From positions 124,001 to 188,000 of the forward strand of contig NZ_JAAGPD010000001.1 of NCBI RefSeq assembly GCF_017104565.1: a stretch of 64,000 nt of DNA, in the 5' to 3' direction. The translations under genes were made by a program, and so were the position numbers. Shown here one piece after another: positions 1-64,000 of this stretch. A model generated the notes under the pieces. That model had not been told where the DNA came from, made no database searches, and worked only from the letters and a program-made list of their open reading frames with translations. Source of the stretch: Paraburkholderia sp. Tr-20389. Its GTDB lineage: Bacteria > Pseudomonadota > Gammaproteobacteria > Burkholderiales > Burkholderiaceae. Position 1 is the stretch's first letter. The number at the start of each line of letters is the position of its first letter.

Positions 1-1138
1 GATTGGCGCGCGCCGCCCAGTACGGCTGGTAATCGGCCAGGCGCGGATCTTCCGCATAAGGCGCGAGCGCGTCGAGCGCGGCCTGCGGGCCGTCGCGTTC
101 GGCCAGCGCGAGCGCGCGGTTCACGGCGACCACGGGCGACGCCGCAATCGCGAGCAACGCATCGTAGAGTTGCACGACGTCGTCCCAGTTCGAACGACGG
201 GTGCGGCAGCGATCCACGTGCGCCGACTGCAGCGCGGCCTCGATCTGAAACCGCCCGATGGCATTGAAACGGTTCGCGTGCCGCAGCAACGTATCGGCTG
301 CGTCGATCATCGGCGTGTTCCATGTCGCCGGGTCCTGAGCCGACAGCGGCACATAGTCGCCCGCCGCATCGCGCCGCGCATCGCAACGCGCTTGCGCAAA
401 CAGCATCAACGCAAGCAGGCCGAGCGCCTCGGGTTCGTCGGGCAGCAGTTCGACGAGCAGGTGCGCGAGAAACAGCGCTTCCGCCGTCAGATCGCGCCGC
501 TCTGTATCGCCGCCCACAGGATCCGTCCAGCCTTCCGCATACGCCGCATAGACGGCTTCGAGCACGGCATCGAGCCGGCCGGGCCACTCCTCGCGCTCGG
601 GCACACTGAACGGAATGCCCGCTTCGCGAATCTTGTTCTTGGCCCGAACAAGGCGCTTGCTCATCGCGGCTGGCGACATCAGGAACGCGGACGCAATCGT
701 CTTCGCTTCGAGTCCCAGCACGACCTGCAGCATGAGTGGCGTGCGGATGGCGGCATCGAGTGCAGGGTGCGTGCACGCGAACAGCAGTGCAAGCCGTCCG
801 TCGGGCAGCGCGCCAGGATCATGCTCGTCAATCTCGTCGGTGAGAATCGCGAGCTGGTTCGTTACCTCGTCGCCGACGCGGCGATGGCGCGCGCCGTCGA
901 TCGCCCGGCGGCGCGCCACCGTCATCAGCCATGCTTCGGGATTCGCGGGGCAGCCGCGCGCCGGCCAGTCGGCGAGCGCGGCCGCAAATGCGTCGGCGAG
1001 CGCGTCTTCGGCTGCGGCGATGTCGCGTGTGCGCATCGCCAGCAGCGCGACCAGCTTGCCGTAACTGCGGCGGGCGACCGCTTCGGCGACGGCCCGCGCA
1101 GCGGCGTCACCGTCGCGGCCGTCGCCGGACGAAGTCAT
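1..1138 (-). CDS. ECF42-type RNA polymerase sigma factor, 3' end outside window
   Basis: An alternative sigma factor that would direct RNA polymerase to a small stress regulon. The translated minus strand has a region-2-like segment near residues 20-80 (motif NPEAWLMTVARRRAID), a region-4 helix-turn-helix near 120-175 (LGLEAKTIASAFLMSP), and then the long helical C-terminal extension typical of the ECF42 group (VYAAYAEGWT, FLAHLLVELLPDEPEALGLLALMLF). The frame is still open at base 1, so the C terminus is missing. The ATG overlaps the stop of the upstream DGPF-domain gene by 4 bp (ATGA), which implies translational coupling. Pairing of ECF42 factors with DGPF/YCII proteins is the hallmark of the group. 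Family call is strong; the signal is unknown. Confidence 0.9.
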   Translation of the reverse strand, partial: MTSSGDGRDGDAAARAVAEAVARRSYGKLVALLAMRTRDIAAAEDALADAFAAALADWPARGCPANPEAWLMTVARRRAIDGARHRRVGDEVTNQLAILTDEIDEHDPGALPDGRLALLFACTHPALDAAIRTPLMLQVVLGLEAKTIASAFLMSPAAMSKRLVRAKNKIREAGIPFSVPEREEWPGRLDAVLEAVYAAYAEGWTDPVGGDTERRDLTAEALFLAHLLVELLPDEPEALGLLALMLFAQARCDARRDAAGDYVPLSAQDPATWNTPMIDAADTLLRHANRFNAIGRFQIEAALQSAHVDRCRTRRSNWDDVVQLYDALLAIAASPVVAVNRALALAERDGPQAALDALAPYAEDPRLADYQPYWAARAN

Positions 1139-1506
1139 GTCGCAGACGGCGCGTCGTAAGGGGCCGTCCAGACCGGGCGCACTTCCATTGCGCCGTGCGC
1201 CGCGCCGGGACAACGCGACGCCCACGCGATCGCCGCGTCCAGATTCGGGACGTCGATCAGGTAGTAGCCGGCGAGCTGCTCCTTCGAATCGGAGAACGGT
1301 CCGTCGAGCACCTGCGGTTTGGCATCCACAAGGCGCACCGTCGTGGCCGTGTTCGAGTGCTGCAGCCGGTTGGCGCCGACCAGCGCGCCCGCCTTGCTCA
1401 ACGATTCGGTATACGCGTGATACGCCGCGACGCCTTGCTGCCGCTCGCTGTCCGTCATCTGGTTCCAGCGGGTTTCTTCCGAATAGATCATCAACAGATA
1501 TTGCAT
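1135..1506 (-). CDS. YCII-related DGPF-domain protein, ECF42 partner
   Basis: A 123-aa dimeric ferredoxin-fold protein of the YCII/DGPF family. Visible features are the N-terminal strand MQYLLMIYSEE, the family motif DGPF at residues 68-71 followed by SDSKEQLAGYYLID, and the C-terminal EVRPV strand. The start is set at 1506 rather than the upstream in-frame ATG at 1521 because GGAGG lies five bases before 1506 and the protein then begins exactly like its family. It is the first gene of a two-gene unit with the ECF sigma factor (4-bp overlap). DGPF proteins are thought to help sense or transmit the signal to ECF42 factors, but their biochemistry is not established. Confidence 0.9.
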   Translation of the reverse strand: MQYLLMIYSEETRWNQMTDSERQQGVAAYHAYTESLSKAGALVGANRLQHSNTATTVRLVDAKPQVLDGPFSDSKEQLAGYYLIDVPNLDAAIAWASRCPGAAHGAMEVRPVWTAPYDAPSAT

Positions 1507-1534
1507 GTGAGCCTCCGTCATGGGGTTGAGGCGG

Positions 1535-1623
1535 GCAATTGCATCGAGCCGCCATCACAATGACGCGCGGGCCGTAGGCTGACGGACAGGCCGCGTCGAA
1601 AAAATTGCGGAAGATGCAATTGC
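1535..1623. promoter_or_regulatory. Inverted 11-bp repeat flanking the DGPF/sigma promoter region
   Basis: GCAATTGCATC at 1535-1545 recurs as its exact reverse complement at 1613-1623. Each copy contains the 8-bp palindrome GCAATTGC. The pair brackets the only space in which the minus-strand DGPF/sigma promoter can lie. On the minus strand TGTCCG (1588-1583) and CGTC (1565-1562) sit 17 bases apart and could be an ECF-type promoter. The repeat is directly visible; its role as an operator is inferred. Confidence 0.4.
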
Positions 1624-1649
1624 AATCGCCCGACTCGCGATCCGGATGC

Positions 1650-2219
1650 TCAGGCGCTCCGCACGAGGATCACAGCGTACTTGCACGCCCGCGAACTTTC
1701 ATTCTTGAAGACACAGTCGCTCGGCGGCCCGAGTTCGAGGCAGTCGCCTGCGCCCAGTTCATGACGTTCGCCGCCTTCGATAAACACCAGTTCGCCGTCC
1801 AGCACCCAGATCAACTGCTGCGAGTGCAGAAACGCGGACACGGGCATCGGAATTTCCGTCGACGGCGGCAAATCGATCTCGACCAGATTCAGCGGCGACG
1901 CCGATTTCGGCGACACGTGGCGCCGCACATAGCCGCTTTGCGGATCGACCCATAGCGGCTGATCGGCGTGTCGCAGCAGGCGTCCGTCTTCGAGTTCGGC
2001 GAGCGCCAGCAGCGCCGACATGCTCATGCCGAACGCGCCGGCCAGCTTTGCCAGCAACGACGCGGTGGGGCTGCTTTCACCACGCTCGACCTTATGAACC
2101 ATTGCACGCGAAACGCCGGATTTTTCTGCGAGACTGGTCAGCGACCAGCCGCGGCCCTCCCGCTCGGCACGAATACGGGCGCCGATGCGTTGATCCACAT
2201 TGTCTATTATCGTGTTCAT
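1650..2219 (-). CDS. XRE-family transcriptional regulator with cupin sensor domain
   Basis: A 189-aa DNA-binding regulator. The XRE helix-turn-helix covers about residues 12-68 (RIRAEREGRGWSLTSLAEKSGVS, shown in part; recognition helix near SRAMVHKVERGES). A cupin_2 beta-barrel follows at about 108-185 (LVEIDLPPSTEIP, QLIWVLDGELVFIEGG, LGAGDCLELGP). It is divergent from a GNAT acetyltransferase gene only 36 bp away, so the two share one regulatory region. By analogy with other XRE-cupin/GNAT pairs it probably represses the acetyltransferase and itself, with the cupin binding the small-molecule inducer. The ligand is unknown. Confidence 0.9.
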   Translation of the reverse strand: MNTIIDNVDQRIGARIRAEREGRGWSLTSLAEKSGVSRAMVHKVERGESSPTASLLAKLAGAFGMSMSALLALAELEDGRLLRHADQPLWVDPQSGYVRRHVSPKSASPLNLVEIDLPPSTEIPMPVSAFLHSQQLIWVLDGELVFIEGGERHELGAGDCLELGPPSDCVFKNESSRACKYAVILVRSA

Positions 2220-2240
2220 TCGTTATACTATAGTGGACAA
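2200..2240. promoter_or_regulatory. Candidate dyad operator between XRE-cupin and GNAT genes
   Basis: Arm TTGTCTATTATCGTGT (2200-2215) and arm ATACTATAGTGGACAA (2225-2240) are inverted copies that match at 12 of 16 positions with a 9-bp spacer. The right arm also contains the perfect 8-bp palindrome ACTATAGT (2227-2234). The element spans the regulator start codon and the whole divergent gap, so a protein bound there would block both genes. Symmetry is observed; binding by the adjacent XRE-cupin protein is inferred. Confidence 0.55.
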
Positions 2241-2255
2241 ACGAGGAGTCATCAA

Positions 2256-2783
2256 ATGCAAATTCGCGATGCAGGTCCGGAGCATATCGAAGGTATCACG
2301 GCGATCTACAACGACGCCGTCGCGCACACGACCGCGATCTGGAACGACCAGACCGTCGATCACGCGAATCGCACTGCATGGCTGGCCGATCGGCAGAAGG
2401 CCGGTTATCCGGTGCTCGTCGCCGTTGACGAGCAGGACGCCGTGCTCGGCTATGCGTCGTTCGGCGACTGGCGCGCGTTCGACGGCTACCGTCATACCGT
2501 CGAGCATTCGGTGTATGTGCGCGGCGATCAGCGGGGCAAGGGCCTCGGGCGCTCGCTGATGCAAGCGCTGATCGGCAGGGCGCAGTCGATCGGCAAGCAC
2601 GTGATGGTGGCGGGCATCGAAGCGAACAATGCCGGTTCGATCCGGCTGCACGAGCAGCTCGGATTCGAGCATGTGGGGCATCTGAAGGAAGTCGGCATGA
2701 AGTTCGGCACGTGGCTCGATCTGGCCTTCATGCAACTGAAGCTCGACGATCGTCCGACGCCGGACGCTGCCACGACGCCATGA
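2256..2783 (+). CDS. GNAT N-acetyltransferase, phosphinothricin/methionine-sulfoximine type
   Basis: A 175-aa cytosolic acetyl-CoA-dependent N-acetyltransferase. It begins MQIRDAGPEHIEGITAIYND, as in the Pat/Bar/MddA subgroup. The acetyl-CoA pyrophosphate loop is DQRGKGLGRSLM (about residues 98-109), followed by GIEANNAGSIRLHEQLGF, where the Asn and the terminal strand are subgroup features. The start at 2256 has GAGGAG eight bases upstream and matches the family; longer in-frame extensions run into the divergent regulator. Family members acetylate L-methionine sulfoximine, sulfone or phosphinothricin. The exact substrate here is inferred. The divergent XRE-cupin regulator is the probable controller. 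Confidence 0.88.
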   Translation: MQIRDAGPEHIEGITAIYNDAVAHTTAIWNDQTVDHANRTAWLADRQKAGYPVLVAVDEQDAVLGYASFGDWRAFDGYRHTVEHSVYVRGDQRGKGLGRSLMQALIGRAQSIGKHVMVAGIEANNAGSIRLHEQLGFEHVGHLKEVGMKFGTWLDLAFMQLKLDDRPTPDAATTP

Positions 2784-2865
2784 TGTCGCCGGGCCTGTCG
2801 GTGTGCGCTGCGCTTGCGCACTAACCAATCAGGAAGCGCTCGACAGCAAGAGCGTCGAGTGAATG

Positions 2866-2893
2866 CGGCTCGTGACGGACGAGCCGAATTTTT
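2866..2893 (+). terminator. Rho-independent terminator after the GNAT gene
   Basis: Perfect 8-bp stem CGGCTCGT / ACGAGCCG around the loop GACGG, followed by AATTTTT (T run 2889-2893). It lies 82 bp after the acetyltransferase stop codon. Confidence 0.7.
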
Positions 2894-2934
2894 GCAGCGC
2901 AGCCGCGTGTGATCGGCTGCTGACGAACGTCGGC

Positions 2935-3231
2935 CTAGGCGAGCGTCAAAGACTCGACCGGGAAGCGCTCATGCGCGACCGGCGAGTTTTCCGTCGCGAT
3001 GTCCTCGACCATGCGGGTGAGGCGGACCCTGTCGGCTTGATACAGGACGGAGTTCATCCGGCTCGCGAGCTGCATCCATACGAACAGCGCCTCGTTCGCG
3101 GCTGCCGTGAAGAACACGCGTTCTCTTTCTTCAAGACGAGTGCGCTGCTTTCTGGCGGCTTTCACATGAGCGGCAATCCGCTTTTCCATCACCAGGGTCA
3201 GCGCATCGTAGTCGATGCAATGTGCGTTCAT
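2935..3231 (-). CDS. Hypothetical protein, 98 aa, helical
   Basis: No family was recognised. The product is basic and helix-prone: MEKRIAAHVKAARKQRTRLE, then a segment with RVFFTAAANEALFVWMQLASR and a C-terminal RVRLTRMVEDIATE (segments shown in part). The start at 3231 (MNAHCIDYDALTL) is preferred over the ATG at 3288 because an AGGGA sequence precedes it by about 11 bases and the extra N-terminal residues look unlike coding sequence. It follows, on the same strand, the proline/alanine-rich membrane protein gene. There is no evidence of a shared function. Confidence 0.55.
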   Translation of the reverse strand: MNAHCIDYDALTLVMEKRIAAHVKAARKQRTRLEERERVFFTAAANEALFVWMQLASRMNSVLYQADRVRLTRMVEDIATENSPVAHERFPVESLTLA

Positions 3232-3310
3232 GGTCGCGTTCGTCCCTAATCTTGCAGTCGCTGCAATGATAGGGGCGAAAAACGTCATGGCTTGACAGTG
3301 CGTCTCAGTT

Positions 3311-4318
3311 TCAGTGTCGGCGAAACAACTCCCGGTTGACCGTCGACTGTAAAGAGGCGGTGGTTTCCGTTTGCACGTGAGGCTGTGCCGGCGCCGGCGC
3401 GGTGCTGATCGCGGGCGTGTCCGATACGTTCGGCACGTTGTCGCGCGGCGCGGTCGCTGCGACGACAGTCCTTGCCGGCGGCCGTGCAGTCACCGGTTCA
3501 TGAACCGTGCGTTCGTCGCGCGGCGTGTTCGATGCTTGCGACGAAGCCACCGAAGCCACCGAGGTCTCCGCCGTTGCAGGGGCCGCGCGATGCGCCTTTG
3601 GCGCAGGCGGTGCAGCTTGTACGCGGGCCGGGGGCGTGCTCGCCAGTTCCGCCGTGCTTTTCGGCGCCGCGCGTGCCAACGCCGGCGTGGCCGGTGGATT
3701 GCTCCGCCTGGTTGCCGGCTTTGCAGGCGCCGGCGGCGACGTATTGGTGGACGGTCTTGCGGGCTCAGGCGGCTTGCTGCGCGCAACGGCAAGCGGAGGC
3801 GCGCTCGGCGTATGACTGGGTTGCGTATCGATCGTCGCCGTTTCGATGGCAGCATGCGTTTCGACAGGACTACGCGGTGCTTCGGCTACCTGCACGGCAG
3901 GTATTGCCGGCAAGACGAGATCCGGTTGAGCAGCCGGACGCGGCTCGTCGTGCTTCGCGAAGCGGCGCATGTGCGTCTGAACGGCTTCACGCTGAGTCAG
4001 CGTCGCATACGTGCCGAACGCAATCGCGAAGCCGAACAGGACGATCGCCACGCCCGCGTTCAGGCTCCAGTCCGGCGCGCCCGTTTCGTTGACTGGTGGC
4101 GCGAGCTGTCTCGGCTTCGACCGCACGCGCACGATCACGAGAGGACGCGTGATCTCATTCGCGCGCTTCGAACGCTTCACGGGTGCAGTGGAGGCGAGAG
4201 GCGCGGCCGAAGCGCGTTCATCGAGCGGCCGTGCGGGCTCGCCTTCCTTGGGCCCGTCGTCTTGCGCCGCGCTGGATGGCTCGCGCGACGTCGCAAGACG
4301 TTTGCGAATGATGCCCAT
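3311..4318 (-). CDS. Single-pass membrane protein with long Pro/Ala-rich exported region
   Basis: A 335-aa protein of unknown function. A charged cytoplasmic N terminus (about residues 1-85, rich in Arg/Lys) is followed by one transmembrane helix (AGVAIVLFGFAIAFGTYATL, about 87-106). A low-complexity tail of about 220 residues dominated by Pro, Ala and Thr follows, and would be periplasmic by the positive-inside rule. The layout resembles proteins that span the periplasm, such as TonB-like or SPOR-less division proteins, but no conserved C-terminal domain is visible. The start at 4318 has GGGGAGA seven bases upstream; an ATG at 4333 lacks this. Biased composition could exaggerate coding potential, but the frame is open and has a ribosome site. 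Confidence 0.6.
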   Translation of the reverse strand: MGIIRKRLATSREPSSAAQDDGPKEGEPARPLDERASAAPLASTAPVKRSKRANEITRPLVIVRVRSKPRQLAPPVNETGAPDWSLNAGVAIVLFGFAIAFGTYATLTQREAVQTHMRRFAKHDEPRPAAQPDLVLPAIPAVQVAEAPRSPVETHAAIETATIDTQPSHTPSAPPLAVARSKPPEPARPSTNTSPPAPAKPATRRSNPPATPALARAAPKSTAELASTPPARVQAAPPAPKAHRAAPATAETSVASVASSQASNTPRDERTVHEPVTARPPARTVVAATAPRDNVPNVSDTPAISTAPAPAQPHVQTETTASLQSTVNRELFRRH

Positions 4319-4514
4319 ATTCGGTCTCCCCATACCGCCGGCAAGTCAGACACGCTGCGTTGTTCTCATTCGCAACCAGTTGGACGAGATCCCTCCGGCG
4401 CGTTGCGCGGCGCTGCCCGTTCTCTTCCCGATCAATCCTGTGTGACCGCGCGCCCACACGCATTCTTCGGCATCGAGACGGCTTCGTATGTGGGTCGGGG
4501 CACAAACCTCGCTT

Positions 4515-4538
4515 TCGAAGCGAGCCTCGAAGCGAGCC
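4515..4538. repeat. Tandem direct repeat, 2 x 12 bp
   Basis: TCGAAGCGAGCC occurs twice head to tail at 4515-4526 and 4527-4538 without mismatch. It lies about 100 bp before the candidate GntR operators. It could be a minor regulatory element or simple replication slippage. Confidence 0.6.
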
Positions 4539-4642
4539 CGCACGAATGTCGCCCGACGGATTCCGCAGCACAGCACCACCGGCTTCCCGGCCTTTCCCAA
4601 ACCTCGCATCGCCAGGTCGAAAAAAGCGCTTGCATTCCCAAT

Positions 4643-4677
4643 ATTGTTCAACAATAGTTTGCACATTGTTGAACAAT
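4643..4677. promoter_or_regulatory. Paired FadR/GntR-type operators upstream of the ABC module
   Basis: ATTGTTCAACAAT (4643-4655) and ATTGTTGAACAAT (4665-4677) are two palindromes with 6-bp arms and one central base; they are reverse complements of each other. Their centres are 22 bp apart, about two helical turns. The TTGTT-n-AACAA form fits the TnGT...ACnA pattern of FadR-subfamily GntR operators. A GntR/FCD regulator is encoded in the same operon (7146), which makes it the obvious ligand. Symmetry and spacing are observed; the assignment is inferred. Confidence 0.7.
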
Positions 4678-4709
4678 TTATCCACGCACACCCGACGAGC
4701 GAGACCTCC

Positions 4710-5579
4710 ATGAAAGCCCCTATCTTTTCGAAGCCGGCCCTCGATGGCCTGTCGCACAAGTTGAAGCTGGCTGCCGCGTTCGTGGCTCTGCTTGCGGCGA
4801 CACATGCTGGTCTCGCCACGGCCGGGACGGTTGCGCCCGAGCGTTTGCAGATCGGCGCCGACCTGACGTATCCGCCTTACGACTTCCTCGACAACGGCAC
4901 GCCCGCCGGCTTCGATCCCGCTTTCATGAACAGGCTCGCGACGCATCTGAAGCTCAAGCCGTCGTTCGTCGACACGCGCTTCGCGAACCTGATCCTCGGC
5001 GTCAATGCGAACCGCTTCGACGTGATCGCGTCCGCGCTGTACGTGACGCCGGAGCGGGCCAAGCAGATCGACTTCCTGCCGTACCTGAAAACGGGCGGCT
5101 CGCTGCTCGCGCTGAGCGGATCTGGCTTCGCGCCGAAGACGCCGGAAGACCTGTGCGGCAAGCGCGTGAGTTCGATCAAGGGTGCGTCGTGGATTCCGAA
5201 GCTGAACGACGTGTCGAGCAAGGTGTGCGTGCCGGCGGGTCGCGGCGCGATCGATGTGCGCGAGTTCGAGACCTCGCCGGAAGCGGCGCAGGCCGTGCTG
5301 TCGCACGCTGTCGACGCGCAGTTCGAAGACTCCGCCGTCGCGCAGATGACGGCCAACCGCCTGGCGGGCCGCGTGGCGATCACGTCGACGGCGCCGCTTT
5401 ATCCCGTGGTGATCGGTCTCGGCGTGAAGAAGGGCAACGACGCATTGCTGGCTCAGTTGAAGACGGCGTTGGCATCGATGAAGTCGTCGGGCGAATACGG
5501 CGCGCTGCTCAAGCAGTACAACGTTGCGGAACCGACCGTCAGCGACGTCGCGCTCGCGCTCGGCACTGCCCAGAAATAG
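4710..5579 (+). CDS. Periplasmic substrate-binding protein of amino-acid-type ABC transporter
   Basis: A 289-aa extracellular solute-binding protein, family 3. A signal peptide covers about residues 1-38 (hydrophobic core LAAAFVALLAATHAGLATA, cleavage near ATAG). The mature part has the family signature LQIGADLTYPPYDFLDNG, GFDPAFMNRLATHL and NANRFDVIASALYVTPERA (in separate segments). It feeds the fused permease-ATPase encoded 37 bp downstream. The ligand cannot be named: this family binds amino acids, opines and other small cationic or zwitterionic compounds. Expression is probably controlled by the GntR/FCD regulator through the palindrome pair upstream. Confidence 0.92.
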   Translation: MKAPIFSKPALDGLSHKLKLAAAFVALLAATHAGLATAGTVAPERLQIGADLTYPPYDFLDNGTPAGFDPAFMNRLATHLKLKPSFVDTRFANLILGVNANRFDVIASALYVTPERAKQIDFLPYLKTGGSLLALSGSGFAPKTPEDLCGKRVSSIKGASWIPKLNDVSSKVCVPAGRGAIDVREFETSPEAAQAVLSHAVDAQFEDSAVAQMTANRLAGRVAITSTAPLYPVVIGLGVKKGNDALLAQLKTALASMKSSGEYGALLKQYNVAEPTVSDVALALGTAQK

Positions 5580-5616
5580 CATCGCGACGCCGTGACGGCG
5601 AACGAAGGGGAAGCAC

Positions 5617-7137
5617 ATGGTGTTCGATTGGCATTACGCGGCGTCGCTGCTCGTCGACGTCGAATTCTGGAAGGCCGCGTGGCTCGTCGTCGAGCTGAGC
5701 GTCGCGACGTGGGTGATCGGCATCGTCGCCGGGTTCATGCTGGCGCTCGGCAAGCAGTCGACGTTCGTGCCGTTGCGCGCCGCGTGCGGTGCGTACATCT
5801 GGCTGTTTCGCAGTTTGCCGCTGCTGGTGCTGCTGATCTTCGTCTACAACCTGCCGCAAGTGTTGCCGTGGTCGGGCGGCGTGCTGTCCGACCCGTTCTG
5901 GGCGGGACTGATTGCGCTGTCGATCAGCGAGACCGCGTATATCGCGGAGATTCATCGCGGCGGCCTGCTCGCGCTCAACAAGGGGCAGCTCGAAGCGGGA
6001 CGGGCGCTCGGCATCGGCTTCGTCGGGCTGCAACGTCTGATCGTGTTGCCGCAGGCGTTCCGCGTCGCGCTGCCTTCGCTGATCAACGAGTACATCACGA
6101 TCGTCAAGCTGACTTCGCTGGTGTCGGTGATCTCGCTGGCGGAAATCCTGCTCGTGGGCGAACGGCTCTACACGCAGAACTTCAAGGTGCTGGAGACGAT
6201 GCTCGCGGTGTCGTTCTATTACGTGCTGATCGTTACTGTGTTCGGGCATCTGCTGAAGCTGCTCGAGAAACGCCTCGACGTGACGCGCCGCAAGCATGCC
6301 GTGATGATCGACGTCGCCGCGCAGCCTGTGTCGCCGGCCGATGCATCGGCCGCGTTGGCGAACAGCGCCGGTGCACGAGGCGCCGGGCGCGCGCTCGAAG
6401 CCTCCGGCATCCATAAGCGTTACGGACAGCACGAGGTGCTCAAGGGCATCGACCTGACTGTGCAGGCGGGCGAAGTCGTGTCGATCATCGGACCGTCGGG
6501 ATCCGGCAAGACCTCGCTGATCCGCACGCTCAACGGCCTCGAAACGCTCGACGACGGCGAAGTGCGCCTGCATGGCCGCGGGTTCCTGCAAGCCGCGCAT
6601 CGAGGCAAGCCACAGCGTGGCGAATACATGCGCGGCATTCTCGACATCGGCATGGTGTTTCAGAACTTCAACCTGTTTCCGCACAAGACCGTGCTGCAGA
6701 ACGTCACGCTGGCGCCGCGCTATCACGGCCGCCTGACGGGCAGCGCGCTCGACGCGGACTGCATGCAGCTGCTCGCGAAAGTCGGCATGGCGGCGCATGC
6801 GCACAAGTATCCGCATCAGTTGTCGGGCGGGCAGCAGCAGCGTGTGGCGATTGCGCGCGCGCTCGCGATGCAGCCGTCGATCGTGCTGTTCGACGAACCG
6901 ACCTCCGCGCTCGATCCGGAACTCGTGCAGGAAGTGCTGAAAGTGATCGAGCAGCTCGCACGCGACGGCATGACGATGATCATCGTCACGCATGAGATCA
7001 AGTTCGCGTTCCGTATTTCGGATCGGGTCGTGTTCATGGAAGGGGGTAGGATACTCAGCGATGGTCCTCCCGTCGAACTGGCGAAGCAGAAGACTTCACG
7101 CATCGCCAGTTTCCTCCAAGACGTTCACATCGCCTGA
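5617..7137 (+). CDS. Fused ABC permease and ATP-binding protein, polar amino acid type
   Basis: One 506-aa polypeptide carries both inner-membrane and ATPase parts. Residues about 1-228 form a HisM/GlnP-type permease with about five membrane segments and the EAA-like loop ALNKGQLEAGRALGIGF. After a short Ala-rich linker (about 232-255), residues 257-506 are an ABC ATPase: Walker A GPSGSGKTS (near 292), Q-loop VFQNFNLFPH, signature LSGGQQQR (near 401), Walker B IVLFDEPTSALD and switch His in VTHE. The frame is continuous with no internal start carrying a ribosome site, so this looks like a genuine fusion rather than an assembly artefact. It works with the binding protein just upstream. A GAAGG-like ribosome site precedes the ATG. 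Confidence 0.93.
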   Translation: MVFDWHYAASLLVDVEFWKAAWLVVELSVATWVIGIVAGFMLALGKQSTFVPLRAACGAYIWLFRSLPLLVLLIFVYNLPQVLPWSGGVLSDPFWAGLIALSISETAYIAEIHRGGLLALNKGQLEAGRALGIGFVGLQRLIVLPQAFRVALPSLINEYITIVKLTSLVSVISLAEILLVGERLYTQNFKVLETMLAVSFYYVLIVTVFGHLLKLLEKRLDVTRRKHAVMIDVAAQPVSPADASAALANSAGARGAGRALEASGIHKRYGQHEVLKGIDLTVQAGEVVSIIGPSGSGKTSLIRTLNGLETLDDGEVRLHGRGFLQAAHRGKPQRGEYMRGILDIGMVFQNFNLFPHKTVLQNVTLAPRYHGRLTGSALDADCMQLLAKVGMAAHAHKYPHQLSGGQQQRVAIARALAMQPSIVLFDEPTSALDPELVQEVLKVIEQLARDGMTMIIVTHEIKFAFRISDRVVFMEGGRILSDGPPVELAKQKTSRIASFLQDVHIA

Positions 7138-7145
7138 GCCAAAGC

Positions 7146-7829
7146 ATGACAACAGTACGCACGACCGGGACACGCACGCCTGCCGCATCGATCGCCGAGA
7201 CCGATCAGTCCGTGACCGACCGCATCCTGTCGACGGTCCGCGACGAGATCATCGAGGGCCGGCTGCTGCCGGGCACCGCGCTCGTCGAAAACGATCTGAC
7301 GCAGTTGCACAACGTCTCGCGCAACACGTTGCGCGAAGCGTTGCGGCTGCTGTGCCGCGAAGGGCTGGCCGTGCATTACCGGCATCGCGGCGTCGTCGTG
7401 CGCACGCTTACGCGTCACGACGTGCGCGACATCTACCGCGTGCGGCGGACGCTCGAACTGCAGGCACTGGCGCGCGAAGAGCCCATCGAAGCCGATGATC
7501 TCGCGTTGATGCGCGACGCGATCCGCTGCGCGCAGGAAGCCGTCGAACGCGAAGACTGGCGCGCGGTCGGCACGTATAGCCTGGTGTTTCACCGGCATAT
7601 CGTGCGTCTGTTGCACAGCGCGCTGTTCGACGCGTTCTTCACGACGATCCTCGCGCAACTGCGGCTCGTGTTCGCGTCCGCGCCCGACGAAAAGCGTTTC
7701 CAGAAACCGTGGGTGGCAAAAGATCAGCGCATTTTCGCGCTGATCGAGCGCGGCAATCTGGACAAGGCGCAGGCGGCGCTGGCCGAGTATCTGGCGGAGT
7801 CCGAGCACGCGATGCTCGACTATCTGTGA
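7146..7829 (+). CDS. GntR-family regulator, FCD (FadR) subfamily
   Basis: A 227-aa regulator beginning 8 bp after the fused transporter gene, hence co-transcribed. The winged helix-turn-helix is at about residues 25-90 (ILSTVRDEIIEGRLLPGTAL, then VSRNTLREALRLLCREGL). The FCD ligand domain covers about 95-220 and contains the usual metal-site pattern: Asp/His in SLVFHRHIV and a later His/Glu region (ESEHAMLDYL). FCD regulators are usually repressors released by the transported substrate. The paired palindromes at 4643-4677 are its likely target, giving an autoregulated operon. Confidence 0.92.
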   Translation: MTTVRTTGTRTPAASIAETDQSVTDRILSTVRDEIIEGRLLPGTALVENDLTQLHNVSRNTLREALRLLCREGLAVHYRHRGVVVRTLTRHDVRDIYRVRRTLELQALAREEPIEADDLALMRDAIRCAQEAVEREDWRAVGTYSLVFHRHIVRLLHSALFDAFFTTILAQLRLVFASAPDEKRFQKPWVAKDQRIFALIERGNLDKAQAALAEYLAESEHAMLDYL

Positions 7830-7907
7830 CACATCTCGCGGCTGACCGCATCGAACGGCGTCACGAGAACGTGGACGGCCAGCCGCATCACCAAGGAGCG
7901 ATCTCTC

Positions 7908-8762
7908 ATGTTGAATTACCCTGCCGCTTATCAATCCACTCAGGGTTCGGCGCTCGACGTCGACAAGGCATTTTATGGACGCATCGCGGCGGAACAGGAC
8001 GGCCGCGAACTGATCGAGTCGATCGTGATTCCGATTCGTTCGGGGCAGGCGTGGACGGTGCCGGCAGGACACGTGTTCCGTATCGTGACGATCGAAGGGC
8101 CGCAGGTGGCCGACCTCAACATGTGGAACCTGCACAACCCGCGTGAACGGATGTGGGCGTCGCGCACGCGTCAGTTGCAGGCCGCGCACGTCAGCACCTT
8201 CGACCGTCTCTGGTCGACGCTGCCGTTTCTACGTCCGATGGTGACGATCACCGACGACAGCCTCGCCGATTACGGCATCGACGAACACGGCGGCCGGGTG
8301 CACGATCTGCTCGGCACGCGCTGCGATCCGTACGTCAACCGCATGCTGACGGGCGAAGATTTCCACTTCCACTGCCATTCGAATCTCACGCGCGCGGTGG
8401 CACCGTATGGACTGACCGAGTACGACGTGCACGACGTGCTCAACGTCTTTCAATGCACCGGCCTGAATCTCGACGACAAGTACTTCATGAAGGCATGCCC
8501 GGCGAAGAAGGGCGACTATCTGGAGTTCTTCGCGGAGATCGACTTGCTGTGCGCATTGTCGACCTGTCCCGGCGGCGATCTGTCGCTGCCGATGTGGGGT
8601 CCGGACGCGCGCGATCCGCTCGAAGTGTGCAGGCCGCTTGGCGTGGAAATCTATCGGCTTGCGCCACGCCTACTCGAAGGATGGTCGACGCCGCCCGTGG
8701 CTGCATACAAGGGGCTGCACGGGCAGGCGGTGCAGCAGCCGGAGTGGCATCGCGCGGGATGA
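7908..8762 (+). CDS. DUF1989 protein (urea-carboxylase-associated family)
   Basis: A 284-aa cytosolic protein. It shows the DUF1989 core: VPAGHVFRIVTIEGPQVADLN, then the central block GEDFHFHCHSNL and QCTGLNL, and near the C terminus LSTCPGGDLSLP and CRPLGVEIY. Several conserved Cys and His residues could ligate a metal. Some family members sit beside urea carboxylase, and CgdA/CgdB of guanidine degradation are carboxyguanidine deiminase subunits of this family, so an amidine- or amide-type hydrolysis is plausible. Here it lies 78 bp after the GntR gene in the ABC operon, so the imported compound may be its substrate. AGGAG precedes the ATG. Confidence 0.85.
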   Translation: MLNYPAAYQSTQGSALDVDKAFYGRIAAEQDGRELIESIVIPIRSGQAWTVPAGHVFRIVTIEGPQVADLNMWNLHNPRERMWASRTRQLQAAHVSTFDRLWSTLPFLRPMVTITDDSLADYGIDEHGGRVHDLLGTRCDPYVNRMLTGEDFHFHCHSNLTRAVAPYGLTEYDVHDVLNVFQCTGLNLDDKYFMKACPAKKGDYLEFFAEIDLLCALSTCPGGDLSLPMWGPDARDPLEVCRPLGVEIYRLAPRLLEGWSTPPVAAYKGLHGQAVQQPEWHRAG

Positions 8763-8877
8763 GCGTGCTCGACGGAAGCAGTTGCATGTAGAAACGCGGC
8801 GGCTTCCGCGCTTCGCTGCGTGAACCACGATGTCGCGCTTGCGGCGACGAAGGCGGATTGCCTCGATAACCCGTGAG

Positions 8878-9522
8878 TCAACCGTCCTTCGGATGAAGCG
8901 TTGCCGCCGCCCGCACGCGCATGACCGTTTGACGCGACGTGCCGAACCGGCGCGCGACTTCGCTGACGGACAGGCCTTTGCCGAGAAAGCGGACGATGCG
9001 CTCCTGATCCGTGCGCGACAGCGAAGCCGGTCTCCCCGTCGGGCGCCCGTTTGCCCGCGCCGTTTTCAGGCTGCTGGTGCTGCGCTCGCTGCGCGTCGCC
9101 GTCTCCATCCGGATGATCGCCCGCAGCGTCCTGGTGGCCGGTGGCTCCGGGCGCCGGGTGAGTTCGGCGCCGCCGAGTTCGACGCATCGTACGGCGATCT
9201 TTGCCTTACGGCACTGCATGAGCGTCCATAGCACGTCGCGCGCATTGCAGCCGAGCGACGACAGGTCCAGCACGACCAGCGCGTCCTCGGGAGCGATCCG
9301 GCGCAGCAGCGCGTTCAGTTCCATGCGCTCCGCTGCCGGCACGAAAGGCGGAACGTTGTCCACCGCGACGCGATTGAGCACGACGGTGTAGCCGGCACGG
9401 TCGAGGTCGATCAGTTCCTGCTCAGGGAACTGACGCGTGCGCGGGTTGTTGATATAGAAGTAGGTCTTTTGCGCGGGAACGTCCGGCGGCAACTGCGGCA
9501 GAATCGTCTTATTCGTGGCCAT
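8878..9522 (-). CDS. Serine-recombinase-like DNA-binding protein with all catalytic residues lost
   Basis: A 214-aa protein with a resolvase N-terminal fold (about 20-122) and an HTH_7-type domain (about 160-205: RPTGRPASLSRTDQERI, LSVSEVARRFGTSRQTVMR). Aligned to gamma-delta resolvase, the nucleophile region YARVS reads YINNP (residues 23-27), so Arg8 and Ser10 become Asn and Pro. The DRLGR motif reads SSLGC (88-92), so Asp67, Arg68 and Arg71 are all replaced. It therefore should not recombine DNA and may act as a regulator. Its ATG lies inside the end of the upstream receiver-like gene (14-bp overlap), so the two are translationally coupled. Confidence 0.8.
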   Translation of the reverse strand: MATNKTILPQLPPDVPAQKTYFYINNPRTRQFPEQELIDLDRAGYTVVLNRVAVDNVPPFVPAAERMELNALLRRIAPEDALVVLDLSSLGCNARDVLWTLMQCRKAKIAVRCVELGGAELTRRPEPPATRTLRAIIRMETATRSERSTSSLKTARANGRPTGRPASLSRTDQERIVRFLGKGLSVSEVARRFGTSRQTVMRVRAAATLHPKDG

Positions 9523-10093
9523 TGCCGAGAATTCCCTGCTGGATGATGGTGTCGATCGACGCGGGCTTCGCCAGCACCGCGTCGAAGCCGTCCCAGTCGT
9601 CGGACAGCAGCGCGGGCGGAACCATCGCGATCATACGGGTCGACGGGGTGACTTTGAGCCGGCTGATGGCCTGCGCGTCAGCCGGACCCGGTCTGCGTCC
9701 GAAATCGGCGATCACGGCGGAAGGCGGTTCGATCGGCCGTTCTTCATTCGATGGCAAGCTCGACGCGACGGCTGCCCTGAAACCCCGCAGGCGCAGCAGA
9801 AGCGCGATCGATTCCGCCACGTGCGAGTTGCCGTCCAGCACCACCACCAGTCTGTTCATGTGATGGCGATGGCTGTCGGCGATGGCCGCGCTGCGCAACG
9901 CGGCTTCGCTGCTCAGCCAGAGGAGCCGGGCCTCGTCATAGGCATACCTTGCCGAACGCAACGCTGCTTCGTCGGCATCCGGTCTGGCGGCCAGCGTCTG
10001 CAGACGTATCTGGGCCGCTTCGAGCCGCCTGAACGCTTTGTCGAACTGCGCCTTCGCATGGTCGACAGGATCGTTGCCGGTGTCGTTCGCCAC
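9509..10093 (-). CDS. Receiver-like (degenerate REC) protein with helical N terminus
   Basis: A 194-aa protein. The first ~75 residues are helical (KAQFDKAFRRLEAAQIRLQ, ARYAYDEARLLWLSSEAALR). Residues about 79-190 look like a response-regulator receiver: LVVVLDGN replaces the usual acidic pair DD, VIADFG keeps an Asp at the phosphoacceptor position, and LAKP keeps the Lys. A GTG start at 10093 is chosen because AGGAGG lies six bases before it; the ATG at 10132 has no such site. The gene overlaps the dead recombinase gene by 14 bp and follows the large CheB/CheR hybrid kinase gene on the same strand. Phosphorylation competence is uncertain. Confidence 0.7.
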   Translation of the reverse strand: MANDTGNDPVDHAKAQFDKAFRRLEAAQIRLQTLAARPDADEAALRSARYAYDEARLLWLSSEAALRSAAIADSHRHHMNRLVVVLDGNSHVAESIALLLRLRGFRAAVASSLPSNEERPIEPPSAVIADFGRRPGPADAQAISRLKVTPSTRMIAMVPPALLSDDWDGFDAVLAKPASIDTIIQQGILGNGHE

Positions 10094-10208
10094 CTGTTGC
10101 CTCCTTGAATCTCCTTTCGCGGCGGCCCGCACGGTTCAGCGCGGGCGGCCGGACGCGTCGTCGATCGAAGAGAACATGAACGCCCCGGCGATATGGCCCG
10201 GGCGGTTC

Positions 10209-13200
10209 CTAATTCCGCAAGCGCGAGAAAACATGGAGCAGATCCTCGAGCATGACGGGTTTATTCAGGTGCGCGTCGAAGCCGGCGTTTTCCGCCATCT
10301 TCACATCGGCTTCCTGGCCAAAACCGCTGAGCGCGATGCAGATCACGGATTTCAGCCCAGGCTCTTCGCGCAGCTTGCCGACGAACTCGAACCCGTCCAT
10401 GCCGTGCATGCCGATATCGGACAGGACGACATCGGGTACGTCGCCGTTGAGCATCGCCAGTGCTTCTTCGCCGCTCGTCGCGGTTTGCACGACGGCGCCC
10501 TCGCTTTCGAGCAACAGCTTGAAGGTTTCGATGGTTGCCGCGTCGTCGTCGACCATCAGAACGCGGACGCCGTGCAGCGAATCCACCGGCGCATTGCCAT
10601 CGACGCCGCTTGCATAGGAGAGCGTGCGATGCGTCGGCAGCGTGACCGTGAACGTCGAGCCTCGGCCCACGCCTTCCGATTCCGCGCGCACGGCGCCGCC
10701 ATGCAGATTCACGAGGTCCCTGACGAGCGCGAGGCCGATGCCGAGGCCCGCGCGGCGCGTCATCGGATCGCGGCTTTGCTGGAACATCTCGAAGATATGC
10801 GGCAGCAGCGACGGCTCGATGCCATTGCCCGTGTCCGACACGCGCAGCACCGCTTCGGCATACTCGTTGACTTGCAGCGAGACATCGACCGAACCGCGGC
10901 TTGTGAACTTCAACGCGTTGCTGACCAGGTTCCAGACAATCTGCTCGACGCGCGTGAGATCGGCATGGACGATCACGGGCGACGCCGCCATCGTGACATT
11001 GAGGGTGAGGCCGCGCTGACGCGCGTCGTCCTGAACCGCATTGCAGACGCGCTGCACGATCTCTCGCATATCGACCACGGTGCGGACGATCGACAGCTTG
11101 CCCGTGCGTACGCGCGAGATGTCGAGCAGGTCGTCGATGATCTGCGCCTGGCCGATCACCGTGCGGCGGATCGTATCGGCCGCGCGCGAGATATTCAGGC
11201 TCTGCCGCGTTTCCGGCGCGCGCGCGATGAGTTCCGCGCTGGCGGAGATCAGATTGAGGGGATGCTTCAGTTCGTGCGACACGACGGCGAGAAATTCGTC
11301 GCGGCGCCGCTGGGCATCCCGCTCGGTGGTGGCGCTCAGCAATTCGTTCTGGGTGCCGCGCTCGGTCTCCGCGTGGCCGAATTCGCCGAGATCGCGCGCG
11401 ATCTTCGCGAAGCCGCTGACGCCCGCTTCGTCCAGACGCGACAGCACGCCGCTCGCGAAGAAGCGCGTGCCGTCCTTGCGTACGTGCCAGCGTTCCTCTT
11501 CCGTGCGGCCGTTCAGGCGAGCTTCCGCGAATTCGGCCTGCGCGATATTGCTCGCACGGTCTTCCTCTGTGGACAGCACGTCGGCGGATTTGCCGAGCAT
11601 TTCTGCTTCCGTATAACCGAAGATCCGCTCGGCGCCCGCATTCCAGCTCGTCACGAGGCCGTCGTCGTCGAACGTGATGATCGCGTAGTCCCTGGTGCCT
11701 GCCACGATGCGCATGCGCCGCTCGCCCTCGCGCAGACGGTCTTCCGCCTGGCGGCGGCCCGTGATGTCGATGAACGAGAGCACGGCGCCGTCGATGCGGT
11801 CTTCCGTCGTGCGGTACGGCACGAAGCGCGCGAGATACCAGCGGCCGTCGTTGCTCTTCAGTTCGCGTTCGATCAGGCGTAGAGAATCGAAGGCCTCCGC
11901 CGCATCGTCCGCGAGCTTGTCGTATTCGAGCCGGTGCGTGATGTCGAGCAGCGAACGGCCGATGTCCGACGGGATGATGCTGAAGACGTCCGTGGCCCGC
12001 GGCGTGTAGCGCTTGATGCAGATATTGCGGTCGACGAAGATCGTGCCGATGTCGTTGGCGGCGATCAGGTTCTGCAGGTCGTCGTTGATCTTGCCCGTTT
12101 CCTCGACCTTCGACTTGAGTTCCGCGTTGACCGTGGTGAGCTCTTCGTTGATCGACTGCAGTTCTTCCTTGCTCGTTTCGAGCTCTTCCGTCGCCGAGCG
12201 CAGTTCTTCGTTGATTGCCTGCAGTTCTTCGTTGGAGGCCTTCAGTTCTTCCGTCGACGTTTCCGATTGTTCAATGGTCGATTGCAACTGTTCCTTCGTG
12301 CGTTGCAGCTCGCGTTCGAGCTGGGTGATGATCGGGTCTTTCTGTGCGTCGGATGCCGACGTTTCCGAGCCGCCCATGCTGTCTTCGACTTCGTCGAACA
12401 GCACCAGTACGAAGTCCGCATTCGCTTCGGGATCGTGCACGGGGCGCGCCGTCATGTTGACGAAATACGAACGTCCCTCGCGCTCGATCCGCACCCGGCG
12501 CGCCTCGACGCTGCGATTCGTGTGCAGCGCCTGATAGATCGCCGTGCGCAATTCGAGCCGCAGCTCGGCGCGCACCACGGCGACGATGTTGTGCGACGGC
12601 TCGCCGCCCGAATACTGCAGGAAGCGGCCCGCGCGATCGGAGAGATGGACGATTTCGGAGTCGCGGCTCACGAGCACGCTGGGCGGCGCGTATTGTTCGA
12701 CGAGGCGCTGATGCAGATCGCCGAACGAGAAGCGGCGGCGTCCCGGCGGCTGCACCGTCGCCACGATGGGCCGCGCGCTCGCCATACCGGAGATCGCGAC
12801 GGGCACGGGCGTATCGCCGCGCACGGCCATGTTCGCGCGATAGATGCGGTTGCGCTTGTCGATCACGCTGAACATCGAGCTGACGCTGTCGGCCGATTCC
12901 GAACTGCCGAGAAACAGCACGCCGCCCGGCCGCAGCGCGAAATGGAACATCCTGAGAATCTCGATCTGCGCTTCGCGGTCGAGATAGATCAGCAGATTGC
13001 GGCAGCAGATCAGATCGAGCCGGGAGAAGGGCGGGTCGCTCAGCACGTTGTGGTGCGCGAACAGCATGTGCTCGCGCAGTTCTTTCTTCACGCGATAGTG
13101 CGCGGCGTCCTTCGAAAAGAACTGGCGCACGCGGGACGCCGTCACGTCGGCAAGAATCGAGTCGGGATAGAGGCCTGTGCGCGCGAATGAAATGGCGCGC

Positions 13201-14288
13201 TCGTCGATGTCGGTGGCGAACACCTGGAACGAGATGCCTTCCGCCGATTTGAGCGAGCGCTCCTGCAACAGCATGGCCAGCGAATAGGCCTCTTCGCCCG
13301 TGGCGCAGCCGACCGACCACGTGCGGATCCGGTCCTGCTCGCCGCGCCCCTCGAACAGTTGCGGCAGCACTTCGCGCTCCAGCACCTCGAACGCTTCCTT
13401 GTCGCGGAAGAAGTTGGTCACGCTGATCAGCATGTCCTGCAGCAGCGCCTGGGTTTCGTCCGGATGCAGGTGCAGGTGGTCGCGGTAGGCCTGGAGGTCG
13501 GTGATGCCGTTGACCTGCAGGCGCCGCTCGATGCGGCGCAGGACGGTGGCCCGCTTGTAATGGCGGAAGTCGTGCCCCGTGCGCGTGCGCAGAATGACCA
13601 TGATTTCGCGCAGCGCGCGCTCGGCGGCCTCGTTGGAGATGGTTTCATCGCGCTCGTCGCTCTCGACGTTGGGCAGATGGATCTCCTTCGCCGTGACCCA
13701 CAGGTCGAGCAGGCGCTGCGGCATTTCGGCGGCCGTCAGCACGAAATCGACCATGCCCGTCGCGATCGCGCTGCGCGGCATGCTGTCGTATTCGGCCTCG
13801 GCGGGATCCTGGGCGAGCGTGATGCCGCCCATCTCCTTGACGCGCGACAGTCCGACCGAACCGTCCGAACCCGCGCCCGAGAGCACGATGCCGATCGCCC
13901 GTTCACGATGAACTTCCGCGAGCGTGCGGAAGAACAGATCGATCGCCGCGCGGCGGCCGTCGTCCGGCTGTCTGTGCGTGACGCGCAGGTAGTCGTCGAC
14001 CATGGTCAGTTCGAGCGACGGCGCGATCAGATACACATGGTTGGGCTCGATGGGGGTGGGGCTCGTGACTTCCAGCACGGGCATGTCGGTGGCCTTCTGG
14101 AGCAGCGAGGCCAGATTGCTTTCGTGATCGGGCGCCAGATGGACGATCACCACGAATGCCATCGACGTGTGGGCGGGCAACGCTTCGAAGAACTCCCGGA
14201 GTGCGCTCAGTCCACCCGCAGAAGCACCAATACCCACGATCGGGAAATTGGCCTGGCTGGGCAGTGTCTGTGCACGTTTTTTCGGCAT
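10209..14288 (-). CDS. CheB-CheR-PAS hybrid histidine kinase with C-terminal receiver
   Basis: A 1359-aa multidomain signalling protein. In order: CheB-like methylesterase (about 15-195; Ser in GIGASAGG, His in VIVHLAPDH, Asp in SGAGSDGS); CheR methyltransferase (about 215-480; SVGCATGEEAYSLAML); PAS (about 520-630); a long coiled coil (about 650-730; repeated EELQSINEEL-type units); two further PAS domains (about 740-970); HisKA with VSHELKHPLN (phosphoacceptor near His1005); HATPase with N-box NLVSNALKF (near 1119) and G-boxes DTGNGI and GLGIGLAL; and a receiver (VRVLMVDDD, phosphoacceptor Asp in VVLSDIGM near 1290, Lys in LNKP). No transmembrane segment is seen. Similar hybrids act in general stress or biofilm signalling; the input here is unknown. 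Confidence 0.93.
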   Translation of the reverse strand: MPKKRAQTLPSQANFPIVGIGASAGGLSALREFFEALPAHTSMAFVVIVHLAPDHESNLASLLQKATDMPVLEVTSPTPIEPNHVYLIAPSLELTMVDDYLRVTHRQPDDGRRAAIDLFFRTLAEVHRERAIGIVLSGAGSDGSVGLSRVKEMGGITLAQDPAEAEYDSMPRSAIATGMVDFVLTAAEMPQRLLDLWVTAKEIHLPNVESDERDETISNEAAERALREIMVILRTRTGHDFRHYKRATVLRRIERRLQVNGITDLQAYRDHLHLHPDETQALLQDMLISVTNFFRDKEAFEVLEREVLPQLFEGRGEQDRIRTWSVGCATGEEAYSLAMLLQERSLKSAEGISFQVFATDIDERAISFARTGLYPDSILADVTASRVRQFFSKDAAHYRVKKELREHMLFAHHNVLSDPPFSRLDLICCRNLLIYLDREAQIEILRMFHFALRPGGVLFLGSSESADSVSSMFSVIDKRNRIYRANMAVRGDTPVPVAISGMASARPIVATVQPPGRRRFSFGDLHQRLVEQYAPPSVLVSRDSEIVHLSDRAGRFLQYSGGEPSHNIVAVVRAELRLELRTAIYQALHTNRSVEARRVRIEREGRSYFVNMTARPVHDPEANADFVLVLFDEVEDSMGGSETSASDAQKDPIITQLERELQRTKEQLQSTIEQSETSTEELKASNEELQAINEELRSATEELETSKEELQSINEELTTVNAELKSKVEETGKINDDLQNLIAANDIGTIFVDRNICIKRYTPRATDVFSIIPSDIGRSLLDITHRLEYDKLADDAAEAFDSLRLIERELKSNDGRWYLARFVPYRTTEDRIDGAVLSFIDITGRRQAEDRLREGERRMRIVAGTRDYAIITFDDDGLVTSWNAGAERIFGYTEAEMLGKSADVLSTEEDRASNIAQAEFAEARLNGRTEEERWHVRKDGTRFFASGVLSRLDEAGVSGFAKIARDLGEFGHAETERGTQNELLSATTERDAQRRRDEFLAVVSHELKHPLNLISASAELIARAPETRQSLNISRAADTIRRTVIGQAQIIDDLLDISRVRTGKLSIVRTVVDMREIVQRVCNAVQDDARQRGLTLNVTMAASPVIVHADLTRVEQIVWNLVSNALKFTSRGSVDVSLQVNEYAEAVLRVSDTGNGIEPSLLPHIFEMFQQSRDPMTRRAGLGIGLALVRDLVNLHGGAVRAESEGVGRGSTFTVTLPTHRTLSYASGVDGNAPVDSLHGVRVLMVDDDAATIETFKLLLESEGAVVQTATSGEEALAMLNGDVPDVVLSDIGMHGMDGFEFVGKLREEPGLKSVICIALSGFGQEADVKMAENAGFDAHLNKPVMLEDLLHVFSRLRN

Positions 14289-14370
14289 GGCCGCATGTCC
14301 ATTAGAGAATAGGGTCCGCCGCTGGTGTCAGGCCGCGCGAGCCGGCCTTGCACCCAGGCGTAGACCGCTA

Positions 14371-15363
14371 TTATCGCTCTAGCAGGAGCGACTGCAAGAG
14401 TCCTGCCGCCTCGTTCGCGCGGCGCGCTATCTCTTCTTCACGCGTTTGTGCGGCCGTGTCGCCTTGCTTGCCGAAAAACTCTCCCAGTGCGCGGCTCGCC
14501 ATCTCGCGCTCCTGTAGCGCGCGCATGGCATCCTGCAGCGAGCGCTCGACGTCGTCCCTGCGGCCCGACTCCAGCGATCCGGCCGTGTAGGCGTGTCCCG
14601 TATGGCATCGAAAGCGCAGCAGTCGGGAGCCCTTCACCTGCCATAGCGAGCCGCTGCAGTCCGGGCAGGTGAACATGGACGGTACGGCGATCTCCTGCAG
14701 TGCGCGCACGGGCGACCGGTCGCCGATCCATGCGTGCTGCTCGGTCGCGATCCGCCGGCGGGCGGCGGCGTGCCGCTCGCCCTCGGCCTTTCCCGGCGCG
14801 TGCGGTGTGCCGCCCGCGAGTCGCACGAGGCATGCAACGAGCGTGGTGAGGGGCAGGATGTAATCGGCAAAGGGTGACGCGTTCAGCGGCATGTCGCGCG
14901 CAAACGCGTCGGCGGGATCCTGGACCAGCGTCGCGCCGCCGCAGGCCTGAATCGCTTCGAGTCCGGCCGAGCCGTCGTCGAGGAGACCGGTGAGTATGAC
15001 GCCGATCGCGCGCGAGCCCATCTCGGTCGCGGCGCTGCGAAACAGTGGATCGATGGCGGGCCGCGCAAAGTTTTCCTTTGCGCCGTGCACGAGACGCAAG
15101 CGCGTCCCTTCGACGATCAGATGCCGGTCTGGCGGGGCCACGTAAATTTTGCCGCGCTTGTAGACATCGCCATCCTCGGCGTGACTCGCTTCGAGCGGGC
15201 CGGAACCGTTGAGCAGGGAGGGCAGCAGGCTCTGATGCGAGCCCACGTGCAGCACGATGGCAATGGTCGCGGGGAGGTCGGGGGGGAGCCGGGACGCGAG
15301 GTCGCGCAGCGCGTCGACACCGCCCGCCGACGCGCCTATCGCGATGAAATCTCGGTGGGTCAA
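14371..15363 (-). CDS. Stand-alone CheB-type methylesterase with C-terminal Cys-rich domain
   Basis: A 330-aa protein. Residues about 1-185 are a CheB catalytic domain without a receiver: Ser in IAIGASAGGVDAL, His in IVLHVGSHQ, and Asp in LTGLLDDGSAG. The C-terminal part has a zinc-ribbon-like pair, CPDCSGSLWQ and FRCHTGHAYT (about 231-262), followed by a helical tail (LQDAMRALQEREMASRALGE). This architecture is usual for chemosensory-like CheB proteins outside the chemotaxis operon, often next to CheB/CheR hybrid kinases, as here (82 bp from the hybrid gene, same strand). The substrate receptor is not evident. Confidence 0.9.
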   Translation of the reverse strand: MTHRDFIAIGASAGGVDALRDLASRLPPDLPATIAIVLHVGSHQSLLPSLLNGSGPLEASHAEDGDVYKRGKIYVAPPDRHLIVEGTRLRLVHGAKENFARPAIDPLFRSAATEMGSRAIGVILTGLLDDGSAGLEAIQACGGATLVQDPADAFARDMPLNASPFADYILPLTTLVACLVRLAGGTPHAPGKAEGERHAAARRRIATEQHAWIGDRSPVRALQEIAVPSMFTCPDCSGSLWQVKGSRLLRFRCHTGHAYTAGSLESGRRDDVERSLQDAMRALQEREMASRALGEFFGKQGDTAAQTREEEIARRANEAAGLLQSLLLER

Positions 15364-15446
15364 AGTGCCTCCGGTTCGCCTGAACCTCTATCCTTAGCAA
15401 TCCGCATGCCTCGGTTTTTCGGCGAGCACGGAGGAACGGACAACTC

Positions 15447-16244
15447 CTATCCCACCAGCAACGATTGACCTCCGTCGATCCAGACGGGCGTCCCTGTGAT
15501 GTAGCGCGCGCGGTCCGAGACGAGAAACGCCACCATCTCCGCGATGTCGTCGCCAGTGCCTGCCGCGCCGTCCGTCAGCGGGATCTTGCCGTCGGGGTAG
15601 TGCGCGGGCTCCGATGCCTCGGCGTTCGAGCGGGCCCGCGTGTTCTCGTTAATCTTCGATTCGATTTTGCCCGGGCATACGACATTGACGCGGATCTTGT
15701 GCTTCGCGAGCTCCAGCGCGACCATCTGGCCGAGCGCGAGCAGGCCGCCCTTGGTGGTCGAATACGCGGATGCGCCGCCGTGGCTGAATACACGCGTGCC
15801 GTTGATCGACGAAATGATGATGATCGAGCCTTGGCCCGCGCGTTTCAGATGCGGCACGGTGTAGTGCAGTGTGAGGTAAGTGCCGCGCAGATTGGTGTTC
15901 AGCGTGTTGTCCCATTCGTCGGGTTGCAACTCGTCGATGGGCGCCCACACGCCGTTGATGCCGGCGTTGGCGACAACGATGTCGAGTGCGCCGAAGTGCG
16001 CGATGCCGCGCTCGATGGCTGCCTTGAAACCGGCGTCGTCGCGCAGGTCGGCCGTGATCCCGAACGCGGTGCCGCCTGCCTGCTGAATGGCATCGACCGT
16101 CGAGCGGGTCTCTTCGTCCTTGTGCGCATGGAGGATCACGCGCGCGCCTTCGGCGGCCATCCTGAGCGCGCATGCCTTGCCGATCCCCGACCCGGCCCCC
16201 GTCACGAGCGCGACCTGGTCCTTCAGATCCATTCGGGTCTCCAT
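15447..16244 (-). CDS. SDR-family NAD(P)-dependent oxidoreductase
   Basis: A 265-aa classical short-chain dehydrogenase/reductase. The cofactor loop is VTGAGSGIGKA; NAG is in VVANAGING; the catalytic Ser is in IIISSINGT and the Tyr/Lys pair in SAYSTTKGG. The C-terminal SDR end is ITGTPVWIDGGQSLLVG. Sequence style is that of glucose-1-dehydrogenase or general-stress SDRs, but the substrate is not predictable. The start at 16244 has GGGAGA eight bases upstream; a farther in-frame ATG at 16274 lacks this and would overlap the upstream small gene. It ends a probable three-gene unit with the CxxCxGxG protein and the 80-aa protein. Confidence 0.9.
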   Translation of the reverse strand: METRMDLKDQVALVTGAGSGIGKACALRMAAEGARVILHAHKDEETRSTVDAIQQAGGTAFGITADLRDDAGFKAAIERGIAHFGALDIVVANAGINGVWAPIDELQPDEWDNTLNTNLRGTYLTLHYTVPHLKRAGQGSIIIISSINGTRVFSHGGASAYSTTKGGLLALGQMVALELAKHKIRVNVVCPGKIESKINENTRARSNAEASEPAHYPDGKIPLTDGAAGTGDDIAEMVAFLVSDRARYITGTPVWIDGGQSLLVG

Positions 16245-16263
16245 ATTCGAGTCTCCCTGGTCG

Positions 16264-16434
16264 TTATCCGCCACCGATGCCTTGCAGCACCTTGCCGGTT
16301 CCGTTGCACACGCTGCAACGTTGTCCTTCGACGCTGCCCGTGCCGTGGCACGCGCGGCATGTGTCTTCGCCGATTCCCGGGGCGTCGCGCGGTCCCTCGT
16401 CGCCGGGGCTCCGCGGTGGCTGGTCTGGTTGCAT
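16264..16434 (-). CDS. 56-aa CxxCxGxG zinc-finger protein, DnaJ-central-domain-like
   Basis: A very small soluble protein. After a Pro/Asp-rich start (MQPDQPPRSPGDEGP) it has two CxxCxGxG repeats, CRACHGTG and CSVCNGTG, separated by eight residues (SVEGQRXX pattern). This is the zinc-binding unit of the DnaJ cysteine-rich domain, here on its own. The start at 16434 has GGAGG five bases upstream. It lies 19 bp before the SDR gene on the same strand. It probably binds one zinc and may be a chaperone-like or redox stress protein; this is inference. Confidence 0.75.
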   Translation of the reverse strand: MQPDQPPRSPGDEGPRDAPGIGEDTCRACHGTGSVEGQRCSVCNGTGKVLQGIGGG

Positions 16435-16518
16435 GTCGGCCTCCATTCGGTTCGTGAGTTCGGATCGATTGCTTCGACGTCGCAAGTGATATTCCCGTTG
16501 AACGGGCAATACCACGCA

Positions 16519-16761
16519 TCACATGGCCGTGTCGCCGCCGAGCGAAGGAGAGATCGTGCTGTCGCGATTGGGATCGTCGGCGCGCTCGTCCGGACGCACG
16601 GGTCTCATCGACACGGGCGGATGATCGCGATGACAGCTTTCGATACTGCCGTTGACGAGACATTGCTGGAACGCGTCGGCATCTTCCTTCTTTGCAAATG
16701 TGTAGGAGGTCTGCTCGACCTGGAGCTCGGTATCCGATGTGCGTATCGTCGTGATGCTCAT
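16519..16761 (-). CDS. Hypothetical 80-aa protein
   Basis: No family was recognised. The first half looks folded (MSITTIRTSDTELQVEQTSY, FAKKEDADAFQQCLVNG); the second half is polar and probably disordered (RPVRPDERADDPNRD). The start at 16761 has GGGAG six bases upstream, whereas the ATG at 16842 has none. It precedes the CxxCxGxG gene by about 84 bp on the same strand and may belong to the same stress-type unit. Confidence 0.6.
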   Translation of the reverse strand: MSITTIRTSDTELQVEQTSYTFAKKEDADAFQQCLVNGSIESCHRDHPPVSMRPVRPDERADDPNRDSTISPSLGGDTAM

Positions 16762-16946
16762 GATGTGCTCCCTGATGTGCTCCTGATTGGTGCGCCTTAT
16801 CAATCGGCAAGCCGTGTTCCCGCGCCGGAACGCAGAGCACATCGCTATCTGGCATCTTCAGGCGTACGATAACCACCATTTACGGACAGACCGCCGCGCT
16901 TAACAATCCTGCCGGCAGCCACTAGTCTGTCAACAGGTGTGGGCTG

Positions 16947-16960
16947 AACACGCTCGTGTT
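16947..16960. promoter_or_regulatory. 14-bp palindrome in the divergent gap
   Basis: AACACG-CT-CGTGTT is a perfect inverted repeat with 6-bp arms between the divergent genes at 16761 and 17034. It may be an operator for one of them; no regulator is assigned. Confidence 0.3.
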
Positions 16961-17033
16961 ATGGCAGCAACTGCTCACGTAAGAGACGATCGCTCGACGT
17001 CTTCACTTGCGGCTCCGTTCCGGACGACGAATC

Positions 17034-17336
17034 ATGACGCGCAATCGACAGTTGACTGGGCGTGTGGGCGGTATCACGGTTCAGGCGGCGTGCGGCAATC
17101 TTCACGTGATCGCGCTTTGGCGCCTGCTCACGGATGCGGGCGCATGCGTGCAGGGAACGTCGACGACGTGCGTCAGGCGCGATGAGTTCGAGCGCATCAC
17201 CATCAGCTTCGCGCCGCTGGGCAGGGAGCAAGCCGACCGGATACTGGCCAGTATCAGAGAGCACAAGTGGATCACTCACGCGTTGCTGCATGTCCTTGCA
17301 TCCGAAAGCGAGGCGTCCCCAAGCCTCGAAGAGTAA
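17034..17336 (+). CDS. Hypothetical 100-aa protein, possibly ACT-like
   Basis: A small protein with an alternating strand-helix pattern: VGGITVQAACGNLHVIALWR, LLTDAGACVQGTSTTC, FERITISFAPLGREQADRI and KWITHALLHVLA. This order could form a beta-alpha-beta ACT-like ligand domain, but no diagnostic motif is present. The start at 17034 is used because the earlier ATG at 17007 adds only Arg-rich residues. It is a single-gene unit closed by a strong terminator about 87 bp downstream, which supports it being a real transcribed gene. Confidence 0.6.
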   Translation: MTRNRQLTGRVGGITVQAACGNLHVIALWRLLTDAGACVQGTSTTCVRRDEFERITISFAPLGREQADRILASIREHKWITHALLHVLASESEASPSLEE

Positions 17337-17422
17337 CGGCGGCGACGCGTTGAACCGCATCGCTGCAAGTGATTCCGTTGCTGCGGGCAACGGATAGCCG
17401 GAGGGCCATCTCTGGCGCCCGT

Positions 17423-17461
17423 GCGACCGGCCTGGTTCCCTGTGCCGGTCGCTTTTTTTTT
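17423..17461 (+). terminator. Strong Rho-independent terminator
   Basis: Perfect 9-bp stem GCGACCGGC (17423-17431) / GCCGGTCGC (17444-17452) with a 12-nt loop, followed directly by nine T (17453-17461). It ends the transcript of the 100-aa gene. Confidence 0.92.
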
Positions 17462-17521
17462 GCTATTTCCGACTGGCTGAATGATATGAATGATCGCGCG
17501 AACCCACACCGTGGGTCGTGC

Positions 17522-17755
17522 TTACTGGATGCGCGAAATCTCTTTCGACACCGAGGCCGGGCTGTCGTAGTTATGATCGGGCAGCCTGTCGATCAGATCG
17601 ACGATATCCGTATTGGCGTGATTCTGGCGCGCCCGTTCGACCAGTTTCTCGCGCGTTGTCGGATAGGCGATACCGGCAAGTGCCTTCTGGATATCGATGG
17701 GATTGGGTTGCCCAGGATGACGCTGATCCTGCGATCGGGCCGGATGCTGTGACAT
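17522..17755 (-). CDS. DUF2795-domain protein
   Basis: A 77-aa soluble protein. After a polar N terminus it has the DUF2795 pattern: IDIQKALAGIAYPTTREKLV, ARQNHANTDIVDLIDRLPD and YDSPASVSKEI. The family is widespread in stress-related gene neighbourhoods and has no known biochemical role. It is transcribed in the same direction as the DUF4142 gene to its right, 123 bp away. The ribosome site is weak (GGAGA near 17764). Confidence 0.8.
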   Translation of the reverse strand: MSQHPARSQDQRHPGQPNPIDIQKALAGIAYPTTREKLVERARQNHANTDIVDLIDRLPDHNYDSPASVSKEISRIQ

Positions 17756-17878
17756 GAATGTTCTCCGTTGATGAACGCCGCTCGGACTGCATCGCCGCGA
17801 CTCATGCGTGCCGCAAACGCGATGCCTGTCCGCGCGTCGCTGAAGCGGGCTGTGACCTGAAGGGAACGAGGAATGCGG

Positions 17879-18424
17879 CTATTGCGCGACGCCCTTCTTC
17901 GCGGCGAGGTCCTGGGCCATCTGATAGTGCTTCTGGATGGTCGGCAACGCGTCCTGCGCTGCCTTCTTCAACTTCGCATTCTGACCATCGGCGATTTCCT
18001 TCTCGAACGCGGCAACCGCTTCCTTGTGTCCTTCCACGCCGACCTTCGAGACGTACGCCTGGTCGAATGCTTTGCCCTTCAGTCCCTTCAGCGGACCGAG
18101 CACCGCAGTGTCGGAGTTGTCCTTCGGAACCGCGACGCCATGCGGTGCGGCCATCTTCAACTGCACCGTCAGTTTGGTGTGATCGAGCATCATGTGACGC
18201 GCGAACGATTTCACGTCCTTATCTTCGGAGTTCGAGGTGGCGAGTTTCGCGGCGTCGATCTCCGTCGACGACGCCATCGACGCCGTCTGCACGAAGTCCT
18301 TGTCGGTTTGCGCCAACGGGTTGGCGGCCGTCGTCGATGCCGCTTCCGTCTGGGCCGCGAGCGGTGCGATGGCGAGGGCGCCCGTTACGACGATTGCGCC
18401 TATGAGCACGTGTTTGAGTCTCAT
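17879..18424 (-). CDS. DUF4142-domain exported protein
   Basis: A 181-aa periplasmic protein. The signal peptide is MRLKHVLIGAIVVTGALAIAP (in part), with cleavage near LAAQTEA. The mature part is the helical DUF4142 ferritin-like domain: TDKDFVQTASMASSTEIDAAKLA, VKSFARHMMLDHTKL and VSKVGVEGHKEAVAAFEKE, with the family's paired His (HMMLDH, GVEGH). The start at 18424 has AGGGAGA nine bases upstream and gives a clean signal sequence; the in-frame ATG at 18466 does not. DUF4142 proteins are linked to envelope stress and desiccation; a metal or redox role is speculative. Confidence 0.88.
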   Translation of the reverse strand: MRLKHVLIGAIVVTGALAIAPLAAQTEAASTTAANPLAQTDKDFVQTASMASSTEIDAAKLATSNSEDKDVKSFARHMMLDHTKLTVQLKMAAPHGVAVPKDNSDTAVLGPLKGLKGKAFDQAYVSKVGVEGHKEAVAAFEKEIADGQNAKLKKAAQDALPTIQKHYQMAQDLAAKKGVAQ

Positions 18425-18631
18425 GCATGTTCTCCCTGATCCGTGTGTGGACCTGAAGAACAGCAAGCCGCGAACCGCGCCCGCGAATGCGCGTTGATAC
18501 GGACTTCAGATGAGACCTGCAAGCGATTTGCCGCTGGTGTGGACAGATGGAGCGTCGAGGGGCGCGGTGATGAAGAAGCAGCGCCTGGCGGCGCTGCGTG
18601 TCGGGACGATGTTGAGAGAAGCGAGGCGCGT

Positions 18632-18793
18632 TCAGTGCCGATGATGTATCAGGTCGACATAATGGGTATCGAGCCACCGGTCCGCACGTCTCGGGTTGCC
18701 GTGCCTTTCATGGCGGCTCGCCACCCACAGCAGTGCCGCGACCAGCACCATCACGGTCGGACCAAGCAGGTAGGCGATCAAGGTTTCATTCAC
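18632..18793 (-). CDS. Small single-pass membrane protein, 53 aa, GTG start
   Basis: Read directly from the minus strand: a GTG codon at 18793-18791 is preceded by GGAGG (18803-18799) at five bases and opens a 53-codon frame ending in TGA at 18634-18632. The N-terminal half is one hydrophobic helix (LIAYLLGPTVMVLVAALLWV), and the C-terminal half is basic and His/Arg-rich (SRHERHGNPRRADRW, ending LIHHRH). This implies a membrane-anchored protein with a charged cytoplasmic tail. No family was recognised. The good ribosome site and the clean topology support a real gene. Confidence 0.65.
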   Translation of the reverse strand: MNETLIAYLLGPTVMVLVAALLWVASRHERHGNPRRADRWLDTHYVDLIHHRH

Positions 18794-19149
18794 GGCATCC
18801 TCCGGAGTGACGTGGCTGCGTTTTCATTCTAGGCGACCGGCGGCGCGATGCACACCGTATATCGACACATCAATCCGCAGCGTGCCGCATCCCGCTTCGA
18901 CCCTTCAGTTTTGTCAGGAAGGCGCCGATAACCCGTTAAGTAATGGCAGAATGCGCCATCTACTGTCGAGCTTTGTGCTGCTGGCACCTCACAAAGCGAA
19001 CGGATATCCGGTTGCGGCGCACGAGCCGCGGTCCACGGCTAGCCATCCTGCATTCCCGTTTCCCCTGCCAGCAAGCGGGTGACGTTACTCTGACGGCAGC
19101 CGCCAGGCGCGACCCCCGGTCGCCGCTGGGCGGATTGCGGGGCGCTCGA
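18794..19149. other. Gap before the diguanylate cyclase gene
   Basis: A 356-bp stretch with no convincing coding sequence. In-frame codons upstream of 19150 encode Arg/Cys-rich sequence unlike a protein N terminus. It contains the sigma-28-like promoter at 18905-18931, which would leave an untranslated leader of about 210 nt. Confidence 0.5.
18905..18931 (+). promoter_or_regulatory. Sigma-28 (FliA)-like promoter
   Basis: TCAGTTTT (18905-18912), 11 bases, then GCCGATAA (18924-18931). The -10 box is an exact match to the FliA consensus GCCGATAA and the 11-bp spacer is standard; the -35 box matches TAAAGTTT at 5 of 8. It points at the diguanylate cyclase gene. Confidence 0.5.
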
Positions 19150-20286
19150 ATGACGAAACACCCTGAAACGTTCAGCTTGCCGCAGGGCAGGCTGGCAACC
19201 TGGCTGCTCTATCCCGGGCGCGATACGCCACCCGAAATCCGGGTTGCGCTGGTCTCGACCCTGTTCGGCACCTTGCCGATTTTTTTCGGCGGCGTGTTCA
19301 ATACGATCGCCGTCGCGTGGGTGCTGGCTTATCGGCACCCGAGCACGCCGTTCCGCTTCTGGCTGATTTCGGAAATCGTGGTGTGCGCGGTGCGTCTCGC
19401 GATCCTGATCCTCGCGCACCGTCGGGCGCGGCAGGGCCGGCCGACGCCCACCGATATCTACCTGCTTCTCGCGCCGCTATGGGGTGCGACGGTCGGCTAT
19501 GGTGCGCTGATCAGCGCCACCAGCGGCGACTGGGTCGCGGCCACACTGTCGTTCCTTTCCGCTGCCGCGATGGTGGGCGGCATCTGCTTCCGGAACTTCG
19601 CCGCGCCGCGTCTGGTTGCCATCATGATCTTCCTGTCGCTCGGACCGTGCTGCGTCGGCGCCGTGCTGTCCGGCGAGCCGGTACTGCTCCTGACCCTGGT
19701 TCAGATCCCGTTCTATCTGTTTGCGATGAGCGTCGCCGCCAGAAAGCTGAACGTGATGCTGATCTCGACGATGGAGGCCGAGCGCGAAAACGACCGCCGG
19801 GCGCGCCACGACGGTTTGACGGGGCTGCTCAACCGCGCGGGCTTTTTTCACGCGGCCACCCATGAACTCGTCGGGGCGGCGCGCGCGGGCGGCAAGACAC
19901 CGCTCTTCTACATCGACCTCGATGGCTTCAAGGCCGTCAACGATGCACACGGGCACGAGTGCGGCGACCGTCTGCTCGCGCAGGTCGCAGCGCGGCTGCG
20001 CCAGCTTGCGGGCACGAATGCGCTCGTTGCGCGCATGGGCGGCGACGAGTTCGTGATCGCAGGCGATGTGTCCAACGCGCGTGAGCCGGCTTCGTTTGCG
20101 AGCCGCGTGATCGCCGAGATCGAGAAGCCGTTCCTGCTCGCGGCCAGTGTGACGGTCCATGTCGGCGCCAGCATCGGCATCGCGTCGGTGACCGACGATG
20201 CGAACACGATCGACAAGATCGTGGCCGTCGCGGACGCTGCGATGTATGAAGTGAAGCGTCAGAAGAAGAGCATGGCCGTGGCATAA
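19150..20286 (+). CDS. Membrane diguanylate cyclase (GGDEF)
   Basis: A 378-aa inner-membrane enzyme that makes cyclic di-GMP from two GTP. The N-terminal ~200 residues form about five or six membrane helices (for example STLFGTLPIFFGGVFNTIAV and LVAIMIFLSLGPCCVGAVL). The GGDEF domain spans about 215-378: DGLTGLLNRAGFF, FYIDLDGFKAVND and the active site MGGDEFVIAGD. The RxxD inhibitory site normally five residues before GGDEF is absent (TNAL instead), so product inhibition may be lost. The start at 19150 (MTKHPETF) is chosen because upstream codons are not protein-like. A sigma-28-like promoter lies about 220 bp upstream. Confidence 0.92.
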   Translation: MTKHPETFSLPQGRLATWLLYPGRDTPPEIRVALVSTLFGTLPIFFGGVFNTIAVAWVLAYRHPSTPFRFWLISEIVVCAVRLAILILAHRRARQGRPTPTDIYLLLAPLWGATVGYGALISATSGDWVAATLSFLSAAAMVGGICFRNFAAPRLVAIMIFLSLGPCCVGAVLSGEPVLLLTLVQIPFYLFAMSVAARKLNVMLISTMEAERENDRRARHDGLTGLLNRAGFFHAATHELVGAARAGGKTPLFYIDLDGFKAVNDAHGHECGDRLLAQVAARLRQLAGTNALVARMGGDEFVIAGDVSNAREPASFASRVIAEIEKPFLLAASVTVHVGASIGIASVTDDANTIDKIVAVADAAMYEVKRQKKSMAVA

Positions 20287-20440
20287 ACACGGCACCACAC
20301 AACGCGTTCGCGTTGGTCCGTATCCGCGTTGGCGCACGCATTGCTCATCGAAGTCTCGACGGGGAACGTCGGGAGCCGCTATGCAGACGGATCGGGGGAC
20401 ATCGTGAAGGCGAGCGGGCCGCGTTTCGGTCACATCGCGC

Positions 20441-21985
<1,545 letters not shown>

Positions 21986-22441
21986 ATGGAGTCCACGAAT
22001 TTCGTCAATCTGAAGCTGCGTCCGTGCGGGCCCGGCGACGAGCCTATTCTCCTGAGAATACTGAAGCCGTCGATGGCCTTGCGGGCGCAAGGCTACGAGC
22101 TGCTTGGCGATGTCATGCGGTTCGGTCAGCACGACGGGCAACTGGCGACGGCCATGCTTGCATGCGCCGACGACGTGCCGATTGGCGTGTTGAACATCGA
22201 CCGGCGCCCTACCGAATGGCGGCTCACGGCGCTTCACATCGATCTCGACCACAGGGGCAAGGGCTACGGCAGTCTGTTGCTGGTCGCTGTGCAGGACGAA
22301 GCACAACTGGCCAAAGTCAGCATCTCAGTGATACTCGAGCGAGGGAATCCTGCTGTGCGCCTGTTCATCAAACACGGATTCACGATCGCGATGGAAACGG
22401 ACACCGAGGTTCTGTTGAAGTGGCGCGTACCGCCTCGCTAG
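21986..22441 (+). CDS. GNAT-family N-acetyltransferase
   Basis: A 151-aa acetyl-CoA-dependent acetyltransferase. The first strand is LKLRPCGPGDEPILLRI; the acetyl-CoA loop is DLDHRGKGYGSLLL (about 96-109); and the terminal motif is ILERGNPAVRLFIKHGF. The pattern is closest to GNAT enzymes of the RimI-like general type, with no clue to substrate. It is divergent from hmp and convergent with the LysR gene (7-bp gap), so it is a single-gene unit. Confidence 0.85.
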   Translation: MESTNFVNLKLRPCGPGDEPILLRILKPSMALRAQGYELLGDVMRFGQHDGQLATAMLACADDVPIGVLNIDRRPTEWRLTALHIDLDHRGKGYGSLLLVAVQDEAQLAKVSISVILERGNPAVRLFIKHGFTIAMETDTEVLLKWRVPPR

Positions 22442-22448
22442 GGCGTCG

Positions 22449-23405
22449 TCACTTTCGCGAAACCCGCTTCTTCCGTTCGCGCATGTCGACAGCCGTATCG
22501 ACAGGCGTGAAGGGCGCCTGAAAATGATCGACGAGGAAATCGATGAATGCCCGCGCGCGTGCCGTCTGGTTCCGCTGCCGCGAGTAATAGACGAACAGGT
22601 CGGCTGACGGCAAAACCGTATTGGGCAGCACGAGCTTGAGCCGCCCGCTCTGGACGTACTTCGCCAGATCCCATTCGGAACGGATCAGGATGCCGTGGCC
22701 GTCGAGCGCCCAGCGAAGCACGATATCGCCGTCGTTGCTGGACAGCGCGCCTTTCACCTTGATCGCCTCGATGTGATCGTTCACGATGTAGCGCCACACG
22801 CCATACGCGTCGTCGTTCTGCCTGTGAATAATGCAGCGATGCTGCTGCAAATCGTCCACACGCTCAGGCGTTCCGAAACGCTCCAGATATTTCGGCGACG
22901 CGCACAGAAAGCGGCGATTGCTCATGATGCGCCGCGCGCTCAGACGACTGTCGGGTAGCTCGCCGAAGCGGATGGCCATGTCGAACGCGCCTTCGATCAG
23001 ATCGACGGGCCGGTCCGTCACTTCGAACTGAACCTCGACATTCGGAAAACGCTTCGCGAAGTCCGACACGAGCGGCGCAATCGTGGTTCTGCCGAAGCCG
23101 AGCGTCGCGTTGATGCGCAGCAGACCTTGCGGGTCGCGCCTCGCGCCCGAGATCGCTTCTTCCATTTCGCGAACCTGCCCGACTATCTGGCTCGCGTAAC
23201 GTAGATACGTTTCCCCCTCCGGCGTGAGACTGACGCTGCGTGTCGTCCTGTTGACGAGACGTGCGCCGAGCCGCCGCTCGATGATGCCGAGCCGCTTCGT
23301 CGCGGCGGGCGGCGTCAGGTCGAGCGCGCGCGCCGCGCCCGACATGCTCTTGAGCTTCGCAAGCAGAATGAAAAACTCGAAATCGGACGCGCTGTCAGTA
23401 CTCAC
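22449..23405 (-). CDS. LysR-family regulator of the D-tartrate genes
   Basis: A regulator of about 318 aa. The winged helix-turn-helix is at the N terminus (FEFFILLAKLKSMSGAARAL, TPPAATKRLGIIERRLGARL) and the effector domain begins near residue 90 (LLRINATLGFGRTTIAPLV). The start is uncertain: a GTG at 23405 gives a normal LysR N terminus and leaves a 119-bp divergent gap for the promoters, but has a poor ribosome site; an ATG at 23495 would put 30 odd residues in front and almost reach tarD. It is divergent from tarD, so it most likely activates tarD and the carrier with D-tartrate as effector. Confidence 0.85.
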   Translation of the reverse strand: MSTDSASDFEFFILLAKLKSMSGAARALDLTPPAATKRLGIIERRLGARLVNRTTRSVSLTPEGETYLRYASQIVGQVREMEEAISGARRDPQGLLRINATLGFGRTTIAPLVSDFAKRFPNVEVQFEVTDRPVDLIEGAFDMAIRFGELPDSRLSARRIMSNRRFLCASPKYLERFGTPERVDDLQQHRCIIHRQNDDAYGVWRYIVNDHIEAIKVKGALSSNDGDIVLRWALDGHGILIRSEWDLAKYVQSGRLKLVLPNTVLPSADLFVYYSRQRNQTARARAFIDFLVDHFQAPFTPVDTAVDMRERKKRVSRK

Positions 23406-23440
23406 TTTTAGTGAAAGATGAAATGAATATTGGTGAAGTG

Positions 23441-23465
23441 TAGCAGCCTCTTTCGAGGCTAAGCT
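23441..23465. promoter_or_regulatory. Candidate LysR-site dyad between regulator and tarD
   Basis: TAGC-AGCCTC-TTTC-GAGGCT-AA-GCTA: a perfect 6-bp inverted repeat (23445-23450 / 23455-23460) nested in a TAGC/GCTA pair. It sits in the 119-bp divergent gap about 60 bp before the tarD start codon, a usual position for a LysR activation site. Confidence 0.45.
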
Positions 23466-23524
23466 ACGCCCAACATTGCAGCCGAGGTGGCGCAATAACT
23501 GTTCAAAAGTCAGGAGACAGTGCC

Positions 23525-24691
23525 GTGAGAATCGTTGAAATCCGCGAGAAGACCGTTCCGATCAGCTCCCCGATCCGCAACGCCTACATCGACTTCAGCA
23601 AGATGACGCTGAGCCTCGTTGCCGTCATCACCGACGTGATCCGCGACGGCAAGCCGGTGGTCGGATACGGCTTCAACTCGAATGGCCGCTATGGCCAGGG
23701 CAAGCTGATGCGCGAGCGCTTCATTCCGCGACTGCTCGAAGCCGACCCTGCTTCGCTCGTCAACGATGCAGGTGACAACCTCGATCCCCACAAGATCTGG
23801 GCAACCATGTTCACGAACGAGAAGCCCGGCGGTCACGGCGAGCGTTCGGTCGCGATCGGCACGATCGACATGGCCATCTGGGACGCGGTGGCGAAGATCG
23901 AAGGCAAGCCGCTTTTTCAGCTGCTGGCGGACCGCTACGGTAACGGCCAGCCGAACCGCAAGATCTTCGTGTATGCAGCGGGCGGTTACTACTACCCGGG
24001 CCAGGATCACGAGAAGCTGAAGGACGAGATGCGCAGCTACATCGACCGGGGCTATACAGTCGTGAAGAAGAAGATAGGCGGCGCGTCGCTCGATGAAGAC
24101 CTGCGGCGCATCGATTCCATCCTGAGCGTGCTGCAGGACGGCCAGAAGCTCGCCGTCGATGCCAACGGCCGCTTCGATCTCGACACCGCGATTCAATATG
24201 CCAAGGCGCTCTCGCAATACGACCTGTTCTGGTACGAAGAGCCGGGCGATCCGCTCGACTTCGAATTGCAGGCAGCGCTGCGCAACTACTATGACAAGCC
24301 GATGGCAACGGGCGAAGATCTTTTCTCGATGCAGGACGCCCGCAACCTGATCCGCTACGGCGGCATGCGTCCCGATCGCGACTGGCTGCAGTTCGATTGC
24401 GCGCTGAGCTATGGCCTCGTCGAATATCTGCGCACGCTCGACATGCTGCATCAACATGGCTGGTCGGCGAGCCGTTGCATTCCTCACGGCGGCCATCAGA
24501 TGTCGCTGAACATCGCGGCGGGTCTCGGGCTGGGCGGCAACGAATCCTATCCGGATCTGTTCCAGCCGTATGGCGGCTTCCCGGATGGCGTGCGCGTCGA
24601 CAACGGCTACATCACCATGCCGGATCTGCCGGGCATCGGCTTCGAAGGCAAGGCCGATCTCATCGTCGAAATGCAGAAGCTGTCTGCATAA
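23525..24691 (+). CDS. tarD: D(-)-tartrate dehydratase, enolase superfamily
   Basis: A 388-aa Mg-dependent dehydratase that converts D-tartrate to oxaloacetate. It follows the characterised Bradyrhizobium enzyme almost motif for motif from memory: ISSPIRNAYIDFSKMT, GYGFNSNGRYGQG, the general base Lys183 in VVKKKIGG (KxK), metal ligands in VDANGRFD, WYEEPGDP and ATGEDLFS, and the His of RCIPHGGHQMS. Length (388 vs 389) agrees. AGGAG precedes the ATG. With the DctA-type carrier 160 bp downstream and the divergent LysR regulator it makes a compact D-tartrate utilisation module feeding the TCA cycle. Confidence 0.95.
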   Translation: MRIVEIREKTVPISSPIRNAYIDFSKMTLSLVAVITDVIRDGKPVVGYGFNSNGRYGQGKLMRERFIPRLLEADPASLVNDAGDNLDPHKIWATMFTNEKPGGHGERSVAIGTIDMAIWDAVAKIEGKPLFQLLADRYGNGQPNRKIFVYAAGGYYYPGQDHEKLKDEMRSYIDRGYTVVKKKIGGASLDEDLRRIDSILSVLQDGQKLAVDANGRFDLDTAIQYAKALSQYDLFWYEEPGDPLDFELQAALRNYYDKPMATGEDLFSMQDARNLIRYGGMRPDRDWLQFDCALSYGLVEYLRTLDMLHQHGWSASRCIPHGGHQMSLNIAAGLGLGGNESYPDLFQPYGGFPDGVRVDNGYITMPDLPGIGFEGKADLIVEMQKLSA

Positions 24692-24707
24692 CATCCGCTC
24701 GCAGCAG

Positions 24708-24732
24708 GGCGCCGGCGTAATTCGCCGGCGCC
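24708..24732 (+). terminator. Strong hairpin between tarD and the carrier gene, no T run
   Basis: Perfect 10-bp stem GGCGCCGGCG / CGCCGGCGCC with loop TAATT, 17 bp after the tarD stop. No T tract follows, so it is more likely a 3'-end stabiliser or partial attenuator that lowers carrier expression than a full terminator. Confidence 0.45.
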
Positions 24733-24850
24733 GACCTTCATAAAAAGACTAAGCAACGCAGGCGAAATCCGGCCCGTACCCGTCGCATCGGCATGTTCCG
24801 CGGCGGGCGCTCGCCCTGTTCCGTCAGACGACGCCATGCAGGAGACAGAC

Positions 24851-26209
24851 ATGCTGGTAGCAAAGGTCAGAAAGACACTTTCGAAGCTTTATGTGCAAGT
24901 GCTCATCGGAATCGTTGCGGGTATTCTGGTCGGGCACTTCTATCCGGACATCGGTTCGCAGCTCAAGCCGCTGGGCGATCTGTTCATCAAGCTGATCCGC
25001 ATGCTGCTGGCGCCGATCATCTTCGCGTCGGTGGTCGTCGGCATTGCGCGCATGAACGACCTGCACGAAGCGGGCCGCGTCGGCGTCAAGGCGGTGTTGT
25101 ACTTCGAGGTCGCATCGACGATCGCGCTCGTGGCCGGCATGGTGGTCGTGAATGTGATCAAGCCCGGCAGCGGGATGAACATCGACCCTGCGCATATCGA
25201 TAGCGCGGCCATCACGACATACACGCACGCGGCGAAACAGCATGGCATGCTCGACTTCTTCATGAGCATCGTGCCGAACAGCATCGTGGGCGCGTTCGCA
25301 AATGGCGAGATGCTGCCGATTATTTTCTTCTCGGTGCTGCTCGCGATTTCCCTTGCAAAGCTGGGCCCGCGCACCGCGCCGTTCGTCGACATGCTCGACA
25401 TGTTCCTGCAAGGCATGTTCGGCGTAGTGCGGATCGTCATGTATGTCGCGCCCATCGGTGCATTCGGCGGCATGGCGTTCACGATCGGCAAATATGGCAT
25501 CGGCACGCTGGCGTCATTCGGCGAGTTGATGCTGTGCCTGTATCTGACGTCGATCTTTTTCGTGGTGGTCGTGCTTGGACTCGTCATGCGGATGTGCGGG
25601 TTGTCGCTGTGGAAGTATCTGCGCTATATCCGCGACGAAATTCTCATTACGCTCGGCACGGCATCGACGGAAGCGGTGTTGCCTCAGATGCTGATCAAGA
25701 TGGAAAAGATGGGCTGCTCGCGTCCTGTGGTCGGCATGGTGCTGCCGACGGGCTATACGTTCAATGCCGACGGAACGGCGATCTATCTGACGATGGCGGC
25801 CTTGTTCATTGCGCAGGCGATGAACGTGCATCTCTCGATCTGGGACCAGTTGCTCGTGCTCGGCGTGCTGCTGCTGACATCCAAGGGTTCCGCCGGCGTG
25901 GCGGGAGCGGGCTTCGTCGCGCTGGCCGCGACGCTCGCTTCGATGCACAAGATTCCCGTCGAAGGGCTCGTGCTGCTGCTCGGCGTCGACCGTTTTCTCA
26001 ACGAGGCGCGGGCCGTCACGAACCTGATCGGCAATGGCGTCGCGACCGTAGTTGTCGCGCGTTGGGAGGGTCAGCTCGACATGAAGCGGGCGCGCGCAGT
26101 GTTGAATCGCGAGCGCACGCGGGACGACGAAGTTCGAGAGCCTTATACGCAGCCTGCGACGGAAGCCACATCCGCAAGAGAACCGGCCGTGCGTTCAAAC
26201 GCGCATTGA
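24851..26209 (+). CDS. DctA-type dicarboxylate:cation symporter
   Basis: A 452-aa inner-membrane carrier of the DAACS family, which imports C4-dicarboxylates with protons or sodium. Family motifs: [18 protein letters not shown] at the start, [17 protein letters not shown], the hairpin region [15 protein letters not shown], the NG-containing [12 protein letters not shown], and the last [19 protein letters not shown]. About eight membrane helices plus two re-entrant loops are implied. The start at 24851 has AGGAGA five bases upstream. Next to tarD the likely substrate is D-tartrate; this is inferred from position, since the sequence alone says only dicarboxylate. Confidence 0.92.
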
Positions 26210-26274
26210 ATTGCCCATCAGGCCGTCTCTACCCGGACCAGTCAAAGATATTCCAGCGCCGATCGAAGGAAAAG

Positions 26275-26302
26275 TGAAGTTCCTGCAGATCGGTGCCGTT
26301 AA
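26275..26302 (+). promoter_or_regulatory. Sigma-28 (FliA)-like promoter of the chemoreceptor gene
   Basis: TGAAGTTC (26275-26282; 6 of 8 to TAAAGTTT), 12 bases, then GCCGTTAA (26295-26302; 7 of 8 to GCCGATAA). The predicted transcript start is about 28 nt before the ATG at 26337. The spacer is one base longer than standard. Confidence 0.5.
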
Positions 26303-26336
26303 CAAGGATTGGTCCTTTTGTATCCATGAATTCAGC

Positions 26337-27884
26337 ATGAAACTCACCATCAAGTTCCGTCTACTCGCCACCTTGACGCTGCTCGGCCTGCTCCTGATGG
26401 TGAGCGGCGTATTAGGCATCACGGGCATGCATGGTTCGAACAGTGCAGTCGCGCAGGCTTACATGAGCGATGTGGCAGCGGCGACCTCTTTGGGCAAGTC
26501 GAACCTCAACCTGACTGTCGTGCGCACCACGCTCGACCGTGTGCTGCTGCATCCCGAAGCACCGGACACGGGTGCGTTGATCGACAAGGCGCTCAACTAT
26601 CTCGCGGTGTCCGACGCGGCGTGGAAGGAATACCGCGCACTGCCCGCATCGGACGCCGAAGCGGCGCTGTCGAAGGCTGTCGCAGACGCCCGTGCGGCGA
26701 TGCTGCACGGAGCGCTCGAACCGATGATGGATGCGATGCGTCATGGCGATCACCCGCGCGCCGACCATATCGCGATGGTGGACATGCCGCCGCTCGCGGC
26801 ATCCCTCACTCAGAAGACGGCGGCGCTCGACAAGTTCCGCACCGAGCAGGGCGCCGAACGCTACAAGAACGCGCAGGACCGTTACGATCTGCTGTTCACG
26901 GTGACGCTCGTCGCGATCGCAGTTGGATTGCTGGCGTGCGTTACATGTGGTTTCTCGCTGCTTCGCGCGATAGCACGTCCGATCGAGATGACCGTGCAGC
27001 ATGTGGAGCGAATCGCGCAGGGCGACATGTCGCAACAATTGCGTTTCGAAACGGACGACGAAATGGGGCGTCTCGTGAACAGCGTCGGGCAGATGCAGCA
27101 GGGCGTTGCCGCGATGATCGAGCAGATCGCGCGCGGCAGCGATTCGATCGCGGCCGCGACGCAGCAGATTTCGGCCGGCAATGCGGACCTGTCGGCACGC
27201 ACCGAGGCGCAGGCGGCATCCGTCGAGGAAACGGCGGCCAGCATGGAAGAACTGACCAGCGCCGTGTCGCAGAACGCCGAGCATGCACGCGAAGCGCGCG
27301 CGCTCGCCGAAGAGACGAACGTCACGGCAGGCGCGGGCGCCGATGTGGTGAATCAGGTCATCGTCGCGATGAAGGACATTCACGACGGCGCCAAACGGAT
27401 GAACGAGATCATCGGCGTCATCGAGGGCATTGCGTTCCAGACCAACATTCTCGCGCTCAACGCAGCGGTCGAGGCCGCGCGCGCCGGCGAGGAAGGGCGC
27501 GGCTTCGCCGTCGTCGCGGGCGAGGTGCGTACTCTGGCGCAGCGCTCGGCGAGCGCCGCGAAGGAAATCAAGGCATTGATCGATGCGTCGGCTGCCCGCG
27601 TCGATGACGGCTCGCGTCTCGTCGGGCAGGCTGGGCAGACTATCGGAGAAGTGCGCGCGGCCGTCAGCCGCGTCTCGTCGATCATGAACGAAATCGCGAC
27701 GGCTTCCGCCGAACAGAGCGACGGCATCGAGGAAGTCAACCGCGCGGTTTCGCAGATGGATGAGATGTCACAGCAGAATGCCGCTCTCGTCGAAGAGGCG
27801 GCTGCGGCGGCCGCGTCGCTGAAAGAGCAGACCGATCTGCTGAAGGCGGCGGCCGGCCGTTTCAGACTGGCAAGCGCGTACTGA
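26337..27884 (+). CDS. Methyl-accepting chemotaxis protein
   Basis: A 515-aa inner-membrane chemoreceptor. Helix 1 is at about 8-31 ([20 protein letters not shown]), followed by a four-helix-bundle periplasmic sensor of the Tar type (about 32-187), and helix 2 at about 190-212 ([18 protein letters not shown]). A HAMP domain follows ([20 protein letters not shown]), then the signalling domain with the hairpin tip [20 protein letters not shown] (in part). No C-terminal CheR-tether pentapeptide is seen. It has its own sigma-28-like promoter 35 bp upstream. Its place after the tartrate carrier suggests, but does not prove, that it senses dicarboxylates. A 7-bp stem ACTGACG/CGTCAGT joins its stop to that of the convergent gene. 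Confidence 0.95.
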
Positions 27885-27917
27885 CGAGGGGCGCCTGGCA
27901 CGGGCACAGGCGGCGCG

Positions 27918-28181
27918 TCAGTCGTCGAAATATCCCGCTGCCAGCGCCTCGTCGAAATCAGTGAGCCACGGCGCGAAGTGATCGGTGTCGTAGATGGCCT
28001 GCTTGCCGTTAGAGAGGCGGGTGACGGAAATCTGCCGAACCGCTCCGTTCGCGCCAGTCTTCGGGAAATCGTGGTTGTCCGTGATCCTGAACTCGCCGGG
28101 TGCGAGTCCACGGCTTGCAAGGACAGCCTTGACGTCTTCCTGTTCGTCCCACGAAAACTCGCTCAAGTCATGGGCTGGCAT
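27918..28181 (-). CDS. Hypothetical 87-aa acidic protein
   Basis: A small soluble protein, MPAHDLSEFSWDEQEDVKAV at its start, then LASRGLAPGEFRITDNHDFP, an alternating strand region (VRQISVTRLSNGKQAIYDTD) and an acidic end (DFDEALAAGYFDD). No family was recognised. The start at 28181 has GAGGAGA five bases upstream. It is convergent with the chemoreceptor gene and lies alone upstream of the MFS gene on the same strand. Good codon structure and ribosome site support a real gene. Confidence 0.7.
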   Translation of the reverse strand: MPAHDLSEFSWDEQEDVKAVLASRGLAPGEFRITDNHDFPKTGANGAVRQISVTRLSNGKQAIYDTDHFAPWLTDFDEALAAGYFDD

Positions 28182-28291
28182 GTTCGTCTCCTCGGCGCGG
28201 TCAGCGCAGAACATCGTAGCACGGAGGCGTGACATGCCAGCGGTCAGGGGCGCTCGATCTCCTGGGGTCTCGGCGTAAGCGGCGCGCGCCG

Positions 28292-29521
28292 TCATTCGGC
28301 GAGCACGGCCGACAGCGCGCGGCCCTTCGTCGCGAACGACGCGAGCACCGCAAGTCCCAACGCCGACAGCAGCACGCCGAGGTGCATCGCGCCCGTCGCG
28401 CCCGTGTGATCGACGACGATGCCGCCCGCGAGCGAACCCGCGGCAATGGCCGTCTGCACGGCGCTCACGAAGAGCGCCGAGGCGGCTTCGGGGCGGCTCG
28501 GCGAGGTCAGTTGCATCCACATGCTCAGGCACAGCGGAATCGCGCCGTACGCGATGCCCCACGCGAGCACGCCCGCGATCACTGCACCATGCAGATGCGC
28601 AAAGGTGGGGAGTGTGACCAGCGACACCATCACGAGCGCCGTCATCGCGGACAACGAGAGCCGCGGATGCGAGGTGACGAATGCCGACGCGACGAAGTTG
28701 GACATGAACCCGACGATGCCGAAGCCGAGCAGAAGCGCCGTGACCCACGTTGCGCCGAGCACCGCGTTGTCTTCGAGGAAGGGCGCGATATACGTGTAGG
28801 CGCAGAAGTGGGCACCGAACAGCAGCGCGACGAGCAGCAGGCTGCGCACGACGGTCCAGCGCGTGAGCATGCGGCCGAAGTCGGCGAGTCGTGCAGCGGC
28901 GCGCGGCGGCAGATCGGGCAACAGCGTGGCCTGCATCAGCAGCGCGGCAAGCGCGAGCGCGGACGTCGCGAAGAACGACACGCGCCACGACGACAGATCG
29001 GCGATGAACGTCCCGAGCGGCACCCCGATCACGGTTGCGAGCGTGATGCCCATGAAGATCGTCGCGCTCGCCTTCGCGCTGTCGTCCTCTGTGACGATCT
29101 GTCCCGAGACGCCGAGCGCAACGGTCCAGAATCCACCGAGGCTGATGCCGAGCAATGCACGGCCGACGAGCATCGTCGCGAAGTTCGTTGCGAGCGCCGC
29201 GACGAGATTCGATGCGACCAGCGCGACCGATAACAGCAGCAGGATCGACCGACGGTTCAGACGGCCTGCCGCGAGCAGCAACATCGGCGCGGAGAGCGCG
29301 GCGATGAGTCCGGGCGTGGTGGTCATCAGGCCCGCCGTGCCGGGCGTGACGCCGAGGTCGGCGGCGATCTTCGGCAGCACGCCGACGGGCAGATACTCTG
29401 TCGTCACGAACGCGAACGAACCGAGCGCAATCGAGAGCACGGCGAGCCAGCGCCGTTTGTCGACGCTGGCGGGAATGGACGTGGGCGCATCGGCGATCGA
29501 TGCGGGCTGATTGGTGTTCAT
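28292..29521 (-). CDS. MFS transporter, DHA1 / sugar-efflux type
   Basis: A 409-aa, 12-helix inner-membrane transporter. It starts with a soluble N terminus, then WLAVLSIALGSFAFVTTEYLPVG; the loop 2-3 motif is AGRLNRRSILL, and TM5 has the antiporter-type motif GVPLGTFIADLSSWRVSFF. Its closest style is AraJ/YdhP/SetA-like drug or sugar efflux pumps. The start at 29521 has GGAGC seven bases upstream; upstream in-frame codons are Arg-rich and excluded. It lies 145 bp after the old yellow enzyme gene on the same strand, separated by a hairpin. Substrate unknown. Confidence 0.88.
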   Translation of the reverse strand: MNTNQPASIADAPTSIPASVDKRRWLAVLSIALGSFAFVTTEYLPVGVLPKIAADLGVTPGTAGLMTTTPGLIAALSAPMLLLAAGRLNRRSILLLLSVALVASNLVAALATNFATMLVGRALLGISLGGFWTVALGVSGQIVTEDDSAKASATIFMGITLATVIGVPLGTFIADLSSWRVSFFATSALALAALLMQATLLPDLPPRAAARLADFGRMLTRWTVVRSLLLVALLFGAHFCAYTYIAPFLEDNAVLGATWVTALLLGFGIVGFMSNFVASAFVTSHPRLSLSAMTALVMVSLVTLPTFAHLHGAVIAGVLAWGIAYGAIPLCLSMWMQLTSPSRPEAASALFVSAVQTAIAAGSLAGGIVVDHTGATGAMHLGVLLSALGLAVLASFATKGRALSAVLAE

Positions 29522-29610
29522 ACGGGAAGCTCCAGCAAGCGCGCAGCGGCCCGCGCGTGCATCTGCATCGCGCGGACTGGCTGTATCACGCAAAAGGAAA
29601 AATGCCGGGC

Positions 29611-29646
29611 GCGGTGTGTCGCGCAAGCAGAAGCGCGGCACACCGC
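29611..29646 (-). terminator. Terminator-like hairpin after the old yellow enzyme gene
   Basis: Arms GCGGTGTGTCGCGC (29611-29624) and GCGCGGCACACCGC (29633-29646) pair at 13 of 14 positions around AAGCAGAA. On the minus strand a T-rich stretch (ATTTTTCCTTTT) follows about nine bases later, so termination is plausible but not classical. Confidence 0.5.
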
Positions 29647-29666
29647 CGATCGACTCGCTAACGCGC

Positions 29667-30776
29667 TCAAGCTGCGACGGCGTCCTCGTCATACGCCGGA
29701 TAGTCGGTGTAACCGATTTCCGTGCCGCCGAAGAAAGTCTCGCGATCGTACTTGTTCAACGGCAGGCGATTGCGCAGCCGTTCCGGCAAGTCCGGGTTCG
29801 CGATGAAATGCCGTCCGAAGGCGACGAGATCAGCGTCGCCGCTTTGCAGAATCGCCTCGGCGCTGTCGCCGTCGAAGCCGCCCGCCGCGATGATCGGCCC
29901 ATGAAAATGCGCGCGCAGTAACTTTGCCGCTACCGGGTTCTGGTCACGCGCGTCATCCTCCACATTGCCCGCGATGCGCGGCTCGATCAGATGCAGATAC
30001 GCGATGCCGAGCGTATTCAGTTCCGCCGCCACATACGTGAAGAGTGGTTCGGGGTTGCTGTCGGACATGTCGCCCCATGAGCCGCTCGGCCCGAGACGGA
30101 CCGCGACCTTGTCGGCGCCCCACACCGAGATCACGGCACGCGTGGTATCCAGCAGCAGGCGAGCGCGGTTCGCGATCGATCCGCCGTACACGTCCGTACG
30201 CCGGTTGCTGCCGTCCTGAAGGAACTGGTCGAGCAGATAGCCGTTGGCGGCATGCAGTTCGACGCCATCGAAGCCCGCCTTCACGCCGCGCTCGGCAGCC
30301 GTGCGGAAGCTTTCGACGATGCGCGCGACCTCGGCTGTTTCGAGCGCGCGGTTCGGCGTGTTCGGCACCCAGCCCGCTTCCGTGTAGGCAACGCCGCCGT
30401 GCGGCACTTCCGACGGTCCGACGGGGCGGCCGCCATCGGGCTGCAATTGCGCATTCGATTGCCGTCCGGCGTGATACAGCTGAAGGAAGATCTTGCCGCC
30501 TTTTGCATGCACGGCATCCGTCACGGCTTTCCAGCCGGCGATCTGGCTGTCGTCATACAGACCGGGCGCGCCGAGATAGCCGTTGCCGTCCGGCGCGGCG
30601 ATGGTGGCTTCGCCGATCAGCAGTGCACCGGCTGACGCTCGCTGTGCATAGTATTCGGCCATCAACGGGCCGGGACGTGCGCCGCTTTCGGCACGCATAC
30701 GGGTGAGCGGGGCGAGGACGACACGGTGTGCAATCTCGTACGAGCCGACCGCGACCTTCGAAAACAGTTTGGACAT
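29667..30776 (-). CDS. Old yellow enzyme, alkene reductase (NemA-like)
   Basis: A 369-aa FMN flavoprotein using NAD(P)H to reduce activated C=C bonds or nitro groups. Family residues: APLTRMRA (FMN-binding Thr), the substrate-binding pair His/Asn in ELHAANGYLLDQFLQDGSN (in part) with the active-site Tyr in GYLL, RTDVYGGS, VRLGPSG, and the late phosphate site DLVAFGRHFIANPDL. The start at 30776 has GGAGA five bases upstream. Such enzymes detoxify enones, quinones and nitroesters. It is divergent from a quinone-oxidoreductase-like gene 311 bp away; shared control is possible but unproven. Confidence 0.93.
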   Translation of the reverse strand: MSKLFSKVAVGSYEIAHRVVLAPLTRMRAESGARPGPLMAEYYAQRASAGALLIGEATIAAPDGNGYLGAPGLYDDSQIAGWKAVTDAVHAKGGKIFLQLYHAGRQSNAQLQPDGGRPVGPSEVPHGGVAYTEAGWVPNTPNRALETAEVARIVESFRTAAERGVKAGFDGVELHAANGYLLDQFLQDGSNRRTDVYGGSIANRARLLLDTTRAVISVWGADKVAVRLGPSGSWGDMSDSNPEPLFTYVAAELNTLGIAYLHLIEPRIAGNVEDDARDQNPVAAKLLRAHFHGPIIAAGGFDGDSAEAILQSGDADLVAFGRHFIANPDLPERLRNRLPLNKYDRETFFGGTEIGYTDYPAYDEDAVAA

Positions 30777-31087
30777 GTCAATCTCCATCATTCAGTGATT
30801 CGGGAATCTGCTGCGCAATGCCCGGTATCGGGCGACGCTTGACGCAAATGTAGAGGCGCTCGTGCGCCGGAAAAACCGTCGGCGGGTTCGGTCACTGCGG
30901 ACACGCGTGTCCGCAATCGCGCGCGGCCCGCTGCACGCGGCTTGCGGAGATTGTTTGTGTCAACAGAACACTGATGTTTTTTCTACCGGGTTTATCCGTC
31001 GCGGTGCCGTTTCCATAATCCGAGCCACTTCAACGTGCATCGCGCTCTGCAATGTGCGTTCGATAGATACGATGAAAGGAATGCATC
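30777..31087. other. Divergent gap between old yellow enzyme and reductase genes
   Basis: 311 bp with no gene. The right end is locally AT-rich (GATGTTTTTTCTACC near 30975) and offers an AAAGGA ribosome site for the next gene. No clear operator symmetry was seen. Confidence 0.5.
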
Positions 31088-32077
31088 ATGGCGAAAGTGA
31101 TTACCTTTGCGCGGCACGGCGGTCCGGAGGTCTTCGAGTACATCGAAGCGGGCACACCCGAGCCTGCCGCCAACGAAGTGCGCATCCGTGTGAAGGCCAT
31201 CGGCCTGAATCGCGCGGAATCGATGTGGCGTCGCGGCGAGTATGTCGAGCCCGCGAAGCTGCCGGCGCGCGTCGGATATGAAGCGTCCGGCGTGGTCGAG
31301 GCCGTTGGGGCGAACGTGACGCATGTCGATGTCGGCGATTCCGTCAGCACGGTGCCGTCGTTTTCGATGAACGATTACGGCGTGTACGGCGAACTCGTGC
31401 TGGCGCCTGCGCATGCCGTCGTGAAGAGCCCGGCGTGGCTGTCTCACGAAGACGCCGTGGCGATCTGGAACGTGTTCGTGACGCCCTATGCGGCGTTCAC
31501 GGAACATGAGCGTGTCAAAGCGGGCGACGTCGTGCTGATTCCCGCGGCATCGAGCGGTGTCGGTATCGGTGCGATCCAGGTCGCGAAGCGACTCGGTGCG
31601 ACGGCTGTCGCGCTCACGCGAACGCGCGACAAGCGTGACGCGCTCCTCGCGCTTGGCGCGGATCACGTGATCGTTACCGGCGAACAAGACCTCGTCGAAG
31701 CGGTGCAGCGCATCACGGACGGACGCGGCGCGGACCTCGCGTTCGATCCCGTCGGCGGCAAGAACTTCGCGCGTCTGATCGATGCGTTGCGACCTGGCGG
31801 CACGATCCTGTTGTACGGTGCCTTGAGTGCCGACGAGACTGTATTGCCGGTGCTGCCGTTGCTGGCCAAACGCATCACCGTGCACGGCTACAACCTCTTT
31901 GCAACGACGACCGACTCGCAGCGCCAGGCCGCTGCGGCAGCATTCGTTTTCGACGGATTGCAGTCGGGCGCGCTCAAGACCGTGATCGCGCATCGCTTCG
32001 AATTCGCGCAGATGGCGCAGGCGCATGCGGTGCTCGAACGCAACGAACACTTTGGCCGTATCGTGGTGTCGATGTGA
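31088..32077 (+). CDS. Medium-chain reductase, zinc-free quinone-oxidoreductase type
   Basis: A 329-aa MDR-superfamily enzyme. The N-terminal GroES-like domain (MAKVITFARHGGPEVFEY, VKAIGLNRAESMWRRG, GYEASGVVEAVG) lacks the catalytic-zinc Cys/His set. The Rossmann domain has PAASSGVGIGAIQVAKRLGA, a variant of the AxxGxxG NADPH motif, and FDPVGGKNF. It would reduce quinones or enones with NADPH. It is the first of three tightly spaced genes (7 and 20 bp gaps) with a flavin reductase and a Gfo/Idh/MocA oxidoreductase, suggesting one operon of reductive detoxification or aromatic/sugar metabolism. Confidence 0.9.
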   Translation: MAKVITFARHGGPEVFEYIEAGTPEPAANEVRIRVKAIGLNRAESMWRRGEYVEPAKLPARVGYEASGVVEAVGANVTHVDVGDSVSTVPSFSMNDYGVYGELVLAPAHAVVKSPAWLSHEDAVAIWNVFVTPYAAFTEHERVKAGDVVLIPAASSGVGIGAIQVAKRLGATAVALTRTRDKRDALLALGADHVIVTGEQDLVEAVQRITDGRGADLAFDPVGGKNFARLIDALRPGGTILLYGALSADETVLPVLPLLAKRITVHGYNLFATTTDSQRQAAAAAFVFDGLQSGALKTVIAHRFEFAQMAQAHAVLERNEHFGRIVVSM

Positions 32078-32084
32078 GGCAATG

Positions 32085-32717
32085 ATGGAATTCGACTTCG
32101 AAGCAATCGACGCAAAGCAACGCTACAAGCTGCTCGGTGCCGCCGTCACACCGCGACCGATCGCATGGGTGTCGACGCTGGGCGAGCAGGGTGAACTGAA
32201 CGCCGCCCCGTTCTCGTTCTTCAATGCGTTCGGCGAAGATCCGCCCGTGATGGGGTTCAGCATCCTGCATCGCTCGGATACGGATCGCAAGGACACGGGC
32301 GAGAACGTGAGGCGAGAGCGGGAGTTCGTCGTGAATCTGGTGGGCGAGGTTAATCTGGAAGACATGAACGTCACGGCGATCGATTTCCCGCCGGAGCGCA
32401 GCGAGTTCATCGAGGCGGGTCTGGTGGCCGCGCCGTCGACGCGCATCCGCACGCCGCGCATTGCGCACAGTCCTGTCTCGTTCGAATGCAGGCTCTTCGA
32501 CATCGTTCAGCTTGGACCGTCGCGATCGCTCGTGCTCGGTGAGGTACTGACGATGCATATCGTCGATGCTGCCGTCATCGATGCGCGGAAGGCTTATATC
32601 GACGCCCGCAAGCTGCGTCTGATCGGGCGCGGCGAACCCAACACCTATGTACGCACGAACGACGTGATACGTCTGCCGGCAATCCCGCTGCAAAGCTGGG
32701 CAGGGCGGCAGACGTGA
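32085..32717 (+). CDS. Flavin reductase-like domain protein
   Basis: A 210-aa FMN-binding split-barrel protein of the flavin reductase/DIM6-NTAB family. Visible motifs: TPRPIAWVSTLGEQGELNAAP (in part), FSFFNAFGEDPPVMGFS, RKDTGENVRREREFVVNLV, and AHSPVSFECRL. Such proteins supply reduced flavin to monooxygenases or act as stand-alone NAD(P)H:flavin reductases. The second of two adjacent ATGs (32085) is chosen because GAGG lies five bases before it. It overlaps the region before the next gene by a GTGA junction and belongs to a three-gene unit. Partner enzyme not identified here. Confidence 0.88.
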   Translation: MEFDFEAIDAKQRYKLLGAAVTPRPIAWVSTLGEQGELNAAPFSFFNAFGEDPPVMGFSILHRSDTDRKDTGENVRREREFVVNLVGEVNLEDMNVTAIDFPPERSEFIEAGLVAAPSTRIRTPRIAHSPVSFECRLFDIVQLGPSRSLVLGEVLTMHIVDAAVIDARKAYIDARKLRLIGRGEPNTYVRTNDVIRLPAIPLQSWAGRQT

Positions 32718-32737
32718 TAACCGGAGAAGCGAACATC

Positions 32738-33853
32738 ATGGAAGCATCACAGGTTGCGCCGTTGCGCGTGGGTGTTATCGGCGTGGGCAACTGGGCGAAG
32801 CATGGTCATCTGCGCGTGCTCGATCTGTTGCCGCAGTACACGTTGCAGGCTGTCTATAGCCATCGCCGCGAGGCCGCCGAAGCGGCGGCGCGTGAGTATC
32901 GGATTGGACGTGTCACGGCGTCGATGGATGAACTGGTCGAAAGCCCGGATCTCGACCTCGTGGTCGTGCTGAACACGGCGCCGCAACATGCGCAGACCGT
33001 GAAGCGCGTGATCGCGGCGGGCAAGCACGTGTACTGCGAATGGCCGTTGACGACGACGCTCGCGGAGTCCGAAGAACTGTTGCGGCTCGCCGAAGCGCGC
33101 GGCGTACGTCATGTTGTCGGCTTGCAGCGGCGCTTCGCGCCTCACAACCGTTACGTGCGCGATCTGATCGAACAGGGCTATGTCGGCGAACTGCGCTCCG
33201 TGCGCATGCATGTGAGCATGAACTACTTCCAGGCGATGCGTACGCGTGCGCTCGAATGGACCGTGCCGCCGGAGAACTTTTCGTCGGTGGTTTCGATCTA
33301 CGGCGGGCACTTTCTCGACATGCTCTTTTCGGCAACAGGCTGGCCCGTATCGATCGCCGCGCTTACGCCGAACCAGTTCCCTGCGGTGACGATCAGGGAA
33401 ACAGGCGTGTCGATGCCAACCTCGACGCCCGATCAACTCGTGCTCGCAGGCATGCTCGACGAGCGTGCGGTGGTATCGGTACATATCGAAGGTGGCAAGC
33501 GCAATGGCTCTGGCGTGCAGATCGATATCACCGGGACGGAAGGCGACTTGCGGATCACGAACGCGTCGGCGTTCGGCGATGTGGGCGACGATTATGAAAT
33601 CTTCGGTGCGCATGGCGACAAGCTCGCACTCGAACGGCTCGACGTGCCCGGCTCGTACCATCGTCTGCCGGATTCGCCGCTGCCTTCGGCCGTGCTGGAA
33701 CTGGCCGAACTGTACTGGGCGTATGCGCACGACATGGCGAACGGCACGCGCACTGCACCCAACTTTGCCGATGCGGTGCGGATGCATCATCTGATCGACA
33801 GTGCTCAAGCTTCGTATGCGGAGCGGCGGTTCGTGCGCTTGAACGCGCAGTAA
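32738..33853 (+). CDS. Gfo/Idh/MocA-family oxidoreductase
   Basis: A 371-aa NAD(P)-dependent dehydrogenase. The Rossmann domain starts RVGVIGVGNWAKHGHLRVL and includes VVVLNTAPQHA and the family motif GKHVYCEWPLTT, which stands where EKP(L) is usual, so the typical catalytic Lys is replaced (Glu-Trp-Pro). The C-terminal GFO_IDH_MocA_C domain follows (GYVGELRSVRMHV). Substrates in this family are sugars, inositols or related compounds. The ATG at 32738 has GGAGA ten bases upstream; a GTG at 32714 overlapping the previous stop is possible. Third gene of the reductase unit. Confidence 0.88.
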   Translation: MEASQVAPLRVGVIGVGNWAKHGHLRVLDLLPQYTLQAVYSHRREAAEAAAREYRIGRVTASMDELVESPDLDLVVVLNTAPQHAQTVKRVIAAGKHVYCEWPLTTTLAESEELLRLAEARGVRHVVGLQRRFAPHNRYVRDLIEQGYVGELRSVRMHVSMNYFQAMRTRALEWTVPPENFSSVVSIYGGHFLDMLFSATGWPVSIAALTPNQFPAVTIRETGVSMPTSTPDQLVLAGMLDERAVVSVHIEGGKRNGSGVQIDITGTEGDLRITNASAFGDVGDDYEIFGAHGDKLALERLDVPGSYHRLPDSPLPSAVLELAELYWAYAHDMANGTRTAPNFADAVRMHHLIDSAQASYAERRFVRLNAQ

Positions 33854-33974
33854 TGAATCGCCTGAGCGACTCGCGGCGATTACACCGCATGTAATTGGCG
33901 CGCCTCGCCGCCGCGCCTACTCTTTGGCTGTCGCGCAACCATTCCGGTTGCGCTCACCGTCCAAGGAGATGCAC

Positions 33975-34532
33975 ATGTCCCGCTATCCCATCCATACGAT
34001 CGAATCGGCACCCGCTCAATCGAAGCCTGTTCTCGAACAACTGCAACAGGCATTCGGCCTGATTCCGAATATCGCGGCGAAGATGGCCGCTTCGCCTGTG
34101 CTGATCAACGGCTTCATCGGTCTGTTCGAGCGCGTGCATGCGAGCAGCCTCACTGAGCAGCAGATCCAGACGCTGCTGCTGACCAATGCAGTCGCGAATG
34201 CAAGCGAATGGCCTGTCGCGTTCCATACGGCGCTCGCGTTGCAGCAAGGCGTCCATCACGCCGATGTCGACGCGATCCGGCAAGGCGTTTTGCCTCATGA
34301 CGCCGGACTGGCCGCGCTGTCGATGGTCGCGCGTACGCTGATCGACAAGCGCGGGCGCCTTGCCGCTGAAGATCAGAAGCGCTTCTTCGAAGCAGGGTTC
34401 AGTGCTGAGCAATTGCTCGAAGTCATCGCCGTCGTGGCGGCATCGACCATCACGAACTACACAGCAAGCGTCACGCAGCCGCCTCTTGAAGCACAGTTCG
34501 AGGAATTCGTCTGGCGTGCAGCCGCACGCTGA
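33975..34532 (+). CDS. AhpD-like carboxymuconolactone-decarboxylase-fold protein without CxxC
   Basis: A 185-aa helical protein of the CMD/AhpD-like superfamily. The core reads PVLEQLQQAFGLIPNIAAKM, VLINGFIGLFERVHAS, then QQIQTLLLTNAVANASEWPV and AFHTALALQQG. In AhpD and most relatives the corresponding segment carries CxxC; here it is ASEW, so the disulfide-reductase chemistry is absent. The His of AFHT is kept. AGGAGA precedes the ATG at five bases. The next gene is an XRE regulator in the same direction, 55 bp on, which may control it. Function unknown. Confidence 0.82.
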   Translation: MSRYPIHTIESAPAQSKPVLEQLQQAFGLIPNIAAKMAASPVLINGFIGLFERVHASSLTEQQIQTLLLTNAVANASEWPVAFHTALALQQGVHHADVDAIRQGVLPHDAGLAALSMVARTLIDKRGRLAAEDQKRFFEAGFSAEQLLEVIAVVAASTITNYTASVTQPPLEAQFEEFVWRAAAR

Positions 34533-34587
34533 GTTCCGCCGCGTTATATTGCGCTTCTCGAATGAAGGAAATGGGCAAGGAATGGCG

Positions 34588-35415
34588 ATGAGCGCAAACA
34601 TGCCGCCGGGCGAACTCGGGAATCTGCTGCGTTACTGGCGCGATGTGCGAGGCGTCAGTCAGCTGGATCTGTCGCTCGAAGCGGGTATTTCGCAGCGGCA
34701 GATCAGCTTTATCGAAAGCGGGCGCAGCGTGCCCGGTCGCGATACGCTGCTGACGCTCGCGCAAACGCTCGACGTGCCGCTGCGCGAGCGCAACGCGTTG
34801 TTGCTCGCCGCCGGCTACGCGCCGATGTATTCGGAGGCGCCGTGGAGTGCGCAGGAAATGCATGGCGTGGTTCGCGCGCTCGAACGCGTCGTGCGGCAGC
34901 ACGAACCGTTTCCTGCCATCGTCATGGATCGTCACTGGAACGTGCTGATGACCAACGATGCCGCGCTGCGTTTTTTCGGCCGCTTCATCGACATGGCTGC
35001 ACGCGAAGGTCCGCGCAACATGCTGCATCTGATGTTCGATCCGCACGGCATGCGTCCGTTCGTCGACGATTGGGAGAGCGTCGCGCGTAGCCTGCTGCAA
35101 CGCGTGCATCGCGAATCGGTCGGGCATGTGGTCGACGACGCGACGCGGCATCTGCTCGATGAACTGCTTGCCTACCCGAATGTGCCGCGCGACTGGAATA
35201 CGCATCATGCGAAGAATGCAGCGCCGACGATGCCCGTCATTCCGATGGGTTTCGTCAGCGACGGTACGGCGCTTCGCTATTTCTCGATGGTCACGACTGT
35301 GGGCGCGCCGCAGAACGTAGCCGCGCAGGAGTTGCGGATGGAATGCATGTTCCCCGCCGATGAAGAGACGGAAGCGCGTCATTTGCGTTTGCTTGACGTT
35401 AAAACGCAGCGTTGA
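34588..35415 (+). CDS. XRE regulator with MmyB-type ligand-binding domain
   Basis: A 275-aa regulator. The XRE helix-turn-helix is N-terminal (LGNLLRYWRDVRGVSQLDLS, ISQRQISFIESGRSVPGRDT) and the MmyB-like PAS-related domain is at about 100-265 (ALERVVRQHEPFPAIVMDRH, WNVLMTNDAALRFF, and the conserved ending FSMVTTVGAPQNVAAQELRM). MmyB domains bind a fatty-acid-like ligand in the structure known to me. The start at 34588 has AAGGA six bases upstream; an ATG two codons earlier is possible. It likely regulates the AhpD-like gene upstream or itself. Confidence 0.9.
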   Translation: MSANMPPGELGNLLRYWRDVRGVSQLDLSLEAGISQRQISFIESGRSVPGRDTLLTLAQTLDVPLRERNALLLAAGYAPMYSEAPWSAQEMHGVVRALERVVRQHEPFPAIVMDRHWNVLMTNDAALRFFGRFIDMAAREGPRNMLHLMFDPHGMRPFVDDWESVARSLLQRVHRESVGHVVDDATRHLLDELLAYPNVPRDWNTHHAKNAAPTMPVIPMGFVSDGTALRYFSMVTTVGAPQNVAAQELRMECMFPADEETEARHLRLLDVKTQR

Positions 35416-35640
35416 ATTACATTGAATTCTTTCCTCGACGCAACCGGAATAGCGCCCAAGCGATTTCCGCCGCATTTGTCATTCAGTGCACCTCACATAT
35501 TTAACCTTTAGTCAGAGTTTGATGAAAATTTAAAATCATTTCATGGTTTGTTCGTTTGATATTTTGTAGAATCGCGCGGGCTGTAAAAAGCAGCCAGAGG
35601 ATATGCGCTGTCTCGATGCAATCAACAAAATTTCAACAAT
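35416..35640. other. AT-rich promoter region of the exported three-gene set
   Basis: 225 bp clearly richer in A/T than its surroundings (35490-35570), for example AAAATTTAAAATCATTTCATGG. A possible -10 is TAGAAT (35567-35572), and a small stem GGCTG/CAGCC (35579-35595) follows. No gene was seen. The composition may reflect a silencer-bound promoter or acquired DNA. Confidence 0.45.
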
Positions 35641-36381
35641 ATGAACCTGAAATGCTTTGTGCTTGTCGCAAGCGCACTGGCTCCTGTTCTCGCGCACGCG
35701 GGCTGTGAAGAGAAACTGCAATCGTGGGCGCATCAGTTGCAGCCAGGACGCGAGATGGCAGGGGATTTCTCCAGCTGCAAGGCATGGCCTGCGAACCCGG
35801 AGCTAACGCTGGCAGTGCTGCTGTTTCCGCAGAAGAGCAACAGCGACGACGAAGGCACTTACGATCTGGATGTGCTCGTTGCCGATAGTCATTCAGGCGA
35901 TATCGTTGCGCACAACCACCAGGCGTCGGCTGTTTCGTATGATGCGCTGCGCCTTTCGGGCGTGTCGCTCGACACCGCGCGTTATCGGCTGTCGTCTTCC
36001 GATCGTGCGTTTGGCGTACGCATCACTCACACCGGCTCTTCTCGCGTATCGCCTTATGAATCCACCGCGCTCAGCCTGTACATGACGGACGGCAAAAACG
36101 TGCGCCCTGTTCTTGACCGGCTGATCGTCACGTCGGCATCGGGAGATTGGGACGGCAACTGCGCGGGCACGTTCGATTCGACGCTACGTACGATCGATAT
36201 GGGTCCGATGGGAAAGGACGGCTATGCAGCGTTGAACGTTTCAGAGAAGAGTGTGCACCGTGTGAGTACCGTGCGAAAGAACGATTGCGAGCAGAACGAT
36301 CAGCGGCCTGTTCTTGCGCATTTTGTGATCGAGTATCGCAATGGGCGCTATGGCGTGCCGAAGGGATTGCAGGGCGACTAA
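35641..36381 (+). CDS. Exported protein of unknown function, 246 aa
   Basis: A secreted or periplasmic protein. The signal peptide is MNLKCFVLVASALAPVLAHA, with cleavage before GCEEKL. The mature protein has five Cys (CEEK, SSCKAW, GNCAGT, NDCEQN and others), which suggests disulfides, and a beta-rich pattern (LTLAVLLFPQKSNSDDEGTY, YDLDVLVADSHSGDIVAHN). No family was recognised. It is first of three same-strand exported proteins (35641-39319), with gaps of 75 and 7 bp, so a single transcript and a joint envelope function are likely. The ribosome site is weak. Confidence 0.75.
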   Translation: MNLKCFVLVASALAPVLAHAGCEEKLQSWAHQLQPGREMAGDFSSCKAWPANPELTLAVLLFPQKSNSDDEGTYDLDVLVADSHSGDIVAHNHQASAVSYDALRLSGVSLDTARYRLSSSDRAFGVRITHTGSSRVSPYESTALSLYMTDGKNVRPVLDRLIVTSASGDWDGNCAGTFDSTLRTIDMGPMGKDGYAALNVSEKSVHRVSTVRKNDCEQNDQRPVLAHFVIEYRNGRYGVPKGLQGD

Positions 36382-36456
36382 ACATCGCTGGCGTGCGTTC
36401 GTACACGGCGACCAGTCTGGTCGCGTTCCCTGTACAAGAAAAAATCGAGGAATAAC

Positions 36457-38604
36457 TTGCTGCGCAAACATCTCGCGGGGCCGCTGCTTGCCGGCCTGTT
36501 GCTTACGTCTTCCGCTCACGCAAGCTGGGACGACTCCTGCGAACCCAGTGCAACGCTCAGGATGAGCGATTACTCATGTGCGGGCGTACCCGTCTTGAGC
36601 CCGGGCAACGACACGCGGATCAACGCGTTGCTGCTGATGAGCAAGCCCGGTCAACTCGCCCAGGTCTTTCCGGACCCGAAGAAGGTGCCGGCGGCGGACC
36701 GGCCGAACCGGCTCTCCGTGCCGTTCTGGTATGACTTCTCGGGATGGGTCGACATCGGCCAGAAGCCGTCTGGCGACGGCGATTCGCCCACTGATGCCCG
36801 GTCGAATGTCTATGCGGACGGCGAGGGCGATATCTGCCGGAGCATGACGTCGGGTGAAGCGGCATTCAACGAGGCGCTGGCGGCTGCGAAAGATGTGCCC
36901 GCCGACGACCTCACCCGTTTGCGTGCTGCCCGTCAGCAGCTCCAGAACGCTTGTGCGCCGAGCGGCAATCAGCCCGGCTCGGCAAAGGCCGCGAGCCTGA
37001 AATCCGCGCTCGGTCAGCAGTTCGCGATCTATCTCGACGGCGCCAACGCGTTCTATCGTCGCGACTTTGCGTACGCCACCAAAGCGTTTGCAAATGTGTC
37101 GCGCAGCACTGATCCGTGGTTGAGGGAAACGGGTCTTTACATGGCGGGCCGCGCCCAACTCAACGCAGCGCAAGCCGACGCAATCGAGGATTCCGGCGTC
37201 AATCCGGACCGGATATTGAAGGTAGCCCTTGGTGCTGCCGATACCGTTTTCCGTGCCTATCTCAAGGTATATCCGCAAGGCGCCTATGCGGCATCTGCGG
37301 CCGGGCTGCAGCGACGCGTCGCGTGGCTCGCAGGCAATGGGGCGCAGCAGGCCGATCTTTATGCCAAGGCTTTCGCGAACTGGTCGCCCGAGACGTCGAA
37401 TGTGCCGCTTGGTCAGTTGGCAAATGAAATCGACAGCAAGCTGCTGCAACGAACCGACATCGCGCGAGGGAAGGTTACGGAACCCAGCGTGCTGGCGATC
37501 GACGATCTGGCATGGATGCGCAAGTCTTCATTCGAGAAATCGTCCAATCAAAAAACAGCCATGACACTCGACGAACTGCGCGCGCAAAAGCCGCGCTTCG
37601 CCGCAGCGCCGGGTTTGCACGACTACCTGCTCGCATCCTGGCACGTTTATGTCGATCACAAGCCGGCCGAGGCGCTTGCGTTGCTGCCGAAGACCGTGGA
37701 TGGCCCGCTCGATTACTTCCGTTTCAGCCAGCAGACGCTGCGCGGATTCGCACTCGAAGACAGCGGTCACGCGGATGATGCGCGGCAACTGTGGACGAAG
37801 CTGATCCCGCTTGCCAAGTACCCTTTGCAGCGCGAGGCGCTCGAACTGACGCTGGCGATCAACCTCGAGCAGGCGGGCCTCGTCGATCGCGTCTTTGCGG
37901 ATGATTCGCTGGTTCAGGACGCCGCTGTCCGCTCTATCCTTCTGCAGCACACTGCCAGCGCGGATCTGCTGCGCGCACAGGCGCAAAACATGGCGACCAG
38001 CGCGGAGCTTCGCAATATCGCGCTTTATACGCTGCTCTACAAGGGCATTGCGCACGGACAGTACCCGGCGTTCATAGCGGACCTGGCGCTCATTCCCGCT
38101 CGGCCTTCCGATGCGCTGAAGCCGTTTACGCTGCCCGCGAGTTCGGGCGACGACGGTTACACGTGTCCATCGATTCGCGACGTGGCCGCGTCGTTGCAGC
38201 AGAATGCGACTGACGCTAAAGGGATGAACTGTCTTGCCGACTTTCTTCGTCGCTATCCGGTGGTGTACGGTCTCGTTGACGACAGCGCATCGTCACGGTA
38301 TGGGCAGCCGAAGACAGATCGGCAGGAAGGCATGCCTGCCTCTCTGGGCAGCACGCCGGCACAGTTCGCCGGCAAGCCGTTTGAGCGCATGACGATCTAC
38401 AGATCCGTGATGGCGGACAAGCAGGCATCGTCCGATGACCGGGCCTACGCGTTGTATCGTGCGATCCGGTGTTTTGCGCCGTCAGGCACGAGCGATTGCG
38501 GCGGCAACGACATCTCGACGGCCACGCGCAAGCAATGGTTCAACACCTTGAAGGCGTCGTATCCGGGCAGCAAATGGGCGAACTCGCTGCGCTATTACTG
38601 GTGA
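36457..38604 (+). CDS. Exported 715-aa alpha-solenoid-like protein, TTG start
   Basis: A large periplasmic or surface protein of unknown function. The start is a TTG at 36457 with GAGG six bases upstream; it gives a signal peptide (LRKHLAGPLLAGLLLTSSAHA, in part, cleavage before SWDDSC). The body is helical and resembles tetratricopeptide-type repeats: AIYLDGANAFYRRDFAYATK, YMAGRAQLNAAQADAIEDSG, VFRAYLKVYPQGAYAASAAG and LLASWHVYVDHKPAEALALL. Several Cys are present (DDSCEP, CRSMTS, NACAPS). It sits between two other exported proteins, suggesting a scaffold role. No specific family could be named. Confidence 0.75.
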   Translation: MLRKHLAGPLLAGLLLTSSAHASWDDSCEPSATLRMSDYSCAGVPVLSPGNDTRINALLLMSKPGQLAQVFPDPKKVPAADRPNRLSVPFWYDFSGWVDIGQKPSGDGDSPTDARSNVYADGEGDICRSMTSGEAAFNEALAAAKDVPADDLTRLRAARQQLQNACAPSGNQPGSAKAASLKSALGQQFAIYLDGANAFYRRDFAYATKAFANVSRSTDPWLRETGLYMAGRAQLNAAQADAIEDSGVNPDRILKVALGAADTVFRAYLKVYPQGAYAASAAGLQRRVAWLAGNGAQQADLYAKAFANWSPETSNVPLGQLANEIDSKLLQRTDIARGKVTEPSVLAIDDLAWMRKSSFEKSSNQKTAMTLDELRAQKPRFAAAPGLHDYLLASWHVYVDHKPAEALALLPKTVDGPLDYFRFSQQTLRGFALEDSGHADDARQLWTKLIPLAKYPLQREALELTLAINLEQAGLVDRVFADDSLVQDAAVRSILLQHTASADLLRAQAQNMATSAELRNIALYTLLYKGIAHGQYPAFIADLALIPARPSDALKPFTLPASSGDDGYTCPSIRDVAASLQQNATDAKGMNCLADFLRRYPVVYGLVDDSASSRYGQPKTDRQEGMPASLGSTPAQFAGKPFERMTIYRSVMADKQASSDDRAYALYRAIRCFAPSGTSDCGGNDISTATRKQWFNTLKASYPGSKWANSLRYYW

Positions 38605-38611
38605 CGGGCGA

Positions 38612-39319
38612 ATGAGGCGGGTCTTCTGCGCCGCGCTGCTGCTGTGCACGCACATCGCTGTGGCGGGTACGGTCGACGCCGCGCATTACGATGCGTTCTG
38701 GGTGTGGGCCGGCGTCAGGACGCAACCGGTCCTGGAGAGCGCGCGCACGGTGTATGTGCTTCAAGGGCAGATCGAAGCATCGCGCGAGGACGATACGCAG
38801 GTGCGCTTCATCGCACAAGGCGCATCGGTGCCGGTGCTGCCGAATGCGAACACGTGGCTCGTGTACCGTGCACATACCCTGCGCTGGACGCCGCGAATCG
38901 AGCAGATCATGCTGGCACAACTGCAGCGCTGGCGCGCGTCAGGTCGGGCGATTACCGGCATTCAGATCGACTTCGATGCGCGTACGCGTCATCTCGACGA
39001 CTACTTCGATTTTCTGCGGCGACTGCGCGAGCAACTGCCGCCCGACTGCCGGCTGAGCATTACGGGTTTGCTCGACTGGAGCAGCCGCATCGACGCAGAC
39101 CAGGTCAACGAACTCAGGCGGATAGTCGACGAAGTCGTCGTGCAGACCTATCAGGGGCGTCGCACGATCGATGGCTACGATGCCTATCTAGCTCGCGTCG
39201 GGCGCCTGCAACTGCCGTTTCGGATCGGTGTCGTTCAAGGCGGCGAATGGGTGCCGCCTTCGTATCTCGCGCAGAGTCCGTGGTTTCGCGGTTATGTCGT
39301 CTTTTTACGCAACCCGTAA
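38612..39319 (+). CDS. DUF3142-domain exported protein
   Basis: A 235-aa protein with a signal peptide (MRRVFCAALLLCTHIAVAG) and a DUF3142 body that reads like a TIM-barrel fragment: DAFWVWAGV, TVYVLQGQIE, GIQIDFDARTRHLDDYFDFL (a strand ending in Asp residues), DCRLSITGLLDWS, EVVVQTYQGRRTI and LPFRIGVVQGGEW. The barrel-strand Asp/Glu pattern is glycosidase-like, but no catalytic pair is established for this family. It begins 7 bp after the 715-aa gene, so the two are almost certainly co-transcribed and may act together in the periplasm. Confidence 0.85.
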   Translation: MRRVFCAALLLCTHIAVAGTVDAAHYDAFWVWAGVRTQPVLESARTVYVLQGQIEASREDDTQVRFIAQGASVPVLPNANTWLVYRAHTLRWTPRIEQIMLAQLQRWRASGRAITGIQIDFDARTRHLDDYFDFLRRLREQLPPDCRLSITGLLDWSSRIDADQVNELRRIVDEVVVQTYQGRRTIDGYDAYLARVGRLQLPFRIGVVQGGEWVPPSYLAQSPWFRGYVVFLRNP

Positions 39320-39337
39320 AGCAAGCGTATGCGCGAG

Positions 39338-39769
39338 TTACGCCAGCAACGTCAACAACAGCCGCTTCAACTCCACTGACTCTCGCGGCGACAGCTTTGC
39401 CGTGAGAATGCGCTCGACTTCCTCGACACGCGGCCGCAAGGTCGCGAGCTGCTTCTTGCCCGCTGCGGTGAGGAACAGCACGTAGCTGCGCTTGTCGTCG
39501 GGATCGTCTGAGCGCTCGACCAGACCATTGCGAACCAGGCGCGCAGTGAGATCGGCGATGGTCGAACGGTCTACGTCGAGTTCATCGCCGAGCTGACGCT
39601 GATTGATGCCGGGCGTCTTCTGCAGGATCTCGAGCGCCGCGTATTGCACGCTCGTGATCTCGGCAGACACTTCGCTGAGCCATACGGCGACGTGGCGCTG
39701 CTGGGCGCGGCGCACGAGGCTGCCCGTGAATTTGGACAGTGCTTCGGGAGTGTCGTGTTTGTTCGGCAA
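39338..39769 (-). CDS. mobR: MarR-family regulator, MobR-like
   Basis: A 143-aa dimeric winged-helix regulator. Core: VSAEITSVQYAALEILQKTP, INQRQLGDELDVDRSTIADL (recognition helix) and the wing LVERSDDPDDKRSYVLFLTA. It lies 19 bp downstream of mobA on the same strand. In Comamonas testosteroni a MarR-type repressor, MobR, controls mobA and responds to 3-hydroxybenzoate, so the same role is inferred here. It converges with the DUF3142 gene, 18 bp apart. The symbol rests on context as well as family. Confidence 0.85.
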   Translation of the reverse strand: MPNKHDTPEALSKFTGSLVRRAQQRHVAVWLSEVSAEITSVQYAALEILQKTPGINQRQLGDELDVDRSTIADLTARLVRNGLVERSDDPDDKRSYVLFLTAAGKKQLATLRPRVEEVERILTAKLSPRESVELKRLLLTLLA

Positions 39770-39788
39770 TTTCGCAATGTCGAAGTGG

Positions 39789-41684
39789 TTAGTGCATGCG
39801 GAATATCGGCCGGAAGAAGGCGTTCAGTTCAGCGTATGCATCCAGGGGAAGGACATGCGCGACATATTGATCCGGACGGACCACAACCAGCGCACCCCGT
39901 TCGCGATCGATGCCGCGCTCGTCGAAGATATCAGTCGCGGCATCGCTCGTAAATGCTTTCTCGTAGTCGATGAGGCCGTGGCGTCCTTTGCGCGGCAGCA
40001 AGAAAGCGGGCAGGTCTTCGAGCCGGACTTCGCGGTGAGGCTGCTGCAGTACCGCACGCAGATCGAGAACGCTGTCGATATCGGCACCGTTCGGCGTGAC
40101 GAGCCGCATGATCGAATCGGGCGATGTCGCGAGATGCTCGCACAGTGCATCGAGCAGCGTCCGATTCGCGTCCGCGAAAGCGTACAGCCGCCAGCAACCG
40201 TCAGCGCGTGCTGCGTGTCCGAGGTGAACGGGCTTCGCATCCGCGAGACGCACGACGGGCGACGAGTGAAAGCGCGTGCCGATCGAGAAGCCTTTGGCCA
40301 GCGCCTGATGCGTCGCTTCGCCCGTCAGCATGGCCGGCCGGTAGCGCGTCGCGACGCCTGCCGTATAGCGGCCCGCGCGCACGAAGTACGCCTGAAGCTC
40401 GGCGGGATCGACGCCGCCCGCTTCGGGACGCGTGGGATCCTTCGGCGGCGCGGCCATCATCGCGGACCATTCCTTGTCGAAGTCGATCAGCTCTTGTGCG
40501 ATCGGCTGACGTTCGTCGGAATACGTGCGCAACAGATCGATGCCGCTGCGGCCCTGCAACACGGCGGCGAGTTTCCAGCCGAGGTTGAAGCCGTCCTGCA
40601 TCGATACGTTCATGCCCTGGCCCGCCTTCGCGCTATGCGTGTGACAGGCATCGCCCGCGATGAACACGCGAGGCTCGCGCGAGGTTCCGTCTTCGGCGAC
40701 GGCATCGTCGAAGCGGTCGGTCAGACGCTGTCCCACTTCGTACACCGAGAACCATGCGACTTCTTTCACATCGAGCGAATACGGATGCAGGATGCTTTGA
40801 GCTGTCTGAATGATGCGCTCGACAGTGGCCTGTTTGATTTCATCGCGATTCTCCGGCGTGACTTCGCCGAGATCGACGTAGAAGCGCACCAGATAACCGC
40901 CTTCGCGCGGAATGATCAGCAGATTGCCCTTGCTTGCCGACTGAATGGCCGCCTTCAGCCGGATATCCGGAAAGTCCGTGACGGCCAGCGCGTCCATCAC
41001 ACCCCATGCATGATTGGCCGCATCGCCGCGCAGCGTTTGTCCGATGGATGTACGCACGCGGCTGCGGGCACCGTCGCAACCGACCACATAACGCGCACGG
41101 ACGACGACCTGCTCGTCGAGGCGCTCGGCATCCATGCGGCGCAACGTGACGCGCACGGGATAGTCGCCGGCATCGTCGCGCTGCACGTCGACGACTTCGA
41201 GATCGTAGTCGGGTTCGAGACGTTGCGCGGAACGGCGCATCACGTCGAGCAGATAGTCCTGCACGCGCGCCTGATTGACGATGACATGCGGAAACTCCGA
41301 CATGCCTGTTTCGGTATCCTGAACACGACCGGTACGCTTGATCGCGCCGCGATCGTTCGCGTCGGGTCTCCAGAACACCGTTTCGTTGACCCAATAGGCT
41401 TCGCGTAACAGGCGATCGGCAAGACCGAATGCATTGAACATCTCGACGGTCCGGCAGGCGACACCATCCGCCTGACCCATCAGCAACGGTCCGGCGCGGC
41501 GCTCGACGATACGCGTCGTGATCGACGGAAACTGCGACAGTTGCGCGGCCAGCACGAGCCCCGCAGGTCCGCTGCCGATGACGAGTACGTCAACCGTGTC
41601 GGGCATCTCTGCACGCGGTGCGTTGTCGAGCACCGGCTCGATGGTCGGATCGCCGACGCGGAAACCGTTGAGATGAAATTGCAT
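39789..41684 (-). CDS. mobA: 3-hydroxybenzoate 4-monooxygenase
   Basis: A 631-aa FAD-dependent aromatic hydroxylase that converts 3-hydroxybenzoate to protocatechuate with NADPH and O2. It begins MQFHLNGFRVGDPTI, like Comamonas MobA, and shares VDVLVIGSGPAGLVLAAQL (ADP-binding loop), GQADGVACRTVEMFNAFG, FPHVIVNQARVQDY, YVVGCDGARSRVR (DG motif), VFIAGDACHTHSAKAGQGMN (GD motif, in part) and the thioredoxin-like C-terminal domain ending VVRPDQYVAHVLPLD. The start at 41684 has GGAGGA seven bases upstream. mobR follows 19 bp downstream. Protocatechuate would then enter ring cleavage encoded elsewhere. Confidence 0.95.
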   Translation of the reverse strand: MQFHLNGFRVGDPTIEPVLDNAPRAEMPDTVDVLVIGSGPAGLVLAAQLSQFPSITTRIVERRAGPLLMGQADGVACRTVEMFNAFGLADRLLREAYWVNETVFWRPDANDRGAIKRTGRVQDTETGMSEFPHVIVNQARVQDYLLDVMRRSAQRLEPDYDLEVVDVQRDDAGDYPVRVTLRRMDAERLDEQVVVRARYVVGCDGARSRVRTSIGQTLRGDAANHAWGVMDALAVTDFPDIRLKAAIQSASKGNLLIIPREGGYLVRFYVDLGEVTPENRDEIKQATVERIIQTAQSILHPYSLDVKEVAWFSVYEVGQRLTDRFDDAVAEDGTSREPRVFIAGDACHTHSAKAGQGMNVSMQDGFNLGWKLAAVLQGRSGIDLLRTYSDERQPIAQELIDFDKEWSAMMAAPPKDPTRPEAGGVDPAELQAYFVRAGRYTAGVATRYRPAMLTGEATHQALAKGFSIGTRFHSSPVVRLADAKPVHLGHAARADGCWRLYAFADANRTLLDALCEHLATSPDSIMRLVTPNGADIDSVLDLRAVLQQPHREVRLEDLPAFLLPRKGRHGLIDYEKAFTSDAATDIFDERGIDRERGALVVVRPDQYVAHVLPLDAYAELNAFFRPIFRMH

Positions 41685-41833
41685 GATGTCTTCCTCCAGT
41701 TCGTACAGGTCATCTTGAAGGTGAATATACTCCGTACACCAACCATTTGAAAGTACAACCTGCACGGATGGATGTTTACCCTGGTGACAGCGGAGGAAGG
41801 CATATTTCTGGTGCTTGCGAGCCGTGCGGTCGA

Positions 41834-42091
41834 TCAGCGGGCGCGTGTCGCGTGCGAAGGGCTGATCGCACAAGGCGCTGCGGATTCGAGGCGTTCAACC
41901 AATGCGCGCAGCCGGCGCACTTGCGTGTGCATGATGCCGTGCGTGGCTTGCAACTGCTGGATACGTCCATGCCAGTAGCGCTTGCCGAAGATCGTCTGCG
42001 CACATTCTGCGCCGATGACCCGTTCGAGATGCGTGATCGCGTCGTCGAGATTGTTGATCGAATAAGGACTGACGATGTCGCCTGGTGCCAT
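41834..42091 (-). CDS. Hypothetical 85-aa helical protein
   Basis: A small soluble protein, MAPGDIVSPYSINNLDDAIT, then HLERVIGAECAQTIFGKRYW and a basic helix HTQVRRLRALVERLES. No Pfam-style family was recalled. AGGGGA precedes the ATG at four to five bases. It is on the same strand as mobA, 149 bp upstream, but separated by the mobA promoter. The regular amphipathic helices favour a real gene. Confidence 0.55.
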   Translation of the reverse strand: MAPGDIVSPYSINNLDDAITHLERVIGAECAQTIFGKRYWHGRIQQLQATHGIMHTQVRRLRALVERLESAAPCAISPSHATRAR

Positions 42092-42182
42092 TCATTCCCC
42101 TGACAAGATGCAATGTCAGGAATGGTCGCGCAACGTCAGGACAGATCGTGTCCCGAGGGAGTGGGCTGCCACACAAGGCAGG

Positions 42183-42216
42183 AAAAAAGCCGGCGTCGCT
42201 CCCGCGACGCCGGCTT
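42183..42216 (-). terminator. Strong terminator of the PA14 lipoprotein gene
   Basis: Perfect 13-bp stem AAGCCGGCGTCGC (42187-42199) / GCGACGCCGGCTT (42204-42216) with loop TCCC. Reading the minus strand it is followed by TTTTTT (42188-42183). It lies 24 bp after the stop at 42240. Confidence 0.92.
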
Positions 42217-42239
42217 CATGAGGTGCTGCTAAAGCGTGC

Positions 42240-44513
42240 TCAGTTCGTCGCCACTAAAGGATTCGACGGCACGATCCGGACAGCAGCAGGACTTTGCACC
42301 AGCGGATTCCACCACGACAGATGCATGTTGGCCGCGCCCGTGCCGTGCACGTATTCGACCTTGATCGACGTCGGCTGCTTCGCATTCAGCCAGACGATGC
42401 CGCTCGTTGTCGAACGGGTCGAAGTCTTCTTGTTGATGACCTCGACGCCGTTGATCCACAACCGAGCCACGTTGTCGCTGTTGATCGAGAACGTGTAGAG
42501 GCCCGACTGCGACGCTTCGATCGCACCTGTCCAGCGAATGCCATAGTTCGTCGCATTGATGCCCGCCGACGCATCCGGCGAGTCCGTGCCGCGCTCCGTG
42601 TTCAGATCGAAATCGACGAGCGGCGTAACCGACGTCTTGACGGGTGCGCTGCTGAAGCTCGGGTCGTTGTAGTACGCGACGTTCAGTACCGGCAGCTTCA
42701 CATCGAATCCACCCGTCAGCGCCTGAACTTCCGACGTTTGCCACGGGTGACCGTCCGGGTAGATGGTGCCCTGGAACGGCGTCGCCGGTTCGACCGTCGC
42801 CGGTGCGCCCGGCGTCTGGCCCCAGTGGAAGCGCGTATTGGTGCGCCCGATCATCAGCTCCCAGATGATGAAGCCCGTGCTGCCGCCGTAGTTCGACACG
42901 ATGCCCGGCATCGTCTGCCCTGCTGTGCCCGTGAAGCCGCGCTGCAGCGTCTCCGAGTTCAGCGCATTCACATAGCTGCCGTTGACAGGGCCCGTGTACG
43001 GATTGCCATACGGATGGAACGCGTAGAAGTCCGAGAAGTACGTGCCTTCATCTTCCTGCACCTGCGGCGAATTGATCGGCTGCGTGGCGCCTGCATTCAG
43101 GATCGCGATGCGCGCATCGTTCATCAGCACCGCGCGCGTTTGCTGCAACGAACCGTTACCGCTGCAACCCGGCTCGTTCATCGGTTCCCAGAAGATGATG
43201 CGCGAGTCGTTACGGTGCGGCGCGACGAAGTCGGTGATGTAGTTCGCGAGGCTCGCCTTATACGTCACCGACGCGTTCGATGCCGTCGGCTGGAAGTAGG
43301 CCTGCTCGATCGGCGTGCCCGGCGACTGCACCCACTGGCTGTTGTGCACGCCCCAGACGGGCGCCGGCTGCGGTCCGTATTGCGGCGTCGGGTTCCAGCA
43401 GTCGTCGTAGAAGATCGGCGACACCTTGATGCCGTGCCGCGTCGCGATTTCCAGCAGGTTCTCGAACTTGCTCAGGAACGCGACCCGATCGTTGGCCCAC
43501 ACGAGGTAGTGCAGATACACCGCGATCGTGTTGACGCCGTAGGTCTGCGCATAAGTCAATTCGCGATTGACGACGGCGGGATCGTAGTTTTGCCAGAAGT
43601 CGATTGCGTTGACGGCCGTCGACGGCGTATAGACCATGCCGACCACTTTCGAGAAGTCGAAGGTCGGCGACTTCACGGCCGGATAGGTCTTGATCGTGAT
43701 GTTGCTGAACGTCGCACCGACGCCGAAGCGGCGCACGCCGAAACTGCCGCTCGCGAACACGGCGGGCAGTGCATTGGTCGCGTCGTTCGCGCTGATCACG
43801 CGTTGCTGGTCGAGATCGACGGTGATGGCCGTGCCGCTCGTCGTGACCTTCAGATGGTGCGTGCTGCCGCCGACGATCGCGCTGTTCGGGTACTGGATGA
43901 ACTGCGTCCAGTTGTTGTTCTCGCGGCCGACGACCAGCGTGTGCGAGCCCGTGTCGAGGCCGATGAAATAGCCCGTCAGGCTATCGGGGCCGCCCGCCGT
44001 CGGATTGGTCGTGCGCACGATGAAGCCGGCGTTGGCCGGTCCGGTGCCGACGGGATTGCTGACCGTGACGTCCGCTTCGTAGGATGCCGTCGCATACGTG
44101 CTGCCGAGCGCGACGGCCTTGTCGCCCGCGCCGGTGCCGTTGGTGGCGGGCGCAGGAATCGTGATGCTCGAAGGCGTCGGCCCCGGCGCCCAGCCTTGCG
44201 TGGAGCCGGCTGCGAGATAGCTCGTGAAGTCGCCGAAGCTGAGCGTGGTCGTGGAGAGCGCGGCGGGCGGCGCGGGCGGTGTGTACGGCGGCAGATTCTT
44301 GTCCGGATCGCTGATGACGACAGCCGGCGTGGTGGTTCGCATGCCGAGCGGCGTGGAGCCCGCCAGCTTGAATTCGTTTTGCACGGCGGCGGATGCCGCG
44401 TTTGCGGCGGGCGTCTGCGCGTCCGCTACCGCTGTTGGGTTGGGTGAGTCGCTGTTGCCACCGCACGCGGCCAGAATCACCGCGCTTGCTGAAAGCACGA
44501 AGAAGTTGCGCAC
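42240..44513 (-). CDS. Lipoprotein with lectin-like, glycoside-hydrolase-like and PA14 domains
   Basis: A 757-aa exported lipoprotein. The lipobox is ILAAC (Cys17), then a Pro/Ala-rich linker (20-80). A concanavalin-like beta domain (about 85-275: FTSYLAAGSTQGWAPGPTPS, HHLKVTTSGTAITVDLDQQ) is followed by a TIM-barrel domain (about 285-560) with YAQTYGVNTIAVYLHYLVWA, IKVSPIFYDDCW and the clan-A type acid/base motif IIFWEPMNEPG (Glu near 444). A C-terminal PA14 domain follows (about 625-750: YGIRWTGAIEASQSGLYTFS, NDNVARLWINGVEV-like). It probably binds and cleaves a polysaccharide at the cell surface. The substrate is unknown. It has its own AT-rich promoter and terminator. Confidence 0.88.
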   Translation of the reverse strand: MRNFFVLSASAVILAACGGNSDSPNPTAVADAQTPAANAASAAVQNEFKLAGSTPLGMRTTTPAVVISDPDKNLPPYTPPAPPAALSTTTLSFGDFTSYLAAGSTQGWAPGPTPSSITIPAPATNGTGAGDKAVALGSTYATASYEADVTVSNPVGTGPANAGFIVRTTNPTAGGPDSLTGYFIGLDTGSHTLVVGRENNNWTQFIQYPNSAIVGGSTHHLKVTTSGTAITVDLDQQRVISANDATNALPAVFASGSFGVRRFGVGATFSNITIKTYPAVKSPTFDFSKVVGMVYTPSTAVNAIDFWQNYDPAVVNRELTYAQTYGVNTIAVYLHYLVWANDRVAFLSKFENLLEIATRHGIKVSPIFYDDCWNPTPQYGPQPAPVWGVHNSQWVQSPGTPIEQAYFQPTASNASVTYKASLANYITDFVAPHRNDSRIIFWEPMNEPGCSGNGSLQQTRAVLMNDARIAILNAGATQPINSPQVQEDEGTYFSDFYAFHPYGNPYTGPVNGSYVNALNSETLQRGFTGTAGQTMPGIVSNYGGSTGFIIWELMIGRTNTRFHWGQTPGAPATVEPATPFQGTIYPDGHPWQTSEVQALTGGFDVKLPVLNVAYYNDPSFSSAPVKTSVTPLVDFDLNTERGTDSPDASAGINATNYGIRWTGAIEASQSGLYTFSINSDNVARLWINGVEVINKKTSTRSTTSGIVWLNAKQPTSIKVEYVHGTGAANMHLSWWNPLVQSPAAVRIVPSNPLVATN

Positions 44514-44656
44514 CTGTCTCTCCTGAAATCCCCGTGTTTATAGAAGGTCGTAAATTATTATTAATTTATTGCGCATGGCTCTGCCTTCGCCCATGCGCGG
44601 CGATCCAAGTACCGGGAAACGGAAGCAATGAAACCAGGGAAGCGATACGGCGGAAT

Positions 44657-44670
44657 TAATAATATTATTA
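44657..44670. promoter_or_regulatory. Perfect AT-only 14-bp palindrome
   Basis: TAATAAT/ATTATTA is its own reverse complement and contains no G or C, about 145 bp upstream of the lipoprotein start. It may be a binding site or a melting-prone promoter element. Confidence 0.45.
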
Positions 44671-44802
44671 GTCATGAAAGCGGGTATCGGGAGTTTCCCT
44701 GGCGGAGGCGGCGATGGCAGGCGGGGACAGGCGCGGATCGTGATCCGCGAGGCGGGGGGATCAGGCGCTTCAGGCGAGACAGCAGTCGATGGGACGCACA
44801 AA

Positions 44803-44829
44803 TGAAAACGCCCGGAAAACCCGGGCGTT
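44803..44829 (-). terminator. Rho-independent terminator of the aldarate MFS gene
   Basis: Stem AACGCCCGG (44807-44815) / CCGGGCGTT (44821-44829) with loop AAAAC; on the minus strand it is followed by TTTTCATT. It lies 24 bp past the MFS stop codon. Confidence 0.8.
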
Positions 44830-44852
44830 CGTTCGCTGCTGATGGAGAGAGG

Positions 44853-46211
44853 TTACTGTTGCAGTTCCACCCGTTTGATCTCCCTGACGATCACGAGATA
44901 GCTGAAGATGGTCACGAGCGCGTTGACGCCGACGAACGCGAGCGCGCCATTGAACGAACCCGACTGCGCAACCAGGTAGCCGATCACGATCGGCGTGACG
45001 ATACCCGCCATGTTGCCGAACATGTTGAAGATGGAGCCCGACAGGCCAATGGCTTCTTTCGGCGACGTATCCGCGACGACCGCCCATCCCAATGCGCCCA
45101 GGCCTTTGCCGAAGAACGCGAGCGACATCAGCGCGACCACGAGCCAGTCCGTGTTCACGTAGTTGCAGCCGATGATGCAGGACGACAGCAGCATGCCGCC
45201 CACGATGGGCACCTTGCGGGCGACGGTGAGCGAATGTCCGCGTCGGATGAACGCGTCCGATACGATCCCGCCGAGTACGCCGCCGAGGAACCCGCAGATG
45301 GCCGGCAGCGACGCGACGAGTCCCGCTTGCAGGATCGTCATGCCGCGTGCCTGCACGAGGTAGATCGGGAACCAGGTGAGGAAGAAGTACGTCAGCACGT
45401 TGATGCAGAACTGCGCGAGATAGACGCCGAGCAACATCCGGTTGCCCAGCAACTGGCGCATCACGGACCAGCGCGACTGGCCGGCGCGTGAAGCGGCAAC
45501 CTGAGTCTGCCGGCCGTGAATCAGACCGCCGCCCTGTTCGATGTGTTCGAGTTCGGCACGGTTGACCTTCGGATGCTGAGCGGGATTCTTCATCACCTTC
45601 AGCCACGTGAACGCGAGCAGAAAGCCCGCGACACCCATCACGATGTACACGTGATGCCAGCCGAATGCGTGAGTGAGCCACGCCATCAGCGGCGTGAAGA
45701 TGACGGCCGCGAAGTACTGCGCGGAGTTGAAGATTGCCGATGCGGTGCCGCGTTCCCTGGTCGGAAACCAGCTGGCGACAACTTTCGCGTTGGCGGGGAA
45801 GGCGGGCGCTTCTGCCGCGCCCATCACGAAGCGCAGTACGAACAATGCAGTGACGGCTGCCGCGCCGCTGCCCAGCACACCGATCGAACTCTGCAGCAAG
45901 GTGAAGAGCGACCACAGGAAGATACTCGCCGCATACACGCGACGCGCGCCGAAGCGATCGAGCAGCCAGCCCGCCGGCACCTGCGAGAGCACATAGGCCC
46001 AGCTGAACGCCGAAAAGATGTAGCCCATCCTGATCGCGTCGAAACCGAACTCGGCGCGCATCGCGGAGCCCGTGACCGACAGCGTCGCACGGTCCGCGTA
46101 GTTGAACGTCGTGATCACGAAGATCAGCAACAGGATGACGTAGCGCACGCGCGTCGGTGTCGCGACGTCTGCGGGGTTCGCAGTGCGGCTCGCAGTGCGG
46201 CTGATGGTCAT
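44853..46211 (-). CDS. MFS transporter, glucarate/galactarate (GudP-like) type
   Basis: A 452-aa, 12-helix anion:cation symporter family carrier. Features: YVILLLIFVITTFNYADRAT (first helix with the family motif), the loop-2 motif GWLLDRFGARRVYAAS, and RERGTASAIFNSAQYFAAVI. This is the ACS/GudP/ExuT style for aldarates and hexuronates. GAGGAG precedes the ATG at four bases. It follows kdgD by 93 bp on the same strand and likely imports galactarate and/or glucarate for KdgD and GarD. Its end carries a terminator. Uptake specificity is inferred from neighbours. Confidence 0.9.
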   Translation of the reverse strand: MTISRTASRTANPADVATPTRVRYVILLLIFVITTFNYADRATLSVTGSAMRAEFGFDAIRMGYIFSAFSWAYVLSQVPAGWLLDRFGARRVYAASIFLWSLFTLLQSSIGVLGSGAAAVTALFVLRFVMGAAEAPAFPANAKVVASWFPTRERGTASAIFNSAQYFAAVIFTPLMAWLTHAFGWHHVYIVMGVAGFLLAFTWLKVMKNPAQHPKVNRAELEHIEQGGGLIHGRQTQVAASRAGQSRWSVMRQLLGNRMLLGVYLAQFCINVLTYFFLTWFPIYLVQARGMTILQAGLVASLPAICGFLGGVLGGIVSDAFIRRGHSLTVARKVPIVGGMLLSSCIIGCNYVNTDWLVVALMSLAFFGKGLGALGWAVVADTSPKEAIGLSGSIFNMFGNMAGIVTPIVIGYLVAQSGSFNGALAFVGVNALVTIFSYLVIVREIKRVELQQ

Positions 46212-46304
46212 GATGTCTCCTCTTGAATGCGCGCCGGCTGGCGATGAGCGAGGCGGCCCGCCTGCCGTCAGGCGGGCCCTCGCATGTCTCCTTTCGCGAG
46301 GCGC

Positions 46305-47222
46305 TTATTGCGCGCCGAGCTTGCGGATCAGCGCGTCGAGTTGCGCGAGTTCTTCTTCCGTCAGATCGGTGAGCGGTGCGCGGACGGGACCGGCATCGCG
46401 GCCAACCAGCTTCGCGCCCGCCTTCACGATGCTCACCGCGTAGCCCGCGCGACGGTTGCGGATGGCCAGATACGGCAGGAAGAACTCGTCGATCAGGCGG
46501 CCCGTGGTGGCGTGATCGTCGGCGGCGATTGCGCGATAGAACTCCATCGCGGTCTTCGGAATGAAGTTGAACACGGCCGACGAGTACACGGGCACGCCCA
46601 GCGCCTTGTACGCCGCTGCGTAGACTTCCGCCGTCGGCAGGCCGCCGAGATACGAGAAGCGGTCGCCGAGACGGCGACGGATCGACACCATGCTTTCGAT
46701 TTCGCCCACGCCGTCCTTGAAGCCGATCAGGTTCGGACACTTGTCCGCGAGTTGTTCCAGCGTATCGGCGTTGAGCTTCGAGTTGGCGCGGTTGTAGATG
46801 ATCACGCCCATGTCGGGCACCGCTTTGCACACCTGTTCGGCGTGCTGCGCGATGCCTTCCAGCGACGCTTCCGTCAGATAGTGCGGCATCAGCAGAATGC
46901 CGTTCGCGCCGTTGCGTCGTGCTTCCTGCGCGAAGGCGATGGCAGCGCGCGTCGGGCCGCCCGCACCCGCGAGGATCGGCACCTTGCCTTTGCAGACTTC
47001 GGTCGCCGTGCGCACGACGTTCGAATACTCGCTGTGCGTGAGCGAGAAGAATTCACCCGTGCCTCCCGCGACGAACAACGCCGAGGCGCCGTAAGGCGCC
47101 AGCCATTCGAGACGCTGCGCGTAGGTGTCGGGGCGGAAATCGCCATTGGCGTCGAAGTCGGTCACGGGGAAGGACAGCAGGCCTTCGGAAACAATCTGCT
47201 TGAGTTCTTGCGGTGTCGTCAT
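46305..47222 (-). CDS. kdgD: 5-dehydro-4-deoxyglucarate dehydratase (decarboxylating)
   Basis: A 305-aa DapA/NAL-superfamily aldolase-fold enzyme that turns 5-keto-4-deoxyglucarate into 2-oxoglutarate semialdehyde with loss of water and CO2. Signature: [31 protein letters not shown], the Tyr in [10 protein letters not shown], and the Schiff-base Lys in [12 protein letters not shown]. The start [10 protein letters not shown] at 47222 matches the family; upstream in-frame ATGs at 47255 and 47297 have no ribosome sites. It is divergent from garD and shares the TTGTACGAT element region. Its product is oxidised by a dehydrogenase not in this window. Confidence 0.95.
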
Positions 47223-47268
47223 GATTCGGGTGCGTCGAGTAATGTTGTTTGACATGTTGAGTGAGGTG

Positions 47269-47367
47269 ATCGTACAAGTGCGACGCGGCCAAATCAAACA
47301 AAATCAGCATTTTTCTGTGGATTTGAGGGTTTACGCGTAGCCGTAAAAGCGTTAAATGTTGTACGAT
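47269..47367. promoter_or_regulatory. Inverted TTGTACGAT pair between kdgD and garD
   Basis: ATCGTACAA (47269-47277) and its exact reverse complement TTGTACGAT (47359-47367) lie 89-90 bp apart in the divergent gap. Each half is an imperfect palindrome about GTAC. The right copy falls just after a plausible garD -10 box, so a bound regulator could repress; a loop between sites is possible. No dedicated regulator gene is adjacent. Confidence 0.5.
47330..47357 (+). promoter_or_regulatory. Possible sigma-70 promoter of garD
   Basis: TTTACG (47330-47335), 16 bases, TTAAAT (47352-47357). Both boxes match the sigma-70 consensus at 4 of 6. The predicted start near 47364 lies inside the TTGTACGAT site. 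Confidence 0.35.
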
Positions 47368-47422
47368 GACGCCTAAGTTGTTTGACGAAATTGCAGGCTT
47401 TAAGCCGATCGAGTTGAAGGCA

Positions 47423-49015
47423 ATGAAACAATCTCCGCTTTACATTCGCGTACACCCCGAAGACAACGTCGCGATCGTCGTCAACGACGGCGGTCTGGAC
47501 ACGGGCGCCGTGTTCCCCGACGGCCTGACTTTGTGCGAGCGCGTGCCGCAAGGGCACAAGGTCGCGCTGCAGGATCTGGCCGAAGGCGATGCTGTCGTGC
47601 GCTACAACGTGGTCATCGGGTATGCGCTGAAGGCGCTGCCGAAGGGCAGCTGGGTGAACGAGCACGTGATCCGCATGCCGACGCCGCCGGCGCTCGACGA
47701 CCTGCCCATCGCGACGATCAAGGCGCCCGACATGGCGCCGCTCGACGGCTATACGTTCGAGGGTTATCGCAATGCGGACGGCTCGGTCGGCACGCGCAAC
47801 ATCCTCGCGATCACGACCACCGTGCAGTGCGTAGCCGACGTGGTTCAGCACGCGGTGACGCGCATCAAGGCCGAGTTGTTGCCGAAGTATCCGAATGTCG
47901 ACGACGTCGTGAGCCTCGGACACACGTACGGATGCGGCGTCGCGATCGACGCGCCCGATGCGATGGTGCCCATTCGCACAGTGCGCAACATCAGCCTGAA
48001 TCCGAACTTCGGCGGCGAGGTGATGATGGTGAGCCTCGGCTGCGAGAAGCTGCAACCCGAGCGCCTGATGCCGCCGGGCACGATCCCGATCGCCACGGCG
48101 ACGAATACGGAAGACGTCGCGGATATCGGCGATCTCTCCGCGAAGGCGGGCAACGGCGAGGTCGTGACCTTGCAGGACGATTCGCACGTCGGCTTTCAGG
48201 CGATGATCGAATCGATCATGAAGATGGCGGAAGGGCATCTGAAGCGGCTCGATGCGCGGCGTCGCGAGACCTGTCCCGCATCCGATCTCGTGATCGGCGT
48301 TCAATGCGGAGGCAGCGACGCCTTCTCCGGACTCACGGCGAATCCTGCCGTCGGCTTCGCAACGGACCTGCTGGTGCGCGCGGGCGCAACCGTGATGTTT
48401 TCGGAAACGACGGAAGTGCGCGACGGCGTCGGCCAGCTCACGGCGCGCGCGGCCAATGCCGATGTCGCGGCGGCCATCATCCGCGAAATGGAGTGGTACG
48501 ACAGTTACCTCAAGCGCGGCGGCGCGGACCGCAGCGCCAACACGACGCCCGGCAACAAGAAAGGCGGCTTGTCGAACATCGTCGAAAAGGCGATGGGCTC
48601 GATCATCAAGTCGGGCAATTCGCCGATCTCCGGCGTGCTCTCGCCGGGCGAGAAAGCTAAGCAAAAGGGCTTGATTTACGCGGCAACGCCTGCCAGCGAT
48701 TTCATCTGCGGCACGCTGCAGGTGGCGGCGGGGATCAATCTGCACGTGTTCACGACGGGCCGCGGCACGCCGTATAGCCTCGCGGAAGTGCCCGTCATCA
48801 AGCTCGCGACGCGCACGGACCTCGCGCGCCGCTGGTTCGACCTGATCGACGTGAACGCGGGCACGATCGCAACCGGCGAAGCAACGATCGAGGATGTGGG
48901 CTGGGAGCTGTTCCGCCTGATGCTCGAAGTCGCGAGCGGACGCAAAAAGACCTGCGCCGAAGCGCTCAAACTGCACAACGCGCTCGTGCTCTTCAATCCG
49001 GCGCCCGTGACCTGA
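47423..49015 (+). CDS. garD: Galactarate dehydratase
   Basis: A 530-aa UxaA/GarD-family dehydratase that converts galactarate (mucate) to 5-keto-4-deoxyglucarate. An N-terminal SAF domain (about 1-80: [19 protein letters not shown]) is followed by the dehydratase body with [45 protein letters not shown] (substrate and metal region) and the late [18 protein letters not shown]. The start at 47423 (MKQSPLYIR) gives a length close to E. coli GarD (523 aa); an earlier ATG at 47366 sits inside the operator and is less likely. Product goes to KdgD. Name chosen over altronate dehydratase because of the SAF domain and length. Confidence 0.95.
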
Positions 49016-49078
49016 GCGGATGTGTTTCGACGCAGGCAATCCGAAGAATGCAGTGAAACTTCAACATCGACGACAACA

Positions 49079-50191
49079 ATGACAAGCAAAGACAAGTTCG
49101 GGAAACGCGCTCTTCGGATCGTGACGGGTGCCGTATTCGGGGTGATGGCATCGGTGGCGGCTCATGCATCGACTTATGTGTATGTGTCGAACGCGGACAG
49201 CAAGGATATTTCCGTGCTCGCACTCGATCAGACCAACGGCAAGCTGACGTCGGTCGAAACGGTGCCCGTCGACGGTGCGGTGATGCCGATGGCGATGTCG
49301 CCGGACCATCGTCGTCTGTATGCGGCGCTGCGCTCCACGCCGTATCGCGTGGTGAGCTTCGCGATCAATCCGCTCGATGGCCGTCTGATCGAACTGGGCA
49401 GGGCGCCGCTCGCCGACAGCATGGCCTATGTGTCGACGGATGCGACGGGGCGCTATCTGTTTTCCGCGTCGTATGGCGGGAACCTGCTCGCGGTCAACGC
49501 GATCGGCGCGGATGGCGTTGCGAAGGACGTGCAGCAGACCATCAAGACGGGACCGATGGCCCATGCGATCCGTACCTCCGGCGACAACCGTTACGCCTTT
49601 GCATCGGTGCTCGGCTCGGATGCCTGGCTGCGCCTGAAGTTCGATGCCTCGACGGGACAACTGACGGAAGACAGCGCGCCCGCGTACAAGCTGCCCGAAA
49701 AGTCGGGGCCGCGTCATTTCGTGTTTTCGCGCGATCAACGGTTCGTGTATCTGATCGATGAACTCGACGGCAAGCTGCACGTGCTGTCGTTCAATCGCGC
49801 GACGGATACCGTCACGCCGATCCAGACGGTGTCGATTCTGCCGCCGGCGTTTTCGGGCGACAAACCGTGGGGTGCTGATGTGCATCTGACGCCGGACGGG
49901 CGCTTCCTGTACGCATCGGAACGCACGTCGAGCACGTTGGCGTCGTACAAGGTCGACCCGGTTACGGGCAAGCTGAAACGGCTCGGCACGTATCCGACGG
50001 AAAAGCAGCCGCGCGGTTTCAATATCGATCCGACGGGGCAATATCTGTTCGCCGTCGGTCAGTTGTCTCCCACGATGAGCGTGTACCGCATCGACGCGAA
50101 GACCGGCGACCTTGGCGAGATCGGCAAGTACCCGGTAGGCAAGGGCGCCAACTGGGTCGAAGTGGTGGGCTTCGACGGATCGAATCAGTAA
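49079..50191 (+). CDS. Exported seven-bladed beta-propeller lactonase (COG2706 type)
   Basis: A 370-aa protein with a signal peptide (IVTGAVFGVMASVAAHA, cleavage near HAST) and a 6-phosphogluconolactonase-like propeller: TYVYVSNADSKDISVLALDQ, SPDHRRLYAALRS, DATGRYLFSASYGG, KSGPRHFVFSRDQRFVYLID (in part) and PRGFNIDPTGQYLFAVGQ repeats. It begins 63 bp after garD, so it probably hydrolyses aldaro-lactones (galactaro- or glucaro-lactone) in the periplasm before uptake. COG2706 lactonases with this role (UxuL type) are known to me, but the exported form here is a difference worth noting. Exact substrate unproven. Confidence 0.88.
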   Translation: MTSKDKFGKRALRIVTGAVFGVMASVAAHASTYVYVSNADSKDISVLALDQTNGKLTSVETVPVDGAVMPMAMSPDHRRLYAALRSTPYRVVSFAINPLDGRLIELGRAPLADSMAYVSTDATGRYLFSASYGGNLLAVNAIGADGVAKDVQQTIKTGPMAHAIRTSGDNRYAFASVLGSDAWLRLKFDASTGQLTEDSAPAYKLPEKSGPRHFVFSRDQRFVYLIDELDGKLHVLSFNRATDTVTPIQTVSILPPAFSGDKPWGADVHLTPDGRFLYASERTSSTLASYKVDPVTGKLKRLGTYPTEKQPRGFNIDPTGQYLFAVGQLSPTMSVYRIDAKTGDLGEIGKYPVGKGANWVEVVGFDGSNQ

Positions 50192-50204
50192 TTCGAGGCT
50201 CGTT

Positions 50205-50234
50205 GCTATTGCGCGAGGTGCCTCGCGCAATAGC
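50205..50234. terminator. Long perfect hairpin between convergent genes
   Basis: GCTATTGCGCGAGG (50205-50218) and CCTCGCGCAATAGC (50221-50234) are exact inverted copies with a 2-bp centre. It lies 14 bp after the lactonase stop and 36 bp from the HxlR stop on the other strand. No T run is present; a bidirectional terminator or REP-like element is possible. Confidence 0.6.
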
Positions 50235-50269
50235 GTCTGATTGCAGACCCAGCAGCCGTTTGCACTATC

Positions 50270-50689
50270 TCAGACGGCTTGTTCAACAGCGTCCGCACGG
50301 CGTCGGCGGGTTCCCGCTGTCTTCGGCGCCGTCTTCTCCTTCTCCTCCCCGACCGCCTTCTCCCGGCGCGTCTGCCAGGACTCACCCCATTCACGCAAGC
50401 CAATCAGTACCGGCTCGAGCGTTTTGCCGAGCGGCGTCAACTCGTATTCGACCTTTGGCGGCACTTGCGGATACACGTGGCGCGTCACGATGCCATCCGC
50501 TTCCAGTTCACGCAGTTGCAGCGTCAACATGCGTTGTGTCGTGTTCGGCATCAGCCGCGTCAGTTCCATGAAGCGCTTTTTCTCGTTCAGCAGATGGAAC
50601 AGGATCACCGGCTTCCACAAGCCGCCGATGACGGACAGTGTGACCTCGACAGCGCAGCCGCTCTTGCTGTCCAGACGTTTGGGGCGCAT
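50270..50689 (-). CDS. HxlR-family transcriptional regulator
   Basis: A 139-aa winged-helix regulator: CAVEVTLSVIGGLWKPVILF (HxlR signature, with the Cys near the N terminus that redox-sensing members use), RFMELTRLMPNTTQRMLTLQ (recognition), LRELEADGIVTRHVYPQVPP and KVEYELTPLGKTLEPVL. The C-terminal tail is Lys/Arg/Glu-rich. It is divergent from an alcohol-dehydrogenase-like gene, a common pair in which the regulator responds to reactive aldehydes, quinones or electrophiles. The specific signal is not evident. Confidence 0.92.
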   Translation of the reverse strand: MRPKRLDSKSGCAVEVTLSVIGGLWKPVILFHLLNEKKRFMELTRLMPNTTQRMLTLQLRELEADGIVTRHVYPQVPPKVEYELTPLGKTLEPVLIGLREWGESWQTRREKAVGEEKEKTAPKTAGTRRRRADAVEQAV

Positions 50690-50714
50690 GGCTTTTATAC
50701 CTACATAATTGATA

Positions 50715-50734
50715 GTACCGGCTTTAATTGTACC
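50715..50734. promoter_or_regulatory. Candidate HxlR operator, GTACC direct repeat
   Basis: GTACC occurs at 50715-50719 and 50730-50734, 15 bp apart, each preceded by AATTG-like sequence, 26-45 bp before the HxlR start codon in the gap shared with the dehydrogenase. Proximity and repetition suggest an operator; there is no direct proof. Confidence 0.35.
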
Positions 50735-50888
50735 TTCTTGCGGCTATCGAGGTACGACGGGACAATCACGCTGTGGTCGCGGGCCTTCCGCGACCTCGCG
50801 CGCCGTCACATGGGCGCGATTGCCATTTCGATGCCGATGCGAACTCACCGTTCGTGCGTGCATCAATCGACCATCAGGAGTTGCTTCG

Positions 50889-51896
50889 ATGAAAGCCATC
50901 ACATTGCGCCGCCCCGGCGGACTGGACCATCTCGAACGCGTGGAACTCGCCGATCCGGGCGCCCCGGCGCCGGGAGAAATCCGCGTACGCATTCACGCGA
51001 GTTCGCTCAACTTCCATGACCTGGGCGTCGTCACCGGCCGCCTGCCCGCGGATGACAAGCGCATTCCGATGTCGGATGGCGCAGGCGTCGTCGAAGCGGT
51101 CGGCGATGGTGTCACCGAATTCGCCGTCGGCGATTCCGTCGTTTCCACGTTCTTTCCGAACTGGCTCGACGGCGGTCCGATGCTCGACGATTTTTCGACC
51201 ACACCGGGCGATGGCGTCGATGGTTACGCTCGCGAAATCGTCGTGCGTCCGGCGCAATGGTTCACGCACGCGCCGCGCGGCTACAGCCATGCGGAAGCGG
51301 CGACCTTGACCACGGCGGGCCTGACGGCGTGGCGCGCGCTGGTCGTCGACTATTCGCTGAAGGCGGGCGACAGCGTGCTCGTGCAGGGCACGGGCGGCGT
51401 GTCGATCTTCGCGCTGCAGTTCGCGAAGCAGATGGGCGCGACAGTGATCGCGACTTCGTCATCCGACGAAAAGCTGGAAAAAGCCCGCGCGCTCGGCGCC
51501 GATCATCTGATCAACTACAAGCGCGATACCGACTGGGCGTCGAAAGTACTCGAATTCACGAATGGGCGCGGCGTCGACAACGTCGTGGAAGTGGGCGGAC
51601 CGGACACGCTGGGTCAATCGATACGCGCGTGCCGGATCGGCGGCCATATCGCGCTGATCGGCGTGTTGACGGGCATCGCCGGGCAGGTGCCGACGGTCGA
51701 TCTGATGCGTCGCCAGCAGAAGCTTCAGGGGTTGATCGTCGGCAGCCGCAGGCACCAGAGCGACATGATCCGCGCGATCGACGTAAACGGAATGAAGCCC
51801 GTGATCGACAGCACGTATCCGCTCGACGAGATTGCCGATGCCTTCCGCCATCAGGCAGCCGGCAAGCATTTCGGCAAGGTTTGTCTGTCGATTTAA
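50889..51896 (+). CDS. MDR-family alcohol dehydrogenase / quinone-oxidoreductase-like
   Basis: A 335-aa NAD(P)-dependent oxidoreductase of the medium-chain reductase superfamily. GroES-like domain: ITLRRPGGLDHLERVEL, HASSLNFHDLGVVTG and MSDGAGVVEAVGDGV. Rossmann domain: LVQGTGGVSIFALQFAKQMG (GTGGVS cofactor loop), GADHLINYKRD. No Cys/His zinc site is seen. AGGAG precedes the ATG at eight bases. It is divergent from the HxlR regulator across 199 bp and is probably induced by the electrophile that regulator senses. Substrate unknown. Confidence 0.9.
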   Translation: MKAITLRRPGGLDHLERVELADPGAPAPGEIRVRIHASSLNFHDLGVVTGRLPADDKRIPMSDGAGVVEAVGDGVTEFAVGDSVVSTFFPNWLDGGPMLDDFSTTPGDGVDGYAREIVVRPAQWFTHAPRGYSHAEAATLTTAGLTAWRALVVDYSLKAGDSVLVQGTGGVSIFALQFAKQMGATVIATSSSDEKLEKARALGADHLINYKRDTDWASKVLEFTNGRGVDNVVEVGGPDTLGQSIRACRIGGHIALIGVLTGIAGQVPTVDLMRRQQKLQGLIVGSRRHQSDMIRAIDVNGMKPVIDSTYPLDEIADAFRHQAAGKHFGKVCLSI

Positions 51897-52019
51897 AAGA
51901 GGGCGGCGCACGTGCTCATGCGTCGCGAGACCTCTAAAGTTTTCCGGATCAGCGCCGAAGAAGTAGCCGTGGTCGTCCACTAACACGCGCAGCGCATCTC
52001 TCTACGGCACTGATCCAGA

Positions 52020-52232
52020 ATGAACACGAACAACTGTCGGCAAACAGCCGTCAACGGGTACGCGGCGCAACCGGTGCAGGACGGGCGAGCGAGAGCCCGC
52101 AGCGTTCCGCGCGACCAGCCGTCGACCACCGTCGAGCAAATCAAGGAAACGGCCGGCGTTGTGCTGGCGGCCGTGTTCACCATCATCGCGGGAGCCGGAA
52201 CCGTCCTTCAGCTCGTCGCGTTCTTACGTTGA
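52020..52232 (+). CDS. Hypothetical 70-aa protein with one C-terminal membrane helix
   Basis: A small frame whose C-terminal half is a clear transmembrane helix (AGVVLAAVFTIIAGAGTVLQ) after a polar, Arg-rich N terminus. No good ribosome site precedes the ATG, and no family was recognised. It lies alone between the dehydrogenase and the creatinine cluster. It may be a tail-anchored small protein or a chance frame. Confidence 0.35.
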   Translation: MNTNNCRQTAVNGYAAQPVQDGRARARSVPRDQPSTTVEQIKETAGVVLAAVFTIIAGAGTVLQLVAFLR

Positions 52233-52291
52233 TCCCTGAGCGGCAGCCGAATGAAGTGACGCTATGATGCCGGTTTCAATCATCGCTTCCG

Positions 52292-53317
52292 ATGCGGCCG
52301 GTCATGTCGTCAACTCCTGAGCCACCTCTCCAGAGCCGTATCGATGCGGGCGTGCATGATCTGCGCGTCACGCGATACGGCTTCCTGCTGCTCGACAACT
52401 TTTCGCTGATCGCGCTAGGCACCGCGGTGGATCCGCTGCGTATCGCGAACATGCTGGTCGAACGCAAGGTTTACGACTATCAGCTGATCGGCGCCAGCAA
52501 CGAGTTCGTGTGTTCGAGCGACGGCATCCGCGTGATGCCCGACACGTCGATGGCTGACGCAGGGAAATTCGACGCCGTGTTCGTCGTCGGTCCCAATCCG
52601 ATTCCACGCAAGGGCATCGGCGCGGTGCTCGACTGGCTGCGTTATCACGCGCGCAGCGGCACCGCGCTCGGCGGACTCGATACGGGCAGCTACTTTCTCG
52701 CGCGAGCGGGCCTTCTGAACGGCTATCGATGCACGATTCACTGGGAAGACCAGGACGTGCTGCTGGAGCAATTCCCCAAACTCACCGTCTCCAACCGCCT
52801 GTATGAGGTCGACCGCGACCGCTACACGTGCAGTGGAGGCGTTGCGCCGCTCGATCTGATGGTGCATCTGCTCGGCATGCCGCCCGGCAGCCATTCGCTG
52901 GCGGCGCGCGTGCTCGAACTGCTGGTCGCCGAGCGGCGCAGTCACGAGCAGCGTCAGGTCACGTCGCTGCGGCAGTACATCGGCGCCGAGCACGCGAAAC
53001 TGGACGAAGCGCTGCAGGTCATGGAAAGCAACGTCGAGGAAACGCTGTCGGTCGCGGAGATCGCGACGTTTCTCGACGTCTCGCAACGGCAGCTCGAACG
53101 ATGGTTCCAGGAGCGGCTCGGCAAGACGCCGGCGCAGGCGTACCTGGAAATCCGTCTGCTGCGCGCGCGGCAACTGCTCTACAGAACGGCCAAACCGCTC
53201 GAAGAGGTCTGCGCCCGCACCGGCTTCACATCGCTGACGCATTTCTCGACCCGCTACAAGGCGCAGTTTCATATCTCTCCGATAGCCGATCGCAGGCGCT
53301 ATCAGAAGGCGCTGTAA
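52292..53317 (+). CDS. GlxA-family (DJ-1/PfpI plus AraC) transcriptional regulator
   Basis: A 341-aa regulator with an amidotransferase-like, catalytically inactive DJ-1 sensor (about 20-195: YGFLLLDNFSLIALGTAVDP, FDAVFVVGPN, LDTGSYFLARAGLL, where Thr-Gly-Ser replaces the nucleophile Cys) and a C-terminal AraC domain (about 235-335: LSVAEIATFLDVSQRQLERW, RTGFTSLTHFSTRYKAQF). This is the GbdR/CdhR/SouR type that controls choline, carnitine and sarcosine genes. It precedes the creatinase gene by 162 bp and probably activates it via the TGTCG repeats. The start is uncertain: 52292 or 52304, neither with a ribosome site. Confidence 0.9.
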   Translation: MRPVMSSTPEPPLQSRIDAGVHDLRVTRYGFLLLDNFSLIALGTAVDPLRIANMLVERKVYDYQLIGASNEFVCSSDGIRVMPDTSMADAGKFDAVFVVGPNPIPRKGIGAVLDWLRYHARSGTALGGLDTGSYFLARAGLLNGYRCTIHWEDQDVLLEQFPKLTVSNRLYEVDRDRYTCSGGVAPLDLMVHLLGMPPGSHSLAARVLELLVAERRSHEQRQVTSLRQYIGAEHAKLDEALQVMESNVEETLSVAEIATFLDVSQRQLERWFQERLGKTPAQAYLEIRLLRARQLLYRTAKPLEEVCARTGFTSLTHFSTRYKAQFHISPIADRRRYQKAL

Positions 53318-53366
53318 ACACCCCACAGCAAGCAGGCACGCGTGAATGCGGCAAGGATCGTGGTTA

Positions 53367-53400
53367 ACCCTCGATGTCGAAAACGAAAACTCCAGTGTCG
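53367..53400. promoter_or_regulatory. Candidate activator site A upstream of creatinase
   Basis: Block ACCCTCGATGTCGAAAAC (53367-53384) contains TGTCG (53375-53379), which repeats at 53396-53400 with a 21-bp period (TGTCG-N16-TGTCG). The second copy lies 80 bp before the creatinase ATG. The same block, repeat and distance occur before the MHS transporter gene (58489-58522). Confidence 0.75.
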
Positions 53401-53479
53401 CATCGAGAAATATTCGAAAGCGGCAGAACCCTAACATGAGGCTCACTTCAACTGGATTTTTCACCGAGGAGTCGAGCAC

Positions 53480-54691
53480 ATGAAACTGGAGAACCTGATC
53501 CGCATCGAGAACGGCGAGAAAGTGAAGCACACCTTCTCCGACGCCGAATATGCAAGCCGTCAAGGCAAACTGCGTGAGCTGATGGCGCGCGACAACATCG
53601 ACGCCGTACTGTTCACGTCGTATCACAACATCAACTACTACGCGGATTTTCTCTACTGCTCGTTTGGCCGCAAGTACGGGCTCGTCGTGACCAGCAAGAA
53701 AGTCGTGTCGATCTCGGCGAACATCGACGGCGGCCAGCCGTGGCGGCGCACGGTCGGCGACTACAACGTGGTCTATACCGACTGGCAGCGCGACAACTTT
53801 TTCCGTGCGGTGCAGGGCGAGATCGAGAACAAGGGCCGCGTGGGCGTCGAATTCGACCAGATGCCCGTCGAAGTGCTGGCTAAACTGAAGGCAGCGCTGC
53901 CTGCCGTCGAATTCGTCGATATCAGCGCGCAGACCATGCGCATGCGGATGATCAAGTCGGCGGAAGAAATCGCCTTGATCAAACACGGCGCGAACGTGTG
54001 CGACGTGGGCGGCGCGGCGCTCGCAGCGGCCGTGCGTGAAGGCGTGCCCGAGCATGAAGTGGCGCTCGCTTCGACTCAGGCGATGGTGCGCGAAATCGCG
54101 CGGCGTTTTCCCGATTCGGAACTGATGGATACGTGGACGTGGTTCCAGTCGGGCATCAACACCGACGGCGCGCACAATCCCGTCACGACGCGCAAGGTGC
54201 AGAAGGGCGACATCCTGAGCCTGAACTGCTTTTCGATGATCGCCGGTTACTACACGGCGCTGGAACGCACGATGTTCTTCGATCATTGCCCGGACGAGTA
54301 TCTGCGCCTGTGGAAGATCAACGTCGAGGTGCATGAAGCAGGTCTCAAGCTGATCAAGCCGGGTGCGCGCTGCTGCGACATCGCGAACGAACTCAACAAG
54401 ATCTACGCCGAGTACGGCGTGCTGAAGTACCGCACGTTCGGCTACGGCCACTCGTTCGGCGTGCTGTCGCACTACTACGGCCGCGAAGCGGGTCTCGAAC
54501 TGCGCGAAGACATCGAGACGGTGCTGGAGCCGAACATGGTCGTGTCGATGGAACCGATGATCATGCTGCCGGAAGGTCAGCCGGGCGCAGGCGGCTATCG
54601 CGAGCACGACATTCTCGTGATCGGCGAGAAGGGCGCGACCAACATCACCGGCTTCCCGTACGGACCGGAGCGCAACATCATCGCGGCCTGA
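53480..54691 (+). CDS. Creatinase (creatine amidinohydrolase)
   Basis: A 403-aa cytosolic enzyme that hydrolyses creatine to sarcosine and urea. It has the pita-bread M24 fold but no metal centre. Length and numbering match Pseudomonas putida creatinase: SYHNINYYADFLYCSFGRKY, SANIDGGQPWRRTVG, YTDWQRDN, MRMRMIKSAEE, the catalytic His232 in NTDGAHNPVTTR, GYGHSFGVLSHYYGREAG (in part), VVSMEPMIMLPEGQPGAGGY and the FPYGPERNII end. AGGAG lies upstream of the ATG. It starts the run creatinase-glyA-creatininase-permease and follows a candidate activator site. Confidence 0.97.
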   Translation: MKLENLIRIENGEKVKHTFSDAEYASRQGKLRELMARDNIDAVLFTSYHNINYYADFLYCSFGRKYGLVVTSKKVVSISANIDGGQPWRRTVGDYNVVYTDWQRDNFFRAVQGEIENKGRVGVEFDQMPVEVLAKLKAALPAVEFVDISAQTMRMRMIKSAEEIALIKHGANVCDVGGAALAAAVREGVPEHEVALASTQAMVREIARRFPDSELMDTWTWFQSGINTDGAHNPVTTRKVQKGDILSLNCFSMIAGYYTALERTMFFDHCPDEYLRLWKINVEVHEAGLKLIKPGARCCDIANELNKIYAEYGVLKYRTFGYGHSFGVLSHYYGREAGLELREDIETVLEPNMVVSMEPMIMLPEGQPGAGGYREHDILVIGEKGATNITGFPYGPERNIIAA

Positions 54692-54757
54692 CGGCTGTTT
54701 GCGCGTAGCCCTGCGGCGCGAGCCGCAGGCGACCCACTGTGGCAGGAGGCGTTGTAC

Positions 54758-56017
54758 ATGTTTTCAAAAGAACAGACCATCGCGGGTTTCGATCCGGAAC
54801 TGTCGGACGCGATGCTGCGCGAGCGTCAACGACAGGAAGATCACATCGAGCTGATCGCGTCGGAAAACTATGCGAGCCCGCGCGTGCTGGAGGCGCAGGG
54901 TTCGGTGCTGACGAACAAGTATGCGGAAGGCTATCCCGGCAAGCGCTATTACGGCGGATGCGAGCATGTGGACGTGGTCGAAACGCTGGCTATCGAGCGA
55001 GCGAAGCGGCTGTTCGGCGCCGCGTATGCGAATGTTCAGCCGCACAGCGGCTCGCAGGCGAACGCGGCGGTCTATCTCGCGCTGCTCGCGCCCGGCGACA
55101 CCATTCTCGGCATGAGCCTCGCGCACGGCGGGCATCTGACGCACGGCGCGAAAGTGTCGTTCTCGGGCAAGGTCTTCAACGCGGTCCAGTACGGCGTCGA
55201 TGCGGCGACGGGACTGATCGACTATGACGACGTCGAGCGGCTGGCGCTGGAGCATCGCCCGAAGATGATCGTCGCCGGATTCTCGGCCTATTCGCGCGTG
55301 CTCGACTTCGCGCGCTTCCGCGAGATCGCCGATCGCATCGACGCGTATCTGTTCGTCGATATGGCGCACGTCGCGGGCCTGGTTGCCGCGGACCTGTATC
55401 CGAATCCCGTGCCGTTTGCGGACGTCGTGACGACGACCACGCACAAGACGCTGCGCGGTCCGCGCGGCGGCCTCATACTGGCGCGCGCGAATGAAGCGCT
55501 CGAAAAGAAGCTCAGTGCGATGGTATTCCCCGGCACACAAGGCGGACCGCTGATGCATGTGATCGCCGCAAAGGCGGTGGCGTTCAAGGAAGCGCTCGGC
55601 GCGGAGTTCGCCGGGTACCAGAAGCAGACGCTGAACAATGCGCGCGCAATGGTGGACGTGTTCATCGAGCGGGGCTACAAGGTGGTGTCCGGCGGCACGG
55701 ACGATCACCTCTTGCTGGTGGATCTCGTCGATAAAGGGATCACGGGCAAGGACGCGGACGCGGCGCTCGGCCGCGCGCACATCACGGTGAACAAGAATGC
55801 GGTGCCGAACGACCCGCAGTCGCCGTTCGTGACGAGCGGCATTCGCATCGGCACGCCGGCCATCACGACACGCGGATTCGTCGAGCACGATGCGAGGCTG
55901 ACGGCGTCGCTCGTGTGCGACGTGCTCGACGGTATCGGCGACGAGCGGACGGAAGCTCGCGTGCGCGAACAGGTTGCGCAACTGTGCGCACGGTTGCCCG
56001 TGTATCGGGGCCTGTGA
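54758..56017 (+). CDS. glyA: Serine hydroxymethyltransferase, catabolic copy
   Basis: A 419-aa PLP enzyme interconverting glycine and serine with tetrahydrofolate. Motifs: [68 protein letters not shown] and the PLP Lys230 in [14 protein letters not shown]. The ATG at 54758 has AGGAGG eight bases upstream; a TTG at 54752 is possible. Its position between creatinase and creatininase suggests a dedicated copy that uses glycine, and methylene-folate formed from sarcosine oxidation, to make serine. The chromosome would be expected to have a separate housekeeping glyA. Confidence 0.96.
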
Positions 56018-56068
56018 AGCGCGCGTGAACAACGGGACATGGATTGACGTAATCAGGAGGCAACAGCC

Positions 56069-56863
56069 ATGAAGCAAAGTGTGGTGATAGGAGAACTGGC
56101 GGCGCCCGAGTACGCGCGCCGCATCGGCGGCGGCTGGCCCGTGCTGATTCCGCTTGGTGCGCTGGAGCAGCACGGGCCGCACATGTCGATGAACCCCGAT
56201 GTGCTGCTGCCGACGGCGATCGGCGTCGCGGTCGCGCAGAACATCGACGCGCTGGTCGCGCCCGCGATTGCCTACGGATACAAGTCGCAGCAAAAGAGCG
56301 GCGGCGGCAATCATCTGTGCGGCACGACGAGTCTCGACGGCCATACGTTGTCGTCGACGATCAAGGACATCCTCAAGGAATTCGCGCGGCACGGCGCACG
56401 CAAGATCTGCCTGATCAACGGCCACTTCGAGAACTCGATGTTCGCGGTCGAAGGAATCGACCTTGCGCTGCGCGAGTTGAAGTGGGAAGGCATTCACGAC
56501 TTGCAGGTCGTGATGCTGTCGTACTGGGACTTCGTTACCGAGCAGACGATTGCGCGTATCTATCCCGACGGCTTCCCGGGTTGGGCCGTCGAGCACGGCG
56601 GCGTGCTCGAAACCTCGCTGATGCTGCATCTGCATCCGCATCTGGTGGACATGTCGCAGGTGCCCACGCATGCGGCCGCGACCTTCCCGCCCTACGACGT
56701 GTTTCCGCCGATTGCCGAGTGGACGCCCGCATCGGGATGTCTGTCTTCGGCTGCGAATGCGTCGGCGGAAAAGGGGAAATTGCTGTTCGACGTCTGCGTT
56801 GAAGGGATGTCGCAGGCATTGGGCGAAGCCTGGCAAGCGCGTGCGAAAGCATCGCGGGCCTGA
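56069..56863 (+). CDS. crnA: Creatininase (creatinine amidohydrolase)
   Basis: A 264-aa metal-dependent cyclic amidase that interconverts creatinine and creatine. Aligned to the P. putida enzyme with a shift of one, the metal ligands are present: Glu33 and His35 (GALEQHGPHM), Asp44 (MNPDVLLPT), and His119 and Glu121 (INGHFENSMF). Other blocks: YGYKSQQKSGGGNHLCGTTS, VVMLSYWDFV, VEHGGVLETSLML and ATFPPYDVFPP. AGGAGG precedes the ATG. It is 51 bp after glyA and 16 bp before the permease gene, so it belongs to the creatinase operon and feeds creatine to it. Confidence 0.96.
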   Translation: MKQSVVIGELAAPEYARRIGGGWPVLIPLGALEQHGPHMSMNPDVLLPTAIGVAVAQNIDALVAPAIAYGYKSQQKSGGGNHLCGTTSLDGHTLSSTIKDILKEFARHGARKICLINGHFENSMFAVEGIDLALRELKWEGIHDLQVVMLSYWDFVTEQTIARIYPDGFPGWAVEHGGVLETSLMLHLHPHLVDMSQVPTHAAATFPPYDVFPPIAEWTPASGCLSSAANASAEKGKLLFDVCVEGMSQALGEAWQARAKASRA

Positions 56864-56879
56864 CAACCGGGAGAGAGCG

Positions 56880-58355
56880 ATGAGCACGCGCGAGAGCAGT
56901 CACCCGACACATGAAGTAGTCGCCGACAAGGCATGGAGCATCGAGCAGCACGCGATCGACCCGATTCCCCGCGAAGACCGGCATGGCACGCCCGCCGAAC
57001 TCTTCAAGATGTGGATCGGCGCGAACACGAATTACGTGGTGGTGGTCACCGGCGCGCTGGCGCTTTCTCAAGGACTGTCGTTGTGGCAGGCCTTGCTCGC
57101 GATTCTGGTCGGCAATGCATTCGGATGCTTCGTGCTGGGACTGACGACCATCATGGGGCCGAAAACGGGCACGTCGGGGATCATGACGTCGAGAAGCTCT
57201 TTCGGGCAACTCGGTTCGTTCCTGCCGAAAGCCGTCAGTCTCGTTTCAGCGTTGAGCTGGTTCTCGATCAATTCCGTCGTCGCGACCCAGGCACTCGAAA
57301 CGCTGCTGAAAATGGGCGGTTTTCATAGCCATGGCGTGGTGTGGGTGTCGCTCGCGATCATTCTGGCTGCGGAGATCGTGCTCGCAATCTTCGGGCATGC
57401 GACCATCATCGCCGCGGAGAAATGGATCGCGCTGATACTCGCCGTACTGTTCGCGGGGCTTGCGGCATTCGTGTTGCCGCACACGAGTCTCGCGATTGCA
57501 TCGCAAGTCAATCACGGCGGCGGATCGTTCAGCACGTGGCTGATCGCAATGGGAATCGTGTTTTCGTACCCGATCGGCTGGGCCAACTTCGCCTCCGACT
57601 ACAGCCGTTATTTCCCCGCGGAAACGAGCTGGAAGAAGATCGTGCTGGCGGCAGGCGGCGGTCAGTTCGTCGCGCTGATGTTCTGCGAAGTGATCGGCGT
57701 GCTGTTTGCGACGGCGCTTGGCGGCTCGCTCGGCGAAGATCCCGTGAGCCAGTTGGGCCGCTTCCTGCCGACGTGGTTCATCGTGCCCTTGCTGTTCGCC
57801 ATCATCCTGGGCGGCATTGCAGCGAACGTGCCCAACGGCTATACAGCGGGTCTCGGTCTTCTCGCGCTGCGCATCCCGATCAATCGCGTGACGTCGCTTG
57901 CGATCATCGCATTGTTCACGTTGTCGTTTCGCGTGGTCACCGTGTTCTATGGCCAGTTCTTCGACATGTATCAGGTCTTTCTCAACTACATGGTCTTCTG
58001 GACTGCGCCCTGGGCCGCGATCGTCGTCGTCGACTACTTCATGCGCGGCGGCCACTATCGCCCCGACGAATGGATGAAGTGGGGCAGCGGCGCGTACTGG
58101 TACACGAACGGAATCTTCTGGCCGGGCATCATCGCGTGGATGCTGGGTATCGTTGCATCGATCGTGTTCTCGAACTCGCCGACCTACGTGAGCCCGCTGA
58201 TGCGCGACTATCTCGGCTGGGGTGATCTGAGTTTCGAGTTCTCTCTGCTGACGGGCGGTATCGCGTACTTCCTGCTTGCGCGTCGACATCCGCTCTTTCT
58301 GACGACATCGGCTGGCGATCGCCTGCGCGGCGATATTCACTCCACGTCGATCTGA
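56880..58355 (+). CDS. NCS1-family permease, probable creatinine importer
   Basis: A 491-aa, 12-helix inner-membrane transporter of the nucleobase:cation symporter-1 family (CodB-like): RHGTPAELFKMWIGANTNYV, GPKTGTSGIMTSRSSFGQLG, a first half with SWFSINSVVATQALE, YPIGWANFASDYSRYFPAET, and VVDYFMRGG near the end. GGGAGA precedes the ATG. It follows creatininase by 16 bp and ends with a strong terminator, so it is the last gene of the operon. NCS1 proteins carry cytosine, hydantoins, allantoin and similar ring compounds, which makes creatinine the natural cargo; this is inferred. Confidence 0.9.
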   Translation: MSTRESSHPTHEVVADKAWSIEQHAIDPIPREDRHGTPAELFKMWIGANTNYVVVVTGALALSQGLSLWQALLAILVGNAFGCFVLGLTTIMGPKTGTSGIMTSRSSFGQLGSFLPKAVSLVSALSWFSINSVVATQALETLLKMGGFHSHGVVWVSLAIILAAEIVLAIFGHATIIAAEKWIALILAVLFAGLAAFVLPHTSLAIASQVNHGGGSFSTWLIAMGIVFSYPIGWANFASDYSRYFPAETSWKKIVLAAGGGQFVALMFCEVIGVLFATALGGSLGEDPVSQLGRFLPTWFIVPLLFAIILGGIAANVPNGYTAGLGLLALRIPINRVTSLAIIALFTLSFRVVTVFYGQFFDMYQVFLNYMVFWTAPWAAIVVVDYFMRGGHYRPDEWMKWGSGAYWYTNGIFWPGIIAWMLGIVASIVFSNSPTYVSPLMRDYLGWGDLSFEFSLLTGGIAYFLLARRHPLFLTTSAGDRLRGDIHSTSI

Positions 58356-58374
58356 TTCGTTTATTCCGAGGTTG

Positions 58375-58428
58375 CCCGCTATGTCCGTCGGCGTCTTATG
58401 ACGCCAGCGGAGATAGCGGGCCTTTTTG
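58375..58428 (+). terminator. Strong terminator of the creatinine operon
   Basis: Outer stem GCCCGCTAT (58375-58383) / ATAGCGGGC (58414-58422) encloses an inner stem GGCGTC-TTAT-GACGCC (58391-58406), followed by CTTTTT. It lies 19 bp past the permease stop. Confidence 0.9.
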
Positions 58429-58488
58429 CGTTTACGCGCTCGTTTTCATTCGACTTTAGCGACACTCGAAGCGCTTTTTCTGGCGTAT

Positions 58489-58522
58489 ACCCTCGATGTC
58501 GGAAACAGTGAGCACGTTGTCG
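58489..58522. promoter_or_regulatory. Candidate activator site B upstream of the MHS transporter
   Basis: Block ACCCTCGATGTCGGAAAC (58489-58506), 17 of 18 bases identical to the block at 53367, with TGTCG at 58497-58501 and 58518-58522 (21-bp period again). The second copy is 81 bp before the MHS ATG. It lies beyond the operon terminator, so the transporter has its own co-regulated promoter. Confidence 0.75.
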
Positions 58523-58602
58523 AAAGCGGAAATATTCCGCGTTACTGGACTTCTACCATGCACTCAAGCCGGTTCGATCAACATGAGGTTTGGAGAGTGT
58601 CA

Positions 58603-59970
58603 ATGAATACGAGAAGAGCTTTACGTGGAGAGTCCCCCGCGAGTGGCATCGCGTCCACTGACGTCACGCGCGAGGGCGGTGCCGCAGTCCCGGCAGTCGA
58701 TCCCAAACTGCTCAGGCGCGCGGCCTGTGCGAGCTTCATCGGCAACTTCGTCGAATGGTTCGATTACGCGTCGTACGGTTACCTCGCGACGATCATCGCC
58801 GTCGTGTTCTTTCCGAAGACGGATGGCACCACCGGGTTACTGGCGGCCTATGGCGTGTTCGCGATTTCGTTCATCGTGCGGCCCATCGGCGGCATCGTGT
58901 GGGGGCATTTCGGCGACAAGATCGGCCGGCGTGCATCGCTCTCGTTGTCGATTCTGATCATGTCGGCGTCGACGTTCGTGATTGCGCTCTTGCCGACTTA
59001 CGCACAGGTCGGCGTGCTCGCGCCGGCGCTGCTTCTGCTGGTGCGCGTGATCCAGGGTTTTTCCGCTTCCGGCGAGTATGCAGGCGCGTCGGCGTTTCTC
59101 GCCGAATATGCGCCGTCGAACCGGCGCGGCTTCTATACGAGCATCGTGCCCGCCAGCACGGCGGCAGGCCTGCTGTTCGGTTCGATTCTGATTGCTGTGA
59201 TGCACGCGGTGCTGAGCAGCGAGCAACTGCATTCGTTCGGCTGGCGCCTGCCGTTTCTGCTCGCCGCACCGTTTGGTCTGATCGGCCGATACATCCGGGT
59301 GAAGCTCGAGGACACGCCGCGTTTCAAGGCAATCGAGCAACAGAGCCATGTCGCGCGTGCGCCTATTGCAGAACTGCTCGGCAGGCATCGCGTGAAGATG
59401 CTGATCGCGTTCGGCGCGACCTGCCTGAATGCCGTCGCGTTCTATCTGGTGCTGAGCTACATGCCGACCTATCTGTCGACGGAACTCGGCATGGATGAGA
59501 CCGCGTCGTTCATCGCCGCGACGATCTCGCTGACGGCATACATCGGCCTGATCTTCCTGATGGGCGCATTGTCGGACCGGCTTGGCCGCAAGTCGATGCT
59601 GATCGGCGCATCGATCCTGTTCGCGGTGTTGACGGTGCCGCTCTTCAAGGGCCTGGCGGGCGCGGGCTTCATGACGATCGTCGCGATACAGATTGCATTC
59701 GGTGCGTTGCTGACGATGAACGACGGCACACTGCCTTGCTTCTTGTCGGAGATCTTCCCGACGCGGGTGCGTTACAGCGGCTTTGCATTCTGCTTCAACG
59801 CGGCCAATGCGCTGTTCGGCGGCACGGCGCCGCTGGTGGCGACGTGGCTGATCGGCGCGACGGGCAGCAAGCTCGCACCCGCGTGGTATCTGGTGGGCGC
59901 GGCCGTCGTCGCGCTGGTTGCGATGAGCGCGAGCCGCGAAACCTCGCGTGCACCGTTGGCCGACGAGTAA
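58603..59970 (+). CDS. MFS transporter, metabolite:H+ symporter (MHS) family
   Basis: A 455-aa, 12-helix inner-membrane carrier of the ProP/KgtP/ShiA type: SFIGNFVEWFDYASYGYLAT (MHS signature), GGIVWGHFGDKIGRRASLSL (loop 2-3), VIQGFSASGEYAGASAFLAE, and the second-half loop GALSDRLGRKSML. MHS members carry betaine, proline, dicarboxylates and similar zwitterions. The ATG at 58603 has GGAGA six bases upstream; upstream in-frame codons overlap the operator and are excluded. Sharing site A/B with creatinase suggests it imports creatine, sarcosine or a related compound. Confidence 0.9.
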   Translation: MNTRRALRGESPASGIASTDVTREGGAAVPAVDPKLLRRAACASFIGNFVEWFDYASYGYLATIIAVVFFPKTDGTTGLLAAYGVFAISFIVRPIGGIVWGHFGDKIGRRASLSLSILIMSASTFVIALLPTYAQVGVLAPALLLLVRVIQGFSASGEYAGASAFLAEYAPSNRRGFYTSIVPASTAAGLLFGSILIAVMHAVLSSEQLHSFGWRLPFLLAAPFGLIGRYIRVKLEDTPRFKAIEQQSHVARAPIAELLGRHRVKMLIAFGATCLNAVAFYLVLSYMPTYLSTELGMDETASFIAATISLTAYIGLIFLMGALSDRLGRKSMLIGASILFAVLTVPLFKGLAGAGFMTIVAIQIAFGALLTMNDGTLPCFLSEIFPTRVRYSGFAFCFNAANALFGGTAPLVATWLIGATGSKLAPAWYLVGAAVVALVAMSASRETSRAPLADE

Positions 59971-59976
59971 CCCGCC

Positions 59977-61050
59977 ATGCGCATCGCAGACGATCCATTC
60001 GGATCGAGAGCACGCGGCGGCGCGGCAAAGAGCCGTGCCGCCGCGGCTGAGGCAACCCGGCCCGTGAAGTTTGGAATCGTCCTGTTGCCGAACTTCACGT
60101 TGACGGCGTTTTCCGGTTTCGTGGATCTCTTGCGCCTCGCGAGCGACGAGGGCGATTTCAGCAAACCGGTCCGCTGCGCATGGACGGTGGTCGGCGAGAC
60201 GCTGACGCCCGTGCGGGCGAGTTGCGGCATTCAGATCCAGCCCTGGCAAACCTTCGAAGATGCCGGCACGTTCGATTACCTCGTCGTGATCGGCGGCCTG
60301 CTTCATTCCGGACCCGGCGCCAGCGACGCGACGCTGCGCTTCATCCGCCGTGCCGCCGATACGTCGTCGACACTCGTGGGCATCTGCACCGGCGTGTTCG
60401 CGTTGTCGCGAGCAGGTGTGATGGACGGGCATCGCGTGTGCGTCAGCTGGTTTCACTACTGGGATTACATCGCGCGATTTCCGGGCGTGGACGAGACGCT
60501 GCTCGTCGCAGACCGGCTGTTCGTCATCGATCGCCGGCGAATTTCCTGTTCGGGCGGACGCGCGTCCATCGATGTGGCGGCGGCCATTCTGCAACGACAT
60601 CTCGATGCCGCAACGGTGCAGAAGGCACTGCGCATTCTGCTCGTGGAAGACGCGCAGCGGGCGAGTGCGCCACAGCCGCACCCGCCGGGGACGAAGCCCG
60701 TCACGCATCCTCGCGTCAAACGGGTGGTGCATCTGATGGAGCAGCACATCGGGCGGCCGTTGAGTCTGGATGAACTGGCCGGACGCGTCGATATGTCGGT
60801 GCGCCAGTTGCAGCGTCTCTTCAAGACGCAAACGGGCGAGTCGCCTCTCGCCTACGCGAGGCGCTTGCGGCTGAAGACGGCTGCGTGGCTGCTGACGGAC
60901 TCGGAGCGAACCGTGGCGGAGATCGCCGCGCTCTGCGGGTTCTCGGATGCCTCTCACATGGGGCGCGAGTTTCGCAAGGAGTTCGCGGTCGCGCCCAATG
61001 CCTATCGCGCCGATCGGGCTCGCGAGTCTGTCGCCGTCGAGCAGGTGTGA
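59977..61050 (+). CDS. Second GlxA-family (DJ-1/PfpI plus AraC) regulator
   Basis: A 357-aa regulator. DJ-1-like domain at about 30-200 (VKFGIVLLPNFTLTAFSGFV, YLVVIGGLLHSGPGAS, and GICTGVFALSRAGVMDG, in which Cys is retained) and AraC domain at about 245-345 (LSLDELAGRVDMSVRQLQRL, ALCGFSDASHMGREFRKEF). It begins 6 bp after the MHS transporter stop, so it is co-transcribed and under the same control. It may form a feed-forward loop with the regulator at 52292, or respond to a downstream metabolite such as sarcosine or glycine. No ribosome site was clear. Confidence 0.9.
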   Translation: MRIADDPFGSRARGGAAKSRAAAAEATRPVKFGIVLLPNFTLTAFSGFVDLLRLASDEGDFSKPVRCAWTVVGETLTPVRASCGIQIQPWQTFEDAGTFDYLVVIGGLLHSGPGASDATLRFIRRAADTSSTLVGICTGVFALSRAGVMDGHRVCVSWFHYWDYIARFPGVDETLLVADRLFVIDRRRISCSGGRASIDVAAAILQRHLDAATVQKALRILLVEDAQRASAPQPHPPGTKPVTHPRVKRVVHLMEQHIGRPLSLDELAGRVDMSVRQLQRLFKTQTGESPLAYARRLRLKTAAWLLTDSERTVAEIAALCGFSDASHMGREFRKEFAVAPNAYRADRARESVAVEQV

Positions 61051-61482
61051 GCGACGGAATTCGCGACCTACGCGACGGGCGTGGACGCGTTGCGGGCCGG
61101 TCACGCGACGCCTGCACTGCCGTTTCAACGCGATCCCACTCAGAGTCGCTATTAAGCCATCTGTTTTGTTTATGAGTCCGCGCAGCGAACAGCAGGACGA
61201 CAACGCACACGGTCTCCAGACGGGATACCGTGGGATGCGCTCCACGCGGCCTTCCCGCTTTCCTCATACCTGCCTTTTCCATCCGCAGACCGTTGTCACC
61301 GTGCCGTTGAACCTGGTTTGACAAGGGTTTACCCTGTGTTCACGTTGCGGCGGCCTGGGTTTGTACTTCGTATCCCATAAGCACCGTCGACTGGTCGAAG
61401 ACCAAAGCATCGCGCCGAACGAATCAAACGGGCGCGGCGACCGTCGACGAATTTCGTTCAATGTGACTACGAAGGAGGAGAC
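61051..61482. other. Long intergenic region
   Basis: 432 bp. Short open frames here have no ribosome site or protein-like composition. A TTGACA near 61318 with the small dyad AGGGTTTACCCT follows, but no good -10 box is placed. GGAGGAG directly before 61483 serves the next gene. Confidence 0.5.
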
Positions 61483-62025
61483 ATGGGCAGTCATCTGGCC
61501 ACGAGCGGTAACGATTCCCGCCGGCATCTCGGCAACCCCGAAGCGGATCGCCACGACCTCAAGGCGACGATTCGCGCGGGCATGGCAGGCGGTTTAACGG
61601 GTGCCGTGCTGATCTGGATTTACGAGGCGCTGGTTTGGGTAGGCGCACAACATCTGATGCCGCTCGCGGGCATTCCACGCAACGCGACGGGGCTGGTGTT
61701 CGGCAAGGGCGTTCAGGATGCGCTGGGCATCTGGGCGTATTTCCTCGGCACCGCAATCCACTTTTTCTTCGCGCTGGGATGGGGCGTGCTGTTTGCTCTG
61801 ATCTGGCCGTATTTCCGCCGGCGCGGTTATGAAGCCACGTTCGTCGCGCTGTTCTACGCGATCTTCGCGTGGATCGTGATGCACGTGCTGATCTCGATTG
61901 CGTCGAGCAATCACCCGAATTACTTCGATCCGAACGTGATCGTCGGCGGCTTCATGTCGCACTTTGTGTTCACGGTTCCGCTCGCGCTGGTCGTCAAGCG
62001 CATGCTCGACCCGCAGAAACGATAG
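61483..62025 (+). CDS. Integral membrane protein, YagU/DUF1440-like
   Basis: A 180-aa inner-membrane protein with about four helices: GLTGAVLIWIYEALVWVGAQ, AYFLGTAIHFFFALGWGVLF, VALFYAIFAWIVMHVLISI and FMSHFVFTVPLALVVKRML. The pattern resembles YagU (DUF1440), a protein linked to acid resistance in E. coli, but the match from memory is loose. GGAGGAG lies two to three bases from the ATG. It precedes the gallate dioxygenase gene by 59 bp on the same strand, with a 10-bp near-perfect stem (62028-62049) between them. Confidence 0.7.
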   Translation: MGSHLATSGNDSRRHLGNPEADRHDLKATIRAGMAGGLTGAVLIWIYEALVWVGAQHLMPLAGIPRNATGLVFGKGVQDALGIWAYFLGTAIHFFFALGWGVLFALIWPYFRRRGYEATFVALFYAIFAWIVMHVLISIASSNHPNYFDPNVIVGGFMSHFVFTVPLALVVKRMLDPQKR

Positions 62026-62084
62026 AAGGACGGACGCACGCGTCGGTCCGCAGGAAAGTACCAGCACTACCAAGGAGTTTTGGC

Positions 62085-63398
62085 ATGGCACGGATCATCG
62101 GAGGCATTGCGGCCTCACACACGCCCACCATCGGGTTTGCCTTCGACAAGAACAAGCGGGACGATCCTGTGTGGGCGCCCATCTTCGAGAACTTCGCGCC
62201 GCTCGCCGACTGGCTCGCGGAAAAGCGCCCCGATGTTCTGCTCTTGATCTACAACGATCACGTCACGTCGTTCTTCTTCGATCACTACTCCGCATTCGCA
62301 CTCGGCGTGGGGCAGGAATGGAACGTGGCGGACGAGGGCGGCGGACCGCGCGATCTTCCCTCGATCCAGGGCCACCCCGAATTCGCCGCGCACGTCGGCA
62401 AGTCGCTGATGACCGACGAATTCGACATGTCGTTCTTCCAGAACAAGCCGCTCGATCACGGCTGTTTCTCGCCGCTGTCGATGCTGTGTCCGCACAAGCC
62501 CGAATGGCCCGTGAAGCTCGTGCCGCTGCAGATGGGCGTGCTGCAATTGCCCGTGCCGAGCGCGCGCCGCTTCTACAAGCTCGGGCAGGCACTGCGCCGC
62601 GCCGTCGAGAGCTATCCGGAAGACCTCGATGTCGCGATCGTCGCGACGGGCGGCCTGTCGCATCAGGTGCACGGCGAGCGCTCGGGCTTCAACAATACGC
62701 CGTGGGACCACCGCTTCCTCGATCTGCTCGAACAGGATCCGGAACAGCTCGCGGGCATGACCCTCGCCGAATACGCCGAGCTGGGCGGCTACGAAGGCGC
62801 GGAAGTGATCATGTGGCTGACGATGCGCGGCGCGCTGCCCGCGAATGTCGTCTGCAAGCATCGCAGCTATTACCTGCCGTCGATGGCGGGCATTGCGACG
62901 GCGATCTTCGAAGGGCAGGGCGGCGAAACGCGGCCTGCCGTCGTCGAGCGACATCGCGATCGCATGGCCGTCGAACTCACGAACGTCGAGAAGCTGGAAG
63001 GCACCTATCCGTTCAGTATCGAGACGGCCGTCAAGGCTTATCGCATCAACGAATACCTGCACCGGATGATCGAACCCGCGCATCGCGCAGCGTTCATCGC
63101 CGACCAGGAAGCGAGCTTCGAGGCAGCGGGCCTGAGCGAACAGGAGCGCGACCTGCTGCGTCGACGCGACTGGCGCGGCCTGCTTCATTACGGCGTGATC
63201 TTTTTCATGCTCGAAAAGCTCGGCGCCGTGACGGGCGTATCGAATCTGCACATCTACGCCGCGATGCGCGGCCAGACGCTCGAAGAGTTTCAGAAGACCC
63301 GCAACGCGCCCGGCGCGCTCTATTCGGTGGCGGGTAAAACCGCTGCCAAGGCCGACTGGGAAGACGCGGAAAAAGCAAAAGACATCAACAAGGGCTGA
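62085..63398 (+). CDS. galA: Gallate dioxygenase, fused LigB-LigA type
   Basis: A 437-aa Fe(II) extradiol dioxygenase that opens gallate to 4-oxalomesaconate. The N-terminal LigB-like catalytic domain (about 1-280) has metal ligands His12 (GGIAASHTPTIGF) and His59 (LIYNDHVTSFFFDHYS) and the GLSHQVHGERSGFNNTPWD block (active-site His). The C-terminal LigA-like domain (about 310-420) has YPFSIETAVKAYRINEYLHR (in part) and RDWRGLLHYGVIFFMLEKLG. This fused layout and length match P. putida GalA and Sphingobium DesB; two-subunit protocatechuate 4,5-dioxygenases are separate chains. AGGAG precedes the ATG. The next gene is an aromatic-acid carrier. Confidence 0.93.
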   Translation: MARIIGGIAASHTPTIGFAFDKNKRDDPVWAPIFENFAPLADWLAEKRPDVLLLIYNDHVTSFFFDHYSAFALGVGQEWNVADEGGGPRDLPSIQGHPEFAAHVGKSLMTDEFDMSFFQNKPLDHGCFSPLSMLCPHKPEWPVKLVPLQMGVLQLPVPSARRFYKLGQALRRAVESYPEDLDVAIVATGGLSHQVHGERSGFNNTPWDHRFLDLLEQDPEQLAGMTLAEYAELGGYEGAEVIMWLTMRGALPANVVCKHRSYYLPSMAGIATAIFEGQGGETRPAVVERHRDRMAVELTNVEKLEGTYPFSIETAVKAYRINEYLHRMIEPAHRAAFIADQEASFEAAGLSEQERDLLRRRDWRGLLHYGVIFFMLEKLGAVTGVSNLHIYAAMRGQTLEEFQKTRNAPGALYSVAGKTAAKADWEDAEKAKDINKG

Positions 63399-63492
63399 AC
63401 GCCCATCGCGTTGCCGCGACTGGCGCGACGTGCATCGAACATGAATCGCACGCAACGCCAGTACGCACGCGCCGCACTTTAGGAGACTACAC

Positions 63493-64000
63493 ATGCCGGC
63501 GAGCAAGACAATCGACATCAAGGCGTTCATCGACGAACGCCACATTTCGGCCTATCAGTGGCTACTGGTGGTGCTGTGCTTCCTGGCCGTCACCGCGGAC
63601 GGGATGGACGTCGCCATCATGGGCTTCGTCGCGCCGTCCATCATTCACGACTGGGGCATTTCGCGTCCGCAGTTCGGCCTCGTGATGAGCGCAGCGCCGA
63701 TCGGTCTCGTGATCGGCGCGCTCGCAGCCGGTCCGGCATCGGACCGCTTCGGCCGCAAGTGGGTGTTGATCGCGTCGGTGTTTCTGTTCGGCGTGTTCAC
63801 GATCATGACTGCGTTCACGCAGTCGCCGGTGTCGATGGCCGTGCTGCGCATCCTGACGGGCATCGGTCTGGGCGCGGCGATGCCGAACTCGACGACGCTG
63901 CTGTCGGAGTACTCGCCGCAACGCAAGCGCGCGTTGCTCATCACGATCATGTTCACGGGCTTCAACCTCGGGTCGGCGCTGATCGGCTTCGCGGCTGGCT
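63493..64000 (+). CDS. MFS aromatic acid:H+ symporter (AAHS), 3' end outside window
   Basis: The first ~169 residues of a 12-helix carrier. After MPASKTIDIKAFIDERHISA it has the AAHS opening YQWLLVVLCFLAVTADGMDV with the conserved Asp residues, MGFVAPSIIHDWGISRPQFG, and the loop-2 motif GPASDRFGRKWVLIAS; then ILTGIGLGAAMPNSTTLLSEY. It resembles GalT, PcaK and VanK carriers. AGGAGA precedes the ATG at six bases, 94 bp after gallate dioxygenase, so gallate uptake is the likely job. The frame is open at base 64000. Confidence 0.92.
   Translation, partial: MPASKTIDIKAFIDERHISAYQWLLVVLCFLAVTADGMDVAIMGFVAPSIIHDWGISRPQFGLVMSAAPIGLVIGALAAGPASDRFGRKWVLIASVFLFGVFTIMTAFTQSPVSMAVLRILTGIGLGAAMPNSTTLLSEYSPQRKRALLITIMFTGFNLGSALIGFAAG

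Follow-up and report, generated by a model that had tools for sequence, protein, structure and literature searches.

The creatinase gene and the MHS-like carrier gene of Paraburkholderia sp. Tr-20389 are preceded by two copies of one operator, very probably that of a creatine-responsive GATase1-AraC activator, the regulator R1 (encoded at 52292) and the counterpart of CahR, which would switch both transcription units together. Both promoters carry ACCCTCGATGTCGRAAAC plus TGTCG-N16-TGTCG, at 53367-53400 and 58489-58522 of the window (the whole 64,000-nucleotide stretch of DNA that was analysed). As judged from sequence comparisons, the switch looks to be real, conserved, and of an already known kind. 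The genes lie on the forward strand in the order R1, creatinase, serine hydroxymethyltransferase (SHMT), creatininase, NCS1 permease, MHS-like carrier, and R2, and the features of the locus are as follows.

52292..53317, + strand: R1, GATase1 (DJ-1/PfpI) and AraC helix-turn-helix (HTH) regulator, CahR/GbdR-like, probable operator binder
53367..53370, + strand: ACCC box 5' of the creatinase operator
53375..53395, + strand: distal 21-bp half-site of the creatinase operator
53396..53416, + strand: proximal 21-bp half-site (TGTCG...GAAATATTC) of the creatinase operator, over the -35 slot
53432..53437, + strand: -10-like TAACAT of the creatinase promoter, its TA invariant in 44 aligned promoters
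53480..54691, + strand: creA, creatinase (creatine amidinohydrolase), Pfam Creatinase_N and Peptidase_M24
54752..56017, + strand: SHMT, NCBIfam PRK00011 at 645 bits
56069..56863, + strand: crnA, creatininase, TIGR04448 at 365 bits, over the cut-off of 235
56880..58355, + strand: NCS1-family permease, probable creatinine uptake, Pfam Transp_cyt_pur
58489..58492, + strand: ACCC box of the MHS promoter
58497..58517, + strand: distal half-site of the MHS operator
58518..58538, + strand: proximal half-site of the MHS operator
58554..58559, + strand: -10-like TACCAT of the MHS promoter
58603..59970, + strand: MHS-family (MFS) metabolite/H+ symporter, probable creatine importer (CreT-like)
59977..61050, + strand: R2, second GATase1-AraC regulator (DJ-1/PfpI plus AraC HTH class)

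R1 has the domain composition of a GATase1-AraC regulator (GATR), with DJ-1_PfpI at residues 58-193 and HTH_18 at residues 257-336 (Pfam), and scores 324 bits against the NCBIfam GbdR model (NF052371, an equivalog with a cut-off of 480), for which R2 scores 189 bits, both values being below that cut-off. The creA product scores above the cut-off of no NCBIfam model, and its exact name, creatinase, is a probable one, taken in part from the neighbouring creatininase gene. SHMT probably belongs to the creA operon; its start at 54752 is a TTG, with an in-frame ATG at 54758. In the window crnA is without an operator of its own and starts 51 bases past SHMT. The best family match of the carrier is to TIGR00883, at 385.8 bits and below the cut-off of 443.45, and 'MHS' is accordingly a label of likeness rather than of family membership. 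R2 starts only 6 bases past the MHS gene, and the MHS promoter therefore probably drives both genes as one transcript. The closest named relatives of the creatinase are from Paraburkholderia, Caballeronia, and Burkholderia species, and the host probably lives in soil.

The 18-base block ACCCTCGATGTCG[A/G]AAAC is identical at 17 of 18 positions between the creatinase and MHS copies, and both it and the TGTCG pair lie where the preliminary description had placed them. Within the window TGTCG-N16-TGTCG is present only at 53375-53400 and 58497-58522, also as described. We rejected the bare pair as evidence: 0.55 copies are expected in the window by chance, and two or more were obtained in 10 of 100 shuffles, so that its occurrence is not significant. 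When the 8,997,065-base genome is searched for the combined pattern CCCTCGATGTCGNAAAC-N11-TGTCG, exactly these two promoters match, and the reversed control matches nowhere in it; a third copy of ACCCTCGATGTCGRAAAC plus TGTCG-N16-TGTCG was sought in the 9.0-Mb genome and none was found. Between the second TGTCG and the ATG lie 79 bases at creatinase and 80 at MHS, and the distances of 80 and 81 bp given previously are right if counted to the A of the ATG.

In an ungapped alignment of the two promoters, three stretches are conserved, ACCCTCGATGTCG-AAAC, the second TGTCG with GAAATATTC, and CTA-CATG, and the unit is therefore the whole promoter, composed of two 21-bp half-sites (TGTCG-N5/6-GAAA) and a -10 at a fixed distance. 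The GAAATATTC stretch starts 6 bases past the second TGTCG (53407-53415 at creatinase, 58529-58537 at MHS), and the -10-like elements, TAACAT and TACCAT respectively, stand at an equal offset in both. A search pattern with N7 before GAAA was dropped, the correct spacing being N6. If a 17-bp spacer is assumed, the -35 slot of the creatinase promoter is 53409-53414, where AATATT has no likeness to a -35 element; the proximal half-site lies over this slot, an arrangement that would be expected of a class II activator. The preliminary description had reported neither the GAAATATTC stretch nor the -10-like elements, and it did not mention that relatives have creatininase as a further, third target.

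We propose that a dimer of R1 would bind to the two direct half-sites (TGTCG-N5/6-GAAA), which their 21-bp period would place on one face of the DNA, with the proximal half occupying the -35 slot, the promoter having a -10 but no recognisable -35, and would give class-II-like activation for which creatine or creatinine is the presumed signal. The first unit, creA-SHMT-crnA-NCS1, presumably a single transcript, would bring creatinine in and convert it to creatine and then to sarcosine and urea, with the one-carbon unit passing to serine. The second unit, MHS-R2, presumably also a single transcript, would bring creatine in and supply the second regulator.

A conservation check in related genomes had been suggested, and it finds the block kept in orthologous creatinase and MHS promoters. 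The regions upstream of creA comprise 59 distinct sequences (at least 80% identity; identical upstream regions counted once), and in 47 of them an ACCC at 65-85 bases served as the anchor; the other 12 were omitted from the matrix. The creA promoters carry a putative operator of the GATR type, with two direct half-sites, a 21-bp period, and a GTCG-like core. In the 47 anchored promoters the distance from the end of the site to the creA start codon is 75-79 bases (anchoring allowed 65-85), and the gap between half-sites is N16 in 45 and N17 in two (L015, L145). As their distal half, 30 promoters have TGTCG and 10 have TGGCC, with CGACG in three, CGTCG in two, and AGTCG and TGTCT in one each. 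At L133, one of the unanchored regions, the operator is the same but ACCC is missing; the other 11 are from more distant genera. In Comamonadaceae-type loci, a repeat of the same period, taken as the best-scoring one within 130 bases upstream of creA, is positioned 67-75 bases before the gene in 11 of 12 instances; at L079 the best-repeat scoring chose another frame, and a separate analysis placed a repeat 71 bases out.

A 70-bp matrix trained solely on the 47 creA promoters was scanned over 4,348,898 positions, on both strands, in 154 partly overlapping loci. The score exceeds 5 at 98 matches, of which 95 lie no more than 420 bases ahead of the start of creA or MHS and the remaining three precede crnA; in the scanned DNA the operator is nearly confined to these three genes. 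When each of the 47 training promoters is left out in turn, the scores range from 34 to 95, with the exception of two (-6.6 and 0.1). A sequence-only model was then built from an alignment of 44 creA promoters (the 47 anchored ones minus L015, L023, and L145) and run on the Tr-20389 genome and on 31 genomes chosen for carrying the system. Of the 1113-2146 first-look candidates in each genome the best 150 were scored, and weak sites may therefore be missed. Among the best 150 candidates, the Tr-20389 genome has two matches at E up to 1 (4.9e-15 and 1.2e-8), and the 31 genomes together have 63 below E 0.01, read as 37 creA, 21 MHS, and five crnA sites. Most of the creA matches are members of the training set, the MHS and crnA matches were not in training, and one creA assignment (G029 C70) was made from R1 lying just upstream at a contig end. 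The first match past E 0.01 (G061 C10, E 0.016), itself in the model, has no pathway gene nearby (L192), and the next, at E 0.026, is again before crnA (L187). Taken together, the matrix and model searches lend support to the earlier proposal of a putative AraC-type operator with a 21-bp repeat common to creatinase and MHS.

The same proposal had included sarcosine oxidase promoters. The Tr-20389 genome gives no support to this extension, since among the best 150 candidates scored there are two sites only and no model match at its sarcosine oxidase locus (L155); several relatives have serine dehydratase and sarcosine oxidase genes downstream of creA and SHMT on the same strand. A two-mismatch pattern search of 98 genus genomes, used for finding further site pairs about 5.1 kb apart, gave matches in 67, apparently mostly by chance, and was set aside.

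The relationship between the operator and the organization of the genes is clearest at MHS and crnA. A 43-bp core matrix, also trained on creA, was applied to the 400 bases before MHS and the 700 bases before crnA, with homologues of less than 74% identity left out of the counts, and splits the regions into two groups, scoring at least 23 and at most -4. The operator is present in 29 of 62 distinct regions (41 MHS and 21 crnA) and absent from 33. Where it is present, the nearest upstream same-strand frame ends 169-1071 bases away in 27 regions, and in the other two there is no such frame within the stretch examined. Where it is absent, 29 genes sit 27-112 bases past another gene, and the exceptions are four detached genes at 224-438 bases without an operator (L150, L124, L141, and L186). 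The operator is thus present when an MHS or crnA gene begins its own transcription unit, with 58 of the 62 regions fitting; we attach no probability to this count because the genomes are related and the gene caller that provided the upstream distances (frames of at least 100 codons with high GC3) is rough, and the locus counts are likewise not independent, the loci being related and the genome set overlapping in part with the named loci. A control with 6000 random 400-bp windows (median -18.9, 90% point -8.1, top 1% at 27.7 or above) was flawed, since the loci are centred on real sites, and true and chance sites are not separated among its top scores. The distance from operator to start at MHS ranges from 68 to 233 bases in relatives, and the feature that is fixed across promoters is the spacing to the -10, not the distance to the MHS start codon; the position lock to the start codon that had been proposed therefore holds at creatinase and fails at MHS.

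The preliminary description had offered the regulators at 52292 and 59977 equally as candidates for binding, and we consider the predicted binder more likely to be R1 (52292) than R2 (59977). R1 is present in all 26 genomes searched, each chosen for carrying MHS or creA, and adjoins creA in most loci of several families; at L015, L023, L139, and L145 the DNA examined around creA did not show it. That R2 binds the operator, either alone or together with R1, is improbable. R2 is of the same class as R1, is encoded directly behind MHS, and has homologues in all 26 genomes searched, but a close R2 (at least 82% identity) adjoins MHS in only 11 of the 26, all in the clade of the window, and the operator is present at creA in many loci that have no R2 in the examined stretch. 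R2-like paralogues of about 70-74% identity are present in all 26 genomes, so that the absence of a close R2 does not of itself argue against binding by an R2-type protein. However, around the two R2 paralogues of the Tr-20389 genome (L154 and L155) there is no TGTCG-N16-TGTCG within the surrounding 14 kb and no model match among the best 150 candidates scored, with one looser TG[GT]C[CG] pair in each stretch, and the intergenic region beside an R2 paralogue, compared in two genomes, contains no convincing R2 site. An R2 paralogue in the Tr-20389 genome adjoins sarcosine oxidase genes.

Variation in the HTH of R1 is associated with variation in the operator. Residue 269 of R1 lies within QRQL[E/Q]RWF and may correspond to a base-contacting glutamine of MarA. 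All 10 anchored creA loci whose distal half is TGGCC have Q there, and every one of the 34 other anchored creA loci with R1 has E (R1 was not found in the remaining three); in Comamonadaceae-type loci Q269 occurs with TGGC[A/G] in nine of nine readable cases. In a tree of 71 R1-like rows, two changes of residue 269 are required in total. Residue and operator do not covary strictly, because the MHS sites in Q269/TGGCC genomes for the most part retain TGTCG as their distal half (e.g. L025, L127-L129, L131, L132, and L140). Furthermore, the creA site is not TGGC at two loci that are Q-type by alignment (L056 and L079), and in G370, an E-type genome, an additional copy of creA has a site whose distal half is TGGCT. 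We read Q269 as having relaxed rather than switched specificity. R2 carries Q at this position and its paralogues carry E, so that the residue alone does not set specificity; the paralogues have E, yet no TGTCG-N16-TGTCG lies near the copies in the Tr-20389 genome.

Two further explanations leave both regulators aside. It is very doubtful that a promoter duplication left the two copies as relics, sharing descent and no common regulation, for although the similarity spans the ACCC box through the -10, divergence has accumulated between the blocks with TGTCG, GAAA, and the -10 left intact, and sites are kept at detached genes and were not found where a gene lies at most 112 bases past another. 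The ACCC box is present at most creatinase promoters (a set itself anchored on ACCC) and at most MHS promoters, and is absent at the crnA sites of E-type genomes. We give very little credence to the use of the block by another factor, either a global nitrogen control or an unrelated regulator, with the GATase1-AraC neighbours incidental: the ACCC box lies outside the repeat, and the creatine genes of Corynebacterium glutamicum are controlled by AmtR (PMC8864220), but a global nitrogen regulator would be expected at many sites, where two were found in the Tr-20389 genome, and the sites of the GATase1-AraC class have just this form, a 21-bp direct repeat.

Activation of both units by R1 is the reading that we prefer, and it can be compared with known systems. 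CahR, the subject of Hinkel et al. 2022, is reportedly a GATase1-AraC regulator associated with the creatinase gene creA in Pseudomonas putida KT2440. R1 resembles CahR in being a GATase1-AraC regulator in the neighbourhood of a creatinase gene. The sequence comparison was made with the creA-neighbour regulators of Pseudomonas other than KT2440, which are 42-48% identical to R1. At many of these loci an MHS homologue follows creA; their regulator gene usually lies downstream and is read from the other strand, whereas in the window R1 is upstream on the same strand.

The operator itself matches published sites. The footprint of CdhR has GGTCGC half-sites with a 15-bp spacer, and its sites are called very similar to those of GbdR, SouR, and ArgR (PMC5806209); the ARG box of P. 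aeruginosa is a 16-bp sequence, TGTCGCN6GNAA, repeated after 5 bp, a spacer that in P. alloputida is reported as clearly conserved only at argG (PMC10963909). The CdhR sites and the P. aeruginosa ARG box have direct half-sites, a 21-bp period, and a GTCG core, as here, and the GbdR and SouR sites are included by description, having been called similar to those of CdhR. PMC5806209 places CdhR among the class I activators, with action from a position further upstream, whereas here the proximal half covers the -35 slot, and the metabolites differ. Among the top-ranked open-licence literature no description of creatinase regulation in Burkholderiaceae was found, and in the literature surveyed we did not find described the operator in Burkholderiaceae, its reach over three genes, its tracking of detached genes, or the probable placement of R2 under R1.

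The distribution of the genes bears on the substrates of the two carriers. Among 145 genus genomes, the MHS gene is present in 23 (E up to 1e-140) and creA in 22 (E up to 1e-150); all 22 creA genomes are among the 23 MHS genomes, and in the other, G029, the start of creA is cut at a contig end. MHS is downstream of creA in many Pseudomonas loci, in Acinetobacter and Piscinibacter, and in several Caballeronia loci. The NCS1 permease gene adjoins crnA in 14 of the 14 crnA loci listed, and outside the family crnA is often without a close NCS1 homologue. According to PMC8864220, CreT of C. glutamicum ATCC 14067 is an MFS transporter encoded in an operon with the creatininase gene, deletion of creT abolishes growth on creatine and leaves growth on creatinine, and CreT has 50% similarity to the product of an MFS gene beside creatinase in P. 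putida. The MHS carrier is likened to CreT by gene context, and creT differs in being repressed by AmtR. Linkage and the CreT precedent point to creatine for MHS and creatinine for NCS1, and the best assignments are thus a putative creatine importer and a putative creatinine carrier, respectively; the creatine/sarcosine uptake assigned earlier to MHS is better narrowed to creatine than to sarcosine.

A tentative extension, which we regard as possible but rather doubtful, is that the operator and -10 form a cassette accompanying genes that stand apart from the creatinase operon, and that in the clade of the window it has also brought R2 under R1, making a two-step circuit that co-induces creatine import and a sarcosine-type sensor. 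If so, the regulon would have been kept while the operon was broken up. The operator is a sharp, testable candidate for the control of creatine catabolism in Burkholderiaceae, and ties the carrier to creatine uptake by two lines, the common operator and co-occurrence. The relatives provide a natural genome series in which regulation is kept when pathway genes stand apart, and the residue-269 difference in the HTH of R1 offers a direct specificity test for GATase1-AraC regulators. In Pseudomonas a putative 21-bp CGGAT repeat was read by eye.

Each of the two operator-bearing promoters contains an ACCC box, which stands outside the direct repeat:

53367-53370, ACCC box of the promoter of creA (creatinase), 8 bases 5' of the first TGTCG
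58489-58492, ACCC box of the promoter of MHS (the probable creatine importer gene), 8 bases 5' of the first TGTCG

The box is conserved in most of the creA and MHS promoters examined, and is missing at creA of locus L133 and at the creatininase (crnA) sites of genomes whose R1, the probable operator-binding regulator, has E at HTH residue 269 (L122, L187, L189). One relative, G370, has three copies of creA (L186, 2866-16733; L122, 9770-10978); the operator is present at all three, and at one of them the distal half-site is TGGCT.

The second GATase1-AraC regulator, R2 (59977-61050), begins only 6 bases after MHS, and because of this close spacing it is probably controlled by the same operator and induced jointly with MHS. 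Two R2 paralogues are encoded elsewhere in the same genome. In the stretch 6371-13841 of L155 (contig C31), the first (71%) stands next to sarcosine oxidase genes resembling soxB and soxA and to a gene resembling serine dehydratase, as named from protein sequences alone, and these neighbours suggest a SouR-like role; the creatine operator was not found at this locus. The other (72%) lies in a cluster in the stretch 3044-13909 of L154 (contig C24), with a serine hydroxymethyltransferase (SHMT) homologue and, judging from protein starts only, dihydrodipicolinate-synthase-like and aldehyde-dehydrogenase-like genes.

By eye, the SHMT-MHS interval in L141 and L124 resembles a remnant of a formyltetrahydrofolate-deformylase-like gene. 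Such a gene lies 5' of MHS in L125, L126 and L023, and its apparent remnant suggests that a deletion shifted the position of MHS in L141 and L124. Upstream of R1 is a sugar-acid type cluster, apparently unrelated:

47366-51896, altronate/galactarate dehydratase, lactonase and zinc alcohol dehydrogenase
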